Source: Saprospiraceae bacterium (lineage in GTDB: Bacteria > Bacteroidota > Bacteroidia > Chitinophagales > Saprospiraceae). Taken from it: a stretch of DNA of 64,000 nt. The translations under genes were made by a program, and so were the position numbers. The stretch is taken from the NCBI GenBank assembly GCA_029212405.1, contig JARGNR010000027.1:1-64000 (forward strand), given 5' to 3'. Positions 1 through 64,000 of the stretch are shown piece by piece (position 1 is the first letter of the stretch; each line of letters opens with the position of its first letter). The notes below the pieces were generated by a model. That model had not been told where the DNA came from. It was given only the letters and a program-made list of their open reading frames with translations, and made no database searches.

Positions 1-150
1 CTAGACTGGCCTTTAGATTAGCATTTTTTAATAAATGTAAACATTATTATTACTATGTATAACTTTTCTTTTTGCTTCTTGTTTCTTTTGTCAATTTATC
101 AATTTAATGTTAGTAACTTGAAAAATAATGAAGGTGCACTATTAGACTGG

Positions 151-484
151 ATAGGAATGACGCACTAACATTAGTAACCATAAAAACAGAGAACTTCAAA
201 AAATTTACTAACCCAAGGAAATTTGCTGCACAAATTGGAATAGCACCATTTCCTCATCAATCTGGAAAGCCTTACTCAAAACCAAAGGTCAGCAAGCGGG
301 CAGACATTACCATGAAAGCGCTTATAAGTAATGGCGTCAATTCAGCTATGATTTACGACAATCAAATAAGAGTATATAAACAAAGGCTTTTGGCAAAGAA
401 AAAAAAACAGGAATCATCAGAAATAATATAAAAAACAAACTGATACATAGCGTAATCTCAGTTGTTAGCAGAGGAACTCCATAA
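151..484 (+). pseudogene. IS110-family transposase, degraded C-terminal remnant
   Basis: An open frame from 162 reads as the C-terminal Transposase_20 region of IS110-family transposases: LVTIKTENFKKF, then NPRKFAAQIGIAP, HQSG and NSAMIYDNQIRVY. Two frameshifts break it. Near 160 the preceding stretch IGMT lies in another frame. At the nine-base A run (399-407) the frame must slip back one base to continue into RNNIKNKLIHSVISVVSRGTP, ending at the TAA at 482-484; without the slip it stops at 429-431. The N-terminal DEDD catalytic domain is absent, so only about 110 of the usual 300 or more residues remain. The IS110 family has no classical terminal inverted repeats, so the ends cannot be placed. 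This is a scar of an old insertion. Identification by motif is strong; boundaries are approximate. Confidence 0.8.
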
Positions 485-855
485 GTAAATATTGCTGTAT
501 AGTTATTGACATTATACATCTGGAATTGAACACATATAAATTTGGTTAAACGTAGAATTACAAATGCAGCACGCATAGCCACTCCCACTTCTTAAAAGCC
601 AGTCCATGCCACGCTTCTTTTTACTCTTTTTGAGTTTCAATCTTCTTGTTTTTGAAAGTTAGTCTACTTCTGAATCACCCGAATTAGATTCTATTAAGAA
701 TAGACTAGGAACAATTGTTTTGATTGCCGCTAAAAAGACGGAATCATTAATAATAGATAACTATTTAACTTTCTATTATTGAAAGTATAGATTTTGAAAA
801 TGATTTTAGCGGAATTTCTTTCGGCACCAAATTGAAACTTACAATACTTTAACTC
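485..855. other. Gene-free stretch with possible decayed coding trace
   Basis: No intact gene is visible between the transposase scar and the DUF4833 gene. A stretch from 663 reads without a stop for 39 codons (fragments LDSIKNRLGTIV and AAKKTESLIIDNYL) to a TGA at 780. After a frameshift it can be read on to 852 (FENDFSGISFGTK). It has no start codon and no family I recognise, so it may be a decayed gene or chance. The nested inverted repeat at 727-812 lies in the same place and is listed separately. Confidence 0.3.
727..812. repeat. Nested inverted repeat (three-helix hairpin)
   Basis: CCGCTAAAA at 727-735 is the exact complement of TTTTAGCGG at 804-812. Inside it TCATT (744-748) pairs with AATGA (799-803), and AATAATAGA (749-757) pairs with TCTATTATT (772-780). 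Together they could fold as one bulged hairpin. It lies downstream of the leftward DUF4833 gene and next to the IS110 scar. There is no T-run typical of a terminator. It could be an RNA structure, a miniature repeat or chance in AT-rich DNA. Confidence 0.4.
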
Positions 856-1377
856 TTAAATATCAATTTTCTCATAACATGGAAGTCCATTATCAATTTG
901 ATTACCATACAATTCAAGATATTTGACTACAGGGAAGGCACCTTGTTCGTCTACAAATACATAAACATTTGAAAGCTCTGCCCACATATTGCTTATTTTA
1001 CATACGGCCCTATAGATTTGATTATCATTTTTTGTTACATAAATTGTAAATTCTGGATAGGAGACAATATTCATTTGAATTGTGTCTTTAGCAATGATGT
1101 CATATTCATACCCGTAGGCGAGTTTCCTTTGAATGTAATTGAGTGGTTTGTCTTTTCCTTTATTATCGTATTGCCTCCAAAAAACATAGATTGGATTTGA
1201 AGAAATAAATTTATCATCATGATCCTTGACAATTTGATAAATTACTGTATTCGGGTTTTGATTTCTTTGTATGTAAAAGAGCATGTCACACACTTCTGGG
1301 ATAGGGTAGTTTTCAGGTAAACCGTGCAATCCTCGAATAGTATAATCGTTTTTTTTATCTTTTGGAGGCAGGTACAT
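856..1377 (-). CDS. DUF4833 domain-containing protein
   Basis: A 173-residue protein matching the DUF4833 family as I remember it. Its hallmarks are LFYIQRNQNPNTVIYQ (residues about 33-48), NPIYVFWRQYD (about 62-72) and PLNYIQRKLAYGYEY (about 78-92). The molecular function of the family is unknown. There is no clear signal peptide in this copy, which opens MYLPPKDKKNDY; relatives often carry one, so the true start could differ. The ATG lies two bases after the stop codon of the upstream CDP-alcohol phosphatidyltransferase, so the two genes are almost certainly co-transcribed and translationally coupled. That pairing suggests a role linked to the phospholipid made by the neighbour, which is inference. 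Downstream there is only degraded DNA. Confidence 0.75.
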   Translation of the reverse strand: MYLPPKDKKNDYTIRGLHGLPENYPIPEVCDMLFYIQRNQNPNTVIYQIVKDHDDKFISSNPIYVFWRQYDNKGKDKPLNYIQRKLAYGYEYDIIAKDTIQMNIVSYPEFTIYVTKNDNQIYRAVCKISNMWAELSNVYVFVDEQGAFPVVKYLELYGNQIDNGLPCYEKIDI

Positions 1378-1379
1378 GA

Positions 1380-2081
1380 TTATGGTTTTAATATTGTGTT
1401 ACGTGCGTGTAATAATCTTCTAATTGCAGTTACATTTGCCATTATCGCTAAAATAAAAATAGGCAATGTAAAGATAGTGATTGTTTCGAATAGAGGAAAG
1501 GGTAGACCATCTAAGTCCCTTTTAAAGTCACCTCCGTACATATTACTAAATATTCCACATGCCAATGCGGAAATCCCAATTAGTAGAATCCGCTCTGGGC
1601 GCTGCATTATTCCTACACTTGCATTTACACCTAGTCCCTCTGCTCTAGCGCGTGTATAACTTACCATAACACTTCCAATCATAGCAATAAATGCAAATAA
1701 GGAACTCAAGAAATAGTCATAAGAAACCAAATAATAACAAATTCCTAAAAACATAACCATTTCACTATACCTATCTAGCACAGAATCAAATAAAGCACCA
1801 TAATCTGAAGACATGTTTCCTACTCTTGCAAGTCGACCATCCACCATATCCATTAACCCTCCAAGCAATATAATAAACCCAGCTAAACCAACATACCTAT
1901 GGTCCATTCGTTCGCCTTTCTCAGCTCCATAGATGAGTACAATAGAAGCTAAAACATTCATAATGAGTCCTACAAAAGTGATCATATTTGGTGTAATTCC
2001 AATTTTGATCAATAAGTTGATGAAGGGGTTGATAATACCATAAACAAACTTCTGCCCCTTGTCTTTCCAATTATTTGCCAT
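1380..2081 (-). CDS. CDP-alcohol phosphatidyltransferase family protein
   Basis: An integral membrane enzyme that transfers a phosphatidyl group from CDP-diacylglycerol to an alcohol acceptor at the inner membrane. The diagnostic motif D-x2-D-G-x2-A-R-x8-G-x3-D-x3-D is complete at residues 78-103 counted from the chosen ATG (DMVDGRLAR, then G, D and D in GALFDSVLD). Several hydrophobic segments surround it (about residues 35-52, 63-77, 110-140, 200-225). The frame is open to a GTG two codons upstream, but I chose the ATG that begins MANNWKDK. The acceptor cannot be read from sequence: glycerol-phosphate, inositol-phosphate and others are possible. The tight pairing with a DUF4833 gene is seen in some Bacteroidota inositol-lipid loci as I recall, which makes an inositol acceptor a reasonable guess. 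Confidence 0.88.
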   Translation of the reverse strand: MANNWKDKGQKFVYGIINPFINLLIKIGITPNMITFVGLIMNVLASIVLIYGAEKGERMDHRYVGLAGFIILLGGLMDMVDGRLARVGNMSSDYGALFDSVLDRYSEMVMFLGICYYLVSYDYFLSSLFAFIAMIGSVMVSYTRARAEGLGVNASVGIMQRPERILLIGISALACGIFSNMYGGDFKRDLDGLPFPLFETITIFTLPIFILAIMANVTAIRRLLHARNTILKP

Positions 2082-2157
2082 AAGCACAAAACTAAGTTAA
2101 AATGTTAACTGACAAAAATAAATTTTGCATTGTACAAATATTCGTGCAATAAAAAAT

Positions 2158-2189
2158 AAAGGCTACTGCAAGAAATTGCAGTAGCCTTT
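2158..2189 (-). terminator. Intrinsic terminator of the T9SS cargo gene
   Basis: A perfect 14-bp stem, AAAGGCTACTGCAA at 2158-2171 with TTGCAGTAGCCTTT at 2176-2189, closed by a GAAA loop. Read leftward it is followed by a T-rich tract. It lies 33 bases past the stop of the 2223-4148 gene and separates it from the phosphatidyltransferase operon. Confidence 0.85.
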
Positions 2190-2222
2190 ATCAAAATTCC
2201 AACTAAGGAATCTATATTTTAC

Positions 2223-4148
2223 TTAGTGAATTACTGATATTTTCTTTGAAGTCATACCAGCTTCTGTTCTTACATTTATAAGATACATTCCACCTGTCAA
2301 TTCAGAAACATCCAAAGTCAATCTGTCTTTTTTGATGTTCTTGTAGTTATATTGTCCAATTTTATTACCAGCAACATCCATCAATTCAATAGATACATCT
2401 TTTGATAATTCAGCTAAATTCAAGTCAATATTCACTTGCGTTGACGCAGGTGAAGGGAAAATCTGAACACCTAAATCTTCATTAATTTCTTCAGTACTTA
2501 CGTCTAGTGGAGTTAATTCCATAGCTACATCAAATACATAGAATCCATCAACACTGAAGAATTCTCTAGTTGTGTGTCTGTCATCATGAGAAGCAGCATC
2601 AGTAGAAGCAAATGATCCACTTCCACCTTTCAATGTAGCTTGGTCATGTGCAAGGTTTGTTGCTCCATTAGAGAACTGCTCAAACCCAACATCAGGAACT
2701 GCATTGAAGAAATAGTTAGTAACCCCATTAAATGGGTTAGTGTGTGCTAATACTAAAATTTCAGCACCTGCCGCTGGAACAATTTTTTCTCCATTAGCAT
2801 CTAAAGGTGTAACAGTCCACTGTAAAAATTCAGGGCTATTTGGCTCTACCAAAATGTCAGTTTCACCTAATAAAATTCTTTCATTCATATTAACTTCACC
2901 ATTCATATCAAAATCAACCCATTCGTAAACTCCTACATTTATAATACCGGCATTCGGTGTTTCACCTGCACTAGTAATAATACCTAAACTTACTGATTCA
3001 ATCGCCTGCTCAGCATCATTTTGAGGAATGTAAAAATATGCACCCCATGAAATGAAACTACCTCCATAACGCACTCCAGATAAGTATTCTGAACCAAATT
3101 CTTCTTGCGTAGGTAACTTTCTAAATTCATTTCCAGTAACTTTGAATGGAGCGGTAATCAAATCATTATCAGGATTTACATCTCCCTCAGCATCCATTTC
3201 AAATTCGATTGTGTAATCTCCCATTTCTGAAGGTACAGCAAACTGATCATCAAATAGTTTATTTTCATCTGTACTACAACCAGGAACCTCGCCATAGTTT
3301 CTTGATGAAGAGAAAATCACATCTCCCGCAGAATTTCTAGCTCTGAAATTTAATGTAGATGCTGGATTTGAAAACGCTTTAAGGTTTTCAATATCTGCTA
3401 AAATTGGAACTGTATGTGTCATGTTTCTAGGAACTGCATAATTTCCAATTTTAGAATAGAAATTGTTATTTACTCTCATATCAACATCTGTTGTTGCTTC
3501 CAATACAGAAATATCATCAAGAGCCCAGAAGTAGTAATCTCCAACATAATGGAAAGTAATTACAACTTTGTCGTTTCCTCCTGCAGCACACAATGGAATA
3601 TTTACAGTTTCATTGGTAAGTGTAGCATTTGTTACGAGACTTTGATTAATTTGAATTGTATCGACATTGGTTAATCCACCATCAATGGATACATAGATGT
3701 AAAATTCACTATCAAATTGTCTAACAGCCTGAGTATACAATAACTCCACAGCAGGATGTGCAGATAAATCCATTTCTGGAGATACTAAATATCCATTACA
3801 AACAGCAGGACAATCTCCTAAACCGAAATCTCCTTGAACACCATTGTTATCTAAGAAATCTGAATCCATAACCATAGCTCCGTTACATTGTGACTCAGAT
3901 ATAATTGTAGTCCCAACTTCAGGACCGTAGGCACCCATACTTATATCTCCAGTCTCACTATATGTCCAGCCAAAATCAGTATCACTACCAGCTGCATCCA
4001 AAGATCTCCACCCATCTAGGCCTCCATCAAATTGAAAATTATATATAGACCCTGGAGGAGGTGGTATTTCACATTGAGCAAAACTCATTGTAGTGAATCC
4101 AACCATTAGGGCTAACCCCAAAAATAATTGAGTAAAATTTTTTCTCAT
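2223..4148 (-). CDS. T9SS type A sorting domain-containing surface/secreted protein
   Basis: A 641-residue exported protein. It starts with MRKNFTQ, a hydrophobic core and a SFAQ cleavage site (residues 22-25). Residues about 36-215 resemble a choice-of-anchor J / MAM-like beta-sandwich (FQFDGGLDGW, WALDDISVLEA). The last about 80 residues form a T9SS type A sorting domain (VQIFPSPASTQVNIDL, ELMDVAGNKIGQY, LTGGMYLINV, KKISVIH), which directs transport across the outer membrane by the type IX system and usually attachment to the surface. No catalytic motif is evident, so it may be an adhesin, a structural protein or a binding protein. It is a single-gene unit with its own terminator at 2158-2189. 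Confidence 0.9.
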   Translation of the reverse strand: MRKNFTQLFLGLALMVGFTTMSFAQCEIPPPPGSIYNFQFDGGLDGWRSLDAAGSDTDFGWTYSETGDISMGAYGPEVGTTIISESQCNGAMVMDSDFLDNNGVQGDFGLGDCPAVCNGYLVSPEMDLSAHPAVELLYTQAVRQFDSEFYIYVSIDGGLTNVDTIQINQSLVTNATLTNETVNIPLCAAGGNDKVVITFHYVGDYYFWALDDISVLEATTDVDMRVNNNFYSKIGNYAVPRNMTHTVPILADIENLKAFSNPASTLNFRARNSAGDVIFSSSRNYGEVPGCSTDENKLFDDQFAVPSEMGDYTIEFEMDAEGDVNPDNDLITAPFKVTGNEFRKLPTQEEFGSEYLSGVRYGGSFISWGAYFYIPQNDAEQAIESVSLGIITSAGETPNAGIINVGVYEWVDFDMNGEVNMNERILLGETDILVEPNSPEFLQWTVTPLDANGEKIVPAAGAEILVLAHTNPFNGVTNYFFNAVPDVGFEQFSNGATNLAHDQATLKGGSGSFASTDAASHDDRHTTREFFSVDGFYVFDVAMELTPLDVSTEEINEDLGVQIFPSPASTQVNIDLNLAELSKDVSIELMDVAGNKIGQYNYKNIKKDRLTLDVSELTGGMYLINVRTEAGMTSKKISVIH

Positions 4149-4281
4149 AATAATTGTTTTAAATAATTAAGTCGTTATTAAATCCTTTAAAGTGGCTATT
4201 CAAAACGCTAAAATATAAATTCTTTTCTAAACTAATTGTCTCTGAGAACATCTCTATGAGATTTCAGTCGCCAATGTCTCG

Positions 4282-5247
4282 TTAAACACTTTTGAAAGCC
4301 TTTTTTAATTCTTTTAATGTAATGGTGCTAACACCTGTTTTCATACAAACTACTTTACCGCACAAATTTGCTAATTTTGAAACAGTGTCCAAATCATAAC
4401 CTAACAAATATGCCAAAGTTATTATGGACAGTGCAGAATCTCCTGCTCCACTAACATCCACTACATCTATCTTTTCTGTGGGAGTAATGACTAGTTTATC
4501 ATTTGTCACATAAGAAATACCATCCTCCGCAAGGGTGCAAAATAATATATCGCAATTTAATTTTGAAAAACTGTTCTGCAATAAATCCTGTAAACTTTTA
4601 TAGTCTTCCTCCTTATTCGCTTTTACTATTTCAGAATAATTCGGTTTAAAAATAGTAGCTCCTTTAAAATTCCAAAAATTTTTGTGTTTGGGGTCTACAA
4701 AAATCGGAATAGACTTTTGTTGGGCCAAATTGATCACCTTGTGTATAAAACTTTTTGTGAATAATCCTTTATTGTAATCTTGCAAGATCATTCCTGTAAA
4801 TTCACTTTTTGAAAGTACATTTCTAACTATTTCCAGAAGTTCTTTTTCTTCCTCTGATGAGATTCCTGTATCATTTTCGTCATCAATTCTTAATAATTGT
4901 TGCCCCTTAGATACGATTCGTGTTTTTGTAGTTGTCGTTCTATTCAGAAATAACAAACCATCTATATTGCTTAAATTCCGCTTTATTAATTCTTGAGACT
5001 TGTCACCATTTTCATCCTTGCCTAATATACCTATTAAGGTGGATTGAGCGCCCATGGAGATCAAGTTATGGGCCACATTTGCTGCACCTCCCAATACATA
5101 AGATTCACTTTGTTTATGAACTATAGGAACGGGTGCTTCAGGAGATATCCTAGAAGTATTTCCATCGATATATTTGTCTAATATGATATCTCCAACTACT
5201 AATATATTTTGCAAACTTACTTCCTCAAATTTTTCAAACATGCACAT
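4282..5247 (-). CDS. hldA: D-glycero-beta-D-manno-heptose-7-phosphate kinase (RfaE domain I-like, PfkB family)
   Basis: A PfkB-family sugar kinase of the RfaE/HldE domain I type, which phosphorylates heptose 7-phosphate at C1 for ADP-heptose and LPS core synthesis in the cytoplasm. Visible features are LVVGDIILDKYIDG near the N-terminus, RISPEAPVPIV, the glycine pair region VLGGAANVAHNL, and the C-terminal anion hole and catalytic base VSGAGDSALS. At about 320 residues it is the kinase half only; the HldE adenylyltransferase half is missing, so a separate HldC would be needed. It overlaps the end of waaA by a few bases, which supports an LPS role. I chose the ATG at 5247; a TTG one codon upstream and another ATG at 5241 are alternatives. 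Other ribokinase-like substrates cannot be excluded. Confidence 0.85.
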   Translation of the reverse strand: MCMFEKFEEVSLQNILVVGDIILDKYIDGNTSRISPEAPVPIVHKQSESYVLGGAANVAHNLISMGAQSTLIGILGKDENGDKSQELIKRNLSNIDGLLFLNRTTTTKTRIVSKGQQLLRIDDENDTGISSEEEKELLEIVRNVLSKSEFTGMILQDYNKGLFTKSFIHKVINLAQQKSIPIFVDPKHKNFWNFKGATIFKPNYSEIVKANKEEDYKSLQDLLQNSFSKLNCDILFCTLAEDGISYVTNDKLVITPTEKIDVVDVSGAGDSALSIITLAYLLGYDLDTVSKLANLCGKVVCMKTGVSTITLKELKKAFKSV

Positions 5248-6490
5248 CAATTTTTTTGACTAATTCCTTACTGATTATTGACAATGGAGAATTCTTGGGC
5301 GAAAAATAAGACTTTAGTTTCTTTTCTATTTCTTTCAGCGCTTTTTCTTGTTGTAATATGGTAAATAGTAGTTCACTATCCTTTTTCTCCGATAGAGAAA
5401 ATGCACATTTCATATCAATTAATTCTTTTGCCTCTGCTGCTTTTTTGTAATTAGACCCAAAAAAGGTCGGAATTCCATACACTGCAGCTTCCAAAACATT
5501 ATGAATTCCTGCTCCAAAACCTCCACCAATATATGCGAGATCCGCATAATTGTATGCTGATTTTAATTCCCCCATTGCGGTTACAATTGAAATTCCGGAT
5601 GAATGTTCAGTTATCGATGATATCAATTTCGAATTTTCTAGTGCTTCCTGTAACTTCAAAACATTGGATTCATTTAGCTTATGCGGGTAGATAAGATGAT
5701 TGGCACTAGGGTAGTGTCGCACAATACGCTTTACTATTTTTAGGTCACTTTGCCACACACTTCCATATACAATTGTAGTCGTTTTGTTAAAAGTGAATTT
5801 ACAACCGATCTCAGATAAATTTTGCTTGATATATGTAACTTGATCTAAACGGGTATCTCCACTAACAAGTATCTCATTTTTATATACACAGGTTAAGGAT
5901 TCTTTGGAAGCATGATTTGTGACAAAAATTTTATTAAAAGCAGCTAATCTATCTTTAAAAAATGAAAGAGGCAATCGTATGAAATAGTGATTTTTTCTAA
6001 TTGTAGCAGATACAAGAAATGCTGAAATTCCTTTTTTATTTAAACAAGCTAATAAATTCCACCACCATTCATTCTTGATTATGATAACCAATGACGGTTG
6101 ATAAGCATCTACAAATGCATTCATTTCTGCTGGTAAATCGAAAGGTAAATACGCTTTAGTTATTCGGGATTCCTTGGTATAATCAGCATAATTATATCCT
6201 GAAGGTGAGAAGAAAGAAAGAAGAATATTCCAAGAACTATTCGCAAGAATCCACCGTATAATTGGAATTGCCTGTTCATGTTCTCCTTGTGAGGCACAGT
6301 GAATGAGAATTGTTTTAGAGTCCTCCTTAAAGTCAATATTTTTATATTCTACTTTTGTCCTTTTTACCCCGTTGACTCTATCTTTTGCTTTATCATTAAA
6401 AAACGACAAACTATGGACAATCAAACTATAGAAAAAAATGAATCCAGTATATAAATAGGCGATCATTGGATTAATAAAAGACTTCTTCAT
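5234..6490 (-). CDS. waaA: 3-deoxy-D-manno-octulosonic acid (Kdo) transferase
   Basis: A GT-B glycosyltransferase (GT30) that adds Kdo to lipid A precursor on the inner face of the inner membrane. An N-terminal membrane anchor (AYLYTGFIFFYSLIV, residues 11-25) is followed by the catalytic loop HCASQGEHEQA with the conserved glutamate at residue 70. The C-terminal nucleotide-binding half has IYPHKLNES, the glycine-rich YIGGGFGAGIHNVLEAA and GIPTFFG. The length, 418 residues, is normal. The first ATG overlaps the upstream OMP gene by 20 bases; the ATG at 6466 (MIAYLY) would avoid overlap and align better with the short N-termini of relatives, so the start is uncertain. It is the middle gene of an OMP-waaA-hldA operon. 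Confidence 0.93.
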   Translation of the reverse strand: MKKSFINPMIAYLYTGFIFFYSLIVHSLSFFNDKAKDRVNGVKRTKVEYKNIDFKEDSKTILIHCASQGEHEQAIPIIRWILANSSWNILLSFFSPSGYNYADYTKESRITKAYLPFDLPAEMNAFVDAYQPSLVIIIKNEWWWNLLACLNKKGISAFLVSATIRKNHYFIRLPLSFFKDRLAAFNKIFVTNHASKESLTCVYKNEILVSGDTRLDQVTYIKQNLSEIGCKFTFNKTTTIVYGSVWQSDLKIVKRIVRHYPSANHLIYPHKLNESNVLKLQEALENSKLISSITEHSSGISIVTAMGELKSAYNYADLAYIGGGFGAGIHNVLEAAVYGIPTFFGSNYKKAAEAKELIDMKCAFSLSEKKDSELLFTILQQEKALKEIEKKLKSYFSPKNSPLSIISKELVKKIDVHV

Positions 6491-7226
6491 CTACAAAATC
6501 ATCAAAAAATGGTAATATCCATGCAGCTTTTATACCAATGAGCCCATCAAATCGTGTTGATTTGTTTGTTGCAAGTCCGGTATCAAAATTTACATCTCGA
6601 ACACTCTTTGTAAAACCTTGAGTAAATTCTAATCCTATATAAAAATTCACGCGCTTATCTTCTGCAATGTGTTGATAGCCGACAAATTGCCTCAATGCCA
6701 ATCCTCTTGTGAGACGATCATACCCCTTCAAATAATCTCCTTCAATTTGTGGCAAACTACCAGCTTCATCTTGGACTCTTACATAATGAGATAATAATCC
6801 AGCTGCACAGGTAATTCTAAGTCCAGATCGAGAATTTGCTTTGAATGGAATCAATTTTCCGAAATTAGCACCTACAAATACACCTCTTTCTCTTGTAAAC
6901 GAATCGGCATAACCATTATCTGCGCCTAGAATCTCATTATTTGATAATCGCAAATGTGCTAGCACGTCCTCTTTTACAGTATCTCCAAACATGTAAGAAA
7001 ACTCGAGTCCAAAAATCCAATTAGACTTTGTAATTCGTTCCGCTCCCAGTGTAAACTTTAAATTACGTCCAAATCTATCTGATAAATCAGCAAATGGAAA
7101 CTCTACACCATACCCAAAGCATAAGTTGGTTATGCCTACATTTAAGAAATTTTCCTTTCCCTTTTGGCCAAAAGATGAACAAGTAAAAATACTTATAAAA
7201 CAAATAATGATTAGAGTTCTAAACAT
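6471..7226 (-). CDS. Outer-membrane beta-barrel-like protein of unknown function
   Basis: A 251-residue exported protein with a typical signal peptide (MFRTLIIICFISIF, cleavage after SSFG before QK). The mature part has alternating hydrophobic and aromatic strands such as LKFTLGAERI, WIFGLEFSYMFG, GVFVGANFGKL, VNFYIGLEFTQGF and GLIGIKAAWILPF. That is the pattern of a small outer-membrane beta barrel. I recognise no specific family function. It is the first gene of the leftward operon with waaA and the heptose kinase. Its last bases overlap the first ATG of waaA, so a role in the LPS layer is plausible but only by context. Confidence 0.7.
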   Translation of the reverse strand: MFRTLIIICFISIFTCSSFGQKGKENFLNVGITNLCFGYGVEFPFADLSDRFGRNLKFTLGAERITKSNWIFGLEFSYMFGDTVKEDVLAHLRLSNNEILGADNGYADSFTRERGVFVGANFGKLIPFKANSRSGLRITCAAGLLSHYVRVQDEAGSLPQIEGDYLKGYDRLTRGLALRQFVGYQHIAEDKRVNFYIGLEFTQGFTKSVRDVNFDTGLATNKSTRFDGLIGIKAAWILPFFDDFVDEEVFY

Positions 7227-7478
7227 AGTTTCATTTGATTTAAATCCGCAGATCTGGTCAGTATATTAAATTGTATTTAAGTACGTATCTATTCACTTAT
7301 TTCTCTGAATTAAAGAATAAAGCAACTATTCAACACTGCAAGATTACTAAAAGTGATTAAAAGGATGATGAATCTTGGAACTTTTCGAATAAAAATGTCT
7401 TTAAGAGTCGTTGGGTTTGTTATTCACGGAAAATTAAAAACATATTGATTAAATGAAAGAAAACAAACATCATTTACT

Positions 7479-7486
7479 TAAATTTG
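7479..7486 (+). promoter_or_regulatory. Candidate Bacteroidota -7 box for the pterin/fabD operon
   Basis: TAAATTTG fits the Bacteroidota -7 consensus TAnnTTTG and lies 21 bases before the ATG of the PTPS gene. I do not see a well-spaced -33 TTTG. It sits in the 281-base divergent gap between the LPS operon and this operon. Confidence 0.5.
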
Positions 7487-7507
7487 CATCATAATTAATT
7501 CCTATTA

Positions 7508-7921
7508 ATGGCACAAGTATATATTACTCGAGTAGAAAGATTTAATGCTGCACATAAGTTGTGGGTTAATGAATGGAGTGAGGATAAAAATTTTGAGTTT
7601 TTTGGAAAATGCGCTAATAAAAATTGGCACGGTCACAATTATAGATTAGAAGTTACCGTAAAAGGAAGTCCTGATCCTGTAACTGGTTTTGTAATTGATG
7701 CCAAAAAGCTAGGGAGTTTGATGAAGCGTGAAGTCACAGATAAATTGGATCACAGAAATTTAAATTTGGATGTGGATTTCATTAAAGATGTTCAGCCTAC
7801 TTCTGAAAATTTGACCATCTTAATATGGCAACAACTAGAACCAAAGATTGAAAATTGTAAATTGTATAGTGTAAAGCTATATGAAACCGAAAATATATTT
7901 GCAGAATACAGAGGAGAGTAA
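7508..7921 (+). CDS. 6-pyruvoyl-tetrahydropterin synthase family protein (PTPS-II-like)
   Basis: A zinc enzyme of the COG0720 family acting on 7,8-dihydroneopterin triphosphate. Metal ligands are H16 (FNAAH), H41 and H43 (HGHNY). The catalytic cysteine is C35, the Asp/His pair D81-H82 (KLDHRNLN), and the pterin-anchoring glutamate E126 (LYETEN). The spacing between cysteine and HGH is five residues (C-ANKNW-HGH). That is the spacing I know from animal PTPS (tetrahydrobiopterin branch) rather than the three residues typical of QueD. The product is therefore more likely 6-pyruvoyl-tetrahydropterin than carboxy-tetrahydropterin, though a queuosine role is not excluded. At 137 residues it is full length. 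It lies 21 bases upstream of folE, whose product is its substrate. Confidence 0.88.
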   Translation: MAQVYITRVERFNAAHKLWVNEWSEDKNFEFFGKCANKNWHGHNYRLEVTVKGSPDPVTGFVIDAKKLGSLMKREVTDKLDHRNLNLDVDFIKDVQPTSENLTILIWQQLEPKIENCKLYSVKLYETENIFAEYRGE

Positions 7922-7942
7922 TCTCCATAAAAATAATAGACT

Positions 7943-8539
7943 ATGTCTTATAAAAAGATTGAGGAGTATGATGAGAAGGTGACAAACGACATCAAAAAGC
8001 GATATGGTGATATTCTGGATATGATTGGAGAGGATAAATCCAGAGATGGACTACTAAAAACTCCTGAGCGAGCTTCAAAAGCAATTCAGTTTCTGACGCA
8101 TGGATATGATTTAGATCCAAAACAAATTCTCGAATCCGCTTTATTTGAAGAGGATTATAATGAGATGGTTATTGTAAAAGATATAGAATTATTCTCTCTC
8201 TGCGAACACCACATGCTTCCATTTTATGGTAAAGCTCATATTGCTTATATCCCAGATGGTAAAATTGTTGGCCTTAGTAAATTACCAAGAATTGTGGATG
8301 CGTTTGCAAGAAGACTGCAAGTGCAGGAAAGATTAACACATGACATTGTAAATGCGATACAGGAAACACTAAAACCACATGGAGTTGCCGTAGTAATAGA
8401 GGCGGTGCATATGTGTATGATGATGCGCGGAGTACAGAAGCAAAATTCGGCCACTACTACATCCGCATTTACAGGTGAATTTAAGAATGTGGAAACGAGA
8501 ACAGAATTTTTAAACTTAATCGGAAGTAAACTCAGATAA
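7943..8539 (+). CDS. folE: GTP cyclohydrolase I
   Basis: Converts GTP to 7,8-dihydroneopterin triphosphate, the entry step to folate, biopterin and queuosine. At 198 residues it is full length. Zinc ligands are visible as C87 and H90 in LCEHHMLPF and C158 in VHMCMMMRG. The substrate loop [19 protein letters not shown] follows, and the C-terminal part carries the pattern [10 protein letters not shown]. Placed directly after the PTPS gene and before fabD, it forms the second gene of a five-gene rightward operon, so precursor and consumer enzymes are co-expressed. This is the type IA enzyme, which needs zinc. Confidence 0.97.
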
Positions 8540-8548
8540 ATAACTAGA

Positions 8549-9427
8549 ATGATAGCATATATTTTTCCTGGTCAAGGAGCACAATTTGAAGGAATGGGGA
8601 AAGACCTATACCAAGAAGACGAATCAAGTAAGGCAGTTTTTGATTCTGCAGATTCGATACTAGGGTTTAAGTTGAGTGAAATCATGTTTGAGGGAAGTGC
8701 AGAAGAACTAAAGAAAACGGAAATTACACAACCTGCATTATTTGTTCATGCACTCGCAAGTTTTGCAAAGAATGGAGGTGGATATCAACCTGATGCAGTT
8801 GCTGGACATTCTTTGGGTGAGTTTTCAGCATTAGTAGCCAATGGCACTGTCAGCTTTGAGGATGGCTTAAAATTGGTCTATCAGCGAGCACAGGCAATGC
8901 AAAAAGCATGCAATCAAGTTCCTGGTACTATGGCTGCAATACTGGGCTTAGACAACGAAGTGGTAGAAGCAATTTGTGCCAGTATTGATGATGTGGTAGT
9001 CGCGGCTAATTATAACTGCCCTGGTCAACTTGTCATTTCAGGTACTAAAAGTGGCATCGAAAAAGCGGTTGCAAATTGCACAGAACAGGGCGCAAGAAGA
9101 GCATTGATATTGCCGGTAGGAGGAGCGTTTCACAGCCCATTGATGGCGCCTGCACAAGAAGAATTAGCGCTTGCAATTGACTCCACGGTATTCAACTCTC
9201 CGTCTTGTCCTATTTATCAAAATGTTACTGCGAAACCAGAATCAGACCCTGAACAAATCAAAGCCAATTTGATAGCTCAATTAACTGGACCTGTAAAATG
9301 GACTCATATTATGCAAAACATGATACAAGATGGAATCACTTCAACCATAGAAGTTGGTGGAAATGGTAAAGTGTTGTCAGGTTTATTCAAAAAAGTAGAT
9401 CGTAAGTTTCCTACATCATCAATTTAA
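8549..9427 (+). CDS. fabD: Malonyl-CoA:ACP transacylase
   Basis: Loads malonate from CoA onto acyl carrier protein for fatty-acid synthesis in the cytoplasm. It begins with the family signature FPGQGAQ (residues 6-12). The nucleophilic serine S88 is in AGHSLGEFSA, the substrate arginine is in YQRAQAM (R113), and the catalytic histidine H195 is in GGAFHSPLM. At 292 residues it is slightly short but complete. It starts nine bases after folE and is followed within seven bases by yqgE, so it belongs to the same operon. No neighbouring fab genes are present; in many Bacteroidota fabD stands apart from fabH/fabF, so this is not remarkable. Confidence 0.97.
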   Translation: MIAYIFPGQGAQFEGMGKDLYQEDESSKAVFDSADSILGFKLSEIMFEGSAEELKKTEITQPALFVHALASFAKNGGGYQPDAVAGHSLGEFSALVANGTVSFEDGLKLVYQRAQAMQKACNQVPGTMAAILGLDNEVVEAICASIDDVVVAANYNCPGQLVISGTKSGIEKAVANCTEQGARRALILPVGGAFHSPLMAPAQEELALAIDSTVFNSPSCPIYQNVTAKPESDPEQIKANLIAQLTGPVKWTHIMQNMIQDGITSTIEVGGNGKVLSGLFKKVDRKFPTSSI

Positions 9428-9433
9428 TTGTCA

Positions 9434-9991
9434 ATGATTACTTCAAACATAACATCTGGATCTTTATTAATTGCTGAACCCTTCATGCTTGACAGCCCAT
9501 TTAAAAGGTCTGTGATTTTGATTTGCGAGCATCGAGACGACGGGACCGTTGGGTTTATCCTAAATAAGGCCATTGAGATGAAAATTGAAGAATTAATAGC
9601 TGATTTCCCCGAATTTGATGCCCAAGTTTATTATGGTGGCCCAGTAGGTACGGATACTATACATTACATCCACAACGTAGGTGAATTGTTGGACAACAGC
9701 AATGAAGTTTGTAGAGGTGTTTATTGGGGCGGAGATTTTGAAAAACTAAAGTTTTTGGTGAATTCGAAATTAATCAAGCCAGAGAATATTAAATTTTTCG
9801 TGGGTTATTCAGGATGGTCAGGTGGTCAATTAGAAGAAGAACTGAATCATGGTACTTGGATCACTGATCACATGTATGCCAATTATGCGTTCAAAGATGA
9901 TAAGGATAGTCTGTGGTCTACCGTTTTAAATAATAAGGGAGACATTTATACGGTTATCGCACAAATGCCAGAATCTCCTTCATTTAATTAA
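9434..9991 (+). CDS. YqgE/AlgH family protein
   Basis: A cytoplasmic protein of the UPF0301 family with no settled biochemical role. Characteristic segments are GSLLIAEPFMLDSPFKRSVI at the N-terminus, HRDDGTVGFILNKA, the pattern VYYGGPVGTDTIHYIH, and FFVGYSGWSGGQLEEEL. The frame is open to a TTG directly after the fabD stop, but I chose the ATG two codons later, giving MITSNITSG. That length, 185 residues, is normal for the family. Five bases separate it from the following ABC ATPase gene. Confidence 0.92.
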   Translation: MITSNITSGSLLIAEPFMLDSPFKRSVILICEHRDDGTVGFILNKAIEMKIEELIADFPEFDAQVYYGGPVGTDTIHYIHNVGELLDNSNEVCRGVYWGGDFEKLKFLVNSKLIKPENIKFFVGYSGWSGGQLEEELNHGTWITDHMYANYAFKDDKDSLWSTVLNNKGDIYTVIAQMPESPSFN

Positions 9992-9995
9992 GGAT

Positions 9996-10673
9996 ATGAG
10001 CGGTATTCCATTAGTTTTAGAGATAAAAAATAGTGTATTTGGCCAAGATAATATACCCATACTTAGTCAGGTAGATTTTTCTTTGGCTAAAGCAGAAATG
10101 TGTTATCTGATTGGAAAATCTGGTTCAGGCAAAACTACTTTTCTCAAAACGTTGTATGGATCAATTCCTTTACTGTCAGGTAAGGCAAAAATAGCTTCAT
10201 TTGAATTGGATACCCTAAACCGGAAATCTATTCCTGAATTAAGAAGAGCAATTGGAATGGTCTTTCAAAAATTCCATTTATTTGAGAGATGGACCATTTA
10301 TCAAAATCTTGAATATGTATTAAAAGCTACAGAATGGAAAGATCCTCAACAAAGAGCGGACCGAATTCTTCAAGTATTGGAAGAAATTAAATTAATGCAT
10401 AAAAAGGACGTAAAAGTCCATCAACTATCAGGCGGTGAACAACAAAAAGTTGTAATCGCAAGAGCTATTTTAAATAATCCTACTCTTATAATTGCCGACG
10501 AACCAACAGGTAATCTTGATCCAGTTTCCAGTGAAGAAATTATGAATTTGTTGTACACCATTGCCAAAAAGAACAAGATGGCTATCTTAATTGCCACCCA
10601 CGATCATTTGCTCATTCAAAAGTTTCCAGCTCGAGTATTTGAATGCGCGGATGGAAAGATTACGGAAGTATAA
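9996..10673 (+). CDS. ftsE: FtsE-like ABC transporter ATP-binding protein
   Basis: A single ABC ATPase domain of 225 residues of the FtsE/LolD group. It has Walker A GKSGSGKTT (about residues 40-48), Q-loop VFQKFHLF, signature LSGGEQQ, Walker B LIIADEPTGNLDP and H-loop ATHDH. FtsE works with the permease FtsX at the division site to activate peptidoglycan hydrolases. Here no ftsX follows: the next gene is convergent. The partner must therefore be encoded elsewhere, or the ATPase serves another MacB/FtsX-type permease. It is the last gene of the operon that begins at 7508. Confidence 0.82.
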   Translation: MSGIPLVLEIKNSVFGQDNIPILSQVDFSLAKAEMCYLIGKSGSGKTTFLKTLYGSIPLLSGKAKIASFELDTLNRKSIPELRRAIGMVFQKFHLFERWTIYQNLEYVLKATEWKDPQQRADRILQVLEEIKLMHKKDVKVHQLSGGEQQKVVIARAILNNPTLIIADEPTGNLDPVSSEEIMNLLYTIAKKNKMAILIATHDHLLIQKFPARVFECADGKITEV

Positions 10674-10684
10674 ATGATCGTAAA

Positions 10685-11773
10685 TTAGACTTTAAAATAT
10701 TTCCAGTCGTGTCCTCCTTCTATATTTAACAAGGTTTTATAGATCATTGTAATTACATTCATTACATCTTCTTTATGTGCCATTTCTACTGTAGTATGCA
10801 TATATCTCAATGGGAGAGAAATCAAGGCTGAGGGAACTCCTCCATTTGAATAGGCAAATGCATCTGTATCTGTTCCTGTGGATCTACTGCTTGCGGATCG
10901 TTGAAAAGGAATTTCATTTTGCTCTGCCACGTCAATAATGAGATTAAGTAACTTTGTATGAACTGCAGGAGCGTAGGTCAAACATGGACCTAATCCAGCT
11001 TTCACATCACCTTGTACTTGTGCCTTCACTAATGGAGTACTGGTATCATGACAGACATCCGTAATTATTGCAACATCAGGTTCAATGGTATTTGCAATCA
11101 TTTCTGCACCTCTTAAACCGATCTCTTCTTGGACTGCATTAACAATATATAAGGAATAAGGCAATTCATCTTTATTCTCATTTATCAGTCTTGCCACTTC
11201 GGCTATACAAAATCCACCGACTCTATTATCTAATGCTCTTCCGACGTAAAACTTATCATTCAAAACTTCCATGGGATCGTCATATGTAACCACACAGCCA
11301 ACATGAATTCCCATTTCAAGTACTTCTTTCTTGTCTTTAGCTCCAACATCAATAAAAATGTTTTCAAGTTTAGGAACTAAACCAGCAGCATCTTTTCCTT
11401 TTCTTGTATGAATTGCAGGCCAGCCAAAAACACCTCTTTTCATTCCATCTTTAGTATGGATATTCACTCTCTTTCCAGGAGCGATTAAATGATCTGTTCC
11501 ACCATTTCGAATTACATTGATATATCCTTTTTCAGAAATATAATTTACAAACCATGAAATTTCATCCGCATGCCCTTCGATCACAACTTTATAGTCTTTC
11601 CCTGGATTTATGATACCATACGCTGTACCATAATTATCAATATGACATTCATCCACAAATGGTTTTATATAATCTAACCATAATTTTTGCCCTTCTGATT
11701 CAAAGCCCGTGGGAGAGGGGTTACTTAAATATGACTTTAAAAATTCTTCAGATTGCTTTGGTATAGTTGTCAT
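10685..11773 (-). CDS. M42 family metallopeptidase (glutamyl aminopeptidase type)
   Basis: A dinuclear zinc or cobalt aminopeptidase of the M42 clan that trims peptides in the cytoplasm, usually as a dodecameric TET complex. Metal and catalytic residues are in place: H68 and D70 in IEGHADE, D182 in ALDNRVGG, the E216-E217 pair in AVQEEIGLRG, D239 in ITDVCHD, and the C-terminal histidine in RYMHTTVEM. At 362 residues it is normal length. It ends 11 bases from the convergent ftsE-like gene. Upstream it is 48 bases from pyrE, which is transcribed in the same direction, so the two may share a transcript. Confidence 0.93.
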   Translation of the reverse strand: MTTIPKQSEEFLKSYLSNPSPTGFESEGQKLWLDYIKPFVDECHIDNYGTAYGIINPGKDYKVVIEGHADEISWFVNYISEKGYINVIRNGGTDHLIAPGKRVNIHTKDGMKRGVFGWPAIHTRKGKDAAGLVPKLENIFIDVGAKDKKEVLEMGIHVGCVVTYDDPMEVLNDKFYVGRALDNRVGGFCIAEVARLINENKDELPYSLYIVNAVQEEIGLRGAEMIANTIEPDVAIITDVCHDTSTPLVKAQVQGDVKAGLGPCLTYAPAVHTKLLNLIIDVAEQNEIPFQRSASSRSTGTDTDAFAYSNGGVPSALISLPLRYMHTTVEMAHKEDVMNVITMIYKTLLNIEGGHDWKYFKV

Positions 11774-11821
11774 ATGTAGAAATATATATTTTCTAGTTTT
11801 TAAATTTAGTATGCTGAAAGT

Positions 11822-12460
11822 TTAAAATTGTCGATCAAACCAACCTTTCGGATCTTTACTCCAATCAGTAAGAGCAGATACATCTTCATCAGAAATATAA
11901 TTTGCATCTGCAGCCTCTTTTAATAAGGTAGAGTAGTTACTCAATGTTTTAAAAGAACAGTTGGAATTCTTAAAATTATCAACTGCGTTTTGGAATTCGT
12001 ACGTAAATATGGCCATCACCCCCACAACTTCATATCCATTTTCTCGTAAATCATCTACGGCTAGAATGCTACTGCCTCCAGTGGAAATTAAATCTTCAAT
12101 AACCAAAATCTTACTTCCTTCCTTAATTTCTCCCTCAATTTTATTTTGTCGACCATGCTTTTTTGCAGAAGACCGAACATATGAAAAAGGCAAATTAAGG
12201 TAATCCGCAAGAAGTGCTCCATGAGCGATACCAGCAGTAGCAACACCAGAAATATGATTAAATTCTGAAAAAGATTCTGAAAGTGCGGCAAAGCCAGCTT
12301 TTATTTCATTTCGGATATCTGGATAAGAAAGTGTAATTCTATTATCGCAATAAATAGGCGATTTAATGCCAGATGCCCATGTAAATGGGTTTTGTGGACT
12401 TAGTTTAATTGCGTTTATTTGCAACAACTTTTGAGCAATAATTTTTTCAAAATCTTTCAC
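11822..12460 (-). CDS. pyrE: Orotate phosphoribosyltransferase
   Basis: Transfers ribose phosphate from PRPP to orotate, giving OMP in pyrimidine synthesis. The PRPP-binding motif [14 protein letters not shown] is at residues 118-131. The flexible catalytic loop with lysines and histidine lies at [13 protein letters not shown] (98-110). Orotate-binding elements near the N-terminus include [16 protein letters not shown]. At 212 residues it is full length. Only 29 bases separate its start from the divergent Nudix gene, so the two promoters must overlap or lie inside the opposite coding region. Confidence 0.96.
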
Positions 12461-12489
12461 TACACGAATATTTAATAAAGGGTCGGCAA

Positions 12490-13125
12490 ATGTACAAAAT
12501 CTATATAAATGACACCAAAATACTGTTACTTCCTTCTAATAATATTTTAAATCCAGAAAATATTGAAGGAAAAGAGCAGATGATAGCTAGGTATACTGGA
12601 AATAGAAGTCATCTGTTGAGTTTTATTGACATGTGTGAAAAAACAGATAGATACCATACCATTGTTATCCATTTCCATGATGTCGTTAAATTAATTTCGG
12701 ACTTTGAAGGATTATTTAAAATAGTGGAAGCTGCTGGTGGTGTTGTACTTAATGAGAGAAATCAAATTCTTTTTATTTATCGAAGAGGCCATTGGGATTT
12801 GCCTAAAGGTAAAATTGAATCTCGCGAAACAAGAAGAGATGCCGCAAGAAGAGAGGTTATTGAAGAAACTGGGATTAAGTTTGTTCAATTGGATAAAAAA
12901 TTAATTGTTACGCTTCATACATATCGAAATAAAAATAACAAGAGGTGCATTAAATTGACACACTGGTATTTGATGTTCAGTAAAAAACAGAAGTTGCATC
13001 CACAGACCGAAGAAGATATTGAACGGACAGAATGGATGACAATTGAAAAGTTTCATTCAAAGGATAGAAAAGTGTATCACAACATCACTAATGTGATAGA
13101 TGAAATAAAAACAGCAAGAAAATAA
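12490..13125 (+). CDS. Nudix hydrolase with N-terminal extension
   Basis: A 211-residue protein whose C-terminal two thirds is a Nudix fold. The catalytic box G-x5-E-x7-REUxEExGU is complete (GKIESRE, then REVIEETGI, residues about 106-128). The hydrolase therefore should be active on a nucleoside diphosphate linked to another group; the substrate cannot be told. The first about 75 residues ([26 protein letters not shown]) form a separate small domain found on Bacteroidota Nudix proteins. It is head-to-head with pyrE and two bases ahead of the DUF368 gene, with which it surely shares a transcript. Confidence 0.88.
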
Positions 13126-13127
13126 AT

Positions 13128-14105
13128 ATGGGGAAAATCAATGTAGGGCTGATGCTTAAAGGCATGGCTATGGGTATTGCTGAGGTAATACCTGGTGTTT
13201 CTGGAGGAACTATAGCGTTCATTACAGGAATATATGAACAGCTTATTAATTCAATAAAAGCATTTGGACCTGAAGCATTAAAAGGATTTCAAACCCATGG
13301 GTTCAAAGGATTCTGGGAGGCGATCGATGGTGATTTTTTAGTAAGACTTATTGCTGGAATGGTAGTAGGAATTGTAATTGGAATATTTGGTGTCTCCTAT
13401 TTACTTGAACACTATCCCGAGCCACTTTGGGGCTTTTTCTTTGGCCTAATATTGGCTTCTGCTGTAGTCATTGCCCGGCAAATCGAAAATTGGAATGTAC
13501 AATTAATCCTGGCATTTGTCATAGGTGTTCTTATCGCATACGGCATCACAATTTTGTCACCAGCTGAAGGGAGTACACACCCATTATACATTTTCATATC
13601 TGGAACATTGGCTATTTCTGCACTTTTACTGCCAGGAATCTCAGGGAGTTTCATTCTATTATTAATGGGAATGTATACGATTATCATTCCTACATTAAAG
13701 GATGTACTGCGCACGTTTGATCCGGCTAGTTTAGCAATTATCGGTATTTTTGCAGCAGGATGTTTGACTGGATTATTAGGTTTTTCAAGAATACTAAGTT
13801 GGTTATTTACCAAGTACAAAGATTTATGCCTTGCACTTTTAACGGGATTTATAATTGGAGCATTAAATAAGGTTTGGCCCTGGAGAAATGTGTCCATGAT
13901 TCTGGATAAAGATAGTGGTGAGCGAATAGAAGTATTAGATCTGACAAATTTTGGCAATCTCAATCCTGATAATTACAAAATCCTTTCGGAAGTCAATTGC
14001 ATGCCTAATGAATATATGATGGGAGAATCCTTAATAATGTGGACAATATTATGTACCTTTGCAGGCTTAATTGGGGTATTTATGCTCGGAAGTGCTAAAA
14101 ATTAA
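13128..14105 (+). CDS. DUF368 family membrane protein (PopT-type undecaprenyl-phosphate translocase candidate)
   Basis: A 325-residue polytopic membrane protein of the DUF368 family. The N-terminal signature GMAMGIAEVIPGVSGGT (residues about 11-27) and its internal repeat LLPGISGSFILLLMGMY (about 166-182) are both present, a two-fold arrangement typical of the family. Members were recently shown in other bacteria to recycle undecaprenyl phosphate across the inner membrane (PopT). I transfer that role by family, not from direct evidence here. About eight hydrophobic helices are visible. It follows the Nudix gene by two bases. Confidence 0.87.
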   Translation: MGKINVGLMLKGMAMGIAEVIPGVSGGTIAFITGIYEQLINSIKAFGPEALKGFQTHGFKGFWEAIDGDFLVRLIAGMVVGIVIGIFGVSYLLEHYPEPLWGFFFGLILASAVVIARQIENWNVQLILAFVIGVLIAYGITILSPAEGSTHPLYIFISGTLAISALLLPGISGSFILLLMGMYTIIIPTLKDVLRTFDPASLAIIGIFAAGCLTGLLGFSRILSWLFTKYKDLCLALLTGFIIGALNKVWPWRNVSMILDKDSGERIEVLDLTNFGNLNPDNYKILSEVNCMPNEYMMGESLIMWTILCTFAGLIGVFMLGSAKN

Positions 14106-14172
14106 GCATTTACGTAAATTTAAATGTCTCAATTGGAACTAAAAATGAATAATAACGCGTTAAAATACATAT

Positions 14173-14364
14173 ATGATTATAATCAATGTAAAAGAAGAAG
14201 AATCGATAGACCGAGCTTTAAAGAGATACAAAAGAAAACATAGAAACGTTGGTATCGTTAAACAGTTAAGAGCTAGAAAGCATTTCATCAAGCCTTCAGT
14301 ACAAAGAAGAAACGAAGTTCTTGATGCTGCATACCGATTGAAGAAATTCGGATCAAATAATTAA
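14173..14364 (+). CDS. rpsU: 30S ribosomal protein bS21
   Basis: A 63-residue basic protein of the small ribosomal subunit. The family pattern is clear: INVKEEESIDRALKRYKRKH at residues 4-23, RARKHFIKPSVQRRNEV in the middle and a basic C-terminal helix. In Bacteroidota bS21 is linked to start-codon selection with weak or absent Shine-Dalgarno sequences. It is followed after 11 bases by a small conserved-looking gene and then a strong terminator, so these two form the end of a unit. Confidence 0.96.
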   Translation: MIIINVKEEESIDRALKRYKRKHRNVGIVKQLRARKHFIKPSVQRRNEVLDAAYRLKKFGSNN

Positions 14365-14375
14365 ATATATATTTT

Positions 14376-14588
14376 ATGGCAAAGAAATTTGACTACGGAC
14401 AAGGAATTTATTACTTCAATATCAGAAATGGTGGACACAACAGTATCACTATTAAACGGAAGGATAAAACTGATGCCGTCAATAGATTCTTATCTTATAA
14501 ATCCTTAGGAAAAGATTGTGAATGGTTAGGAAAGTGGGAAGGAAAGAAATTTGTCGAAACCAGTCAGCCTGCGTTGAAATCAGCGTAA
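14376..14588 (+). CDS. Small protein of unknown function encoded with rpsU
   Basis: A 70-residue protein I cannot assign to a function. It is rich in lysine, glycine and aromatic residues (GQGIYYFNIRNGGHNSITI, then WLGKWEGKKFVE), lacks a signal peptide or membrane segment, and is likely a small cytoplasmic basic protein. It starts 11 bases after rpsU and is followed after 16 bases by the terminator at 14605-14642. It is therefore expressed with a ribosomal protein. Codon use and composition match its neighbours, which argues for a real gene. A link to the ribosome is contextual only. Confidence 0.75.
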   Translation: MAKKFDYGQGIYYFNIRNGGHNSITIKRKDKTDAVNRFLSYKSLGKDCEWLGKWEGKKFVETSQPALKSA

Positions 14589-14604
14589 GCTTAATACTTA
14601 AGAT

Positions 14605-14642
14605 AAAAAAAGGAGTAGTGAAATTCATTACTCCTTTTTTTT
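14605..14642. terminator. Bidirectional intrinsic terminator
   Basis: A run of seven A, then GGAGTAGTGAA (14612-14622) pairing with TTCATTACTCC (14624-14634, one G-T pair), then seven or more T. The A and T flanks let it act in both directions. It serves the rpsU unit from the left and the LysM gene from the right. Confidence 0.88.
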
Positions 14643-14664
14643 ATGTCTATGATTTTGATTTCCC

Positions 14665-15675
14665 TTATTCAAAGTGATATATAAGGGCCTTGACTTCTAC
14701 TTTAAATCTTCTATCCTCTGCTCCCAATTGTTTGGCTGTGCGTGGCGAAAGAACCAATGTAACATCTTTAGTATACGCTCCGTAGGGAATTCTACCTATT
14801 ACCTTTGCTTTTAATGTTCTTCTTAAGATCGGATTATAGAGTTCAATATAAGAATCAATAATGGCACTTTTATGCAATACATAGATAGATCCATTGTCCT
14901 GAATCGTCTTATCCCAGTTTGCTACTTCATACTTTCTAATTTCCTTCATTGATTCGGAGTATTTCAATTTACCCAACAAGTCCATGTTAAAATTAGATGG
15001 AATTAATGATTTTTCAGTACTGTCCACACCATTCATGACATCAGATTCCAATAGTTCAGAGGTTACATCCTGATTATATTCTATGCGTACATCTTGTGAT
15101 TCATCTTCCTCCGTCTCCACAACAGCTATTTCCAAATCTTCTTCAATTTCTTCTCTTTGTTCAACTTCTTTTCTTGGAATAGCGCTATCTATTGGAAACC
15201 ATCCCACTAGTATAGATTGACCAAGACTTAAATGATTATCCTTTAGATTATTCCTTTTTACTAAATCTTCCGTAGGCTGTTTAAAATATATTCTAGAAAT
15301 TCTGAATAGATTATCCTTTGGTTTAGTTTGATAATATACAGGAACATAATGTCCATATTTCAAACCACGAAGATTTGTGCCCTTAAATAAATAGCTATCT
15401 TGAATTGGGATTTTAATCTTTTGTCCAATTTTTAATGAGGATACATCTCTAATCGCATTCAATCTCATCAAATTATCAACTGAGACACCAAAAATTTTAG
15501 ACAATGCATAGATACTGTGTCCTTTTTTTATCGTGTGCAAATAATAATAATCTGAGTTATTGGAAAGTTCTACCTGTATGATGTCATCATTATCAAAATA
15601 AGTTGTGGAGGAGTTTTGTGCATTGGATTGCAAAAAACAAATCATTAGGATAATAATTTGAACTAATTGTTTCAT
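14665..15675 (-). CDS. LysM and RlpA-like domain cell-wall protein
   Basis: An exported protein with signal peptide MKQLVQIIILMICFL ending SNAQ. Two LysM domains follow: KKGHSIYALSKIFGVS with LKIGQKIKIP, and a second, more diverged one (PKDNLFRISRIYF, LSLGQSILVG). An acidic linker (about residues 150-215) leads to a C-terminal double-psi beta-barrel-like region (GSIYVLHKSAIIDSYIELYN, VIGRIPYGAYTKDV, LSPRTAKQLGA) resembling RlpA-type domains. Role: binding and probably remodelling peptidoglycan in the periplasm. I chose the ATG at 15675 because the in-frame ATG eight codons upstream lies inside the promoter -7 box. Confidence 0.85.
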   Translation of the reverse strand: MKQLVQIIILMICFLQSNAQNSSTTYFDNDDIIQVELSNNSDYYYLHTIKKGHSIYALSKIFGVSVDNLMRLNAIRDVSSLKIGQKIKIPIQDSYLFKGTNLRGLKYGHYVPVYYQTKPKDNLFRISRIYFKQPTEDLVKRNNLKDNHLSLGQSILVGWFPIDSAIPRKEVEQREEIEEDLEIAVVETEEDESQDVRIEYNQDVTSELLESDVMNGVDSTEKSLIPSNFNMDLLGKLKYSESMKEIRKYEVANWDKTIQDNGSIYVLHKSAIIDSYIELYNPILRRTLKAKVIGRIPYGAYTKDVTLVLSPRTAKQLGAEDRRFKVEVKALIYHFE

Positions 15676-15696
15676 TTTGAGACCGTTTTGAAAATA

Positions 15697-15704
15697 CAAA
15701 TATA
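15697..15704 (-). promoter_or_regulatory. Bacteroidota -7 box for the LysM gene
   Basis: On the minus strand the sequence reads TATATTTG, an exact TAnnTTTG match, 21 bases before the chosen ATG. Its position supports the downstream start, since the longer frame would begin within it. A -33 element is not obvious. Confidence 0.6.
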
Positions 15705-15876
15705 TTAAAATTTATTTTAATATGTAAATAGCACATTAAGTTTCCTTAAGATCATATATACTTCACCAAATAGAATGAAAATTTATCATATGCATTATGT
15801 ATATATAGATTTGTAAGTGGAAAGAAAATATTTCATTTTCAATTGCCAATTTTAGCCAAACGACTCCATAATTGAT

Positions 15877-15884
15877 TATTTTTG
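15877..15884 (+). promoter_or_regulatory. Bacteroidota -7 box for the 3-hydroxybutyryl-CoA dehydrogenase gene
   Basis: TATTTTTG matches TAnnTTTG exactly and lies 26 bases before the chosen ATG at 15911. This placement argues against the longer in-frame start at 15872, which would be upstream of transcription initiation. Confidence 0.55.
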
Positions 15885-15910
15885 AGCATTCTTATAAACA
15901 AATAATAAAC

Positions 15911-16801
15911 ATGAACAATATATCTGTAATTGGGGCGGGAACTATGGGCAATGGCATCGCCCATGTCTTTGCAATGAATGATTATAAAGTGCATCTGATC
16001 GATTTATCTGAAGAAGTACTTCAAAAGGCTATGGCATCCATAGATAAGAATCTATCTAGGATGGTGGCAAAGGAAAAAATCACTGAATCTAAGAAACAGG
16101 ATACAATAGCAAATATTGTTTGTGTTTCTTCTGTAGAAAAGGGAGTAAAATCTGCAGACTTAATCGTAGAAGCAGCTACAGAGAATGTAGATCTTAAGTT
16201 GAAAATATTTAAGCAAATGGATGAGTTTGCTCCTGATTCATGTATACTAGCTACCAATACATCGAGTATTAGTATTACAAAAATTGCTTCCGTTACCAAT
16301 AGACCTGACAAAGTAATCGGAATGCACTTTATGAATCCAGTTCCCATTATGAAGTTGATAGAGGTCATAAGAGGTTTTGCAACTTCCAATGAAGTGTGTG
16401 ACACGATTATGAAATTGTCTAAACAAATTGGAAAAGTCCCTACAGAAGTAAATGATTATCCAGGTTTTATTGCAAACAGAATATTGATGCCCATGATAAA
16501 TGAAGCGATTTATTCTTTATATGAACATGTAGCTGGAGTTGAAGAAATCGATACCGTAATGAAATTGGGTATGGCTCATCCAATGGGGCCATTACAATTG
16601 GCTGACTTCATTGGTCTAGACGTATGTTTATCCATCTTGAATGTATTGTATGATGGATTTGGCAATCCAAAATATGCTCCATGTCCTTTATTGGTGAACA
16701 TGGTTACAGCCAATAAACTTGGTCGAAAATCTGGTGAAGGGTTTTATGACTACAGTGCTGGAGGGAAGGATTTGATTGTATCTTCTAAGTTTAGTTCTTA
16801 A
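15911..16801 (+). CDS. 3-hydroxybutyryl-CoA dehydrogenase family protein
   Basis: An NAD(P)-dependent 3-hydroxyacyl-CoA dehydrogenase. The Rossmann nucleotide motif GAGTMGNG is at residues 8-15. The catalytic region shows ATNTSSISI and the histidine motif MHFMNPVPIMKLIEV. The C-terminal domain has FIANRILMPMINEA and ends with the helix KLGRKSGEGFYDYS. From the ATG at 15911 it is 296 residues, the usual length of single-domain Hbd/PaaH proteins; the longer frame adds 13 residues that the family lacks. It acts in butanoate metabolism, beta-oxidation or polyhydroxybutyrate-type turnover. The HerA-like ATPase gene follows after 31 bases with no evident functional link. Confidence 0.92.
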   Translation: MNNISVIGAGTMGNGIAHVFAMNDYKVHLIDLSEEVLQKAMASIDKNLSRMVAKEKITESKKQDTIANIVCVSSVEKGVKSADLIVEAATENVDLKLKIFKQMDEFAPDSCILATNTSSISITKIASVTNRPDKVIGMHFMNPVPIMKLIEVIRGFATSNEVCDTIMKLSKQIGKVPTEVNDYPGFIANRILMPMINEAIYSLYEHVAGVEEIDTVMKLGMAHPMGPLQLADFIGLDVCLSILNVLYDGFGNPKYAPCPLLVNMVTANKLGRKSGEGFYDYSAGGKDLIVSSKFSS

Positions 16802-16832
16802 ATTGTATTTTTACACTTCATAATACAAATAT

Positions 16833-18410
16833 ATGGGTGAGTTAAAAGAAAAGTTTATTCAAGAAATAGCAGAAGGATATTCCTTTGATGGTGAATCTAT
16901 CATTTTAGGTGCTGCACAATTGGGAGATGAGGTGTTGACCGAAAATTTCATTCGTATTCCGCTGGAAACGTTGAATAGACATGGTTTGATTGCAGGTGCT
17001 ACTGGTACTGGTAAAACCAAAACATTACAAATATTAGCGGAGCAATTATCTGCAAAAGGAGTTCCTTCTTTAGTGATGGATGTAAAAGGTGATTTGAGTG
17101 GAATAGCAGTTGCTTCTGAAGGACACCCAAAAATTGATGAACGTCATGATAAAATTGGTTTTCCATTTATTCCAGATAACTCTCCAATTGAGTTTTTATC
17201 ATTGTCGGATGAAAAAGGAGCTCGATTAAGAGCAACAGTTTCTGAGTTTGGGCCTATTTTATTTTCTAAAATTTTAGAATTGAATGATACCCAACAAGGA
17301 ATAATCTCAGTCGTTTTCAAATACTGCGACGACAACCAGCTCGCACTGCTTGATTTGAAGGATATGAAAAAAGTGCTTCAGTATATTACTGGAGAGGGGA
17401 AAGCCGCTGTACAGGAAGAATATGGACGAATTTCAACATCCTCGGTAGGTACAATAATGCGAAAAATCATAGAACTTGAACAACAAGGAGCGGAAACTTT
17501 TTTCGGTGAGCGATCATTTGATGTGGATGATTTATGCAGAATTGATGAGCAAGGAAAAGGTATAATTTCCATCTTGAGGTTGACGGATATTCAAGATAAA
17601 CCAAAGTTATTTTCAACGTTTATGCTTCAAATTTTAGCTGAAATCTATTCAATCTTCCCAGAAGAAGGAGATATGGATCGTCCAAAATTGGCTATTTTTA
17701 TAGATGAAGCCCACTTGGTATTTGATAAGGCTTCTGACGCACTAATGGATCAAATCGAAGTGATTGTAAAACTTATTCGTTCCAAAGGGGTCGGATTATT
17801 TTTTGTAACACAGAATCCAACTGATATTCCAGACATTGTACTGAGTCAATTGGGATTGAAAATACAACATGCTCTCAGAGCATTTACTGCAAAGGATAGA
17901 AAAGCTATCAAATTGGCTGCACAAAATTATCCTATTACAGAATTTTACACCATTGATCAATTATTGACAGAGCTCGGGATTGGAGAAGCCATTGTTTCTG
18001 CATTAGATAGCAAAGGTAGGCCTACACCTTTGGCCCATACCTATTTGAGAGCACCTCAATCAAGAATGGATATTTTGACAACAAGAGAAATCAATAAAAT
18101 TGTCAAGGAGTCCTATCTAGTTGATAAATACAATGAAGATATTGATCGCGAAAGTGCTTATGAGATTCTTACGGGAAAAATTGAGGAAGCTCAGTCTATA
18201 GAAGCCCAAGAAAGACTTAGAGAACAAAATAAATCTGCGCGGAGAAGTTCTTCACGGAGAGAAAAGAGCACACTGGAAAAAGTATATAACAGTACTACAA
18301 CCAGACAAATAGGTAGGACGGTAGCTAGAGAATTGACCAGAGGTTTATTGGGAGTATTGGGTATTAAAACGACTCGACGAAGATCTCGTAGAAGAAAAAG
18401 CTGGTTCTAG
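16833..18410 (+). CDS. HerA-like ATPase (DUF853 / YjgR family)
   Basis: A 525-residue AAA-type ATPase of the HerA/FtsK superfamily. Walker A is GATGTGKT (residues 55-62), Walker B is LAIFIDEAHLVF (about 288-299), and a later sensor region reads GLFFVTQNPTDIP. These match the DUF853/YjgR group, whose function is not established. The C-terminus is very basic, with serine- and arginine-rich runs (SARRSSSRREKS, then TTRRRSRRRKSWF), suggesting nucleic-acid binding. No NurA-like nuclease gene is adjacent, so this is not the archaeal HerA-NurA arrangement. It is last in a two-gene unit and is followed by a clear terminator. Confidence 0.9.
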   Translation: MGELKEKFIQEIAEGYSFDGESIILGAAQLGDEVLTENFIRIPLETLNRHGLIAGATGTGKTKTLQILAEQLSAKGVPSLVMDVKGDLSGIAVASEGHPKIDERHDKIGFPFIPDNSPIEFLSLSDEKGARLRATVSEFGPILFSKILELNDTQQGIISVVFKYCDDNQLALLDLKDMKKVLQYITGEGKAAVQEEYGRISTSSVGTIMRKIIELEQQGAETFFGERSFDVDDLCRIDEQGKGIISILRLTDIQDKPKLFSTFMLQILAEIYSIFPEEGDMDRPKLAIFIDEAHLVFDKASDALMDQIEVIVKLIRSKGVGLFFVTQNPTDIPDIVLSQLGLKIQHALRAFTAKDRKAIKLAAQNYPITEFYTIDQLLTELGIGEAIVSALDSKGRPTPLAHTYLRAPQSRMDILTTREINKIVKESYLVDKYNEDIDRESAYEILTGKIEEAQSIEAQERLREQNKSARRSSSRREKSTLEKVYNSTTTRQIGRTVARELTRGLLGVLGIKTTRRRSRRRKSWF

Positions 18411-18460
18411 AAAAGCGAAATAGATGGATACTTGATCTAAATGAAACATATTATTCTATA

Positions 18461-18492
18461 AAAAAGAGCGGAATAAATCCCGCTCTTTTTTT
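18461..18492. terminator. Bidirectional intrinsic terminator
   Basis: AAAAAGAGCGG (18461-18471) pairs with CCGCTCTTTTT (18480-18490) around an eight-base loop, with further T residues after it. It lies between the convergent HerA-like and small lipoprotein genes and can serve both. Confidence 0.87.
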
Positions 18493-18493
18493 A

Positions 18494-18856
18494 TTATTTA
18501 CGTTTCAGGGTCAAAGTAAGGATAAATGCAGTCATCTTTATTTCATCACAATCATATTCTGTTACTTCATAAGAGAAGGACAGAGAAGCCGGAGGATCCT
18601 CACTAGACGATTTAATATTAATAGTCGAATTACCATCCAATGTGTAAGTTTTATCTTGAAGACTCACCCCATTGATTTCAGCTTCAAAAACATTATCAGG
18701 ATCATCCATTGTACCATCTGCATTGAATGTGATATCAGATCCATTTAGAGTCCATTCTCCGAGAATGATTTCATCTAATTCTGTTAATTCGCAATCTGAT
18801 CCGCAAGATGCAAATAGGGTAGTGGCTATGAATAAGCCCAGTAGTAATTTTTTCAT
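18494..18856 (-). CDS. Small lipoprotein, lipocalin-like
   Basis: A 120-residue predicted lipoprotein. The signal MKKLLLGLFIATTLFASCG contains a lipobox with the acylated cysteine at residue 18. The mature part starts with acidic residues, then LGEWTLNGSDITFNADGTM, the usual opening of the small Bacteroidota lipocalin-like domain. It ends with a strand pattern (KMTAFILTLTLKRK). Such proteins may bind hydrophobic ligands, but no function is known. It is a single-gene unit that ends at the shared terminator at 18461-18492. Confidence 0.8.
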   Translation of the reverse strand: MKKLLLGLFIATTLFASCGSDCELTELDEIILGEWTLNGSDITFNADGTMDDPDNVFEAEINGVSLQDKTYTLDGNSTINIKSSSEDPPASLSFSYEVTEYDCDEIKMTAFILTLTLKRK

Positions 18857-18920
18857 ATAATGTGGTTTTACTTGTTGATATTAACGCTAAAGATAGATTA
18901 AATCCAAGTTTTGCAGGATT

Positions 18921-20225
18921 TTAAGAATAATACTTTTTCATTTCATAATAATCTCTTACCCGGTTGTCTACTTTAATATCTCTCGGAGATATCGGTTTTT
19001 TTAAAATAATGCCATCAAATGTTCTGCATCTACTTAGTGCTACATAGGTTTGTCCATATTCAAATGCACCAGATCCTAGATCAATGATGACTTTATCAAA
19101 AGTTTTCCCTTGACTTTTATGGATCGTGATGGCCCATGCTAGTTTTACAGGGTATTGCTTGAATGTTCCTACAACATCTGTTTTTATAGTTCGTGGATTT
19201 GCAGGATCATTATTGTATCGGATGATTTCCCATTCCCATTTTTCCAATTCAAATGTCTTGGTATCTTCATACCCATCCAACACAGATACGATTATTTTAT
19301 TTGCAGATAACGACCGAACTATTCCAATGGAACCATTGACAAATCGCTTTTGCATATCATTTTTAAGAAACATAACCTGACTACCTTCCTTTAATTGCAA
19401 TACTGGATCAGTAGGGAAAAGTCTTGGATTAAATGAACCGTTGACATTGGCCGCATAACTAAATGGTTCTGTTGTCAGTTTATTAATCTGTTCATTATTA
19501 ATTTCGTCTGCTGTTTTATTTCTACTTGTCAAAGTGATATAGTACTCTGAATCTTCCGGAATCTCAACATGTCTCTCATTCAATTCTTCCATATCATCAT
19601 AATCAAAATGATTGAGTCTAATATTATCAAGAAGATTGATAAACTTCCGCTCATCTTGTCGGAAAACCTGATGTAATTCTATCATGGTGTATTCAAAGTC
19701 GGCTTGCAGAATTTCAGAAGAGAAAAAATATGGGCTTTCATAATGAGTAACAAAATGCCTTTTTTCAAAATCGCTTGCAATGACTGGTGGAAGCTGAAAT
19801 AAATCTCCAAAAAACACCATTTGGACTCCACCAAACGGAGCATCTATATCTCTATTTATTCGTAAGAAAATATCTATGTTGTCCATCATGTCTGCACGAA
19901 CCATTGATATTTCATCGATGACTATAACATCGACTTTTTTGTACATTCTGAAGTTTCTTCGCTTCTGAATATCAAATCTGTTTATCATTTTTGGTGGAAA
20001 GCCAAAGAAGGAGTGCAGGGTTTGGCCACGAACATTTAAAGCGGCAATTCCTGTTGGAGCCAATACGGCAATACGTTTTCTTGTGGTATTTCTGAATAAC
20101 TGTAAAAGGGTAGACTTTCCCGTCCCCGCTCTACCTGTTATAAATAAATTATCTCGTGTATTTTCTAATTGATCTAAAACCGATCGAAACTCATCACTTA
20201 AAGCCAAAGGTTGTTTTAGATCCAT
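18921..20225 (-). CDS. PIF1-like superfamily 1 DNA helicase
   Basis: A 434-residue SF1B helicase related to PIF1/RecD. The motifs occur in order: Walker A TGRAGTGKST (about residues 31-40), APTGIAALNV with LHSFFGFPP, Walker B VIVIDEISMVRADMMD, motif III FFGDLFQLPPV, and C-terminal LAWAITIHKSQGKTFDKV with TYVALSRCRTFDGI. It unwinds 5'-tailed DNA and may resolve G-quadruplex or stalled forks. It lacks the extra HRDC or WYL-type C-terminal domains seen in longer Bacteroidota relatives. It is encoded 23 bases downstream of the MCE gene; any shared function is doubtful. Confidence 0.92.
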   Translation of the reverse strand: MDLKQPLALSDEFRSVLDQLENTRDNLFITGRAGTGKSTLLQLFRNTTRKRIAVLAPTGIAALNVRGQTLHSFFGFPPKMINRFDIQKRRNFRMYKKVDVIVIDEISMVRADMMDNIDIFLRINRDIDAPFGGVQMVFFGDLFQLPPVIASDFEKRHFVTHYESPYFFSSEILQADFEYTMIELHQVFRQDERKFINLLDNIRLNHFDYDDMEELNERHVEIPEDSEYYITLTSRNKTADEINNEQINKLTTEPFSYAANVNGSFNPRLFPTDPVLQLKEGSQVMFLKNDMQKRFVNGSIGIVRSLSANKIIVSVLDGYEDTKTFELEKWEWEIIRYNNDPANPRTIKTDVVGTFKQYPVKLAWAITIHKSQGKTFDKVIIDLGSGAFEYGQTYVALSRCRTFDGIILKKPISPRDIKVDNRVRDYYEMKKYYS

Positions 20226-20248
20226 ACGAATGTTATTAGGCTTATTGA

Positions 20249-21313
20249 TTAATTTTTATCAAAAGCAGGGTCATTTTCTGGTTTCACATATGGGTCTTTA
20301 TTCTTCCCTCCAAACACAGAAACTTTTACATATCGACTTGGGTTCAAACGAAAATCTTGCAACAGCAATGACAAGTTTTTAGTAGTCATCTCAAGATTAT
20401 CATATAGCTTTTTATCATTGAGCAATTGTGCAAGGGTCCCATCTCCTGAATTCGCTTTCGTCAATACCGCATCTAAATCCTTCATTGCCTGATCAGCCGT
20501 TTTTAATGTTCCTTGAAGACTTTCAATAGTTTTTTGTGCAGATTCAATTGCCGCAGTAGAAGATGTCACTGTATTCCCAACATTTGCATCTTTCAATTGT
20601 GTCGATATCGCATTAAAGTTTTCCAACATAGAAGTTATTTGCTCATTATTAGCAGATAAATTACCAGTTATAGAACTCATATTATCAATAGTTTTTGTCA
20701 AACTTCTTGCAGACTTAGAGAGAATATCATTTGTGGTGGCAGTCAATTTTGTCATATTTTCCATTGTAGCCTGCAGCTCAAACAATGTTTTATTGATAGC
20801 TCCTTCTCCGCCTTCTGCCCCCAATTCACTTAATGCATTTGTAAATTCACTCCCTAGTACAGAAGCATATTCTTTCACCTCATCTGTATTTCCACCCAAC
20901 ATAGATTCTATCATACCAATTTCAGAACCATCAAAGTGATCTCCAGTTTTTGCACAATCTGGACCTGTACATTGCTTATCAAATACAATACTGATTGCTT
21001 TTCCTGAGACTAGACCATCGCTTCGCATAACTACTGTGGCGTCTTTCGGAATTTTGTAGTCATTCTCCACGTAAAATCGAACTAATATTTCTCTGAGATT
21101 GTCTGTATTCAAGCTGATGTTCAAAACAGATCCTACCTTATAACCATTGATATAGACAGGAGAAGATTCTGTAAGCTGAGTTACATCTTCAAAACTTGTA
21201 TTAAACGTGTAAGATTTTGCTAACAAATTCTCACCCTTTATATATGTGTATCCCCAAATCGCAATAATTAATACTACGAAAGCGAAGGCTCCAATTTTTA
21301 TTTCTCTGGACAT
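20249..21313 (-). CDS. MlaD/MCE domain protein
   Basis: An inner-membrane anchored periplasmic protein of 354 residues. One N-terminal transmembrane helix (IGAFAFVVLIIAIWGYTYIKG, trimmed to about residues 6-25) precedes a single MCE domain (about 36-115; YTFNTSFEDVTQLTESSPV, INGYKVGSVLNI). Residues 150-300 are predicted alpha-helical with many polar heptads, the tunnel-forming part of MCE hexamers. MCE proteins carry phospholipids between membranes; the ATPase and permease (MlaF, MlaE) are not in this window. The order amidase-MCE with lptD divergent is common in Bacteroidota and links it to outer-membrane upkeep. Confidence 0.88.
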   Translation of the reverse strand: MSREIKIGAFAFVVLIIAIWGYTYIKGENLLAKSYTFNTSFEDVTQLTESSPVYINGYKVGSVLNISLNTDNLREILVRFYVENDYKIPKDATVVMRSDGLVSGKAISIVFDKQCTGPDCAKTGDHFDGSEIGMIESMLGGNTDEVKEYASVLGSEFTNALSELGAEGGEGAINKTLFELQATMENMTKLTATTNDILSKSARSLTKTIDNMSSITGNLSANNEQITSMLENFNAISTQLKDANVGNTVTSSTAAIESAQKTIESLQGTLKTADQAMKDLDAVLTKANSGDGTLAQLLNDKKLYDNLEMTTKNLSLLLQDFRLNPSRYVKVSVFGGKNKDPYVKPENDPAFDKN

Positions 21314-21489
21314 TAGTATTCGTCTCTAGTTATTTAAATAGTAGTAAAGATTAAATCAAGTAAGTAAACTCCAATAGACTACAATTTGTTTAATCATTTT
21401 CAGCGCGCAAATTTAGTAAACTTCTATGAGCTTATTGTTTAATATGTGATCATATTACCTTTATACCAAATTATTAACTATTTGAAATC

Positions 21490-22644
21490 TTATTTTGTAA
21501 CTGACTTATCAAAAGATTTTACAAACGCATCAGGGAAACCATCATTTTTTAGTTGTTGACATGCGTCTATTGCTTGTTCTTTATTATTAAAAAATCCTAC
21601 TGCATATTTATACAGTCCACGATCCTCATTCTTAATTAATGTTCCATGTTTGGACAAGTTAGTTGACAAATTAAAATCAATTGGCTTGCTGAATGCCCCC
21701 ACTTGAATAATAAACTTATCTGTGTCTTCAGTTTGGCTGATTTCAACTACTTCTTGGGGTATGTCATTGGATATATCGTTATCAAAATATAAAACGATTC
21801 CCTTACTGATTGAGGAGGCCATTTCTATTTGTCCTTTTTCACTCATTAAGTATTTCTCTTCCTGTGGGTTACTCAAGAAACCAGTTTCAACCAAGACAGA
21901 GGGCATCGTAGCTTGTCTAAGAACAACAAATCCAGCCTGTTTGACTCCCCGACTTTTGGTTTTCTTTCTTTTTGACAGGTATGATTCTACATTGGATGCC
22001 AATTCAATACTTCGATCAAGGTATATATTTTGAAACATGGATAAGAGAATATGACCAACAGGAGAATTTGGATCGTAGCCTTCATAATTACTTTCATACT
22101 CATTTTCTAATAAAACTGAGCTATTTTCACGTTTCGCTACATTCAAGTTTTCTTCTGCTCTATGCAATCCCATAACAAACGTTTCTGTACCGCAGACATG
22201 TGGGTTGGAAACGTAATTACAATGAATGGAGATAAATAAATCCGCTTTTTCCTGATTTGCCAGATGTATCCTTTTATGGAGCGGAATGAATACATCTTTT
22301 GTTCGCGTATAAATTACCGTTAAATTGGGATCTTTGACTTTAAGATCATTTCCGATTTTCAAGGCGATTTCCAGCGCAATGGATTTTTCTTTCGACTTTT
22401 TACCCAATGCTCCTGGATCATGACCTCCATGACCTGCATCAATGACAACTATATCTTTTCCATCAAATCTGTGGTTTACAAATTCAATTTCATGTATTTC
22501 GGTTACTATATGATTATGAACAAGACAAAGATCAGATTCATTTTTATCATAATTTAAAATATCTTTAACGCTGGCAATTAAATTTATTGATGGCAAAAAG
22601 CACACTAATAGCGTTAGACATTTGATCGTTTGTTTTATCGACAT
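21490..22644 (-). CDS. N-acetylmuramoyl-L-alanine amidase with C-terminal SPOR domain
   Basis: A periplasmic zinc amidase (Amidase_3) that removes stem peptides from peptidoglycan during cell separation. A signal peptide (TIKCLTLLVCFLPSINLIAS) is followed by the catalytic domain: IVVIDAGHGGHDPGA with the first zinc histidine, EKSIALEIALKIG with the glutamate ligand, FISIHCNY with the second histidine, and the catalytic glutamate in VLVETGFLSN. The C-terminal about 70 residues (KFIIQVGAFSKP, GLYKYAVGFF, AIDACQQLKNDGF) form a SPOR domain that targets denuded glycan at the septum. I chose the ATG at 22644; the frame continues 14 codons upstream without signal-like sequence. Confidence 0.93.
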   Translation of the reverse strand: MSIKQTIKCLTLLVCFLPSINLIASVKDILNYDKNESDLCLVHNHIVTEIHEIEFVNHRFDGKDIVVIDAGHGGHDPGALGKKSKEKSIALEIALKIGNDLKVKDPNLTVIYTRTKDVFIPLHKRIHLANQEKADLFISIHCNYVSNPHVCGTETFVMGLHRAEENLNVAKRENSSVLLENEYESNYEGYDPNSPVGHILLSMFQNIYLDRSIELASNVESYLSKRKKTKSRGVKQAGFVVLRQATMPSVLVETGFLSNPQEEKYLMSEKGQIEMASSISKGIVLYFDNDISNDIPQEVVEISQTEDTDKFIIQVGAFSKPIDFNLSTNLSKHGTLIKNEDRGLYKYAVGFFNNKEQAIDACQQLKNDGFPDAFVKSFDKSVTK

Positions 22645-22718
22645 CTGAGTCCTTTGATTTATTTTTGCATTTTTGAATACAATCATTGGTAAATATATAA
22701 AAATTCTATATAATAAAC

Positions 22719-25454
22719 TTGAAATTAACTCATTACATAGTATTAGTTATTATAATGTGTTTTGGTCAGAATCTTTCTGGTCAAGAAGTAGATAGTTTAT
22801 TGAAAAAGGAAAGGATCACTGATACTACATTAGTTAAAAAGGATACCATCCCATTTTCATTTCCAAGTGATTCATTGCAGAGTGATATTCTAACGAGAGA
22901 TTCTCCTAGTACAGTATCTAATCCTACGTCGGATGTTAAAATTTCAAAAGATGGACTCGACGATATAATTGATTATGGATCAACGGATAGTAGTTATGTA
23001 GATTTAAAAGAAAACCAGATTCACTTATTTGGAAATGCCTTTGTAAAATATAAAGAATATGATCTTAAAGCGGGTTATATTATTTTCGACTTTGATGACA
23101 ACGAAGCTTCTGCTTTTCGATTAAAAAATGCATTGGGGATAATGGAGCAAAAGCCTGATTTTACAGATGGAACAAATAAATTCAAATCCAATGGATTGCG
23201 TTTTAATTTCAAAACCAATAAAGGATTAATTTATGATGCAATAACACAAGAGGGAGAATTTACCATACACGGCACAAAGACGAAATTTGTAAGTAAAGAT
23301 TCTGATTCCACTTCCGTAGATGATCAAATCTTTAATGAACATGCCCTTATTACAACCTGTGATGCTGATCATCCTCATTATGGGATTCACTCTTTAAAAC
23401 TTAAGGTTATTCCTGGTAAATTAGCCATCATTGGACTATCTCAACTAGAAATAATGGGGATTCCAACACCTGTAGTGTTACCGTTTGGATTTTTCCCGCT
23501 GGTGGAAGGAAGATCATCAGGATTAATATTCCCAAGTGATTATGAATACAATGAACAGTTAGGACTTGGGTTTCGTGAAATTGGCTACTATTTTCCGATT
23601 AACGATTACTTTGATCTGCGGGTGACTGGTGATATATATACCAGAGGTACACACCGAATCAATATTCGATCTAATTATAAAAAACGATACAAGCACAAAG
23701 GAAACATCAAATTTAGCTATGCCAATAATATCGGTGAAAGCTCTGTAGATGCGAGTAGAACATCCAACAAGGCATTTAGCTTAACAATCAGCCATGATCA
23801 AGATTCCAAGGCTCATCCTTATAGAAAAATTGGTGGATCTATTAATTTATCTACCAATAGATTTGACCAAGTAAATTCAACCTCATTTGAGAATGTTGTT
23901 AATAATAAAATACGTTCCAATTTCTTCTATAAGCATTCCATGCCTGGCACACCGTTTTCGTTCAGTGCCAATTTTGCGCATAATCAGGATAACAATACGA
24001 GAAAGGTAGACATCACCTTACCAGATGTTGCCTTAAGAATGAATACGATATATCCGTTCAAATCAAATAGAGGAGGGGAAGAAAAATGGTTTGAAAAGAT
24101 AAATGTACGTTATGACGCAAAGTTTAAAAATTATGTTGAGGCTACGGATACTACTTTGTTTACTAGTGAAACCCTTGATAATTTGCAAACTGGATTGAGT
24201 CATAATGCAAACGCAGGTGCCAGTTTTAATGCACTTAAGTATTTTAATATTACCACCAGCGCTGATTTTGAGCAATTTGTATTCACCAGGACTCAACGAA
24301 GAGAATTGGATCCAACGTTAATTTTGGATACCATTGGATATGAGTTCAATCAGGTGAGAGATAGTACTGCCATTATCGATACGACATACGGAACAGTGAA
24401 TCAGTTCTATGAAAATGGATTGGCATCATTGGAAAAATTTAATCTAAGCGTCAATGTTGCCACTCAATTATTTGCAACAAAAAGGTTTAGCAAGGGGTGG
24501 CTGCGTGGTTTGAGGCATACTATGAAGCCGTCAATTGGTTTCACTTATTCTCCTGATACTGAAAGTAAATATGAAAGGGAAGTTTTGCTATCCTCTGATC
24601 CCAATCGTTCCGATGAGATTGATAGCTATAATCCATTTCGTGGAGGGGCATTTAATCCTTCATTGAGTCAAGAACAAATGGCATTGACCTATAGAATTGC
24701 CAATCTATTTGAAGGTAAATATTATTCTAAAGCAGATAGCACAGAAAAGAAGTTTAAATTATTGAACAATCTCAACATCGATGGTAGATATAATTTTGCT
24801 GCCGATAGTCTTAAGTTTTCACCTTTAAACATTAGAGGAAACACTTCTTTCTTCAAAGGTATAACAAGTATAAACTTTAGAGCTACCTATAATTTTTATA
24901 AGAAAGATGAAAATGGTAGATTAATTAATACGACTGTTTGGAGTAAAGATAGAAGACCTTTAGAGTTTGATAATTTTAATATTACTGTTTCGAACGGGTT
25001 AACTCTGGCTCAGATTCGTGAATTCTTTGGTGCTTCTAAAAAAACTGCAAAAAGAGATCCCAATGCAAGTCAAGGTAAGTCCAAAGTATCTTTGGGTGAA
25101 TGGGTAGATAATTTTAGATTCAGTCACTCTTTTGATTACATTATACGAAGAGAAAATGATGGGAGAGACACTTCTTTTGTTAGGGCACATTCCATTAAAG
25201 TTTCAGGAAGAGTACAATTGACCGACAGTTGGAATATGTCTGTAAATAATATTTCCTACGACTTAGTCAATAAGTCTTTTGTCTATCCTCAATTTTCTTT
25301 AAGTAGAGATTTACATTGTTGGACGATGCAATTTACTTGGACTCCCGCTATTGAGGTATACAGCTTTTTTATTGGTGTAAAATCAAATTCATTAAGCTTC
25401 TTAAAGTACAATTATGGTCAACGAAATGCAGGTCGACTGACCAATTTTAGATAA
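22719..25454 (+). CDS. lptD: LPS assembly protein LptD
   Basis: A 911-residue outer-membrane protein inserting LPS into the outer leaflet. It has a signal peptide (MKLTHYIVLVIIMCFGQ, cleavage about LSG-Q), an acidic linker, and an N-terminal LptA/OstA-like beta-jellyroll region (about residues 85-220). That region is followed by the Bacteroidota LptD signature GIPTPVVLPFGFFPL and a long C-terminal beta barrel rich in aromatic strands. The start codon must be TTG at 22719: the next in-frame ATG falls inside the hydrophobic core and would destroy the signal peptide. It is divergent from the amidase-MCE unit with a 74-base gap. LptE is not seen nearby. Confidence 0.9.
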   Translation: MKLTHYIVLVIIMCFGQNLSGQEVDSLLKKERITDTTLVKKDTIPFSFPSDSLQSDILTRDSPSTVSNPTSDVKISKDGLDDIIDYGSTDSSYVDLKENQIHLFGNAFVKYKEYDLKAGYIIFDFDDNEASAFRLKNALGIMEQKPDFTDGTNKFKSNGLRFNFKTNKGLIYDAITQEGEFTIHGTKTKFVSKDSDSTSVDDQIFNEHALITTCDADHPHYGIHSLKLKVIPGKLAIIGLSQLEIMGIPTPVVLPFGFFPLVEGRSSGLIFPSDYEYNEQLGLGFREIGYYFPINDYFDLRVTGDIYTRGTHRINIRSNYKKRYKHKGNIKFSYANNIGESSVDASRTSNKAFSLTISHDQDSKAHPYRKIGGSINLSTNRFDQVNSTSFENVVNNKIRSNFFYKHSMPGTPFSFSANFAHNQDNNTRKVDITLPDVALRMNTIYPFKSNRGGEEKWFEKINVRYDAKFKNYVEATDTTLFTSETLDNLQTGLSHNANAGASFNALKYFNITTSADFEQFVFTRTQRRELDPTLILDTIGYEFNQVRDSTAIIDTTYGTVNQFYENGLASLEKFNLSVNVATQLFATKRFSKGWLRGLRHTMKPSIGFTYSPDTESKYEREVLLSSDPNRSDEIDSYNPFRGGAFNPSLSQEQMALTYRIANLFEGKYYSKADSTEKKFKLLNNLNIDGRYNFAADSLKFSPLNIRGNTSFFKGITSINFRATYNFYKKDENGRLINTTVWSKDRRPLEFDNFNITVSNGLTLAQIREFFGASKKTAKRDPNASQGKSKVSLGEWVDNFRFSHSFDYIIRRENDGRDTSFVRAHSIKVSGRVQLTDSWNMSVNNISYDLVNKSFVYPQFSLSRDLHCWTMQFTWTPAIEVYSFFIGVKSNSLSFLKYNYGQRNAGRLTNFR

Positions 25455-25592
25455 AGAGTATTGGATAAGTGTGTCTAAATTTGATAGCGCATTAATCTAT
25501 ATCATTACAAAATGAAGAACTGTATTACTTCTCTAATCCCTAACCACTCCTAATTTAGATTTCTTAATATTCTTTCTCAATAGCAGAAAAGA

Positions 25593-26903
25593 TCATATTA
25601 CATACACCTTAACTTTCTTTTTCTTGAGCCGAGCCCCATTGACCTTTTCAATCAGTTTATTCATTTTTTTAGAACGTACGGCAACAAACGAACAATCATT
25701 TTTAAGTTCAATCATTCCTAAGTTCTCTGACTTAACATCTGCTTGTTTGACAAATAACCCAACAATATCTCCTTTAGAAATCTTGTCTTTTCGTCCACCA
25801 CTTATAAAAAGTGTTTGCCAAGGAGATTTAGTGATTTCTTGTTGTTCAATTACATTTAGTTCTGGCAACGACCCAATAAAATCTGGTAGAACTTCATCTT
25901 CCCATTTCAGGACTATGGCTTGTCCTTCTTTATGCATTCTGGCAGTTCTTCCATTTCTATGCGTAAACTCTTGACTTCTATGCGGTAGGTGATAGTGAAT
26001 GATAAACTTAATCTCAGGGACATCAATACCCCGAGCTGCAAGATCTGTCGCTATCAAAAGTTGATGCGTACCATTTCTAAATTTGATCAAGGCTCTTTCT
26101 CTTTCAATTTGTTCCATTCCACCATAGAATGTCCCGTGATCAATTTCATTTTCCTCTAAATATTTGCTTACTCGTTGGATTGAATCCTTGTAATTACAAA
26201 AAATAATTCCAGGTTGATTCCCTAAATGCCGTATGGTATGAACTAGGGTTTCCAATTTATCTTTTTGAGGTGAAACAACTGCTGAAACTTTTAGTGCTGC
26301 TATTTTTTGATCTAAAAAATTAATTTCTAGGGGATTTTCAACACCAACAAATTCTGGAATTTCTACATCTTTGGTAGCAGAAGTGAGTACAATCTTTTGA
26401 CGATGTTCGACCGCCTCACACAATTCACCCATGTCTTCTTCAAAACCTATTTCTAACGACTTATCAAATTCATCTAGCACTAAAAATCGGATTGTAGATG
26501 GATCAAATGTATTTCTTCGCATATGATCTGCAATTCTACCTGGAGTTCCTATTAAGATTCCAGGAGTCTTCTTTAATTCTAATTTATCTTTTGAAATGGG
26601 TCTTCCTCCATACACTACATTTGTCTTGATTCCTGTTCCCATCTCCCGTGTCACTTGCTCAATTTGAATCGCTAATTCTCTTGAAGGGGCAACAATCAAA
26701 AGTTGAACACCAGGCTGATTCATATCAATTTCAGAAATAAGTGGAAGTAAAAAAGCGAGTGTCTTCCCTGTTCCTGTCGGAGAGAGTAATATTGTTTCGG
26801 AGCTGGAATGAATGGCTAATTGTGCATTTTCTTGCATCTCATTCAACTCAGAAATATTGAGCTTGTCCAAGATCTCTCTCTTGTTCTTCATCTTTTTCAT
26901 CAT
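25593..26903 (-). CDS. DEAD-box type RNA helicase with DbpA-like C-terminal domain
   Basis: An SF2 ATP-dependent RNA helicase of about 436 residues. Motif Q and Walker A (LSPTGTGKTLAFLLPL) lie near the N-terminus, followed by GTPGRI, box II VLDEFDKSLE (DEFD instead of DEAD) and LTSAT. The C-terminal lobe has TDLAARGIDVPEI and HRNGRTARM. The last about 70 residues (KGDIVGLFVKQADV, SFVAVRSKKM, LKKKKVKVYVI) fit the DbpA RNA-binding domain, which in E. coli binds 23S rRNA hairpin 92. A role in ribosome assembly is likely. I chose the ATG at 26903; longer readings begin inside the promoter box. Confidence 0.9.
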   Translation of the reverse strand: MMKKMKNKREILDKLNISELNEMQENAQLAIHSSSETILLSPTGTGKTLAFLLPLISEIDMNQPGVQLLIVAPSRELAIQIEQVTREMGTGIKTNVVYGGRPISKDKLELKKTPGILIGTPGRIADHMRRNTFDPSTIRFLVLDEFDKSLEIGFEEDMGELCEAVEHRQKIVLTSATKDVEIPEFVGVENPLEINFLDQKIAALKVSAVVSPQKDKLETLVHTIRHLGNQPGIIFCNYKDSIQRVSKYLEENEIDHGTFYGGMEQIERERALIKFRNGTHQLLIATDLAARGIDVPEIKFIIHYHLPHRSQEFTHRNGRTARMHKEGQAIVLKWEDEVLPDFIGSLPELNVIEQQEITKSPWQTLFISGGRKDKISKGDIVGLFVKQADVKSENLGMIELKNDCSFVAVRSKKMNKLIEKVNGARLKKKKVKVYVI

Positions 26904-26907
26904 GGCG

Positions 26908-26915
26908 CAAAAGTA
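26908..26915 (-). promoter_or_regulatory. Bacteroidota -7 box abutting the helicase start
   Basis: On the minus strand TACTTTTG matches TAnnTTTG and ends only four bases before the ATG at 26903. The wider string TACTTTTGCGCC is identical to that upstream of ndk (30658-30669). If this is the active promoter the mRNA is nearly leaderless. Confidence 0.6.
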
Positions 26916-27077
26916 CAAGGAAATACTGACAGCATCATTTTTTATTAATGTTTCACATTTTCTCTTGATTTTGTATGATCCATCTGTATGAAGTAATTTT
27001 TCAAAACAGGAAAAATCCTCAATAGAACTAAGGGTTTCCCATTAAAAAATATTGGTACTAACAATTATCTTTATAAA

Positions 27078-28364
27078 ATGATTTTACGCATAATAACATT
27101 CGCTGTTCTTCTCATTCCAATTTATGGAAATGGGCAGGTGCTTTCTGAGCTTTCAGATGAGTTTGATCGCACATGTTCATTATCTGAATGGCAAAATATT
27201 GAAGTAGTGGAAGGATGGCAAGAAACACATTTAGAATTGCACGATATCAACACAAGTAACCCTGGCCAATTGACTATGATACCTTGGACAACAGCCTGGT
27301 TTGATGACTATAGGTCGAATCTCATTTTCAAAGAAGTAGCTGGAGATTTCATATTTACTATTCTGGTACATTCATCCAATAAAGCAGGAAATGATCAACC
27401 CTCATCTACATTTTCTCTTTCAGGTGCCATGATAAGAACTCCCACAGGTATGACTGATGCCGAAAGTGAATGGGTAACTGGAGATCAAAACTACGTGTTT
27501 TTGTCCATTGGATCTGCAAATGTTACGAATGTGCCTAAGTTTGAAGTAAAATCAACCATTAATAGCAATTCGGTATTAAATTATAATCCAGTTAGTGGGC
27601 TCACAGCTTTGATTCGATTGGTTAAGATTGACGGAGCCATAATTGTATTACATCAAATTCCAGGAGAAGATTTTGTAGTCCGACAACGCTATGACCGGAG
27701 TGATATGCCTGACACGCTACAAGTTGGAATGGTGACGTATACAGACTGGCCTAAGGTAAATACCTACAGTTATGCATTTCATAACTTCAATACATTAAAT
27801 GAAGATTTGGACCCTGATTCAACTGATTATCAACCATTCAATGCAGATCTTATTGGTACGTTCGAATATGCAAGATTTGAAAATGTTCTATTACCAACAG
27901 AATTTGAAGGATTAGATTTTTCAGATGAAAATGAAGTTACTGATATTGAAATAATAGACTTATTCTCTTATCCTTCTGAATCTTCTGACTTAATCGGATG
28001 GAAAATTTGGAATGGTAGTAATTCTGATTGGAATGATCCATCAAATTGGTCAGACAATTCATTGCCCACCATACAAGATTCTATTTTAATTCCAAATTGT
28101 GGATGTCCTGAAGTAGAATACCCAGAAATAGGGAGTGGTAATTTTACTTTTCAATCCATGATTATAGAAAATGGAGGACAGGTGACGATTAGCAATGGCA
28201 GCACACTTACCATTAATTTATCAGGTCCAAATGCTCGATTTGAAAATTATGGCAATATGTACAATTCAGGAATTATTCATATTTCTAATACTTTAGGTAA
28301 GACGGTATTAAATGAAGGAATACTTGAATGTGAATCTGGAGCTAATTGTACAATTACAGACTGA
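27078..28364 (+). CDS. Secreted protein with concanavalin-like domain, function unknown
   Basis: A 428-residue exported protein (signal MILRIITFAVLLIPIYGNGQ). Residues about 25-265 resemble a DUF1349/LamG-like beta-jellyroll (LSDEFDRTCSLSEWQNIEV, MIPWTTAWFDDYRSNL, GAMIRTPTGM), a fold that often binds carbohydrate. Near residue 315 comes GWKIWNGSNSDWNDPSNWSD, a motif common in Bacteroidota surface proteins, and the end is a beta-helix-like tract (VTISNGSTLTINLSG). There is no T9SS sorting domain. The gene stops with its last 11 bases overlapping the convergent threonine aldolase gene, so a C-terminal domain may have been lost. Whether it is secreted by another route is unknown. Confidence 0.65.
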   Translation: MILRIITFAVLLIPIYGNGQVLSELSDEFDRTCSLSEWQNIEVVEGWQETHLELHDINTSNPGQLTMIPWTTAWFDDYRSNLIFKEVAGDFIFTILVHSSNKAGNDQPSSTFSLSGAMIRTPTGMTDAESEWVTGDQNYVFLSIGSANVTNVPKFEVKSTINSNSVLNYNPVSGLTALIRLVKIDGAIIVLHQIPGEDFVVRQRYDRSDMPDTLQVGMVTYTDWPKVNTYSYAFHNFNTLNEDLDPDSTDYQPFNADLIGTFEYARFENVLLPTEFEGLDFSDENEVTDIEIIDLFSYPSESSDLIGWKIWNGSNSDWNDPSNWSDNSLPTIQDSILIPNCGCPEVEYPEIGSGNFTFQSMIIENGGQVTISNGSTLTINLSGPNARFENYGNMYNSGIIHISNTLGKTVLNEGILECESGANCTITD

Positions 28365-29373
28365 CATGATTTAGAACATTTAATACTTCGCTATGCATTT
28401 GATCTGTATAGTCTAAATGAGTTACAAATCGAACGGTCTGTGGTCCAAAAGCAGATCCAATTATACCTTCATTTTTCATTCTATCAAGGAAAAATTCAGC
28501 CGTAATTTCATCCTTTAAATCAAATATGACAATATTCGTCTTTACTGGTCGAACTGCTTTTACATAGGGCAGGGTAGCCAATAATCCACCTAAATCTCTA
28601 GCTTTTTGGTTGTCTTCTTTTAACCTATTTACGTTATTTATCAAGGCGTACTTACAAGCAGCTGCCAGATATCCTGCCTGTCTCATACCTCCACCCATTA
28701 CTTTTCTAAAACGTCTAGCTTGTTTAATAAAATCAGCATCACCGATGAGTAGTGAACCTACAGGAGCTCCCAATCCTTTGGAAATGCATATGGATATTGA
28801 GTCAAACAATTTCCCTACAGCCTTTGTAGATTCTCCAGTTTCAACCAATACATTAAACAATCTAGCTCCATCTAAGTGTAATTTGAGTCCTTTTTCTTTA
28901 CAAAGATCAGATATAGGTTTTATTTCATCTAATTCATAATAACTCCCTCCACCTTTATTACACGAATTTTCCAAAACAACCAATTTTGAAATAGGCAACC
29001 AATCGTATACTGGTTTTATTGCAGATGCTATTTGTTGGGCAGTAATTTTACCATTGGTTCCCTCAATTAAATTTATGGCAACATTAGAGTTAAATGCATA
29101 ACCACCGGTTTCATATTGATACACATGGGAATAATGATCACAAATCACTTCATCCAATGGCTGCGTGTGACATTTGATCGCTATCTGATTGGTCATTGTC
29201 CCCGAAGGACAGAATAATGCTTTTTCTTTTCCAAACAATGCTGCACAATACGATTCTAGATCATTGACCGTTGGATCTTCACTGAATACATCATCTCCGA
29301 CTTCAGCTTGCAGCATAAAATTCAACATATCTGTACATGGTTTAGTGACAGTATCACTTATGAGGTTAATCAT
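28354..29373 (-). CDS. ltaE: Low-specificity L-threonine aldolase
   Basis: A PLP enzyme (beta-eliminating lyase family) splitting threonine or allo-threonine into glycine and acetaldehyde. The N-terminus MINLISDTVTKPCTDML is the family hallmark, so I chose the ATG at 29373 rather than a longer frame to 29430. Other features are FCPSGTMTNQIA, HLDGARLFNV and the PLP lysine in CISKGLGAPVGS. At 339 residues it is normal length. With tdh-kbl at 57990-60158 the organism has two threonine-to-glycine routes within this window. It is a single-gene unit, convergent with the secreted protein gene. Confidence 0.93.
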   Translation of the reverse strand: MINLISDTVTKPCTDMLNFMLQAEVGDDVFSEDPTVNDLESYCAALFGKEKALFCPSGTMTNQIAIKCHTQPLDEVICDHYSHVYQYETGGYAFNSNVAINLIEGTNGKITAQQIASAIKPVYDWLPISKLVVLENSCNKGGGSYYELDEIKPISDLCKEKGLKLHLDGARLFNVLVETGESTKAVGKLFDSISICISKGLGAPVGSLLIGDADFIKQARRFRKVMGGGMRQAGYLAAACKYALINNVNRLKEDNQKARDLGGLLATLPYVKAVRPVKTNIVIFDLKDEITAEFFLDRMKNEGIIGSAFGPQTVRFVTHLDYTDQMHSEVLNVLNHVSL

Positions 29374-29532
29374 TTCTTTGTGTTTAGTAGTGCTCAAATC
29401 ATAAATTGAATTGAATGGCGTAGCACTCAAATCAAAATCAAGAATACTAAAAATTTAAAGATCTTGAGGAGCACTTAATGTAATATTTACACTTAATCTA
29501 TCAACTTCCTTTTTTATTCAAACCTAAAAAAT

Positions 29533-29540
29533 TACTTTTG
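29533..29540 (+). promoter_or_regulatory. Candidate Bacteroidota -7 box upstream of the NrtR-type regulator
   Basis: TACTTTTG matches TAnnTTTG. It lies 126 bases before the regulator's ATG in a 292-base gap shared with the divergent threonine aldolase gene, leaving a leader long enough for operator sites. The -33 element is not clear. Confidence 0.4.
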
Positions 29541-29665
29541 GGCTTTAACACAACTAAAACTAATTGTATTGATGTTATTTATTAATGCATTATTCGATTG
29601 CGTAACTTAATGATTAAACATTTCTTAGTTAGAGGAGATATCCTTTCAAAAGAAGACAGACTAGT

Positions 29666-30355
29666 ATGCCATTTAAAAATACATTCTTCAAATCAGCTTT
29701 TTCCGTCGATAATGTAATATTCGGATTAGACGATTCCAAATTAAAAGTTTTATTGATCCGACGTAAGGGTGAACCATTCAAAGGAGAATGGGCATTACCT
29801 GGAGATCTTGTTCATCCTAAAGAGAACTTGAGAGATGCACCCAAAAGAGTCTTAAAAGAGCTCACGGGCCTAGTCGATGTCTATTTGGAACAAGTACACA
29901 CTTTTGGAAAAGTAGACCGTCACCCAGTGGGAAGGGTAGTAACCGTTGCCTATTATAGTCTCGTAAACATCCATAAGGTTAAACCAAGAGCAGCTTCATT
30001 TGCTTCTGAAGTTGAGTGGTTTCCAGTGTTCGACTTGGATTCTTTGCCATTTGATCACCTAGAAATTTTACATAAATGTACAAGCAGATTACAAAAATCA
30101 GTTCGTACCATGCCTATTGGATTTGAATTATTGCCTGAAAAATTTACACTTTCTGATGTGCAAGATCTGTATGAGGCAGTTCTAAATAAAAAATTGGATA
30201 AGCGGAATTTTAGGAAGAAGTTTTTGTCTATGGGCATACTCGTAGATGTAAAAGAATATCAGACGGGAGTAGCCCATCGTCCAGCAAAACTATTTAGGTT
30301 TGAAACTGAAACTTATGACGAATTTAAGGCTAAAGGTTTCAATTTCGAGATATAA
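29666..30355 (+). CDS. NrtR-family transcriptional regulator (Nudix-like domain plus winged helix)
   Basis: A 229-residue protein with an N-terminal Nudix-like fold (VIFGLDDSKLKVLLIRRKG, WALPGDLVHPKENL) and a C-terminal winged-helix domain (LSDVQDLYEAVLNKKLDKRN, FRKKFLSMGILV). The Nudix box is degenerate: the first glycine is aspartate, and REUxEE reads KRVLKE, so hydrolysis is unlikely and the domain probably senses a ligand. This is the architecture of NrtR regulators. In Bacteroidota some control sugar use (AraR-type) rather than NAD synthesis. No sugar or NAD gene is adjacent, so the target is unknown. Confidence 0.87.
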   Translation: MPFKNTFFKSAFSVDNVIFGLDDSKLKVLLIRRKGEPFKGEWALPGDLVHPKENLRDAPKRVLKELTGLVDVYLEQVHTFGKVDRHPVGRVVTVAYYSLVNIHKVKPRAASFASEVEWFPVFDLDSLPFDHLEILHKCTSRLQKSVRTMPIGFELLPEKFTLSDVQDLYEAVLNKKLDKRNFRKKFLSMGILVDVKEYQTGVAHRPAKLFRFETETYDEFKAKGFNFEI

Positions 30356-30356
30356 C

Positions 30357-30545
30357 TTATTGTACCTCTGCTGCTTTAGCATCTAATTCATCAATCATTT
30401 TTGATATTTTATCCGCTTCTGCTACCTTGGCATCGCTGGCAGTTCTATCCACTTTAGACAGTTCATAGGATTCTACCATTAATCTCTTGTATTCCAACTC
30501 TAGTTTTTCTCGTTCTGTCTTCTTCTTAAATAACCAACCAAACAT
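30357..30545 (-). CDS. Small DUF6435/Lacal_2735-like protein
   Basis: A 62-residue acidic protein starting MFGWLFKKKTEREKLE with a predicted helical hairpin (YKRLMVESYELSKVDRTASD, then AEADKISKMIDELDAK). The pattern of FGxxFKKK, an SxxDRxASD motif and a KxIDEL end fits the small Bacteroidota family called Lacal_2735/DUF6435 as I remember it. Function unknown. The frame is open 22 codons further upstream, but family members begin at MFG, so I chose 30545. It ends one base from the convergent regulator gene. Confidence 0.65.
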   Translation of the reverse strand: MFGWLFKKKTEREKLELEYKRLMVESYELSKVDRTASDAKVAEADKISKMIDELDAKAAEVQ

Positions 30546-30657
30546 ATTTTTCTTTTTAATTTGAAAGTATAACACTACGAAATCTATTATAGTTTTGGAT
30601 TTATTGGTCAATCCTCTTTTTCTTTTTGAAATTTAGAGAAATAGTAATTATGTTTTG

Positions 30658-30665
30658 TACTTTTG
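30658..30665 (+). promoter_or_regulatory. Bacteroidota -7 box of ndk
   Basis: TACTTTTG, an exact TAnnTTTG match, within the longer string TACTTTTGCGCC shared with the helicase promoter at 26908. It is 33 bases before the ndk ATG. Confidence 0.65.
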
Positions 30666-30698
30666 CGCCCAATTTAGAAATCACAAAAAAAATATATA

Positions 30699-31121
30699 AT
30701 GGCTAGTAATAGAACCTTTACAATGATCAAGCCTGATGCAGTAAGAAATGGACACATCGGAGCTATTTTGAACCAAATAACAGATGCTGGTTTTAAAATT
30801 GTTGCAATGAAATACACACGACTTTCTGCTGGAAAAGCGGGTGAGTTTTATGCAGTGCACAGTGAAAGACCTTTCTATGGAGAATTAGTTGATTTTATGT
30901 CTTCTGGACCTATCGTAGCTGCTATTTTAGAAAAAGATAATGCAGTAGAAGATTTTAGGACTTTAATTGGTTCTACAAATCCAGCAGAAGCAGCAGAAGG
31001 CACCATCCGAGCTAAATATGCTACTAACATTGGTGAAAATGCAGTTCACGGATCTGACAGCGATGAAAATGCAGCAATCGAGGGAAGTTTCCATTTTGCA
31101 GGAGTTGAGGTATTTGCCTAA
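30699..31121 (+). CDS. ndk: Nucleoside diphosphate kinase
   Basis: Transfers the gamma phosphate between nucleoside triphosphates through a phosphohistidine. The first residues [10 protein letters not shown] (6-15) and the active-site motif with H117 (NAVHGSDS, 114-121) are diagnostic. At 140 residues it is full length. It is a single-gene unit with its own promoter box and a strong terminator 23 bases after the stop. Confidence 0.98.
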
Positions 31122-31143
31122 TCAATTGTATTAAAAAAGGAAT

Positions 31144-31177
31144 AAAAAAGCTGTTGAGTTTTCAACGGCTTTTTTTG
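31144..31177 (+). terminator. Intrinsic terminator of ndk
   Basis: AAAAAAGCTGTTGA (31144-31157) pairs with TCAACGGCTTTTTT (31162-31175, one G-T pair) around a GTTT loop and is followed by T residues. It lies 23 bases after ndk. Confidence 0.88.
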
Positions 31178-31276
31178 TTTATACCTTACAATATTGTTAA
31201 CTATTTATGAAATGCATGAATTGAGAGCACTATTCTTATATTGAGACGTTCTACATAGTAATACAAAATTGAAAAC

Positions 31277-32881
31277 TTGTTAAACAAACTAAAAAAAATA
31301 GATCAGCTGGTCCTGAGAAGTTATTTGGGACCTTATATGCTTTCCTTTTTTATTGCCCAATTTGTTTTGGTGATGCAATTCTTATGGAAGCATATTGATG
31401 ATATTTTAGGAAAAGGATTTTCAATTATAGATCTGATTGAGTTGATCTCTTATTTTGCCATTACCCAAATTCCAATGGCACTTCCGATTGCCATTCTATT
31501 ATCCTCTGTCATGGTAATGGGTAATATGAGCGAGCGGTATGAACTCTCTAGTATGAAGTCCGCTGGTATATCTCTTGTACGAGTCATGCGGTCTTCTATT
31601 ATACTCGCATTAGCAACAGCCTCTTTGTCGTTATTTGCTTCTAATTATCTCAAACCATCTGCTCAGCTTCAGTTTAAAAAACGGATGTTGGCCATCAAAT
31701 CACAAAAACCATCTCTAGCCTTAGAAGAAAAAATATTTAATCGGGACTTTTCTGGGTATTCCATCAGAGTAAACGAAAAGGGAAAAGATGATGAATCTAT
31801 CGAAGATGTATTCATTTACGATCATACAATGAGCGACAAATCATTAATGAATCTAACAAAAGCGAATACGGGAAGAATGTATAATGATAGTGAAGGTGGG
31901 CTATTTATAATGGAATTGAAAGATGGTACTTCCTATCGGGAAATGAAGCGAAGTACTAAAAAGAAGGAGAAGGGTAAAAAATATCCTTTCATGCGTACAG
32001 ATTTCAAAGAATGGAAGAAAGTGTTTGATATGAGTGAGTTTGATACAGATGATGACAATGGATTAAATATTAGTGGAAGGAAAGAAGACATGCTAAACAT
32101 GTTTCAGTTAATGAATGCCATTGATTCTGTAAACCTCAGTAAGGAAGAACTCATTGAATCCGTTATAAATGCTCAAGAAAATCACACGAAAGCGATCGAG
32201 AATAGGGAAAGAAAGAAAACAACTACTACTCAATCAAAAACTGAATACTCGAAACAAGTAAAAAAGAAAATTTCAGACAACAAAAGGAGAGAAGAAATTG
32301 CCGCAGCCATGAAAAAGGCAAATTCTACATCAAAAAAAATAGTAAATAAAGCACTAAAAAAAGCTGTGGTTCAAAACCAAACTGATACGTTATCTTCCTA
32401 CCAAAATTGGCACCAAACTATAGCTAAGTCTGATCCAAATAACTTGTACGTAAAAGCAATTCAAAATAGTAGTAGAAGGAAAGATCTATTGCGAAATGCA
32501 ACTACTAATATCACATCATTAGAGTATAAAAAGAATAAATATTACCTCAGATTAAACCAACAATTCAGTTTTGCTATGATTTGTATTGTGTTTTTATTTG
32601 TAGGTGCTCCGCTAGGCAGTATTATCAGAAAAGGGGGATATGGATATCCACTCTTATTTGCCATATTGTTTTATATGATGTTCATAATCACAACCATAAT
32701 GGGGGAAAAACTGGTCCGTGGCGGATCGATGAATCCGATTCTAGCAGCATGGTTAGCAAACATGATTGTTTTACCTGTTGGTATATGGTTGACAATAAAA
32801 GCGCTACGAGATAGTAAATTTGAACAGCCTCAATTCATTTCAAATTTCATAGCTAAATTCAAACGAAAAGAATTAAGTTAA
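31277..32881 (+). CDS. LptF/LptG family permease (YjgP/YjgQ)
   Basis: A transmembrane component of the LPS export ABC complex that extracts LPS from the inner membrane. Six helices are visible: three near the N-terminus (about residues 23-37, 63-80, 102-120) and three near the C-terminus (about 433-448, 455-474, 493-507). They flank a large periplasmic region. The family pattern RYELSSMKSAGISLVRVM (about 92-109) is present. At 534 residues it is much longer than the E. coli proteins of about 360. The extra length is a lysine- and glutamate-rich helical stretch (about 285-370). The start codon must be TTG at 31277 for the family's amphipathic N-terminal helix (LKKIDQLVLRSYLGPY); the next ATG is 60 bases later. 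Confidence 0.9.
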   Translation: MLNKLKKIDQLVLRSYLGPYMLSFFIAQFVLVMQFLWKHIDDILGKGFSIIDLIELISYFAITQIPMALPIAILLSSVMVMGNMSERYELSSMKSAGISLVRVMRSSIILALATASLSLFASNYLKPSAQLQFKKRMLAIKSQKPSLALEEKIFNRDFSGYSIRVNEKGKDDESIEDVFIYDHTMSDKSLMNLTKANTGRMYNDSEGGLFIMELKDGTSYREMKRSTKKKEKGKKYPFMRTDFKEWKKVFDMSEFDTDDDNGLNISGRKEDMLNMFQLMNAIDSVNLSKEELIESVINAQENHTKAIENRERKKTTTTQSKTEYSKQVKKKISDNKRREEIAAAMKKANSTSKKIVNKALKKAVVQNQTDTLSSYQNWHQTIAKSDPNNLYVKAIQNSSRRKDLLRNATTNITSLEYKKNKYYLRLNQQFSFAMICIVFLFVGAPLGSIIRKGGYGYPLLFAILFYMMFIITTIMGEKLVRGGSMNPILAAWLANMIVLPVGIWLTIKALRDSKFEQPQFISNFIAKFKRKELS

Positions 32882-32892
32882 TCTAATTTTAT

Positions 32893-32900
32893 TACCTTTG
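32893..32900 (+). promoter_or_regulatory. Bacteroidota -7 box of the cobalamin uptake operon
   Basis: TACCTTTG matches TAnnTTTG exactly, just after the LptF/G stop codon and about ten bases before the riboswitch aptamer. That is where the promoter of a riboswitch-led transcript should be. Confidence 0.65.
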
Positions 32901-32907
32901 ATCACAC

Positions 32908-33076
32908 TTATGGTTCAATTGATAACAGTATCAATGATTAAAAGGGAATTTAGTGAAAATCTAAAACTATACCCGTAGCTGTAAACTTCGAATCTTATTC
33001 TAGATCGTATATAACCACTGAATTTAATTTGGGAAGGTTGATCCAAGAATGAAGTGAGTCAGAAGACCTGCCATGT
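32908..33076 (+). ncRNA. Cobalamin riboswitch aptamer
   Basis: The conserved blocks of the adenosyl/aqua-cobalamin riboswitch occur in order and spacing. They are GGTTC at 32912, AAAGGGAA at 32941-32948, TAGTGAAAATC at 32951, ACCCGTAGCTGTAAAC at 32971-32986, CCACTG at 33015-33020, GGGAAGG at 33031-33037, and GTCAGAAGACCTGCC at 33058-33072. The short P1 helix ATGG/CCAT closes it. Downstream, GTGTTG/CAACAC (about 33133-33146) and an A-rich tract make the likely expression platform, probably acting on translation since no terminator T-run is seen. High cobalamin should repress the receptor and lipoprotein genes that follow. Confidence 0.92.
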
Positions 33077-33149
33077 GTAAATAATTTGAATTTTTTCGGG
33101 AATAATTTAATTCAAAAGTATCCAAGATTTCAGTGTTGTTCAACACGTG

Positions 33150-33194
33150 ATGATGCTTTTGTATAGTTGTTTCATAAAACAAAAAAAAATATAG
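33150..33194 (+). other. Short upstream reading frame in phase with the receptor gene
   Basis: ATG-ATG opens a 14-codon frame (MMLLYSCFIKQKKI) that ends in TAG at 33192-33194. It is in the same phase as the receptor gene whose signal peptide follows directly. It could be a leader peptide, or the true N-terminus cut off by a nonsense mutation. Confidence 0.35.
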
Positions 33195-33197
33195 AGC

Positions 33198-35018
33198 ATC
33201 AATTTTAGTCGAATCATAGCAATTATATTCTGTATATGTATTTATACAATATCATTCTCTCAAGAAGAATGGAAGGCAACGATTGATTCTATTTTTATTC
33301 TTGATCCAAATTATAAACCTGCAACCATTCAACTGAAACAAAGTAATCTCAACCATGGCTCGATATTAAACACATTGGAAAATCAAACTTTTGGAGCTGT
33401 AAGAACAGGAGGCCCAGCTGTGCTCTCCACTGTTCTTCATCGAGGAATGGCATCTAGACATTTAGGTGTTTTGTGGGGAGGATTTAATATTCAAAGTGCA
33501 GTCAATGGTACATTTGATTTTAATTTGATTCGGAATTCATTTGACCAAGCCAAGTTTTATCAAAATGGAACAAGCATTATCACAGGAAATGCAAGCATGG
33601 CTGGAGCTATTGGGCTCTCTAATGTATTGACAACCTCTAACTCCACAGCACTTTCATTGTATAGAAACACCACAAAAAACACCTCAGTTAATCTAATAAA
33701 CAAAACAACATATAAGAAGTACAGCCAGCACATTGGTGTACAATTCACAAAAGATCAAAATGAGTATTCCTACAAAAATGGACCTCAAATTGTAAAGCAA
33801 GATCAGGCCGAATTTAACATGTGGGATGTAAATTATTCAGCCCGATTAAGCGCATTCAATCAGTGGATGTTCAGTTGGGGAGGATGGTTTCAACAAGCAG
33901 ATCGACAAATTCCTCCAACGAAAACGTCTGTTAATATCGATCAAAATCAGAAAGATGTAAATTATAGAGGTTATGCTCATATTTCTTATGCCCTAAATAC
34001 AAAAAGCAGGTTAAGACTAAGGAGTGCTTATTTCAACGAAAAAATTGAGTATACAGCTCCAGGCATATTTTCATTATCTCATGCTAATGTCTATAATTCT
34101 GCCATTGATTTTGTCCATGATTCTGGATTTACACTTGGCTCTCAAATTCGTTTGGATAGGGTAGATGCAAGTTTTTATGATCCGAAACATAATAGAAATA
34201 CAATAGCCTTCTTTGCGAATAAGGAATTACAGATTAAATCTTTAGAATTAGGTCTATCAATGCGATATGAACGAATCGATGGTTCTTCGCAACCGCTTGT
34301 AATGGGACTTCGCCTAAAAAAAGAACTATCAAGTAGGATTTCAACAGAACTACGATATAATAAAAGCTATACGCTTCCTTCCTTTAATGATCTGTATTGG
34401 CCATCAGGAGGAAATCCACTTTTAAAAACGGAAAATAGCCATGAATTCGATCTTGATTTTGCTTATACCAACAAAAAGGAAGGGTCGATTCACTTCAATC
34501 TCTTTTTCAATTTAATAGATGATTGGATTCAATGGACACCCATAGAAGGATTTTTTCAACCCGTAAACCAACGAAAAGTAAGAAATATAGGATTAGAATT
34601 TAGGTATACAGACAGTTATAAGATTAGTCAGAATGGCAAAATAAAACTCAATTTATTATATGGTTTTACCGATAGCCGACTGATCAAACATTATTACAAT
34701 GCTGACTTTGAGGGAAACCGGACTGTATTTGTTCCGCAGCATAAAGTGACTGGGTCGATTGCGTACTTATTTACGAATTGGAGATTCCAATTGAATCCAA
34801 TTTATTATAGCAAACGTTTTGACACGACAGACAATTCAACCTCCGTTTCTGGCTTCTTCTTGATGGACTTTGAAATTCAAAAATCTATCCCCCTTAATAA
34901 ACGAACTCTATCCTTTTTACTTAACATAGAAAACGGTTTAAATAATGATTATGAAAATATCCGTTTTTACCCCATGCCATTGAGAATATTAACATTTGGC
35001 ATACAACTTAAAATGTAA
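33198..35018 (+). CDS. btuB: BtuB-like TonB-dependent receptor for cobalamin, start codon anomalous
   Basis: An outer-membrane TonB-dependent receptor under a cobalamin riboswitch. A signal peptide is readable in frame from about 33198 (INFSRIIAIIFCICIYTISF, cleavage at SFSQ). It is followed by a plug domain (TGGPAVLSTVLHRGMASRHL, GNASMAGAIGLSNVL) and a beta barrel ending ILTFGIQLKM. That gives about 606 residues, near E. coli BtuB. No ATG, GTG or TTG exists in frame between the TAG at 33192 and a TTG at 33375, which lies within the plug and would lose signal and TonB box. I place the start at the ATC of 33198 provisionally. Either a non-AUG start, a nonsense mutation or an assembly error is involved. 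The BtuG-like gene follows after five bases. Confidence 0.8.
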   Translation: MNFSRIIAIIFCICIYTISFSQEEWKATIDSIFILDPNYKPATIQLKQSNLNHGSILNTLENQTFGAVRTGGPAVLSTVLHRGMASRHLGVLWGGFNIQSAVNGTFDFNLIRNSFDQAKFYQNGTSIITGNASMAGAIGLSNVLTTSNSTALSLYRNTTKNTSVNLINKTTYKKYSQHIGVQFTKDQNEYSYKNGPQIVKQDQAEFNMWDVNYSARLSAFNQWMFSWGGWFQQADRQIPPTKTSVNIDQNQKDVNYRGYAHISYALNTKSRLRLRSAYFNEKIEYTAPGIFSLSHANVYNSAIDFVHDSGFTLGSQIRLDRVDASFYDPKHNRNTIAFFANKELQIKSLELGLSMRYERIDGSSQPLVMGLRLKKELSSRISTELRYNKSYTLPSFNDLYWPSGGNPLLKTENSHEFDLDFAYTNKKEGSIHFNLFFNLIDDWIQWTPIEGFFQPVNQRKVRNIGLEFRYTDSYKISQNGKIKLNLLYGFTDSRLIKHYYNADFEGNRTVFVPQHKVTGSIAYLFTNWRFQLNPIYYSKRFDTTDNSTSVSGFFLMDFEIQKSIPLNKRTLSFLLNIENGLNNDYENIRFYPMPLRILTFGIQLKM

Positions 35019-35023
35019 CTATT

Positions 35024-36061
35024 ATGAACAGAATATTAGTTTGGGCTTCGGCTTTAGTATTGATTGGTTTCACATCGTGTGGTGATGATACACCAGATAA
35101 GACAGAATTCAAAGATGGTGTCTTTATTGTTAACCAAGGTGCTTTTAATTCAGGAACTGGAACGCTAACATTTAAAGAGAGAAACAGTCCAACCATTTAT
35201 CAAGATGCATATTCGATGAATAATGAGGGAGCATTCTTGGGAAATATAGCACAATCAATGATTGAACACAATGACAAAAATTTCATTGCGATCAATAATG
35301 GGGGAAAAATTGTGGTTACAGATAGTGATGATTTGACTCTAGTAGATACGATATCAACTATTCAACAAGGAAGATATTTTGCCAGTAATGGAGATCAACT
35401 TTATTTAACATACTGGGGCGATACCGGCTCAAATGGTGGAATTTGTGAGATCAATGGATCTACCAACTCAATAGAAGAGGTAGTGGAATTGGGAAATGGC
35501 CCAGAAGGAATTCTATTTGTAAATGACTTATTGTATGTGGCAAAAGGAGGTGGTTTTTCAAGAGATTCATTGGTGCTAATCATTGACCCAGATGATAACT
35601 CGATTGTCAAATCAATAGTCGTTGGAGATAACCCTGGGCTCCTTGTAAAAGATAATGATGAAAACGTTTATGTAGTTTGTAGAGGGCATAGTGATTTTTT
35701 TGAACCGGCGAACAACACGAATGGAAGATTAGTTAAGCTTTCGAACCAAGATATAGCATGGTCATTTGAAATACCAAATGGATCACAAGCACTTGCTATT
35801 GATACAGAGAATCAATTTCTTTATTTTTCAGACGGAACCAACGTTGTAAAACAAAGCTTAAATGCGACTGAACTGGATACCAAAATTGTAAAAGACATAA
35901 ATGCTTATAGTCTTGGGTTTGATTCTGATGAAAAACACCTCTATGCAAGTGACGCAAAGGACTTTAATTCACAAGGAGAAGTATTTGTGATCGGTTCAGA
36001 TGATATAGAAATCGAATCTTTTCCTGCCGGCATTATACCTGGATATTTCTATTTTAAATAA
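35024..36061 (+). CDS. btuG: BtuG-like surface cobalamin-binding beta-propeller lipoprotein
   Basis: A 345-residue lipoprotein: MNRILVWASALVLIGFTSCG with the lipobox cysteine at residue 19. The mature part is a YncE/DUF5074-type beta propeller built from repeats such as FKDGVFIVNQGAFN, NGPEGILFVNDLLYVAKG, VGDNPGLLVKDNDENVYVV and GFDSDEKHLYASDAK. In Bacteroides, BtuG of this type caps BtuB on the cell surface and captures cobalamin with very high affinity. The same role is inferred here from fold, lipidation and position directly after a riboswitch-controlled TonB receptor. It is the last gene of the operon; a long inverted repeat follows. Confidence 0.82.
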   Translation: MNRILVWASALVLIGFTSCGDDTPDKTEFKDGVFIVNQGAFNSGTGTLTFKERNSPTIYQDAYSMNNEGAFLGNIAQSMIEHNDKNFIAINNGGKIVVTDSDDLTLVDTISTIQQGRYFASNGDQLYLTYWGDTGSNGGICEINGSTNSIEEVVELGNGPEGILFVNDLLYVAKGGGFSRDSLVLIIDPDDNSIVKSIVVGDNPGLLVKDNDENVYVVCRGHSDFFEPANNTNGRLVKLSNQDIAWSFEIPNGSQALAIDTENQFLYFSDGTNVVKQSLNATELDTKIVKDINAYSLGFDSDEKHLYASDAKDFNSQGEVFVIGSDDIEIESFPAGIIPGYFYFK

Positions 36062-36074
36062 GGGATTGAATCAT

Positions 36075-36177
36075 AGAAGTAGAAATTTCTTTTATGCTAG
36101 CTCATCGCGAATGGAATTTGAAAAATATAGTTCAATTGCATAAGTAAAATGCCATGCTAACAGAATTTTCTACTTCT
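36075..36177 (+). repeat. Long-loop inverted repeat after the btuG-like gene
   Basis: The 15-base arms at 36075-36089 and 36163-36177 match with one mismatch, and a smaller pair TTGAA/TTCAA lies between them. The right arm runs into a T-rich tract, so it may be an elaborate terminator or a structured RNA at the end of the B12 operon. The surrounding gap (36062-36294) has no gene I can see. Confidence 0.4.
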
Positions 36178-36294
36178 TTTTCACTTCTTTAGGCCCTCTC
36201 TTCGACTGAAATATACATTTGGATCATCATAGATTCCTTACCACTAATAAATATTGAGAATGCATTCTATGACCTTTATAAAATTAGAAGTCGC

Positions 36295-37140
36295 TTATGA
36301 GTACAATTTAACTTCATCACCTAAAACGACTCTTCCTCGATCATTCTTAATTAATTGAGCACAAGCGATGTCCTTATCATGCTCAAAAAAGATCATGTGA
36401 TCGGTATTCACCGTTTTTTCATAAAGAGCATGCTTTTCTTCTAACGTTTTTAATGGACGTATATCATAACCCATTACGTAAGGCATACCAATGTGACAAT
36501 GTGAAGGCAATAAATCAGCCGTATATACCAAGGTTTTCCCATTATCCAATTGTATGTAGGGAACCATTAAAGCTTCTGTATGACCATAAACAAAATCAAT
36601 TTTAATAGAATCGGTAAATGACACACCATCCTCCACATCGATAAATTTCAATACATTATGTTCTTGAAGGGGAACAATATTTTCTTTTAAAAAGGAGGCT
36701 TTTTCACGTGCATTTGGTTCTAGTGCCCAGTTCAAGTGTTTTTCATTTGACCAGTAGGTAGCATTTGGAAAAGTAGGGACTAACCGTTTCTTCTCATCTC
36801 TTTTTACCGCCCCTCCTACATGATCAAAGTGTAAATGAGTAAGAAAAACATCAGTAATGTCTTCAAAAGAAAACCCTGCGTTTGACAATGAACGCTCCAA
36901 GGAATCTTCTCCATGAGGATAAAAATGAGATCTAAATTTCTCACCCTGTTTGTCTCCTAGTCCTGTATCAATCAGTATTTTTCTTTCTCCTTCTTCAATC
37001 AGTAGGCACCGCATCGACCAAGTACACATATTATTATCATCTGGCTCATTTAGACGCTGCCATAAAGATTTTGGAACAACGCCAAACATAGCTCCACCAT
37101 CCAACTTAAACTTACCCGTTTCAATGATATGCGATTTCAT
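36295..37140 (-). CDS. MBL-fold metallo-hydrolase (AHL-lactonase-like)
   Basis: A 281-residue metallo-beta-lactamase fold enzyme. The zinc motif THLHFDHVGG (HxHxDH, about residues 107-116), a further histidine in VYGHTEALMVP, the bridging aspartate in VYTADLLPSH and a last histidine in FFEHD are all present, so it should bind two metals. The closest shape I know is the YtnP/AHL lactonase group, but the substrate cannot be predicted. There is no signal peptide. It is the last gene of a panB-mltG-MBL run, starting six bases after mltG. Confidence 0.88.
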   Translation of the reverse strand: MKSHIIETGKFKLDGGAMFGVVPKSLWQRLNEPDDNNMCTWSMRCLLIEEGERKILIDTGLGDKQGEKFRSHFYPHGEDSLERSLSNAGFSFEDITDVFLTHLHFDHVGGAVKRDEKKRLVPTFPNATYWSNEKHLNWALEPNAREKASFLKENIVPLQEHNVLKFIDVEDGVSFTDSIKIDFVYGHTEALMVPYIQLDNGKTLVYTADLLPSHCHIGMPYVMGYDIRPLKTLEEKHALYEKTVNTDHMIFFEHDKDIACAQLIKNDRGRVVLGDEVKLYS

Positions 37141-37146
37141 ATTCTC

Positions 37147-38178
37147 TTATTTTATTCCTTGTTCACTAAGCCATGCATGATATTTCCTGGCATTTGCTGC
37201 GTGACCTCTGTTGGTCTTTGCAAATGCGTGCTGTGTTCCATATCCTGGTTTTGCACACATAAAGATATAGTCGTGCTCTTCAGGTTCCAAAACTGCGTCA
37301 ATCGATTCTATTGAAGGCATGTAAATTGGGCCAGGTGGTATGCCAGGATATAGATATGTATTATATGGGCTGTCAATTATTAAATGTTTGTTCAATACTC
37401 TACGGATACCAAAATCTCCATTTGCAAACACAACGGTAGGATCTGCTTGTAAGGCAATCCCTTGTTTGATTCTATTCAAGTAAAGTCCTGCAATTATAGG
37501 ACGTTCTGGTCCATGTTGGGATTCTTTCTCTACTATACTTGCCAAGGCGTAGACTTCATTTTTTGTCAAACCTTTATCTGCGGCCTTTTGTTCTCTATTC
37601 TTTTTACTCCAAAACTTGTCATGTTCAGATATCATCTTTTTAGAAAGTCCCTCGAGACTAATGTCCCAATACATTTGATAACTGTTAGGAATAAAAAGAG
37701 ATAATATATTTTCTTTCGTATATCCAAGATTAGACAATACAGTAGGATCCGTAAAATATGCCACTAATTCTGAAGAGTCTAAGCCAATCTCTGAAGACAA
37801 TGGCCCCATCAGTTCCTCTATTGTTCGTACATTATTGAATGTAACGTTTTTAGGTTTTTGAATCCCTGCACGAAGCTTTGAAATGATTTCTTTATTACTC
37901 CATCCTTTTTTCAGTTCATAGCTTCCAGATGGTACTCTTTCTCTTTGATAATTCATCCATCCAGCAACTCGATCAAAAGACTGCTCACTTTTTAGAACAT
38001 TTTGATCTCTAAGTATTGACAACACCTCAGTGTAACTAGTGTTAGCAGGAATCTGAATATTTACAATCTCATTTTCGAAAGCTGTATTATCAGTAAAAAT
38101 GGTAGTATATCCATAATACGCAACAATAGAAGCTAACACAATGGTGATTGATATGAAATATCCTATTTTCTTCCACAT
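37147..38178 (-). CDS. mltG: Endolytic murein transglycosylase
   Basis: An inner-membrane anchored lytic transglycosylase that cuts nascent glycan strands. One transmembrane helix (IGYFISITIVLASIVAYYG, residues 5-23) precedes a LysM-like periplasmic subdomain (ANTSYTEVLSILRDQNVL). The YceG catalytic domain follows, with the glutamate in ALASIVEKESQHG, LYLNRIKQGIALQADPTV, DSPYNTYLYPGIPPGPI and a C-terminal HAFAKTNRGHA. At 343 residues it is complete. It sits nine bases downstream of panB; the pairing is positional rather than metabolic. Confidence 0.95.
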   Translation of the reverse strand: MWKKIGYFISITIVLASIVAYYGYTTIFTDNTAFENEIVNIQIPANTSYTEVLSILRDQNVLKSEQSFDRVAGWMNYQRERVPSGSYELKKGWSNKEIISKLRAGIQKPKNVTFNNVRTIEELMGPLSSEIGLDSSELVAYFTDPTVLSNLGYTKENILSLFIPNSYQMYWDISLEGLSKKMISEHDKFWSKKNREQKAADKGLTKNEVYALASIVEKESQHGPERPIIAGLYLNRIKQGIALQADPTVVFANGDFGIRRVLNKHLIIDSPYNTYLYPGIPPGPIYMPSIESIDAVLEPEEHDYIFMCAKPGYGTQHAFAKTNRGHAANARKYHAWLSEQGIK

Positions 38179-38187
38179 GATAACTGC

Positions 38188-39006
38188 TTAATATTGTTCT
38201 TTCTCTCCAGGAAAGTTGACTGATTTAACGTCTGAGATATAATGTTCTACAGCACCTTTAATTGTATCAAATAATTCTAAATATCTCCTTAAAAACCTTG
38301 GATGAAAATCTTTCGTTATTCCCAACAAATCATGAGAAACCAATACTTGTCCATCGCAATGTGGTCCTGCCCCAATTCCTATGGTTGGAATCGAAATAGT
38401 TTCACTGACTTTTTTGCCCAATTTTGCAGGTATCTTCTCTAAAACTATCCCAAAACAGCCGATGTTTTCCAGTAATTTGGCATCTTCAATCAATTTTTGA
38501 GCCTCCGCTTCTTCTTTAGCTCTCACAGTATACGTTCCGAATTTGTAGATACTTTGAGGCGTTAATCCAAGGTGCCCCATAACTGGAATACCAGCAGATA
38601 GAATCCGTTTGATTGAATCTTTGACTTCAGCTCCACCTTCCAACTTCACAGAATGAGCCCCTGACTCTTTCATAATTCGGATCGCAGATTTTAATGCCAT
38701 TTTACTATCACCTTGATAGGTTCCAAAGGGCAAATCCACCACCACAAATGCACGATTTATAGCTCGAATGACGGATTGCGCGTGATAAATCATTTGATCC
38801 AGTGTAATAGGTAGAGTAGTTTCATGTCCTGCCATAACATTGGAAGCAGAATCTCCTACTAATAGAATATCGATACCTGCAGCATCAAATATTCTAGCCA
38901 TGCTATAATCATAAGCTGTAAGCATTGCTATTTTCTCTTCTTGCACCTTCATACGCTGCAAAATGTGCGTGGTGATTTTTTTAATATCTTTTTTAGCTGT
39001 AGACAT
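38188..39006 (-). CDS. panB: 3-methyl-2-oxobutanoate hydroxymethyltransferase
   Basis: The first committed step of pantothenate and CoA synthesis: adds a hydroxymethyl group from 5,10-methylene-THF to ketoisovalerate. Signature segments are [49 protein letters not shown], the catalytic glutamate region VKLEGG, and [18 protein letters not shown]. At 272 residues it is full length. panC and panD are not adjacent. It is the first gene of the leftward run with mltG and the MBL hydrolase. Confidence 0.97.
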
Positions 39007-39153
39007 ATTTTACTCAGACTTGACGTATTGAAAAACTGCAATTTAGGAATCTATTTGTAGATTGTGGTAGAAATAAAGTCAAGATTAGTTCATTATTATT
39101 GTGAAGAAATGATTTTGTATAATTTCAACGTATTTCATTAATAAATTGAATGC

Positions 39154-40116
39154 ATGTACTTGCTAAATAAATATAGACATTTTCACAACTCTCTGTTCCA
39201 TCACTTTGGCTTTGTTTTGGTTATTTTCATACTTTCATTGAGTTGTACAATTTCCTGTAAATCTAAAATCCAAACAATGACTACTTCACTTGATATTCAA
39301 GGTCACAGAGGTTGTAGAGGACTAAGACCTGAAAATACTATTCCTGCTTTTATAAGAGCTATCGATATAGGGGTCACTACGTTAGAGTTGGATGTAGTTG
39401 TGAATAAACACCACGATGTCATAATTAGCCACGAGCCCTTTTTTAATCACGAAATATCAACTGGTCCAAATAATGAGCTCATTGATACTTCCAATGAAAA
39501 AGACTTCAACATGTTTCCTATGACCATGCAAGAAATCCAACAGTTTGATGTTGGTAAAAAACCACATGAAAGATTTCCAAACCAAAAAAAGGTAGCAGCA
39601 ATAAAACCTACATTAGATGAAATGGTGAAGCAAGTTGAACTTTATGTATTTGAAAACGAGTATCCACTTCCACTCTATAACATTGAAATAAAAAGAAATA
39701 AAAAGCATGATGGAATCTTTCACCCAGAGATGACCGTTTTTGCGGATGTAGTCTGTAATAAAGTGGTTGAACTAGGAATTGATGAACGAAGCACGATCCA
39801 ATGTTTTGATGTTGAAACACTCCAATATGTTCATAAAAAGTACCCTGAATTGAAATTGGTTTATTTGATTCAAAATACATTACCTTTCGAAAAAAACATT
39901 TCCAATTTAGGGTTCCAACCATTTGTTTATTCTCCTTACTTCAAACTTGTCACTGAAGATTTAGTCAATTATTGTCGAAAAAACAACATCAAACTCATCC
40001 CTTGGACTGTAAATAGTGAAAGTGACATTATATCCATGATAGACATTGGAGTAGATGGAATAATCAGTGATTATCCTGATCGGGTTGTTGAACTTTCACA
40101 ATCAAAAAGAGGTTGA
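39154..40116 (+). CDS. Glycerophosphodiester phosphodiesterase, exported
   Basis: A GDPD-family enzyme cleaving glycerophosphodiesters to glycerol 3-phosphate and alcohol. The catalytic elements are present: HRGCRGLRPENTIPAF (general acid/base histidine and metal glutamate), LELDVVVNKHHDVIISHEP, and IEIKR. The C-terminal part has LIPWTVNSESDIISMIDIGV and GIISDYPDR. The N-terminus has a hydrophobic segment (FGFVLVIFILSLSCTISC) that could be a lipoprotein signal with the cysteine at either position, so it probably acts in the periplasm on phospholipid headgroups. The yheT-like gene follows after 36 bases. Confidence 0.92.
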   Translation: MYLLNKYRHFHNSLFHHFGFVLVIFILSLSCTISCKSKIQTMTTSLDIQGHRGCRGLRPENTIPAFIRAIDIGVTTLELDVVVNKHHDVIISHEPFFNHEISTGPNNELIDTSNEKDFNMFPMTMQEIQQFDVGKKPHERFPNQKKVAAIKPTLDEMVKQVELYVFENEYPLPLYNIEIKRNKKHDGIFHPEMTVFADVVCNKVVELGIDERSTIQCFDVETLQYVHKKYPELKLVYLIQNTLPFEKNISNLGFQPFVYSPYFKLVTEDLVNYCRKNNIKLIPWTVNSESDIISMIDIGVDGIISDYPDRVVELSQSKRG

Positions 40117-40152
40117 TCACTTTATAGTTACAATTCACAAAGAGACCGATCC

Positions 40153-41154
40153 ATGCCCATATTAGACGCTTCAGAATATAAACCTCCTTTATTGTTTAGA
40201 AATGGAAATATTAATACCATTTATCCATTTTTATTTCGAAAATCGGCATCACCTGTTTTTGATAGAAAACGTTTTGATACCAAGGACGGAGATTTTATTG
40301 ATTTAGATATTTTGAGTAAGAATCGCACTAAATTAGCCGTGATCTGTCATGGATTGGAAGGCAATTCTGACAGTCAATATATTCAACATACATCTACCTA
40401 TCTTTTTAATAATGAGTGGGATGTTTTATGTATCAACTTTAGGTCATGTAGCGGAGAAATGAACCGCAAATTAGAAATGTATCATTCAGGATTCACGCAA
40501 GATGTGCATGAAGTGATTTCTACCTACCAAAAAGAATATGAGGAAGTTGCATTAATAGGTTTTAGCCTGGGAGGTAATGTGGCTTTAAAGTATATATCAG
40601 ATGGTATATTTGACCTACCTGAAAAACTAAAAGCAGTTGTAGCCTTATCCGTTCCTATAGATCTGTCTAAGAGTTCACTCAAAATTTCATCTAGAGCCAA
40701 TTGGATTTATGATAAACGATTTAGAATTTCATTGGAACAAAAAATAAGAGAAAAGCATAAATATTTCTCAGATGAAGTGGATTTGTCCCATCTAAAAAAG
40801 ATCAAAACTCTCAGAGACTTTGACGAGTATTATACCGGGCCAATGCATGGATTTGATGGTGCGGAAGACTATTATTCAAAATGCAACAGCAAACAATTCT
40901 TGGAAAATATATCTATCCCTGCTTTGCTTATTACTGCCTTGGATGATCCATTTCTTCCAGAAGAAAGTTATCCTTTTGAAATTGCTGAATCACACCAGTA
41001 TCTTCACTTTATGGCTCCAAAGTTTGGTGGGCATGTTGGTTTCACTACATTTGGGTCAAACTTTTACTGGAATGAACTCAAAACATTACTTTTCATCAAT
41101 AATCCCGACCTGTTTAATTCTGCTCACAAGCCTGTTGCTGCTAAATTGTACTGA
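40153..41154 (+). CDS. Alpha/beta hydrolase of the YheT family
   Basis: A 333-residue alpha/beta hydrolase (COG0429). The oxyanion element VICHGLEGNSDS, the nucleophile elbow GFSLGGNVAL with serine, the acid in TALDDPFLPEESYPF and the histidine in GGHVGFTTF complete the triad. YheT-type proteins act on unknown esters, possibly lipids. The C-terminal coding region is overlapped in a different frame by the start of the following lipoprotein gene for 83 bases. Confidence 0.92.
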   Translation: MPILDASEYKPPLLFRNGNINTIYPFLFRKSASPVFDRKRFDTKDGDFIDLDILSKNRTKLAVICHGLEGNSDSQYIQHTSTYLFNNEWDVLCINFRSCSGEMNRKLEMYHSGFTQDVHEVISTYQKEYEEVALIGFSLGGNVALKYISDGIFDLPEKLKAVVALSVPIDLSKSSLKISSRANWIYDKRFRISLEQKIREKHKYFSDEVDLSHLKKIKTLRDFDEYYTGPMHGFDGAEDYYSKCNSKQFLENISIPALLITALDDPFLPEESYPFEIAESHQYLHFMAPKFGGHVGFTTFGSNFYWNELKTLLFINNPDLFNSAHKPVAAKLY

Positions 41155-41752
41155 TAAAAAAGATACTCCTTCTTCAATTATCGTAGAAGTGTATGAAGTT
41201 GAGCCAGGTGCTGACAGCAAATATGCCAAAGGTCAAATTAAATATATGGAGCAGGAAAATTATGTGGGAGACCGATTGATTAATAAGACTTTTTATAACG
41301 AAGATCAGACCTTAAGAGGCAAAGAAGTCTATGATTATTCTGAAACATCGGAACATCCTACAGGGTCTAAGTTTTATGGCCCCGAGAGTAATATATTAAG
41401 TAATTACACCTACAAATACCAAGATTCCTTGAAGATTGAATCTAGAGGTTTTGAAGGAGATGGAAACGAATTGTTGAGAATCGAAGGGTTTAAGTATGAT
41501 ATAAAAGGCAATCTAGTAAGTAAGACAATTTATAATAGCTTTAATCAAAAACAAAAAACATTTCTTTTTGGTCATGATAGTTTTGGAAATGAAGTAACCA
41601 TGGTGTTATTGAATGAAAATGACGACCAAATACTATCTGAAAAATACGAGATTGTGACTAGAACGAAAGATGGAGAATGGCTAGAGAAATGGGGATATCT
41701 GGATAACAATAAAACTCCCGTAACATTTTATCATAAACGCAAAAGTGAGTGA
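41072..41752 (+). CDS. Lipoprotein of unknown function overlapping the hydrolase gene
   Basis: A 226-residue predicted lipoprotein. From the ATG at 41072 the start is MNSKHYFSSIIPTCLIL, then LLLLNC with the likely acylated cysteine at residue 29. The mature protein has repeating beta strands (VEVYEVEPGADSKYAKGQI, YDYSETSEHPTGSKFYGP, GFKYDIKGNLVSKTIYNS) like the loose YD/RHS-type repeats of bacterial surface proteins. I recognise no function. The signal peptide is encoded entirely inside the last 83 bases of the upstream hydrolase gene, in another frame; the frame stays open still further upstream, but only this start gives a signal peptide. Confidence 0.72.
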   Translation: MNSKHYFSSIIPTCLILLTSLLLLNCTDKKDTPSSIIVEVYEVEPGADSKYAKGQIKYMEQENYVGDRLINKTFYNEDQTLRGKEVYDYSETSEHPTGSKFYGPESNILSNYTYKYQDSLKIESRGFEGDGNELLRIEGFKYDIKGNLVSKTIYNSFNQKQKTFLFGHDSFGNEVTMVLLNENDDQILSEKYEIVTRTKDGEWLEKWGYLDNNKTPVTFYHKRKSE

Positions 41753-41764
41753 TTTCGCACTCAT

Positions 41765-42757
41765 TTAGCAAAAGAATATAGGCTTAAATTTCCCCTTCAT
41801 TGTGAAGAGTTTTTCCAAAATAATTTGTTGTTCCTCCTCGTTTGCAACGGCTACTATTACTCCTACAGAAGAGTATTCAGAATTAAGGTGAGCACTATCT
41901 TGTATGGATTTTGAATAAATGTCTTTTCCTATCTTATTTCTATTATTCGTATACCAAGCGAACGCTACATCTTTCTGAATTAACAATTGAGCAATTCGCT
42001 TTCCCTTTTTACCAGCTCCCCAAAGAAAAAGGGTTTCATATTTCAACAGTTCTTCCTTTAAAAAATACGATAATTTGAGCTCAATAAAGCGATTATCTGA
42101 ATAATGTTCATCGGTACGGGAAGTTCTGTTTGGGTAATCCCTCCATATATGAAGAACTTCAAAAGAAGGAATTACGCTTAGTTGATTTGTATACATTCGA
42201 AAACATAGATCATAATCTTCAGGATAGGTCTCACTATTAAAACCTCCAATGTCCTCAAAATCATTACGAAACATCATCCAACAAGGGGAGGGAATCACGC
42301 ACTCTTTATAAATTTCAGAGAAATGGCTGTTCGTATCACATAAGTTATTCAGCCACAACTCATATTTTTTGTACCCTTCACCAATTCCATCTTCATTGAT
42401 ATATCTTACTTTCCCCGTTGCCACATTTCCGTTACCATGCTTTAGTAGTAAGTTTTTAAGCGTTTCCAGTTTGATTTTTGGCATGACATCATCTGCATCC
42501 ATTCTCGTTATGAATTGCCCTTTTGCATGACTATATCCCTCTTTTAAAGCATCTATTATCCCAGAACCCGGGTTTTTGAAAGATAATATCCTAGGTTCTC
42601 TACTAGCATAGTCTTGAAGTACTTGATAAGATGCATCATCGCTATGATCATCAACAGCCAATAATTCCCATTCTAATTCAACCTGATCAATAATGGAATC
42701 TAAACAATATTTCAGATAGGGAAGAGCATTTTTTACCGGCATTATGATGCTAATCAT
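41765..42757 (-). CDS. Family 2 glycosyltransferase with C-terminal nucleotide-binding-like domain
   Basis: A GT-A glycosyltransferase. It begins MISIIMPVKNALPYLKYCLD, with the acidic VDDHSDD, the DxD motif in RMDADDVMP (about residues 86-94) and the acceptor region SPCWMMFRND. Beyond the catalytic domain, the last about 90 residues open with LFLWGAGKKGKRIAQLLI, a glycine-rich Rossmann-like turn. A second small domain of unknown role is therefore fused. The donor and acceptor cannot be predicted; a surface glycan or glycoprotein role is possible. It is co-transcribed ten bases downstream of tamL. Confidence 0.87.
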   Translation of the reverse strand: MISIIMPVKNALPYLKYCLDSIIDQVELEWELLAVDDHSDDASYQVLQDYASREPRILSFKNPGSGIIDALKEGYSHAKGQFITRMDADDVMPKIKLETLKNLLLKHGNGNVATGKVRYINEDGIGEGYKKYELWLNNLCDTNSHFSEIYKECVIPSPCWMMFRNDFEDIGGFNSETYPEDYDLCFRMYTNQLSVIPSFEVLHIWRDYPNRTSRTDEHYSDNRFIELKLSYFLKEELLKYETLFLWGAGKKGKRIAQLLIQKDVAFAWYTNNRNKIGKDIYSKSIQDSAHLNSEYSSVGVIVAVANEEEQQIILEKLFTMKGKFKPIFFC

Positions 42758-42767
42758 CCTCCTATTT

Positions 42768-45164
42768 TTAAAATGGATAGTTTACCGCTACTTGAAAGTT
42801 ACCGAATTTTTGTTCTTTTATTTCATCCCAATTGTACCAATACCGCGTGGTTTCGCCAAACGGAAATGGATTCCTCAGCTTATATCCAAAATCAAATCGA
42901 ATATTGAAATAGGTAAAATCAAATCTAAACCCATATCCGGCACTCACGGCAATTTCATCAAGAAATGTAGAAGACAGTTTAGCTCCTGGTCGATCTGTAT
43001 TGTCCTTGAGTGTCCACACATTTCCTGCATCTAAAAACAAACCTCCTTCCAATACATACACAATATCAAATCTATATTCGAGGTTTACTTCCAATTTAAA
43101 ATCACCCGTTTGAAAAAAGGTTTGATTTTCGATCGGATTCAATAGTAAATCAGAATAAGCTCCTGGACCTAATTCTTTTTGATCCCAACCTCTCATACTA
43201 TTCGGTCCACCAACACTAAACTGCTTAAAAAATGGAGCGGCATCACTTCCTCCAAAAGGAATAATAATACCTGCATAAGCTCGAGCTGCAAAAGAGTGCT
43301 TATCTGAGAAAAACTCATAAAATCTAGGATCGATTTCAAATCTAAAATACTTAGCAAACTCAATATTATTATTTAAGGTCCACTCTGTGTTTGATCCAGA
43401 AATGGTATTGTATAATTTATTGGTCAAATATTTTTCAATTCCACTCCATTCAAAATTCGCAATAAATGTATAACTGTTGCCTGCTGCGTTAACTGGTTTT
43501 GTATAGATATATGTAATATCTCTAAAAAATACACCTGTCAATAAATTATCATCAAAACTTCGCAGTAGGAGAGGGTTGTCCTTAATCTGATCAAAGAAAG
43601 TCGGTGACAGTTCATAATCATTATACTCTAAACCCAATTGCCGTATAATAAATCGAGATGTTGAATTTGGTTTAAAATTATGGGTATAAGCTGCATTGAC
43701 AGCCGATCTGCTAAAATTATCAATGAGGTCTGCAAATGTAAATCCAGCACTAATGGTGGTGGTAGTATTCTCTTTGAATTGTTGAAAAGTATCATCATTA
43801 ATAATTCCCAATATATTGATCAATGGTCTTTTCTCTAAAAGATTCCGCTGTCTAGGTATCTGCAATGCTGCATTCACACCAAAGGTACGTGATCGTATAA
43901 ATGAGGTGGCATTGTTGGAATTAAATTGTAATTCTAAACCTACTTGAGAAGACACCGTAAACTGCTCCGCACCTCCAAGGAAGTTTCGATTCTTCATTTG
44001 GTTAGAAAGTGATAATCCCAAGACTCTATTATTTCCATCACTCGATTGACTTATACTGGAAATGAAGAAATCCCATCCAAAATCAGCAACCCACTTTTTT
44101 TGAAAAGGGGTGAGCAAAATATCATAGTTGATAATAGAATCATGTACTTCATCTAATCGTGCACTCATCGTTACAAATCTGTATGTGCCCAATTCCGATA
44201 GTTTTTTTCTAGTTTTTGTTCGAGAATCTCGATTGTAGATGGTTCCTGGTTTTAAAAATATAGCGTTGTCTATCGCTTTAGGTTTCACTAAGAAGTTGGA
44301 GCCTTGTTTGTGGTACTTTACCGTATTAAAAAAAGAATAATCAAGCTTTGAAGTATCTTGATCTCTATGAAAATCGGTATAAATATTAATATTCCCTACG
44401 GTGAATTTTTGGTGAAACGTATCGGGTAGGGGAGGAAGCAATTCCATAAAAATATCTACTCCACTATTATTTAATGAACTATCGCCTTTTATACTTAAAT
44501 AATTGGTGGCAAAATTTGCATAGCCCTTATTTTGAAGTGCTAAAGATAGTCTTGTCAGTTCTAAATCAAATGCAGTAGCATCTATATAATCCCCTTTCTT
44601 TATTAACGCTTCATTATTGATAGACTCGATGGTATTGATTACTTCTGTATCATCTCCAAAATATTCAATGGAGTTTATTTTATATCTATCTTTTGGATCC
44701 ACAATGTATTTCACCTCGGTAGAGTGCTTTTTTCTTTTTTCTTCAACCTCAACCGTAGCATTATAATATCCTTTTTTGTTTACTAGATAATTTCTAATTG
44801 CGTCTGCTGACCTTTTTGTACTTATTGAATCATAAATAGCGGGAGGTTCGGCCATATATTTTAGAAAAAACCTATTGTACCAAGAAGAATCACCTGGTTC
44901 TGTATTTCTATAATACACGTATTCTTTAGGAAGGGTAAAAAATAAGGTTCGGCCGTTAGGTTTTTGTTCAATTAAGTTCTTGAGATTTGTTTTTAACAGG
45001 TACTTCTGATCAATATTAGATTTTGATTCTATTATCACTTTATTTTTCTTGAGGAAGGTCTGATTCTCCTTTAGATACTTAGAAGAATTACAAGCACTAA
45101 AGCTACATAAGTAAACAACAATTAAAATAATGTAAAATCCAGACTTGTTTATTAGTTGGGTCAT
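42768..45164 (-). CDS. tamL: BamA/TamA family outer-membrane lipoprotein TamL
   Basis: A 798-residue Omp85-superfamily protein. The N-terminal segment FYIILIVVYLCSFSAC is a lipoprotein signal with the cysteine at residue 25, the trait that separates Bacteroidota TamL from TamA. POTRA-like repeats follow (YKINSIEYFGDDTEV and similar). The C-terminal 16-strand barrel carries the motif SVGGPNSMRGWDQKELG and ends with an aromatic residue (VAVNYPF), as required for Bam-mediated insertion. It assembles or transports envelope components with TamB, which is not in this window. It is divergent from the RNA methyltransferase gene by 17 bases. Confidence 0.92.
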   Translation of the reverse strand: MTQLINKSGFYIILIVVYLCSFSACNSSKYLKENQTFLKKNKVIIESKSNIDQKYLLKTNLKNLIEQKPNGRTLFFTLPKEYVYYRNTEPGDSSWYNRFFLKYMAEPPAIYDSISTKRSADAIRNYLVNKKGYYNATVEVEEKRKKHSTEVKYIVDPKDRYKINSIEYFGDDTEVINTIESINNEALIKKGDYIDATAFDLELTRLSLALQNKGYANFATNYLSIKGDSSLNNSGVDIFMELLPPLPDTFHQKFTVGNINIYTDFHRDQDTSKLDYSFFNTVKYHKQGSNFLVKPKAIDNAIFLKPGTIYNRDSRTKTRKKLSELGTYRFVTMSARLDEVHDSIINYDILLTPFQKKWVADFGWDFFISSISQSSDGNNRVLGLSLSNQMKNRNFLGGAEQFTVSSQVGLELQFNSNNATSFIRSRTFGVNAALQIPRQRNLLEKRPLINILGIINDDTFQQFKENTTTTISAGFTFADLIDNFSRSAVNAAYTHNFKPNSTSRFIIRQLGLEYNDYELSPTFFDQIKDNPLLLRSFDDNLLTGVFFRDITYIYTKPVNAAGNSYTFIANFEWSGIEKYLTNKLYNTISGSNTEWTLNNNIEFAKYFRFEIDPRFYEFFSDKHSFAARAYAGIIIPFGGSDAAPFFKQFSVGGPNSMRGWDQKELGPGAYSDLLLNPIENQTFFQTGDFKLEVNLEYRFDIVYVLEGGLFLDAGNVWTLKDNTDRPGAKLSSTFLDEIAVSAGYGFRFDFTYFNIRFDFGYKLRNPFPFGETTRYWYNWDEIKEQKFGNFQVAVNYPF

Positions 45165-45181
45165 ACTACCTTTACAAAAAA

Positions 45182-45949
45182 ATGAATGATGTGATTACAC
45201 AAAATCAAATCAAATATATAAAGTCTCTGCATCAAAGTAAATTCAGACAAAAGTATAATAATTTCATTGCTGAAGGTGATAAAATTGCAGAAGAAATATT
45301 ACAAAATAATACATATAAGATCAATGCTGTGTATGCAACGGAACATTGGTTAAATAACAATGACCAATTTGCACGTTTGCACAAAAATATACTGACTGGG
45401 ATTAGTCAAGGAGAGATGAAAAAAATCTCCGCTCTTAAAACGTCATCAAATGTATTATTAGTTCTTGAAAAATTACCTGAAACCATTAATTATACGTTAA
45501 TGAATGAAGGTCATGCGATTTATTTGGATAATGTCCAGGATCCAGGTAATGTGGGTACAATTATTCGGATTGCAGATTGGTTTGGAATAACAACCGTGAT
45601 TCGTAGCAAAGGAAGTGCAGATTTTTATAACCCTAAAGTAATACAAGCCACCATGGGTAGCTTTTTGAATGTACATCTGTTTACAGAAGAGTTTGATCAG
45701 TTGTCATCCATGAATCACCAATCCGTCGGAGCAGCCATGTCAGGTAAAAATGTAATGCAATTTAATTGGCCAACAAAAACATTATTAGTGATGGGAAATG
45801 AAGGCAAGGGAATTCAGGCATCCATACATCATAAACTAGATCATTTCATAACCATTGATGGTAGTTCTAATAGAATAGCAGATTCTCTAAATGTAGGTAT
45901 AGCAACAGGTATTCTATGTGCTCATCTATCAACAAGTGCAACTAAATAG
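45182..45949 (+). CDS. TrmH/SpoU family RNA 2'-O-methyltransferase
   Basis: A 255-residue SPOUT methyltransferase. An N-terminal RNA-binding region (LHQSKFRQKYNNFIAEGDKI) precedes the trefoil-knot domain. Motif 1 is YLDNVQDPGNVGTIIR, motif 2 is LLVMGNEGKGI, and motif 3 is SLNVGIATGILCAH. It binds SAM and methylates a ribose in rRNA or tRNA. The target nucleotide (for example the 23S rRNA site of RlmB) cannot be decided. Confidence 0.93.
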   Translation: MNDVITQNQIKYIKSLHQSKFRQKYNNFIAEGDKIAEEILQNNTYKINAVYATEHWLNNNDQFARLHKNILTGISQGEMKKISALKTSSNVLLVLEKLPETINYTLMNEGHAIYLDNVQDPGNVGTIIRIADWFGITTVIRSKGSADFYNPKVIQATMGSFLNVHLFTEEFDQLSSMNHQSVGAAMSGKNVMQFNWPTKTLLVMGNEGKGIQASIHHKLDHFITIDGSSNRIADSLNVGIATGILCAHLSTSATK

Positions 45950-46008
45950 CAAATCGGTTTATTAATAATTGGGCCTCATATTTATAATAATACAACGCTT
46001 CAAACCAA

Positions 46009-47358
46009 TTAAAAACTATACAAAATACCAATTAAAGTTGCCGAAAGTAATGAGGCCAATGTTCCACCCAAAAGGGCTCTCATGCCGAATTCAGATAATA
46101 ACTTTCTTTTTCCAGGTGCCAGAAAGCCAATTCCTCCTATTTGTATTCCAATTGATGCAAAATTGGCAAATCCACATAACATATAAGTAGCCATGATGAT
46201 ACTTTTCTCATTTACCAAATGCACTGCATTAGTTGTATCTTTTAAGCCAGCCAATTGGATATAACCAATAAATTCGCTCGCAGCCAACTTGATCCCCAGC
46301 AGTTGTCCCATAAGAGCCATATCTTCACTCGCTACACCAATTAACCACATGAGAGGAGCAAATATATAGCCTAGTACAAACTCCAATGATAAACCATCAT
46401 AAGGAGTTCCGTTGGCAATCATGCTATTTAAATCTGTAATATCTCCCACCCATCCTAAAACACCATTGATCATAGCAATGAAGGCTACAAATACCAAAAG
46501 CATTGCTCCTACATTTGCAGCAAGTTTGAGTCCTTCTGTAGTTCCTGTAGAGATTGCATCCAATACGTTTGATCCAATTTTTTCAGAACTAACATGTACA
46601 TCAGTATCAATCTCCTCAGTTTGCGGAAAAAGCATCTTAGAAATAACAATTGCCCCTGGAGCAGCCATCACAGATGCAGCCAATAAGTGTCTCGCAAATT
46701 CCAATCGCTTTACAGGATCATCGCCACCCAGAAATCCTATATAGGCAGCTAAAACACCCCCCGCAACAGTTGCCATTCCTCCAACCATAACCAATAAGAT
46801 TTCAGATTTAGTCATTTTTTCCAAATACGGCTTAATCATCAATGGCGCCTCCGTTTGTCCTAGAAATATATTTCCAGCTACACTCAAACTTTCAGCTCCA
46901 GAAATCTTTAATAATTTGGTTAGAAATCGCGCCAGCAGACTTACTACTTTTTGGATAATTCCTAAATAAAAAAGAACTGATGTAAGAGCAGAAAAGAATA
47001 TAATTGTAGGCAATACTTGGAAAAGAAAAACATAACCAACAGAATTCACATCCATCAAATGGTCACCCAATAAAAATTTACTCCCTTCTAATGTATAATC
47101 CAAGATCGATGTAAAAAACTTGCCACCTAAATCAAATATGCCACTGATGAAACTCAAATCAATTCGAGTATTTTCATTGATATTAAAACCAATGGCCGAA
47201 CCTTTCAGAATTCCTATCGCAAGTAAAAATTGAGCCAACAACCCATAACCTACAGTTTTCCAGTTAATTGCCTTCCTATTAGGGCTAAAAAAATAGGCTA
47301 TAGCAAGTAAAATTATCATTCCCAATCCACCTCGGGCGATGTCCACAAAAGTATCCAT
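46009..47358 (-). CDS. nupC: Concentrative nucleoside transporter (NupC family)
   Basis: A 449-residue inner-membrane nucleoside/cation symporter. The helices are clear, and the family motifs FLGQTEAPLMIKPYL and LLAASVMAAPGAIVISKML lie at the substrate site, with SFANFASIG-like packing (LCGFANFASIGIQIGG) near the C-terminus. It is divergent from the uridine kinase gene over a 105-base gap. Uptake and phosphorylation of nucleosides are thus encoded back to back. Substrate preference (pyrimidine or purine) is not decidable. Confidence 0.94.
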   Translation of the reverse strand: MDTFVDIARGGLGMIILLAIAYFFSPNRKAINWKTVGYGLLAQFLLAIGILKGSAIGFNINENTRIDLSFISGIFDLGGKFFTSILDYTLEGSKFLLGDHLMDVNSVGYVFLFQVLPTIIFFSALTSVLFYLGIIQKVVSLLARFLTKLLKISGAESLSVAGNIFLGQTEAPLMIKPYLEKMTKSEILLVMVGGMATVAGGVLAAYIGFLGGDDPVKRLEFARHLLAASVMAAPGAIVISKMLFPQTEEIDTDVHVSSEKIGSNVLDAISTGTTEGLKLAANVGAMLLVFVAFIAMINGVLGWVGDITDLNSMIANGTPYDGLSLEFVLGYIFAPLMWLIGVASEDMALMGQLLGIKLAASEFIGYIQLAGLKDTTNAVHLVNEKSIIMATYMLCGFANFASIGIQIGGIGFLAPGKRKLLSEFGMRALLGGTLASLLSATLIGILYSF

Positions 47359-47463
47359 AAATATTTTTATACATTAAAATGAGCACAACACTCAAGTGAT
47401 TAAAGTCAATATCGTATTATTGCGAAAGTAAAATAGTAATTTTATTCAAACTAGTAACAAATC

Positions 47464-48078
47464 ATGCTAATCATTGGAATTTCAGGAGGGAGTGGATCAG
47501 GAAAAACATCATTTATTCGAGATATAAAATCACGTTTCCCCAATGGTGAAATTACATTGCTTTCGCAAGATGAATACTACCATCCAAGAGAGCAACAATT
47601 TATTGACCATAACGGAATTAAGAATTTTGATTTGCCTACCTCTATTGACCTTGATGCATTTGTGCAGGACATACAAAAATTGAAATCAGGGGAGATTGTA
47701 AAAAGAAAAGAATACACGTTCAATAATGAAAAAGTCGAAGCAAAACTCTTACAATTTAATCCTGCCAAGATTCTTATTGTCGAAGGTTTATTTATCTTTC
47801 ATCATGAAGCTATACGGGCTTTGTTGGATTTCAAAATAATGATTTATGCAAGCAGTGCGATCACTGTTATTCGACGAATTCAAAGAGATCGAATTGAGCG
47901 AAATTATCCACTAGAAGATGTTTTGTATAGATACGAACATCATGTTTTACCTGCTTATGAACAGTATATCGAACCATATATTGATGACGTGGATATTGTA
48001 ATTAACAACAATAAAAATTATAATAAAGCATTGGATATGTTTGTTACTTACCTGGAAGTAAAATCTTCTGATAACTAA
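47464..48078 (+). CDS. udk: Uridine kinase
   Basis: Phosphorylates uridine and cytidine in salvage. P-loop GISGGSGSGKTSF (residues 5-17), substrate and catalytic region LLSQDEYYHP, PTSIDLDAF, VEGLFIFHHE, and the lid arginines RRIQRDRIERN. At 204 residues it is standard length. Its divergent neighbour is a nucleoside transporter, a sensible functional pair. Confidence 0.95.
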   Translation: MLIIGISGGSGSGKTSFIRDIKSRFPNGEITLLSQDEYYHPREQQFIDHNGIKNFDLPTSIDLDAFVQDIQKLKSGEIVKRKEYTFNNEKVEAKLLQFNPAKILIVEGLFIFHHEAIRALLDFKIMIYASSAITVIRRIQRDRIERNYPLEDVLYRYEHHVLPAYEQYIEPYIDDVDIVINNNKNYNKALDMFVTYLEVKSSDN

Positions 48079-48099
48079 TTTTCTGTTTTTACGACTATA

Positions 48100-48864
48100 T
48101 TATCGGATGACCTGCCTTTGTAAGTACGGGTATTCTACTTTACTTAAAAATAATCCTTGTGGGTATCCTTTTTTCTGATATTTCCAATGAAAATCGCTTT
48201 GAGAAGATAGGGTAGAGTCAAATTCTTCTACACTCAGTTTATGTGTGCCAACATCTATCAATCTGGCTACAATATATCGGATCATACCTCTTAAGAAGCG
48301 ATCAGCTTTAATGGTTATTTTGTACCCAGAAGTATTTGCCGATTGACTCAATTTGATATTGTAAATCTCACATAAGGTGTGTTTATATAGATCTGGATTT
48401 TTACAAAGCGACCTAAAGTCTTTGGTTCGTCTAATAATTTCAATTGCCGCTTCAATTCTATCCATATCTAATGCATCTACATTATAATAGGCACTCAGTT
48501 CAGATTTTGATGCAATTTTAGCTGTGTGGAAGAAATACTCATACGTTCTGAATTGAACATCGTATTGGGCATGTGCATCACTATGTACAGGAATCAATTC
48601 GAATATGGATATATCCGGAGGAAGGATTCGATTTATTCGCTCAACAAAATTATAATCAATCACTTTAGAAATATCAATATGAGCAAAATATTGAAATGCA
48701 TGGACACCTGAGTCGGTCCGACCACATCCATGAATATAATTTTTTTGCCCCAACATCTTTGAAATAGAATCCTCAATAATTTGCTGTATAGAAATTGCAT
48801 TTGTTTGCCGTTGCCATCCACAGTAATGTTTGCCTTGATAGGAAAGATGTAAGAAATATCGCAT
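48100..48864 (-). CDS. truA: tRNA pseudouridine(38-40) synthase
   Basis: Isomerises uridines 38-40 in the tRNA anticodon stem. The catalytic aspartate lies in GCGRTDSGVHAFQ (about residues 46-58). LSYQGKHYCGWQRQ near the N-terminus and the later RFLRGMIRYIVARLIDVG complete the fold. At 254 residues it is normal length. It is convergent with udk (21-base gap). The 234 bases upstream, to 49098, hold nothing I can identify. Confidence 0.96.
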   Translation of the reverse strand: MRYFLHLSYQGKHYCGWQRQTNAISIQQIIEDSISKMLGQKNYIHGCGRTDSGVHAFQYFAHIDISKVIDYNFVERINRILPPDISIFELIPVHSDAHAQYDVQFRTYEYFFHTAKIASKSELSAYYNVDALDMDRIEAAIEIIRRTKDFRSLCKNPDLYKHTLCEIYNIKLSQSANTSGYKITIKADRFLRGMIRYIVARLIDVGTHKLSVEEFDSTLSSQSDFHWKYQKKGYPQGLFLSKVEYPYLQRQVIR

Positions 48865-49098
48865 GTCTAAATTGAATAGATTGTAATGTAGAACGAATTA
48901 CTTAGTGGAAGAAATTAAAAGTAAAAATTGTTTTTAAACTATATAAAGGGATGCGCAAAAATAGATGAAGAAGTTGCGTTATCACTTTGCCTAGGGTACA
49001 GGTTAATTCTCTACATTGGACTATTCCTAAATTCCTATTTAACATAATATTAATTATAGGAATAAAATACATTTCTTATACCATTATCTATCAACAAC

Positions 49099-49677
49099 TT
49101 ACATTCTATAAGATTCTACCTCATTAATAAGATCTGGAAAAAAAGAAAGAAAGCCTTCATTAATTTCTTTAAAGTTTCTTTCTAGATCAGTGAACGCCGT
49201 TTCAAAATTGGACTGAAATTTTGCTCTTCTACCAATTCTGCGAAATGTTTTTTCAATTCCTTCTTGCTTTCCATACTGCAACAAAAAATCATCGGCTATC
49301 ATTCTACTGCTTATCTCTTGCAAATGGATTGGAAATTCATCAGAATACTCATTTAGGCACACATATATTTCATCCGCAAAATCTCTCATGGATATACTGG
49401 AAAATTGCTCCCAGTTTTTTGTGAGAATAAAATCATAAAAAACATCGATCACAACTGGCGCATATTTTTTATGTCGTTCACGTAAAATTCTGGTACTCTT
49501 TAAAACCTCAGGATGTTGATCTGTATACGTATCAATATGACGATGCAGCATAATACCTCGAACGACTTCATCAGAAAAAAGAACTAAATCTCGATTTCGA
49601 ATAAAATCCGCTACATAATTACCCACTGTCAATTCTTTATTACCGTGTGTAAGAAACATGTGGGCTAAAAAATTCAT
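49099..49677 (-). CDS. acpH: Acyl carrier protein phosphodiesterase
   Basis: A DUF479/AcpH protein that removes the 4'-phosphopantetheine arm from acyl carrier protein. It starts MNFLAHMFLTHGN and shows the HD-type metal residues in LHRHIDTYTDQHP and DVFYDFIL. The length, 192 residues, is typical. It lies 31 bases downstream of smc and is probably expressed with it. Confidence 0.93.
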   Translation of the reverse strand: MNFLAHMFLTHGNKELTVGNYVADFIRNRDLVLFSDEVVRGIMLHRHIDTYTDQHPEVLKSTRILRERHKKYAPVVIDVFYDFILTKNWEQFSSISMRDFADEIYVCLNEYSDEFPIHLQEISSRMIADDFLLQYGKQEGIEKTFRRIGRRAKFQSNFETAFTDLERNFKEINEGFLSFFPDLINEVESYRM

Positions 49678-49708
49678 CTAACTTTTTTTGAAACAAATTT
49701 AGACCAGA

Positions 49709-52700
49709 TCATTTTATTGTTTGTAATTCATCTGCACCTTTAAAATTTCTAAAATCTACAGGCGTAACCGAAGAAACTCCCTGTTCTTGCATATATACTC
49801 CATATAGAATATCCACCGCTGACATCGTCGATTTATTATGCGTAACAATAATGAATTGCGATTTCTTTGAAAACTTTTTAATTATCTTATTGAACTTTTG
49901 AATATTGGCATCATCTAACGGAGCATCTACCTCATCAAAAATACAGAAAGGTGCAGGTTTCAGTAGATATAATGCAAACAATAAAGCGGTGGCTGTCAAT
50001 GTTTTTTCACCTCCAGATAATTGGCTCAATGACTTTGGTTTCTTTCCTTTTGGTTTAGCAATTATTTCTATCGGTGAATCAAGCGGATTATCTGGATCTA
50101 CTAATATCAAATTACAGTTATCTTCCTCAGAAAATAAACTTCTAAATACATCGATAAAATTCGTACGTACTTCATCAAAAGCCTTGAGAAACATCTCTTT
50201 TGCAGTAGATTCAATCTCTTTTATCGTCTCCAATAGAGAATCTTTTGCTTCTAATATATCAGCCCTTTGTTTTGAGATATTTTCAAACCTATCGTGCATT
50301 TCATTGTATGCTTCTACAGCCATTGGATTCACATCACCATAATTTCCAAGTCTAGACTTCAGTCGCTCCACTTTTTCTTCCAACTCCAATTCAGTCATGG
50401 ACATTTCTTTCAACTCCTCATTGATAATGTCGTTTATTGAAATGCCAAATTCTATTTTTAATCGCTCCCCTACAGAACTGATCTTGAATTTCACATCCGT
50501 ATAGTTATCTCTGATTTGCTGAACTTTAAGCTGAATTTGATTTTGGTTTCTCGTAATTTTACGAATTTCATCCTCAATCTCAGTGATTGAATTTCTTGCC
50601 TTGTAATACGATTGTTCCGCATCACTTAATTGATCTTCATTTTTCTTTTTAGTCTGATACAAATGAATCAAGGAATTCTCAATCGTTTTAATTTGCTTGA
50701 TAATATCTTCCACACTCTCCAATTCGTCTCTTCTACGTATCTTATCTTGCTTTAACCTCCGCTCAAGATCATGCATTCTACTCAACTTAAAATCAAGGTC
50801 TTTTGATAAATTACTTACCAAATTTTGTTGTTGAATACTTCCAATATTAGCTTCATTGTATTTCTGACTAGCAGATGCCAAAACATTATTCAATTGATCT
50901 AAGTCCGTCTCATTTCCTTTCTTACGTTCCAGTTTATTAATCTCAGACTTGGTGCGCTCTAATTGTTTTGCCAGTGCTTTTGAGTTGGACTTCAATTCAT
51001 CCAATTGCAACTTAGCTGAATCCTCTTTCTCTTTTTGTTCCTTTTTATATTGTTTATAAACGTCAATTCGGGTATTAAATCCAACTTGTTTTCGCTCCAA
51101 TTCCGTCTTCTCCCCTACTATCTTTTTCATTTCTTGGTCTCTGTCCGTCTGTTTCAGAGCTACCAATTGATCCTTAATTGCCTGGGATTTCTCAGCATAT
51201 TTATTCTTTGACTCTTCTAGTCTACTTAAATCCTTAGATAGTTTTTCAAGATTCTTTTTCCGTCCAATTTTTTTCCCTTCAAACAGACCCACTGATCCTC
51301 CACCGATATAATTCTTACCTTTTAGAAACGAACCAGACTTCGCTAAGTAGGTATACTGATCTGGTAACACATTGTAGTCAAAATCGCTGAACGCCCCTTC
51401 ATAGATCAACACGTCTTTCAACAAGAACTTCAATAGATTGTCATACTTGGAATCAACAACTACTTTGGAAAAAGCAGGGATAGTATCCGCTAATGTAAGT
51501 GCTTCAAATTTCTGAACATCAATTTGGTCCAAAAGAAAGAAATTTGCTTTTCCTTTTTGTGAGTTTGCCAATAAATCAATCGCCGTTTTTGCCTCTTCCA
51601 AATTCTCAACTACATAGTAATTCAGATAAGGGCTTAAAAACTGTTCAATTACACCTTTATATCCTTCAGCAACATCTAATAGATCGGATAAGACTGGCAC
51701 ATCTTTTTTCCAATTCGTACTCAAAAACTTTATAGACTCTGGAAACCCTTCATAATTATCGATCATACTTTTCAACAGATCGAACTCATTTTGTTTGCTA
51801 TCAATGGTTCTTGTCACTTTCACCAATTCTAAGCGTACTTCTTCTTGTTTTGCCTCTAAATCTTGAACTTTACTCTTTCTATCTTCTTCTGCCTTTGTTA
51901 ATATCTCTAGTTTCTTTTGTTTGGAATCAATTTCCTTTTGAATTTTCTCTAAGGTTGATTTTGCATCTTTATATTCATTTTTCCTTCCTTCGAGTGACTG
52001 CTCTCCCCTCTTTAGATCTTCTTTAATATTGGTTTCATTATTGGAGATCAACGCCAATTGTTTTTCCAAATCGAATATGGATTTATTCAATTTTTCTCTC
52101 TCCAGCACCTGCGCATCAAAAGCCTGTTTTGCATTTTGATGGTCCCCTTTTATCGCTTCATATTTCTTTTTGAATTTCGCAACATCCTCTAATAATTCAT
52201 CTTTATTCTCCTCCTCCTTCTTTAAGCGCTTTTTTAGAGATTTGACCTCAGAATCAAACCGTTCTAAGTCCAATTTCGTAGCCGCAACAGCAGACTTGAG
52301 CGTTTTCGCATTGGATTCTTTAAACTTTTGCTTTTGCTCCAACAAGCTTTTCTCCGACTCAATCGTACGAATCCGAGTAACCAATTCATTTAATTCTCTT
52401 TGTTTTGCCGATAAGCTTTGTTCTTGCTCTAGATTCCCTTTTTTACCTTTTTCTAATAATGCTTCTTTTTTTCGAATTTCTGCATCCAATCCACTATATA
52501 CGTCTTGCTCACTTTTCAGTGCGGTGCCCAATCTCTTATATTCCTCTTTTAGAGATTGTATGGAGACATGGGCAAATTGAATGGATAATTCTTTGTACTG
52601 CTCCTTAAGGTCTAAATATTTCTTCGCTCTTTTTGCTTGTTTTTCAAGACTTTTAAGGTTGCCTTCTATTTCAAAGAGAAGATCTTCTACCCTATCCAAA

Positions 52701-53260
52701 TCAGCGGTAGTCCCCTTCAGTTTATTAAGCGTTTCACGCTTTCTCTTTTTATATTTAGAAATACCAGCTGCTTGCTCAAACATTCGTCGACGAGCATTTT
52801 CCTTGTCTGATAGGATGTCATCGACCATTCCCAGTGCAATAATTGCATAGGAGTTACTGCCAATCCCTGTATCCATTAACAGAGACATAATATCCTTCAG
52901 TCTGCACGTCACCCCATTAAGCCTATACTCACTTTCTCCACTTCTATATAATATCCTAGAAACAGCTACATTTTGGTACTCAACAGGAAGTATACCTTTA
53001 TTATTTTCGAATGTCAGGGTAACTTGTGCGGTCGAAGCTTCCTTCCTTTTCTTCGTTCCATTGAAGATGATGTCAGACATCTTTTCTAGTCGAAGTTCGC
53101 GTGATTTCTGTTCACCTAAAACCCACCGTATGGCATCCACCACATTGGACTTTCCCGATCCATTTGGACCTACCACTCCAATCACATCATCATTGAAATT
53201 CAAGGATGTTTCATTGGCAAAGCTTTTAAAGCCCTTTACAGTAAGGTTTTTTAATCTCAT
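49709..53260 (-). CDS. smc: Chromosome segregation protein SMC
   Basis: A 1183-residue condensin ATPase that organises and segregates the chromosome. The N-terminal head has the Walker A GPNGSGKSN (residues 31-39) and Q-loop. Two long coiled coils (about 170-505 and 670-1015) flank a hinge (about 510-650, SIKFLSTNWKKDVPVLSD and ENLEEAKTAIDLLA). The C-terminal head has signature LSQLSGGEKTLTA, Walker B FCIFDEVDAPLDD and D-loop. All ATPase elements are intact. ScpA and ScpB are not adjacent. It starts its own unit with a promoter box at 53271. Confidence 0.98.
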   Translation of the reverse strand: MRLKNLTVKGFKSFANETSLNFNDDVIGVVGPNGSGKSNVVDAIRWVLGEQKSRELRLEKMSDIIFNGTKKRKEASTAQVTLTFENNKGILPVEYQNVAVSRILYRSGESEYRLNGVTCRLKDIMSLLMDTGIGSNSYAIIALGMVDDILSDKENARRRMFEQAAGISKYKKRKRETLNKLKGTTADLDRVEDLLFEIEGNLKSLEKQAKRAKKYLDLKEQYKELSIQFAHVSIQSLKEEYKRLGTALKSEQDVYSGLDAEIRKKEALLEKGKKGNLEQEQSLSAKQRELNELVTRIRTIESEKSLLEQKQKFKESNAKTLKSAVAATKLDLERFDSEVKSLKKRLKKEEENKDELLEDVAKFKKKYEAIKGDHQNAKQAFDAQVLEREKLNKSIFDLEKQLALISNNETNIKEDLKRGEQSLEGRKNEYKDAKSTLEKIQKEIDSKQKKLEILTKAEEDRKSKVQDLEAKQEEVRLELVKVTRTIDSKQNEFDLLKSMIDNYEGFPESIKFLSTNWKKDVPVLSDLLDVAEGYKGVIEQFLSPYLNYYVVENLEEAKTAIDLLANSQKGKANFFLLDQIDVQKFEALTLADTIPAFSKVVVDSKYDNLLKFLLKDVLIYEGAFSDFDYNVLPDQYTYLAKSGSFLKGKNYIGGGSVGLFEGKKIGRKKNLEKLSKDLSRLEESKNKYAEKSQAIKDQLVALKQTDRDQEMKKIVGEKTELERKQVGFNTRIDVYKQYKKEQKEKEDSAKLQLDELKSNSKALAKQLERTKSEINKLERKKGNETDLDQLNNVLASASQKYNEANIGSIQQQNLVSNLSKDLDFKLSRMHDLERRLKQDKIRRRDELESVEDIIKQIKTIENSLIHLYQTKKKNEDQLSDAEQSYYKARNSITEIEDEIRKITRNQNQIQLKVQQIRDNYTDVKFKISSVGERLKIEFGISINDIINEELKEMSMTELELEEKVERLKSRLGNYGDVNPMAVEAYNEMHDRFENISKQRADILEAKDSLLETIKEIESTAKEMFLKAFDEVRTNFIDVFRSLFSEEDNCNLILVDPDNPLDSPIEIIAKPKGKKPKSLSQLSGGEKTLTATALLFALYLLKPAPFCIFDEVDAPLDDANIQKFNKIIKKFSKKSQFIIVTHNKSTMSAVDILYGVYMQEQGVSSVTPVDFRNFKGADELQTIK

Positions 53261-53270
53261 ATACGATCGG

Positions 53271-53278
53271 CAAATATA
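53271..53278 (-). promoter_or_regulatory. Bacteroidota -7 box of smc
   Basis: On the minus strand TATATTTG, an exact TAnnTTTG match, ends ten bases before the smc ATG, so the leader is very short. The 239-base gap to the divergent carboxylase gene holds no other feature I recognise. Confidence 0.6.
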
Positions 53279-53499
53279 GGCACATTGAGGCTATAATTTA
53301 CGTAGAAATCAACAAATTAAATGAACTTCAATTTCTCTTTTCTAACCCTGTAATTGTAAGGTTTAAATATGTTAAGAAAATTTTTAATATGATGATCATA
53401 AATTTATTTTTTTGAAAATTTCAACTTTTTTCCTCCTCTTCTGTAACTTAAGATATCTTTATGTTTCTTTTTTATTCATTATTAAAATCACAAAATCGG

Positions 53500-55134
53500 A
53501 TGGCAAAATTTGATCTTGAATTCAATAAAAATGTAGATGCAATGCAAATTGCAACTTCTAGAATGAAGCGTAGATTAGAAAAGATTCATGAGGGAGGAGG
53601 TCAAAAAAAGATTGAAAGACAACACGCGAAAGGCAAAATGACAGCCAGAGAGCGAGTAGCATATTTGCTGGATGATGAATCTGACTTTCTAGAAATTGGT
53701 GCTTTTGCTGGATTTGAAATGTACAAGGAACATGGTGGATGTCCAGGTGGTGGTGTAATCACTGGAATTGGTAGAATTAGAGGTCGTCAATGCATGATTA
53801 TTGCCAATGATGCTACCGTAAAAGCTGGAGCTTGGTTTCCAATCACAGGTAAGAAAAATTTACGTGCACAGGAAATTGCCATGGAAAACAGACTGCCGCT
53901 TATATATTTAGTGGATAGTGCTGGAGTCTATTTGCCAATGCAAGATGAAATCTTTCCAGATAAAGAACATTTTGGTAGAATGTTTAGAAATAATGCTAAG
54001 ATATCAAGTATGGGTATTCCCCAAATTTCTGCCATCATGGGTAGTTGTGTTGCTGGAGGCGCTTATCTTCCAATCATGTCGGATGAAGCATTAATTGTGG
54101 AGGGGACAGGTTCGATTTTCCTTGCAGGTCCCTATTTGGTTAAAGCAGCAATTGGTGAAGAAGTTGACAAAGAAACATTAGGAGGAGCGACAACTCAATC
54201 AGAGATTTCAGGAGTTACAGACTATAAAATGCCGAATGATCAGACCTGCTTGGATACTATAAAAGACTTGGTAGATAAGATGGGGCATGAATCAAAATCT
54301 GGAATAGACAGAATCAAATCAGAAGCTCCGTTGTCTGATGACAAGGAAATGACAGGATTTTTTCCGGAAAACCCAACTAAGCCATACAACACTATTGATA
54401 TATTACAGAGAATCGTGGATGGTGGAAAACTAACATTCTATAAAAAAGACTACGGGAAGACCATTATATGTGCGTATGCTCGCATCGATGGCTGGAGTGT
54501 AGGTATCGTAGCAAATCAGAGACTTGTAAGTAAAAACGCTAAAGGGGAAATGCAATTCGGAGGAGTCATCTACAGTGATTCTGCGGACAAGGCATCTAGA
54601 TTTATCATGAATTGCAATCAGAAAAAGATTCCTTTGGTATTCTTTCATGATGTTACTGGATTTATGGTTGGCAAACGCTCAGAACATGGAGGAATCATTA
54701 AAGATGGAGCCAAAATGGTCAATGCGGTATCGAATAGTACTGTTCCAAAATTTACAGTAATTATGGGAAATAGCTACGGCGCAGGAAACTATGCCATGTG
54801 TGGTAAAGCGTATGATCCTCGTCTTATTGTTGCCTGGCCGACTGCTAAAATAGCGGTCATGGGAGGTACTCAAGCTGCAAAAGTCCTAACTCAGATACAG
54901 GTGGCTTCACTAAAAAGAAAAGGAGAAGAACCTGATGAAAATGCAGAAACTGCTCTATTTGAAAAAATAAAAGGCCGATACGACGAACAAACTACCCCCT
55001 ATTATGCAGCAGCTAGATTATGGGTGGATGCCATTATTGATCCCAAAGAAACAAGGTCTATCTTATCGAAAGGCATAGAAATGGCTGACAATGTGGAGAT
55101 AGAAAAATTTAATGTGGGCGTGATTCAGACTTAA
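53500..55134 (+). CDS. Acyl-CoA carboxylase carboxyltransferase (beta) subunit, MCC-like
   Basis: The biotin-dependent carboxyltransferase subunit of an acyl-CoA carboxylase, about 544 residues from the chosen ATG (MAKFDLEFNKNV). It carries both crotonase-like halves: the acyl-CoA half with GSCVAGGAYLPIMSDEAL and IFLAGPYLVKAAIGE, and the biotin half with FHDVTGFMVGKRSEHGGI and GNSYGAGNYAMCGKAYDP. The spacing and the FPDKEHFGRMFRNNA segment look more like methylcrotonyl-CoA (leucine breakdown) than propionyl-CoA carboxylase, but substrate is not certain. No biotin carboxylase subunit is adjacent. The frame extends 13 codons upstream without family similarity. Confidence 0.9.
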   Translation: MAKFDLEFNKNVDAMQIATSRMKRRLEKIHEGGGQKKIERQHAKGKMTARERVAYLLDDESDFLEIGAFAGFEMYKEHGGCPGGGVITGIGRIRGRQCMIIANDATVKAGAWFPITGKKNLRAQEIAMENRLPLIYLVDSAGVYLPMQDEIFPDKEHFGRMFRNNAKISSMGIPQISAIMGSCVAGGAYLPIMSDEALIVEGTGSIFLAGPYLVKAAIGEEVDKETLGGATTQSEISGVTDYKMPNDQTCLDTIKDLVDKMGHESKSGIDRIKSEAPLSDDKEMTGFFPENPTKPYNTIDILQRIVDGGKLTFYKKDYGKTIICAYARIDGWSVGIVANQRLVSKNAKGEMQFGGVIYSDSADKASRFIMNCNQKKIPLVFFHDVTGFMVGKRSEHGGIIKDGAKMVNAVSNSTVPKFTVIMGNSYGAGNYAMCGKAYDPRLIVAWPTAKIAVMGGTQAAKVLTQIQVASLKRKGEEPDENAETALFEKIKGRYDEQTTPYYAAARLWVDAIIDPKETRSILSKGIEMADNVEIEKFNVGVIQT

Positions 55135-55187
55135 TACTGAAAGATCGTGATATTTAATACGTCCAAACAATTGGTAAAAGAACAAGA

Positions 55188-56300
55188 GTGAAAATATTAG
55201 CAAAGACGCTTGAAGGATTAGAGCATGTGTTAGCAGATGAAATTACATCTATAGGAGGGTCCAATATAAAAATACTAAAAAGAGCAGTCCAATACGAAGG
55301 TGACAGAGCGGTATTGTACAAATCCAATATTCTTTTACGTACTGCTTTACGTATTCTTGTCATAAAAAAAGAATTCGTTGTCAAAAATGAACAACAATTG
55401 TATCGTGCTATATTTGAAATTCCATGGGAAACCATTATGAAACTTCAAGATACGTTTGCTATTGACAGCACAACCAACTCTGAGGTTTTTACACATTCCA
55501 AGTATGTAGCGCTAAAATCCAAAGATGCAATTGCTGATCGATTTGTGAAAAATTTTGGTAAAAGACCAAATGTAAATGTTCATACTCCTACTTACAGAAT
55601 AAATATTCATATTCGAGGCACTAAGGTGACCCTTTCTTTGGATAGTTCTGGCGAATCATTGCACATGAGAGGCTATAGAATGAATACAGTGGATGCACCA
55701 ATAAATGAGGTCTTGGCTTCTGGGTTGATTTTATTGTCAGGCTGGGATCGACATAGTCCTTTGATTGATCCTATGTGTGGTAGTGGAACATTTCTTATTG
55801 AAGCTGCACAACTAGCATTGAACATTCCACCTCAATTAAAAAACAGACGATTTGGGTTTAAAAAATGGAAATCATTTGATTCAAATTTATATGATTCATT
55901 GTGGGAAGGAATAAGTAAAGAGATAAAGGATATTCCGGTACAAATCTCTGGTTCAGATAAATCCTTAAGATGTGTAAAAGTCACCCAACAAAATCTATTA
56001 GAAGCAAACTTGAGCGATAAAATTCAAGTCATAAAAAAGGACTTCTTTAAGTTCCATCCCCCAAAAGGAAGTACGATTATCACCAATCCACCTTATGATG
56101 AAAGACTAAAGGAATCAGATATAAACCAATTCTATAAAAACATAGGAGAAAAAATTAAAAAGGACTTTCACCAGACGAATATTTGGATTTTTAGTGGTAA
56201 TCTCGATGCATTGAAATATATTGTTCTTGAAAACATAAAAGAGCATTCTATGATGAATGGTGGACTTCCTGCTAAATTTATTAATTACGATTGGAGATAG
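55188..56300 (+). CDS. THUMP-domain class I RNA methyltransferase (RlmL-like)
   Basis: A 370-residue SAM-dependent RNA methyltransferase. An N-terminal ferredoxin-like and THUMP domain (KTLEGLEHVLADEI to about residue 150) is followed by the methyltransferase: DPMCGSGTFLIEAAQLALN (SAM site, about 198-216), SGSDKSLRCVKVTQQN and the catalytic ITNPPYDERL. It matches the N-terminal RlmL type that makes m2G2445 in 23S rRNA, without the RlmK half. The start is GTG. It leads a run of three genes. Confidence 0.92.
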   Translation: MKILAKTLEGLEHVLADEITSIGGSNIKILKRAVQYEGDRAVLYKSNILLRTALRILVIKKEFVVKNEQQLYRAIFEIPWETIMKLQDTFAIDSTTNSEVFTHSKYVALKSKDAIADRFVKNFGKRPNVNVHTPTYRINIHIRGTKVTLSLDSSGESLHMRGYRMNTVDAPINEVLASGLILLSGWDRHSPLIDPMCGSGTFLIEAAQLALNIPPQLKNRRFGFKKWKSFDSNLYDSLWEGISKEIKDIPVQISGSDKSLRCVKVTQQNLLEANLSDKIQVIKKDFFKFHPPKGSTIITNPPYDERLKESDINQFYKNIGEKIKKDFHQTNIWIFSGNLDALKYIVLENIKEHSMMNGGLPAKFINYDWR

Positions 56301-56303
56301 TTG

Positions 56304-56621
56304 ATGAAAGCACTTTTACAAATAGGTATAATTTCGTTACTATTGACCGCTTACCAAATAAATGGTACGGCTCAAATCGACTCTTTTACGGTTAGAAATG
56401 AACCAATAGAAGTAAAATTAATATCTCCTTTAGATTTAGTATTTTCAAAACAAAAAATAACACCACCTTCTACTATTCTTAGACAACCTTCTGCATTTGA
56501 TGCTAAATCGTTGCCTTTTTTCTGTAAAATTGAACATAATTTGTCCAAAAAGACCAACATCAATTTAAGAATGAGATTAGGCAGCTTAGACTATGTAAAC
56601 AAACTAGAAGGTAAAAATTAA
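56304..56621 (+). CDS. Small exported protein of unknown function
   Basis: A 105-residue protein with a signal peptide ([20 protein letters not shown], cleavage near TAQ). The C-terminal half [20 protein letters not shown] and the end [10 protein letters not shown] look conserved, since I have the impression of similar ends in other Bacteroidota proteins. No fold or function is recognised. It starts three bases after the methyltransferase stop, at an ATG directly after a TTG, and is followed ten bases later by a lipoprotein gene. Confidence 0.65.
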
Positions 56622-56631
56622 ACATTAAAAC

Positions 56632-57246
56632 ATGAAACACTTATTATATCTACTCATAGCATTTGGTTCTATACATTTTGCGAGTTGTGGTGATGAAGCT
56701 ACGGGCTGTACAGATCCTAATGCTGCAAACTATGATCCTGAAGCAGAAGTCGATTCTGGTAATTGTACCTACCCTGGATGTACCGACGAAGATGCTGATA
56801 ATTATGATGTGGCAAATAATCAAGATGATGGTACATGTACGTACTTTGATCTTTATTTAGGCACATACTCTGGAAATTTTATGTGTGCATCTACATTTGC
56901 AGATTTATTGGACGAAGCATCAGCCAATATTACTAAAAAACAAGGAGATGAAAATACGAATGAGATTACAGTTATAGTGAGTAATCCTGCTACTGAAATC
57001 ACTCTATTATTAGATGCGACTATATCAAAAGAAGAAGTGGTTATAGATACCTACATACAGAACTTTGAATACTCACTCGAAGTTGGCCCTCTAGTTGTCG
57101 AAGGTCCTTTTGAAGTATTTGTTACTGGTACGCTTACTAGATCAGAAGATGGTACATTAACCGGTCCTGTATCTATTCGAATTGATAAAACAGATTTGGC
57201 ACTATCGGTTTCGGATGTTTGTGACTATACAGCAACAAAAAATTAA
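56632..57246 (+). CDS. Lipoprotein with two GCTD calcium-loop-like repeats
   Basis: A 204-residue lipoprotein (MKHLLYLLIAFGSIHFASCG, lipobox cysteine at residue 19). Just after the cysteine come two copies of an acidic, cysteine-bounded repeat: GCTDPNAANYDPEAEVDSGN with CTY, and GCTDEDADNYDVANNQDDGT with CTY. Each has paired cysteines and many Asp/Asn, as in repeats that bind calcium or act as spacers in Bacteroidota surface proteins. The remaining about 130 residues are beta-rich (YLGTYSGNFMCASTFADLL, PLVVEGPFEVFVTGTLTRS) without known family. Confidence 0.75.
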   Translation: MKHLLYLLIAFGSIHFASCGDEATGCTDPNAANYDPEAEVDSGNCTYPGCTDEDADNYDVANNQDDGTCTYFDLYLGTYSGNFMCASTFADLLDEASANITKKQGDENTNEITVIVSNPATEITLLLDATISKEEVVIDTYIQNFEYSLEVGPLVVEGPFEVFVTGTLTRSEDGTLTGPVSIRIDKTDLALSVSDVCDYTATKN

Positions 57247-57351
57247 ATCTATATAGAAAGTTCTAAGATCTGCCTATTCTATACATACTATTAGACTAAG
57301 TAGATTACTTTGTTGACATTTAAATTTTTCTCCCTTTAATTTACTATTTAT

Positions 57352-57939
57352 ATGACTGAATTAATCTTTGCAACTGCCAATTCTCATAAATTGGAAGAAG
57401 TAAATAAGGTTGTCGATCCATCGATTTATTCATTAAAAAACTTACGGGATATTGGAATTTTCGAGGATATCGTTGAGGATGGCTCAACACTGGAAGAAAA
57501 TGCCTTAATAAAAGCCAGATATGTACATGAAAGAACAGGTTTCAATGTGTTCTCTGAGGATACAGGTTTAGAAGTGGCAGCACTTGGAGGTGATCCTGGA
57601 GTGTATACCGCTCGGTATGGTGGCCCTCAAAAAAATGCATCCGACAACATGGATTTACTCTTAAAAAATCTAACCAACCACAGTGATAGAAGCGCCCAAT
57701 TTAGAGCGTGCATTGCATTGATTTTCAATGACCAAGAAGTATTATTTGAAGGAATTGTCAAAGGAAAAATAGCTAAAACTAAATCTGGAGTAGATGGCTT
57801 TGGCTACGACCCTATTTTTATTCCAGATGGATACACAAAAACTTTTGCTGAATTGCCTTCAAACATCAAGCTTGAGTATAGTCATCGGACCCGAGCAATT
57901 CAAAAAATGTTTAATTTTCTTGAAAACATTACAAAATGA
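57352..57939 (+). CDS. rdgB: XTP/dITP (non-canonical purine NTP) pyrophosphatase
   Basis: Removes inosine and xanthosine triphosphates from the nucleotide pool. It begins with IFATANSHKLEEVNKV, carries the active-site SEDTGLEVAALGGDPGVYTARYGG (trimmed: FSEDTGLEVAALGG, about residues 63-76) and ends with the family's DGFGYDPIFIP and SHRTRAIQK. At 195 residues it is normal length. Confidence 0.96.
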   Translation: MTELIFATANSHKLEEVNKVVDPSIYSLKNLRDIGIFEDIVEDGSTLEENALIKARYVHERTGFNVFSEDTGLEVAALGGDPGVYTARYGGPQKNASDNMDLLLKNLTNHSDRSAQFRACIALIFNDQEVLFEGIVKGKIAKTKSGVDGFGYDPIFIPDGYTKTFAELPSNIKLEYSHRTRAIQKMFNFLENITK

Positions 57940-57989
57940 ACTTAAGTATTAATTACTTAATTAACTTCACCTTACCTTAACCACTGAAA

Positions 57990-58925
57990 ATGTCTAATAA
58001 AATGATCCTAGTCACAGGAGCCAATGGTCAAATTGGTCAAGTGCTTACTAAAAGACTGAGGCAACTGCACGGTGCTGACAATGTACTTGCATCTGATATC
58101 ACCAAACTTGACAACTATACAGAGAAGTTTGAATTTCTTGATATTTTGAATAAACACCGGCTGAATGAAGTGATCGGAGACCATAAAATCACGCAAGTAT
58201 ATCATCTGGCTGCCATTTTATCTGCAAGTGGAGAATGGAATCCAAAGAAGACTTGGAATGTTAATTTGAATGGGCTTTTGACCATGTTGACCTTAGCCGT
58301 AGATCATAAACTTGAGAAGGTTTTCTTTCCCTCGACCATAGCTGTTTTTGGAAATACCACTCCGAGAATTAATACACCCCAACATGTCCCATTACTTCCT
58401 GAAACCGTATATGGGATGAGTAAAGCAACGGGTGAAAATTGGTGTAATTATTTCAATAAAAGATACGACTTGGATGTGCGATCATTAAGATATCCAGGTA
58501 TAATTGGTTATCAGAGCCTTCCTGGAGGAGGAACTACAGATTATGCTGTGGAGATATTCTATGCTGCGCTAAGGGGCGAAGAATACACTTGTTTTCTAAA
58601 TGAGGATACTCGATTACCTATGATGTATATGGCAGATGCGCTGCGCGGCACTACAGATCTAATGGAAGCGCCAAAAGAATCCATCCAAATACGATCGAGT
58701 TATAATCTTGCAGCTATGAGTTTCTCCCCTATCGAAATTACGCGAGAAATTCAAAAACATATTCCTGATTTTAAAGTTAAATTTGAACCAGATTTCAGAC
58801 AAGAAATTGCCTCTAGTTGGACCGAAAGCATTGATGATTCATTTGCTCGTTCACATTGGGGATGGAATCATGAATACGATTTAGAAAAAATGGTTAAGGA
58901 TATGCTTGAAAATGTAACCATCTGA
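57990..58925 (+). CDS. tdh: L-threonine 3-dehydrogenase, SDR type
   Basis: An NAD-dependent short-chain (epimerase-like) threonine dehydrogenase that makes 2-amino-3-ketobutyrate. The nucleotide motif TGANGQIGQ (9-17), the aspartate in ASDITKL, the catalytic Y141/K145 (YGMSKATG) and the segment RYPGIIGYQSLPGGGTTDYA are clear. The last matches the characterised SDR-type threonine dehydrogenases from Bacteroidota such as Flavobacterium frigidimaris. At 311 residues it is normal. kbl, the enzyme that consumes its product, follows after 42 bases, which fixes the assignment. Confidence 0.93.
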   Translation: MSNKMILVTGANGQIGQVLTKRLRQLHGADNVLASDITKLDNYTEKFEFLDILNKHRLNEVIGDHKITQVYHLAAILSASGEWNPKKTWNVNLNGLLTMLTLAVDHKLEKVFFPSTIAVFGNTTPRINTPQHVPLLPETVYGMSKATGENWCNYFNKRYDLDVRSLRYPGIIGYQSLPGGGTTDYAVEIFYAALRGEEYTCFLNEDTRLPMMYMADALRGTTDLMEAPKESIQIRSSYNLAAMSFSPIEITREIQKHIPDFKVKFEPDFRQEIASSWTESIDDSFARSHWGWNHEYDLEKMVKDMLENVTI

Positions 58926-58967
58926 CCTCAACTTATTTAACAAACAACAAACCTTAAAGCAAAGAAA

Positions 58968-60158
58968 ATGAGTATTATAGATAGCGCTATACAGTCTGAA
59001 ATAAAAGAAATAAAAGAAGCTGGATTATATAAAGAAGAACGTATTATTACTACTCCTCAATCCGCGTCAATTAAAACAACTGCAGGGGAGGAAGTATTAA
59101 ATTTTTGTGCCAATAATTATCTAGGACTATCCTCTGATCCACGTGTAATTCAAGCTGCAAAAGATGCAATTGACACCCATGGTTTTGGTATGTCATCTGT
59201 TCGATTTATTTGTGGTACGCAAGATATTCATAAAGAATTAGAGCAAAGAACTGCAAAATTTGTTGGAACCGAAGATGCTATTTTATATGCCGCTGCTTTT
59301 GATGCAAATGGAGGCTTATTTGAACCCTTATTGGGTAAAGAGGATGCAATTATTTCTGACCAACTAAATCATGCTTCAATCATTGATGGAATTCGATTAT
59401 GTAAGGCGCAGAGATATCGATATGCTAATAATGATATGGCTGATTTGGAAGAAAAGTTAAAAGAGGCGGATGCTAATGGAGCTCGACGAAAGCTGATTGC
59501 AACAGATGGTGTATTTTCTATGGATGGTATCATTGCTCAGATTGATAAGATTTGTGATCTTGCGGAAAAATATAATGCGCTGGTAATGGTTGATGATTGT
59601 CATGCAACTGGTTTTACTGGAAAAACAGGTAGAGGTAGTGCAGAGCATTGCGATGCCTATGGAAGGGTTGATATTATTACTGGTACTTTTGGAAAAGCAT
59701 TAGGAGGAGCTTCTGGAGGATTTACAGCTGCAAGTAAAGAAATTGTGGATATACTAAGACAGAGATCCAGACCCTACTTATTTTCAAATACATTAGCCCC
59801 TGCCATTGTAGGTGCAAGCATTTCAGTGATAGACATTTTGGAAGAGAGTACTCAATTAAGAGATAAATTAGAAGAAAACACGGCATATTTCAGAAAAGAG
59901 ATGAATGCCGCCGGTTTTGATATTATTCCTGGTACACATCCTATTGTTCCCATAATGTTATATGATGCACCCCTTTCTCAAAAATTTGCAAACAAATTAC
60001 TAGAAGAAGGGATTTATGTCATTGGTTTTTTCTTCCCAGTAGTACCGAAAGGAAAAGCGAGAATAAGGACTCAAATCTCTGCAGGACATACTAGAGAACA
60101 TTTGGAAAAGGCCGTAGCCGCATTTACAAAAGTGGGCAAAGAACTTGGCGTAATTTAG
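58968..60158 (+). CDS. kbl: Glycine C-acetyltransferase (2-amino-3-ketobutyrate CoA ligase)
   Basis: A PLP enzyme of the alpha-oxoamine synthase family: cleaves 2-amino-3-ketobutyrate with CoA to glycine and acetyl-CoA. [15 protein letters not shown] near the N-terminus, [17 protein letters not shown], and the PLP lysine K243 in [12 protein letters not shown] are all present. At 396 residues it is full length. Together with tdh it turns threonine into glycine and acetyl-CoA. Confidence 0.95.
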
Positions 60159-60184
60159 ATAATAGACGACCGAACAAAGTTGAA

Positions 60185-60511
60185 ATGGTAAACACAGATT
60201 GGACGTTTAATGAATTTCTTGTTTTTCTTTTAATTTATGCGTCTCATGCAGATATAGATTTTTGTGAACATGAACGTAACTTAATTAAAGAAAAAGTACC
60301 CGTAGAGGTTTTTGACTCCATCCTCGACCACTTCAATTCTTTGACTGATTATCAAGCCTTAGAATTAATACTAAGTTATAAGGATGTTTATTATCAAACA
60401 GAAGAAGAGAAAGAGCATTTATTAGAGGAGTTACAAAACTTGTTTGAAGTTGATGGGGAATACTCATCGTTAGAAAAAGAGATGATGTTCTTTCTTACAA
60501 AAATCATGTAG
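60185..60511 (+). CDS. TerB-like small protein
   Basis: A 108-residue, mostly helical acidic protein (WTFNEFLVFLLIYASHADID, EHLLEELQNLFEVDGEYS). The pattern of a TerB-type domain is suggested by DxD-like acidic turns in the first and last helices, one near IDFCEHERNLI and one in DGEYSSLEKEM. Related Bacteroidota proteins are called tellurite-resistance TerB-like, though no tellurite role is implied. It follows kbl after 26 bases and may share its transcript. Confidence 0.65.
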   Translation: MVNTDWTFNEFLVFLLIYASHADIDFCEHERNLIKEKVPVEVFDSILDHFNSLTDYQALELILSYKDVYYQTEEEKEHLLEELQNLFEVDGEYSSLEKEMMFFLTKIM

Positions 60512-60522
60512 AAGGATAAAAG

Positions 60523-61065
60523 CTACCACCTCCACTCATCCACATATTTAATAAATATTTTTGCCGTATTTTCAGCATCGGAGATTGCTCTATGGTGGGT
60601 TCCCGTAAATTCTATTCCTTCCTTTTTTAGGGTATTTTTAAGCCCGGTAAGCTTGTGTTCTCCTTTAATTTCGTGATATTCAGCTTTAAGGTCAGTAGAT
60701 GATTCCAACCATTCTAGGTCCATTTTATGCAAAATACAATTGTCCGTCAACATCACCTTATCATATTTGCCCCATGAACATAATCTATAATCTTCTTCAT
60801 AAATATTAATCCAGTCTTTGAATTGCTCTACAACTTTAGGATAAATATTTGCTCGATCTACATTTTCTTGACTTATACTTGTAAGCTTCTTGCAGAATCC
60901 AGATAATTTTGGATTGACAGTTGGTTTAACAAATTTGCTGAATGTTCCCAATACTTCTCCAGTGGGATCAACCATAACAGCTCCAATCTCAATGACCTCA
61001 TTAATTCCTCCTGGGGGCCTACCCAACCAACAAGTTGCTTCTAAATCATAAATTATAAACCTCAC
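60523..61065 (-). CDS. DEDDh 3'-5' exonuclease
   Basis: A 180-residue exonuclease of the RNase T / KapD / ERI-1 group. Exo I is FIIYDLEATCW with the Asp/Glu pair (residues about 6-10). Exo II has the aspartate in CSWGKYDKVMLTDN, and Exo III has the histidine and aspartate in HHRAISDAENTAKIF. All four carboxylates and the histidine are present, so it should be active on RNA or DNA ends. It overlaps the upstream acyltransferase gene by four bases (ATGA), so it is translationally coupled. Confidence 0.92.
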   Translation of the reverse strand: MRFIIYDLEATCWLGRPPGGINEVIEIGAVMVDPTGEVLGTFSKFVKPTVNPKLSGFCKKLTSISQENVDRANIYPKVVEQFKDWINIYEEDYRLCSWGKYDKVMLTDNCILHKMDLEWLESSTDLKAEYHEIKGEHKLTGLKNTLKKEGIEFTGTHHRAISDAENTAKIFIKYVDEWRW

Positions 61066-62768
61066 AAGATTGAATTTTCTAAAATGGGATCACTTATTTT
61101 TATTAAATCTTCCCATTTTACAGTTTGTTCGAGTTGATAGCTATCTAATCGGTTGTGATAAAAATACAAGAGTCTGAAATTTTCAGACATCAATGCACCA
61201 TCTTTTTTAACTTTTAATACTTTTTGAGGGTGATACAACCCTAAATGTTTCACACCATCTTCAATAAGTTCCTCAGGAGAAAGCTGCATCGCTTTCGATA
61301 ATCTCAATTTACCTTGTTTTTCCAACCTCTTTAGTGTTGTTTGCATCTTTCGAATTACTTTTAGAAACAACTCTTTTTCAATTTCAAATCCAGCAGGAGG
61401 TATGTTTAGTACATCGTACAAATTGAGTTCAGAATGTTGGTTTAATAGTATTCTAAATGCCGCAAAAGCTACTAAATGAGAACTGAGCACTACATTATTT
61501 ACTTTATAGCTCTCAACAATTTTATCCCCTAATAATTTGGTATACACCTTCTCTCTTTGATAAACCGTTTGCACTTCACCGTCCAGTTTAAAATAACCCG
61601 ATATATCAATAATATTTCCATGCTTATCCAGTGAATTTCCTTCTTCATCTACCGGATGTCCAAAAACATCCATTGGTCTTCCAAAGGAGAGCTCAATATC
61701 TGACTGTTTTCTAATTATTGACCAAATGAATTTCATCAGTTTACCAGAAGGCTTTCCAGTCTCCCTAGATTTAGTATATTTTTCCTTCCCTGTTCTTCGT
61801 AAATATTGGTCGATTAATGACTTTGCTTCTAAAACGAAGTGATAATTTAGCACCAATGGAACGACATAAATCTTGTTGTCATCTCCATTCGCTATAGCAT
61901 GCCTCTGCGCTTCAACCATCGACCCCAATAAACCCAACTTCAGTTTATCTTCTAATTTTCCATCTCTAGCTCTGGTGCCTCCAGGAAAAAATATTTGATT
62001 AACATTGTTTTGCAATGAAAAGGAAGCCATACTCTTAAGACATTCCAAATAAATTGGATTTTTCTTTCTTCTATCTACTCTATATGCACCCAATCGATTG
62101 ATAAAATAGGCCACAATTTCATTATCCAATAAATTCAGACCTGCCCCATACGACGAAGCGGGAACGCCCACTACTGCATCCAACGCATATCCAATAAGTA
62201 TAGAATCCAAATTTGAAAAATGAGTTGGAACAATAACAACAGTTCCTTTTTGAAATATAGAACGCAATTCATCCACATACCCATGTAGCTTTATTTTTTG
62301 CGTCACTTGATCTCTATTTCCCCACATTCTTTTTTGACCTTTGAATGTGGCTGGATTTAATAATCTTTTAAAAAATGAGGATAAGAAATTTCTGGAGAAC
62401 TTAAATGTTTTCAATTTGAAATAACCAACAATTTCTTCATTGTACCTATTGATAATCCGGTCTACTATAAGGTGTAGTTGATCTTCTCTATCCTCAAAAG
62501 TCTTTGCTACTTCTATTTCCTTTTCTAGTTCTTTCCAATATCGTTTGTCATCAACTGGATCAACCTTCCATGGATTATTTTTAACTCTTAACTTTTCTAG
62601 ATAAATGGTCTTATCCAAAATATCTTCAACCGGTGTCTTATTGTCTTCAAAAAGCCTGCTCCGTGTATATGCATTTAAGTTAGAAATAAATTCCGCCCTA
62701 TTTTCGCTGATCTTGTAGATCGGCCACTTTTTGATGTCAGGAATTATATGTGGTAGAGTGCTTTTCAA
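61062..62768 (-). CDS. PlsB-like glycerolipid acyltransferase
   Basis: A 568-residue acyltransferase of the PlsC/PlsB superfamily. Block I has HX4D in VPTHFSNLDSILIGY (about residues 181-195), block III reads IFFPGGTRARDGKLEDKLKL, and a proline block is present in IYVVPLVLNYHF. It should transfer an acyl chain to glycerol 3-phosphate or a related lipid at the inner membrane. The large flanking N- and C-terminal regions (residues 1-170 and 330-568) set it apart from plain PlsC and resemble the long Bacteroidota acyltransferases of unknown acceptor. Confidence 0.87.
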   Translation of the reverse strand: MKSTLPHIIPDIKKWPIYKISENRAEFISNLNAYTRSRLFEDNKTPVEDILDKTIYLEKLRVKNNPWKVDPVDDKRYWKELEKEIEVAKTFEDREDQLHLIVDRIINRYNEEIVGYFKLKTFKFSRNFLSSFFKRLLNPATFKGQKRMWGNRDQVTQKIKLHGYVDELRSIFQKGTVVIVPTHFSNLDSILIGYALDAVVGVPASSYGAGLNLLDNEIVAYFINRLGAYRVDRRKKNPIYLECLKSMASFSLQNNVNQIFFPGGTRARDGKLEDKLKLGLLGSMVEAQRHAIANGDDNKIYVVPLVLNYHFVLEAKSLIDQYLRRTGKEKYTKSRETGKPSGKLMKFIWSIIRKQSDIELSFGRPMDVFGHPVDEEGNSLDKHGNIIDISGYFKLDGEVQTVYQREKVYTKLLGDKIVESYKVNNVVLSSHLVAFAAFRILLNQHSELNLYDVLNIPPAGFEIEKELFLKVIRKMQTTLKRLEKQGKLRLSKAMQLSPEELIEDGVKHLGLYHPQKVLKVKKDGALMSENFRLLYFYHNRLDSYQLEQTVKWEDLIKISDPILENSIL

Positions 62769-62795
62769 GCAAATAAATTTTTAATGGTACAAAAA

Positions 62796-63392
62796 TCAGA
62801 AATTATTATTTAAATCTCCTATAAAATCAAGAATCTCTTGTCTTCCTTCCTTTTTTTCTGAACTTGTTATAAATTGATCGGGCAAGGTATTCCAATATTT
62901 CAACAATCCATTTTGAATTCTTTTAATATTGTCTTCCACCTGCAATCTTTTCAACTTATCGATTTTGGTATACACTAATACAAAGGGTACTCTTCTGTCT
63001 CCAAGCCAATTTACAAATTCTAAATCAATTGACTGCAATTCATGCCTTGAATCTAGCAGAACGAAAATAACTTGCAATTGTGGTCGCGTTATTAGGTACC
63101 GTTCTATCATCGATTCCCATTTATGTCTCATCTTTTTGGAGATCTTGGCATACCCATAGCCCGGCAAGTCCACCAAGTGCCATGCATCATCCACTCTAAA
63201 ATAATTGATGGTCTGCGTCTTCCCTGGGGTATTGGAAACCTTCGCCAGTCCTTTTCTATTACACAGCATATTGATCAAAGAAGACTTCCCTACATTCGAA
63301 CGACCGATGAAGGCATACTCAGGAACCATATCCTTCGGACACTGTGATTCCCTTTCAAAACTTCCGATAAATTCAACCTCTTTAATTTCCAT
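62796..63392 (-). CDS. engB: Ribosome biogenesis GTP-binding protein
   Basis: The YihA/YsxC/EngB GTPase needed for 50S subunit assembly. G1 FIGRSNVGKSSLINML, G2 at KTQTINYFRVDD, G3 VDLPGYGYAKIS and G4 LVYTKIDKLK are all present. At 198 residues it is normal length. It is first in a leftward operon with the acyltransferase (27-base gap) and exonuclease. Confidence 0.96.
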   Translation of the reverse strand: MEIKEVEFIGSFERESQCPKDMVPEYAFIGRSNVGKSSLINMLCNRKGLAKVSNTPGKTQTINYFRVDDAWHLVDLPGYGYAKISKKMRHKWESMIERYLITRPQLQVIFVLLDSRHELQSIDLEFVNWLGDRRVPFVLVYTKIDKLKRLQVEDNIKRIQNGLLKYWNTLPDQFITSSEKKEGRQEILDFIGDLNNNF

Positions 63393-63638
63393 CGGGGCAC
63401 TATTTTTGATATAAGAATTATATTGTATTAATAAAGAGTTAAAAACCAGACCTATAGAAGAAATTTTATTGACTTAGCCAATAATACTGTTACAATCTGA
63501 GTTTATACATCGTTAATCAATGGCAAAGATAATCTAAATGCAAAATTTGACCTATTGGTTTCATGTATCATTTATTTTTTGTTTTTGTTGCTGTTTTTCC
63601 CAATGCGCTCTTTATTTAAATATTAAATCTAAAGACAG

Positions 63639-64000
63639 ATGAAAAATTTGAGTTTTGCCTTATTGATGCTGCTTTCTACCCTATCCTATGGACAATTTGA
63701 AATGGGACTTAAAGCAGGATTAAGTTCTATGGACCTTAGCCCAGAATCAATTTTGATTAATAATGGAGAGTCCACCACAGAATTGAGCATTAGAGAAGCT
63801 AACTATGGCTATCATTTTGGATTATATACTAGAATAAGCGTTGCTAATATTTTTATAGAACCTGCATTTCTATTTAATAGTTCAAGTGTGGAATACAACT
63901 TGGATGAGCAGATATTTGATCAAGGGATATTTTCTACCATAAAGACAGAAACTTATAATAACCTAGATATTCCTTTCATGGTTGGAATGAAAATGGGTTT
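63639..64000 (+). CDS. Outer-membrane beta-barrel protein (5' part, cut by window end)
   Basis: The first 120 codons of a gene that runs out of the window. A signal peptide (MKNLSFALLMLLSTLSYGQ) is followed by FEMGLKAGLSSMDLSP, YGYHFGLYTRISVANIFIEP and LDIPFMVGMKMG, the strand pattern of the PorT-like/OMP_b-brl_2 family of small outer-membrane barrels. Function unknown. The gap before it (63393-63638) has no other feature I can see. Confidence 0.75.
   Translation, partial: MKNLSFALLMLLSTLSYGQFEMGLKAGLSSMDLSPESILINNGESTTELSIREANYGYHFGLYTRISVANIFIEPAFLFNSSSVEYNLDEQIFDQGIFSTIKTETYNNLDIPFMVGMKMG

Follow-up and report, generated by a model that had tools for sequence, protein, structure and literature searches.

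The window analysed here, a 64,000-nucleotide stretch from the draft genome of a Saprospiraceae bacterium, carries on its forward strand a btuB-like receptor gene that follows a cobalamin riboswitch aptamer and precedes the gene of a probable BtuG-type partner:

31277–32881, + strand: LptF/LptG-family permease gene with a TTG start, the upstream neighbour, a type of gene that neighbours btuB in 14 other loci
32894–33089, + strand: cobalamin riboswitch aptamer (Rfam RF00174; 97.6 bits, gathering threshold 31.5)
33150–33194, + strand: 14-codon frame that opens with ATG-ATG and ends at a TAG, its ATGs coinciding with the switching strand
33198–33200, + strand: proposed btuB start codon ATC, from the sequence and a stop-to-stop alignment of homologues
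33198–33263, + strand: proposed signal peptide of 22 codons, ending in SFSQ, assigned by eye
33198–35018, + strand: btuB-like TonB-dependent receptor gene, 606 codons plus stop, from frame and homology
35024–36061, + strand: DUF5074/YncE-like gene, probable BtuG-type partner, from a domain match and PDB similarity

The receptor has no match in Pfam and scores 46 bits against the NCBIfam BtuB model TIGR01779, below the equivalog cut-off of 599.7; we call it BtuB-like on the basis of the riboswitch, the partner gene and its similarity to solved BtuB chains (8p98_A, E 1.9e-26). The product of the DUF5074 gene resembles the partner chain in the same BtuB entries (E 4e-15), which we take to be BtuG, and a DUF5074-type neighbour lies beside btuB in 35 other loci. 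In joining a BtuB-type receptor to a partner-type next gene the locus is like the BtuB–BtuG complexes of PDB 8p97/8p98, 8bmx and 8blw, whereas the receptor itself is distant in sequence from the PDB BtuB chains and shorter, at 606 residues against about 690–713. It is the only BtuB-like match in the source genome (E 0.001), and the aptamer, which spans model positions 1–189 and scores above the curated Rfam threshold, is the only RF00174 match there. The genome contains the MetH activation domain and gave no match to the MetE N-terminal domain or to CbiC, so the organism is probably dependent on B12 uptake. Given a stop-free run of 606 codons, a riboswitch of 97.6 bits, an intact partner, no second BtuB-like match and MetH without MetE or CbiC, the receptor gene looks alive.

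The beginning of the gene is unusual. A TAG at 33192–33194 stands directly before the receptor reading, and the frame is then free of stops from 33195 to 35015 (607 codons) until a TAA closes it at 35016–35018; from the ATC at 33198 this leaves 606 codons with zero stops. The earliest in-frame ATG, GTG or TTG is the TTG at 33375, and the earliest ATG lies at 33447. In the same frame, ATG ATG at 33150–33155 begins the 14-codon frame (MMLLYSCFIKQKKI) that the TAG closes, and past the TAG the translation runs S-INFSRIIAIIFCICIYTISFSQ-EEW, which by eye resembles a good signal peptide. The original prediction had pointed to the TAG without a canonical start before 33375, to the ATG-ATG frame of 14 codons, to a signal peptide directly 3' of the TAG ending in SFSQ, and to a receptor intact over more than 600 codons as an argument against old decay; frame reading, and for the signal peptide inspection by eye, agree with all of this. 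Across 343,954 bases of the source genome (the window plus 20 other stretches) we kept 151 frames open for at least 250 codons, and among the 12 latest-starting of them, read by eye, only the receptor had an N-terminus evident before any ATG, GTG or TTG. In two other frames no start appeared before codon 56; one is an undefined ORF (ATG at 64) and the other is N-masked. The receptor was also the sole frame without ATG, GTG or TTG before codon 60 among 52 frames lying 3' of cobalamin aptamers in 60 genomes, a set in which the gene is not btuB in every case. TTG and GTG starts occur at some rate in the source genome; the gene at 31277–32881 (+) is listed with TTG, and in two further window genes the first ATG lies deep inside, at codon 151 (61064–62780, − strand) and codon 93 (55157–56297, + strand).

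To place the start we inspected the 5' regions of 129 homologues in related genomes and built a stop-to-stop alignment of 21 rows in which no start was chosen in advance. The starts of the other 20 rows fall 1–4 codons downstream of ATC 33198, with an ATG one codon past it in 9 of the 20, although the signal peptides align loosely, which fixes the region of the start and not the exact base. The conserved N-terminus thus precedes the first ATG, GTG or TTG, and the AUH codon nearest the aligned starts is ATC 33198, which yields (M)NFSRIIAIIFCICIYTISFSQ. The next in-frame AUH codon, ATC 33213, lies at least four columns past the ATG column of the homologues and as a start would lose the sole charged residue of the n-region; starts at ATC 33213, ATA 33216 or ATT 33222 all leave an n-region without charge. 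As 20 homologues begin 1–4 codons beyond it, ATC 33198 is likely to be the btuB start. There is an A at −3 of this codon, a position at which A favours initiation in Flavobacterium johnsoniae according to PMC6847099; we give it little weight, as it is uncommon at btuB starts generally, occurring at only 22 of 85 btuB ATG starts.

Among other genes, E. coli infC starts with AUU. AUC itself initiates poorly in E. coli, a point against the proposed start. The AUU starts of infC and of B. burgdorferi pncA have experimental support, whereas the AUC proposed for btuB is read from sequence. For pncA the AUU was proposed on like grounds (PMC13398362), namely that the conserved N-terminus precedes the earliest canonical start. 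In our search of the open-access literature, none of the entries listed reports a non-AUG-started btuB behind a riboswitch.

The leader between aptamer and receptor can form three helices that compete for the same bases:

32972–32975, + strand: L5 CCCG, complementary to the CGGG of L13 in sequence and presumed to pair with it
33085–33116, + strand: P13 hairpin, 33085–33092 with 33109–33116, its L13 CGGG at 33097–33100, from sequence and folding
33113–33161, + strand: anti-sequestor, 33113–33122 with 33152–33161 (10 pairs), which excludes both P13 and the sequestor
33151–33201, + strand: sequestor hairpin from folding, 33151–33159 with 33193–33201 (9 pairs), then a second helix of 33161–33164 with 33189–33192 (4 pairs) and an inner stem of 33167–33172 with 33177–33182

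The L5 sequence fits the corrinoid riboswitch consensus UCCCG given in PMC10653944, and 38 of 52 leaders carry an L13-like motif, TTCGG[AG], no more than 120 nt past the aptamer, against about 5% expected. As judged from sequence and folding, P13, anti-sequestor and sequestor are mutually exclusive and the initiation site lies in the sequestor, where the strand 33152–33161 pairs with AGAGCATCA, the segment that contains the ATC. The original prediction missed that the ATG-ATG belongs to the 5' arm of this hairpin, opposite a 3' arm with most of the TAG and the ATC, and that the 5' strand can pair instead with the 3' side of P13. With the proposed start inside the hairpin by which the riboswitch appears to shut the gene off, the odd codons before it are probably elements of the switch rather than marks of a damaged gene.

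The modelled hairpin plus its competitor is our most solid new point. In 2,000 dinucleotide-shuffled leaders, scored with thresholds taken from the observed case, a 9-pair helix covered the start in 7, and in 0 of these was there a competing helix as well. The folding energy of the sequestor is more modest evidence (−12.7 kcal/mol, z −2.69, equalled by 3 of 200 shuffles), and a longer stretch around it gave z −1.06, equalled by 32 of 200. When P13 was enforced in folding, the anti-sequestor fell to 0 and the start was fully paired; with P13 absent, the start was still 0.79–0.92 paired and the anti-sequestor reached just 0.09–0.22. In these models thermodynamics alone favours the OFF state, and the low weight of the anti-sequestor without P13 means that something would have to assist the ON state; folding during transcription might do so, with the anti-sequestor formed in full before the sequestor's 3' arm is transcribed. 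No intrinsic terminator was found between 32600 and 33500.

In our best explanation, to which we give a probability of about 0.52, the leader is a translational B12 riboswitch that works by known logic, and its OFF hairpin buries an unusual start codon, AUC. With B12 bound, the L5–L13 contact would hold P13, the strand 33152–33161 would join the sequestor and the start would be buried; with B12 absent, P13 would open, the anti-sequestor would form and the ATC would be free. PMC10653944 describes corrinoid riboswitches in these terms: the kissing loop holds P13, and where it does not, the 3' side of P13 binds the 5' strand of the OFF hairpin. The E. coli btuB translational switch and the P. megaterium metE transcriptional switch share aptamer, L5/L13 and P13, and the P13, antiterminator and terminator of metE follow the same alternative-helix logic as the window leader; the difference is that the OFF hairpin predicted here would hide the start codon (ATC) and not a Shine-Dalgarno site or a terminator. 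Bacteroidota mRNAs are without Shine-Dalgarno sequences and their initiation is tuned by structure near the start (PMC6847099), and since there is no such site to mask, the switch would conceal the start codon itself. The least sure step is that ribosomes would initiate at AUC, weakly and with low yield, which may suffice for a scarce, high-affinity receptor. A gene that appeared broken or suppressed thus becomes a base-by-base model of a B12 riboswitch with the start codon in its OFF hairpin. Should initiation at AUC prove true, a phylum that lacks Shine-Dalgarno sequences would gain a nutrient receptor started naturally at AUC, whose signal peptide would escape gene finders restricted to ATG, GTG and TTG.

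Close relatives of the receptor were sought in genome contigs, which gave two Pontibacter loci at 23–24% identity, in 60 relatives and 398 family genomes, where none of the matches listed exceeded 34%, and in plasmid records (seven, all below 60%). Three other species of the genus (G001–G003) have btuB homologues 22–24% identical to the window's copy, and other genera of the family reach 30–34% among the matches listed, an observation to which loci L024, L039 and L067 belong; the copy in the window may derive from a different lineage. As no close relative was found, a recent loss of the start codon and a base error are both still candidates.

A recent loss, by a point change in this strain that left the receptor little made or not made and decay not yet begun, is the stronger of the two, though we hold it the less probable account beside the buried AUC start. 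It gains from the 9 of 20 aligned homologues with an ATG one codon from the ATC, and from single copies elsewhere that seem to lack a start: genome G416 has ACG (L191) where an ATG stands in its congeners G404 and G395, and G360 may be another case, with ATC (L196) where its congeners G330 and G274 have ATG, although a GTG 14 codons upstream could serve. A dead receptor would sit poorly with its being the sole BtuB-like match behind the only cobalamin riboswitch in a genome that has MetH but gave no match to MetE or CbiC, with 606 otherwise undamaged codons, and with an ATC that closes a helix with the leader. An error of sequencing or assembly at an ordinary start codon is improbable. The assembly is a draft in 222 contigs, a single base would suffice, and nine consecutive A stand shortly before the start; that run precedes the TAG, however, so that a length error in it would neither remove the TAG nor create a start, and none of the 150 other long frames shows the same defect.

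The original prediction had set a non-AUG start under riboswitch control, perhaps reached by termination-reinitiation from the 14-codon leader, beside TAG suppression and a nonsense mutation. Its non-AUG start survives as the likeliest of these, at the ATC indicated by the homologue alignment, and its idea of reinitiation as a conserved device does not. Translation of the leader would open the hairpin, terminate at TAG 33192 and restart at the ATC 3 nt past the stop, a geometry that fits and that has a precedent in M. tuberculosis ppe2, where a short ORF likewise lies between a B12 riboswitch aptamer and the gene and ends beside its start (PMC11260477). We counted ATG frames of at least five codons ending between −30 and +12 of the start, and such leader ORFs were found in 21 of 69 leaders (window counted) against 23.6 expected from shuffles, no more than chance; of the two things that the prediction would have compared in related genomes, the start has counterparts near the ATC and the leader ORF is not conserved. 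In contrast to ppe2, the uORF here shows no sign of conservation, the start is ATC, and the ATGs lie within the switching strand, in or beside pairs in both predicted states. By analogy with ppe2, reinitiation in the source genome alone is possible, but as an account of the locus we rate it quite unlikely. Readthrough of the TAG from a leader ATG, for which the frame runs continuously across the TAG, or a start at TTG 33375, the first canonical one, is hardly credible, as the starts of the aligned homologues lie between the TAG and 33375, and a start at that TTG would delete the signal peptide. Suppression of the TAG is unneeded for the same reason, and a nonsense mutation misframes the problem, in which a start codon is missing and not a sense codon.

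The preferred reading, an AUC start hidden by the switch, has a wider setting in the starts of related btuB genes. The 129 homologues are mostly top-scoring matches and not a random sample, truncated matches having been skipped, and they were compared with 70 other plug-domain TonB receptors, also high-scoring, from 30 of the same genomes, 29 of which were picked for a btuB called non-ATG, the other being the window's genome. The tighter of two start callers gave 86 ATG, 30 TTG or GTG, 12 without a start and 1 open for btuB, against 63, 6 and 1 without a start for the controls (TTG/GTG p 0.012; all non-ATG p 0.0003). By eye, ATG was absent in 33 of 129 btuB and 5 of 70 controls (p 0.0012), a share that makes start strength in riboswitch genes countable across genomes. 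Seven of the 12 rows without a called start have an ATG by eye (G330, G274, G410, G029, G395, G404 and G018), G280 has a TTG and G354 reaches the contig end, which leaves the window's genome, G360 and G416. G004, called TTG, also has an ATG by eye, as have the controls L232 and L257, further up or down; the start of G016 is doubtful, being ATG in one count and TTG in the leader tests. L215 was considered as a start-less homologue and set aside, as a GTG is present. The looser caller gave 94 ATG, 29 TTG or GTG and 6 neither or open for btuB, against 67, 3 and 0 for the controls (Fisher p 0.0005), but it is unreliable, having miscalled the window gene and G155 as ATG from a later ATG. All these Fisher p values ignore kinship and are therefore optimistic. 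The non-ATG rows are spread over 18 genera and are clustered in a quick tree of 46 rows, where the start label changes 7 times against 11.5 in shuffles; the window's clade has 9 of 18 rows non-ATG.

For the leader tests, the 12 homologues without an assigned start were dropped and 117 kept. Non-ATG starts were found in 25 of the 69 leaders with a short aptamer motif and in 7 of the 48 without (p 0.011). An Rfam scan of 20 loci found the aptamer in 9, and four loci with non-ATG starts (L090, L092, L209 and L147) had none at Rfam score, which means that weak starts do not go with the riboswitch only. Of the 68 leaders used in the helix count (window counted), 9 had a 9-pair helix over the start (2.3 expected), and 2 had such a helix together with a competitor (0.2 expected); the excess of helices over the start persists without the window (p 0.0019). 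Pairing of the start as a family-wide rule was rejected, with a mean of 0.64 against 0.62 in shuffles over 69 leaders.

More speculatively, the start codon of riboswitch-controlled btuB could be part of the switch across this Bacteroidota family, its identity traded against the tightness of the riboswitch. Weak starts (TTG, GTG and here ATC) would then be kept since leakage must be low, and the window's start would have turned into ATC for the sake of the sequestor helix, which that base closes and which folds at −12.7 kcal/mol as found and at −8.9 with G in its place. We hold such a trade-off doubtful, and slightly less probable since the stricter count of controls narrowed the contrast in start codons.

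At three of the loci, L090, L092 and L209 (G095 and G187), btuB adjoins an lptF/G-like gene and starts with GTG or TTG, with no riboswitch at Rfam score; in L092 and L209 an ATA precedes the TTG start. Five other leaders (L039, L063, L067, L058 and L048) have by eye an apparent second inverted repeat after P13, different in sequence in each and followed by a pyrimidine-rich stretch, perhaps a different expression platform.
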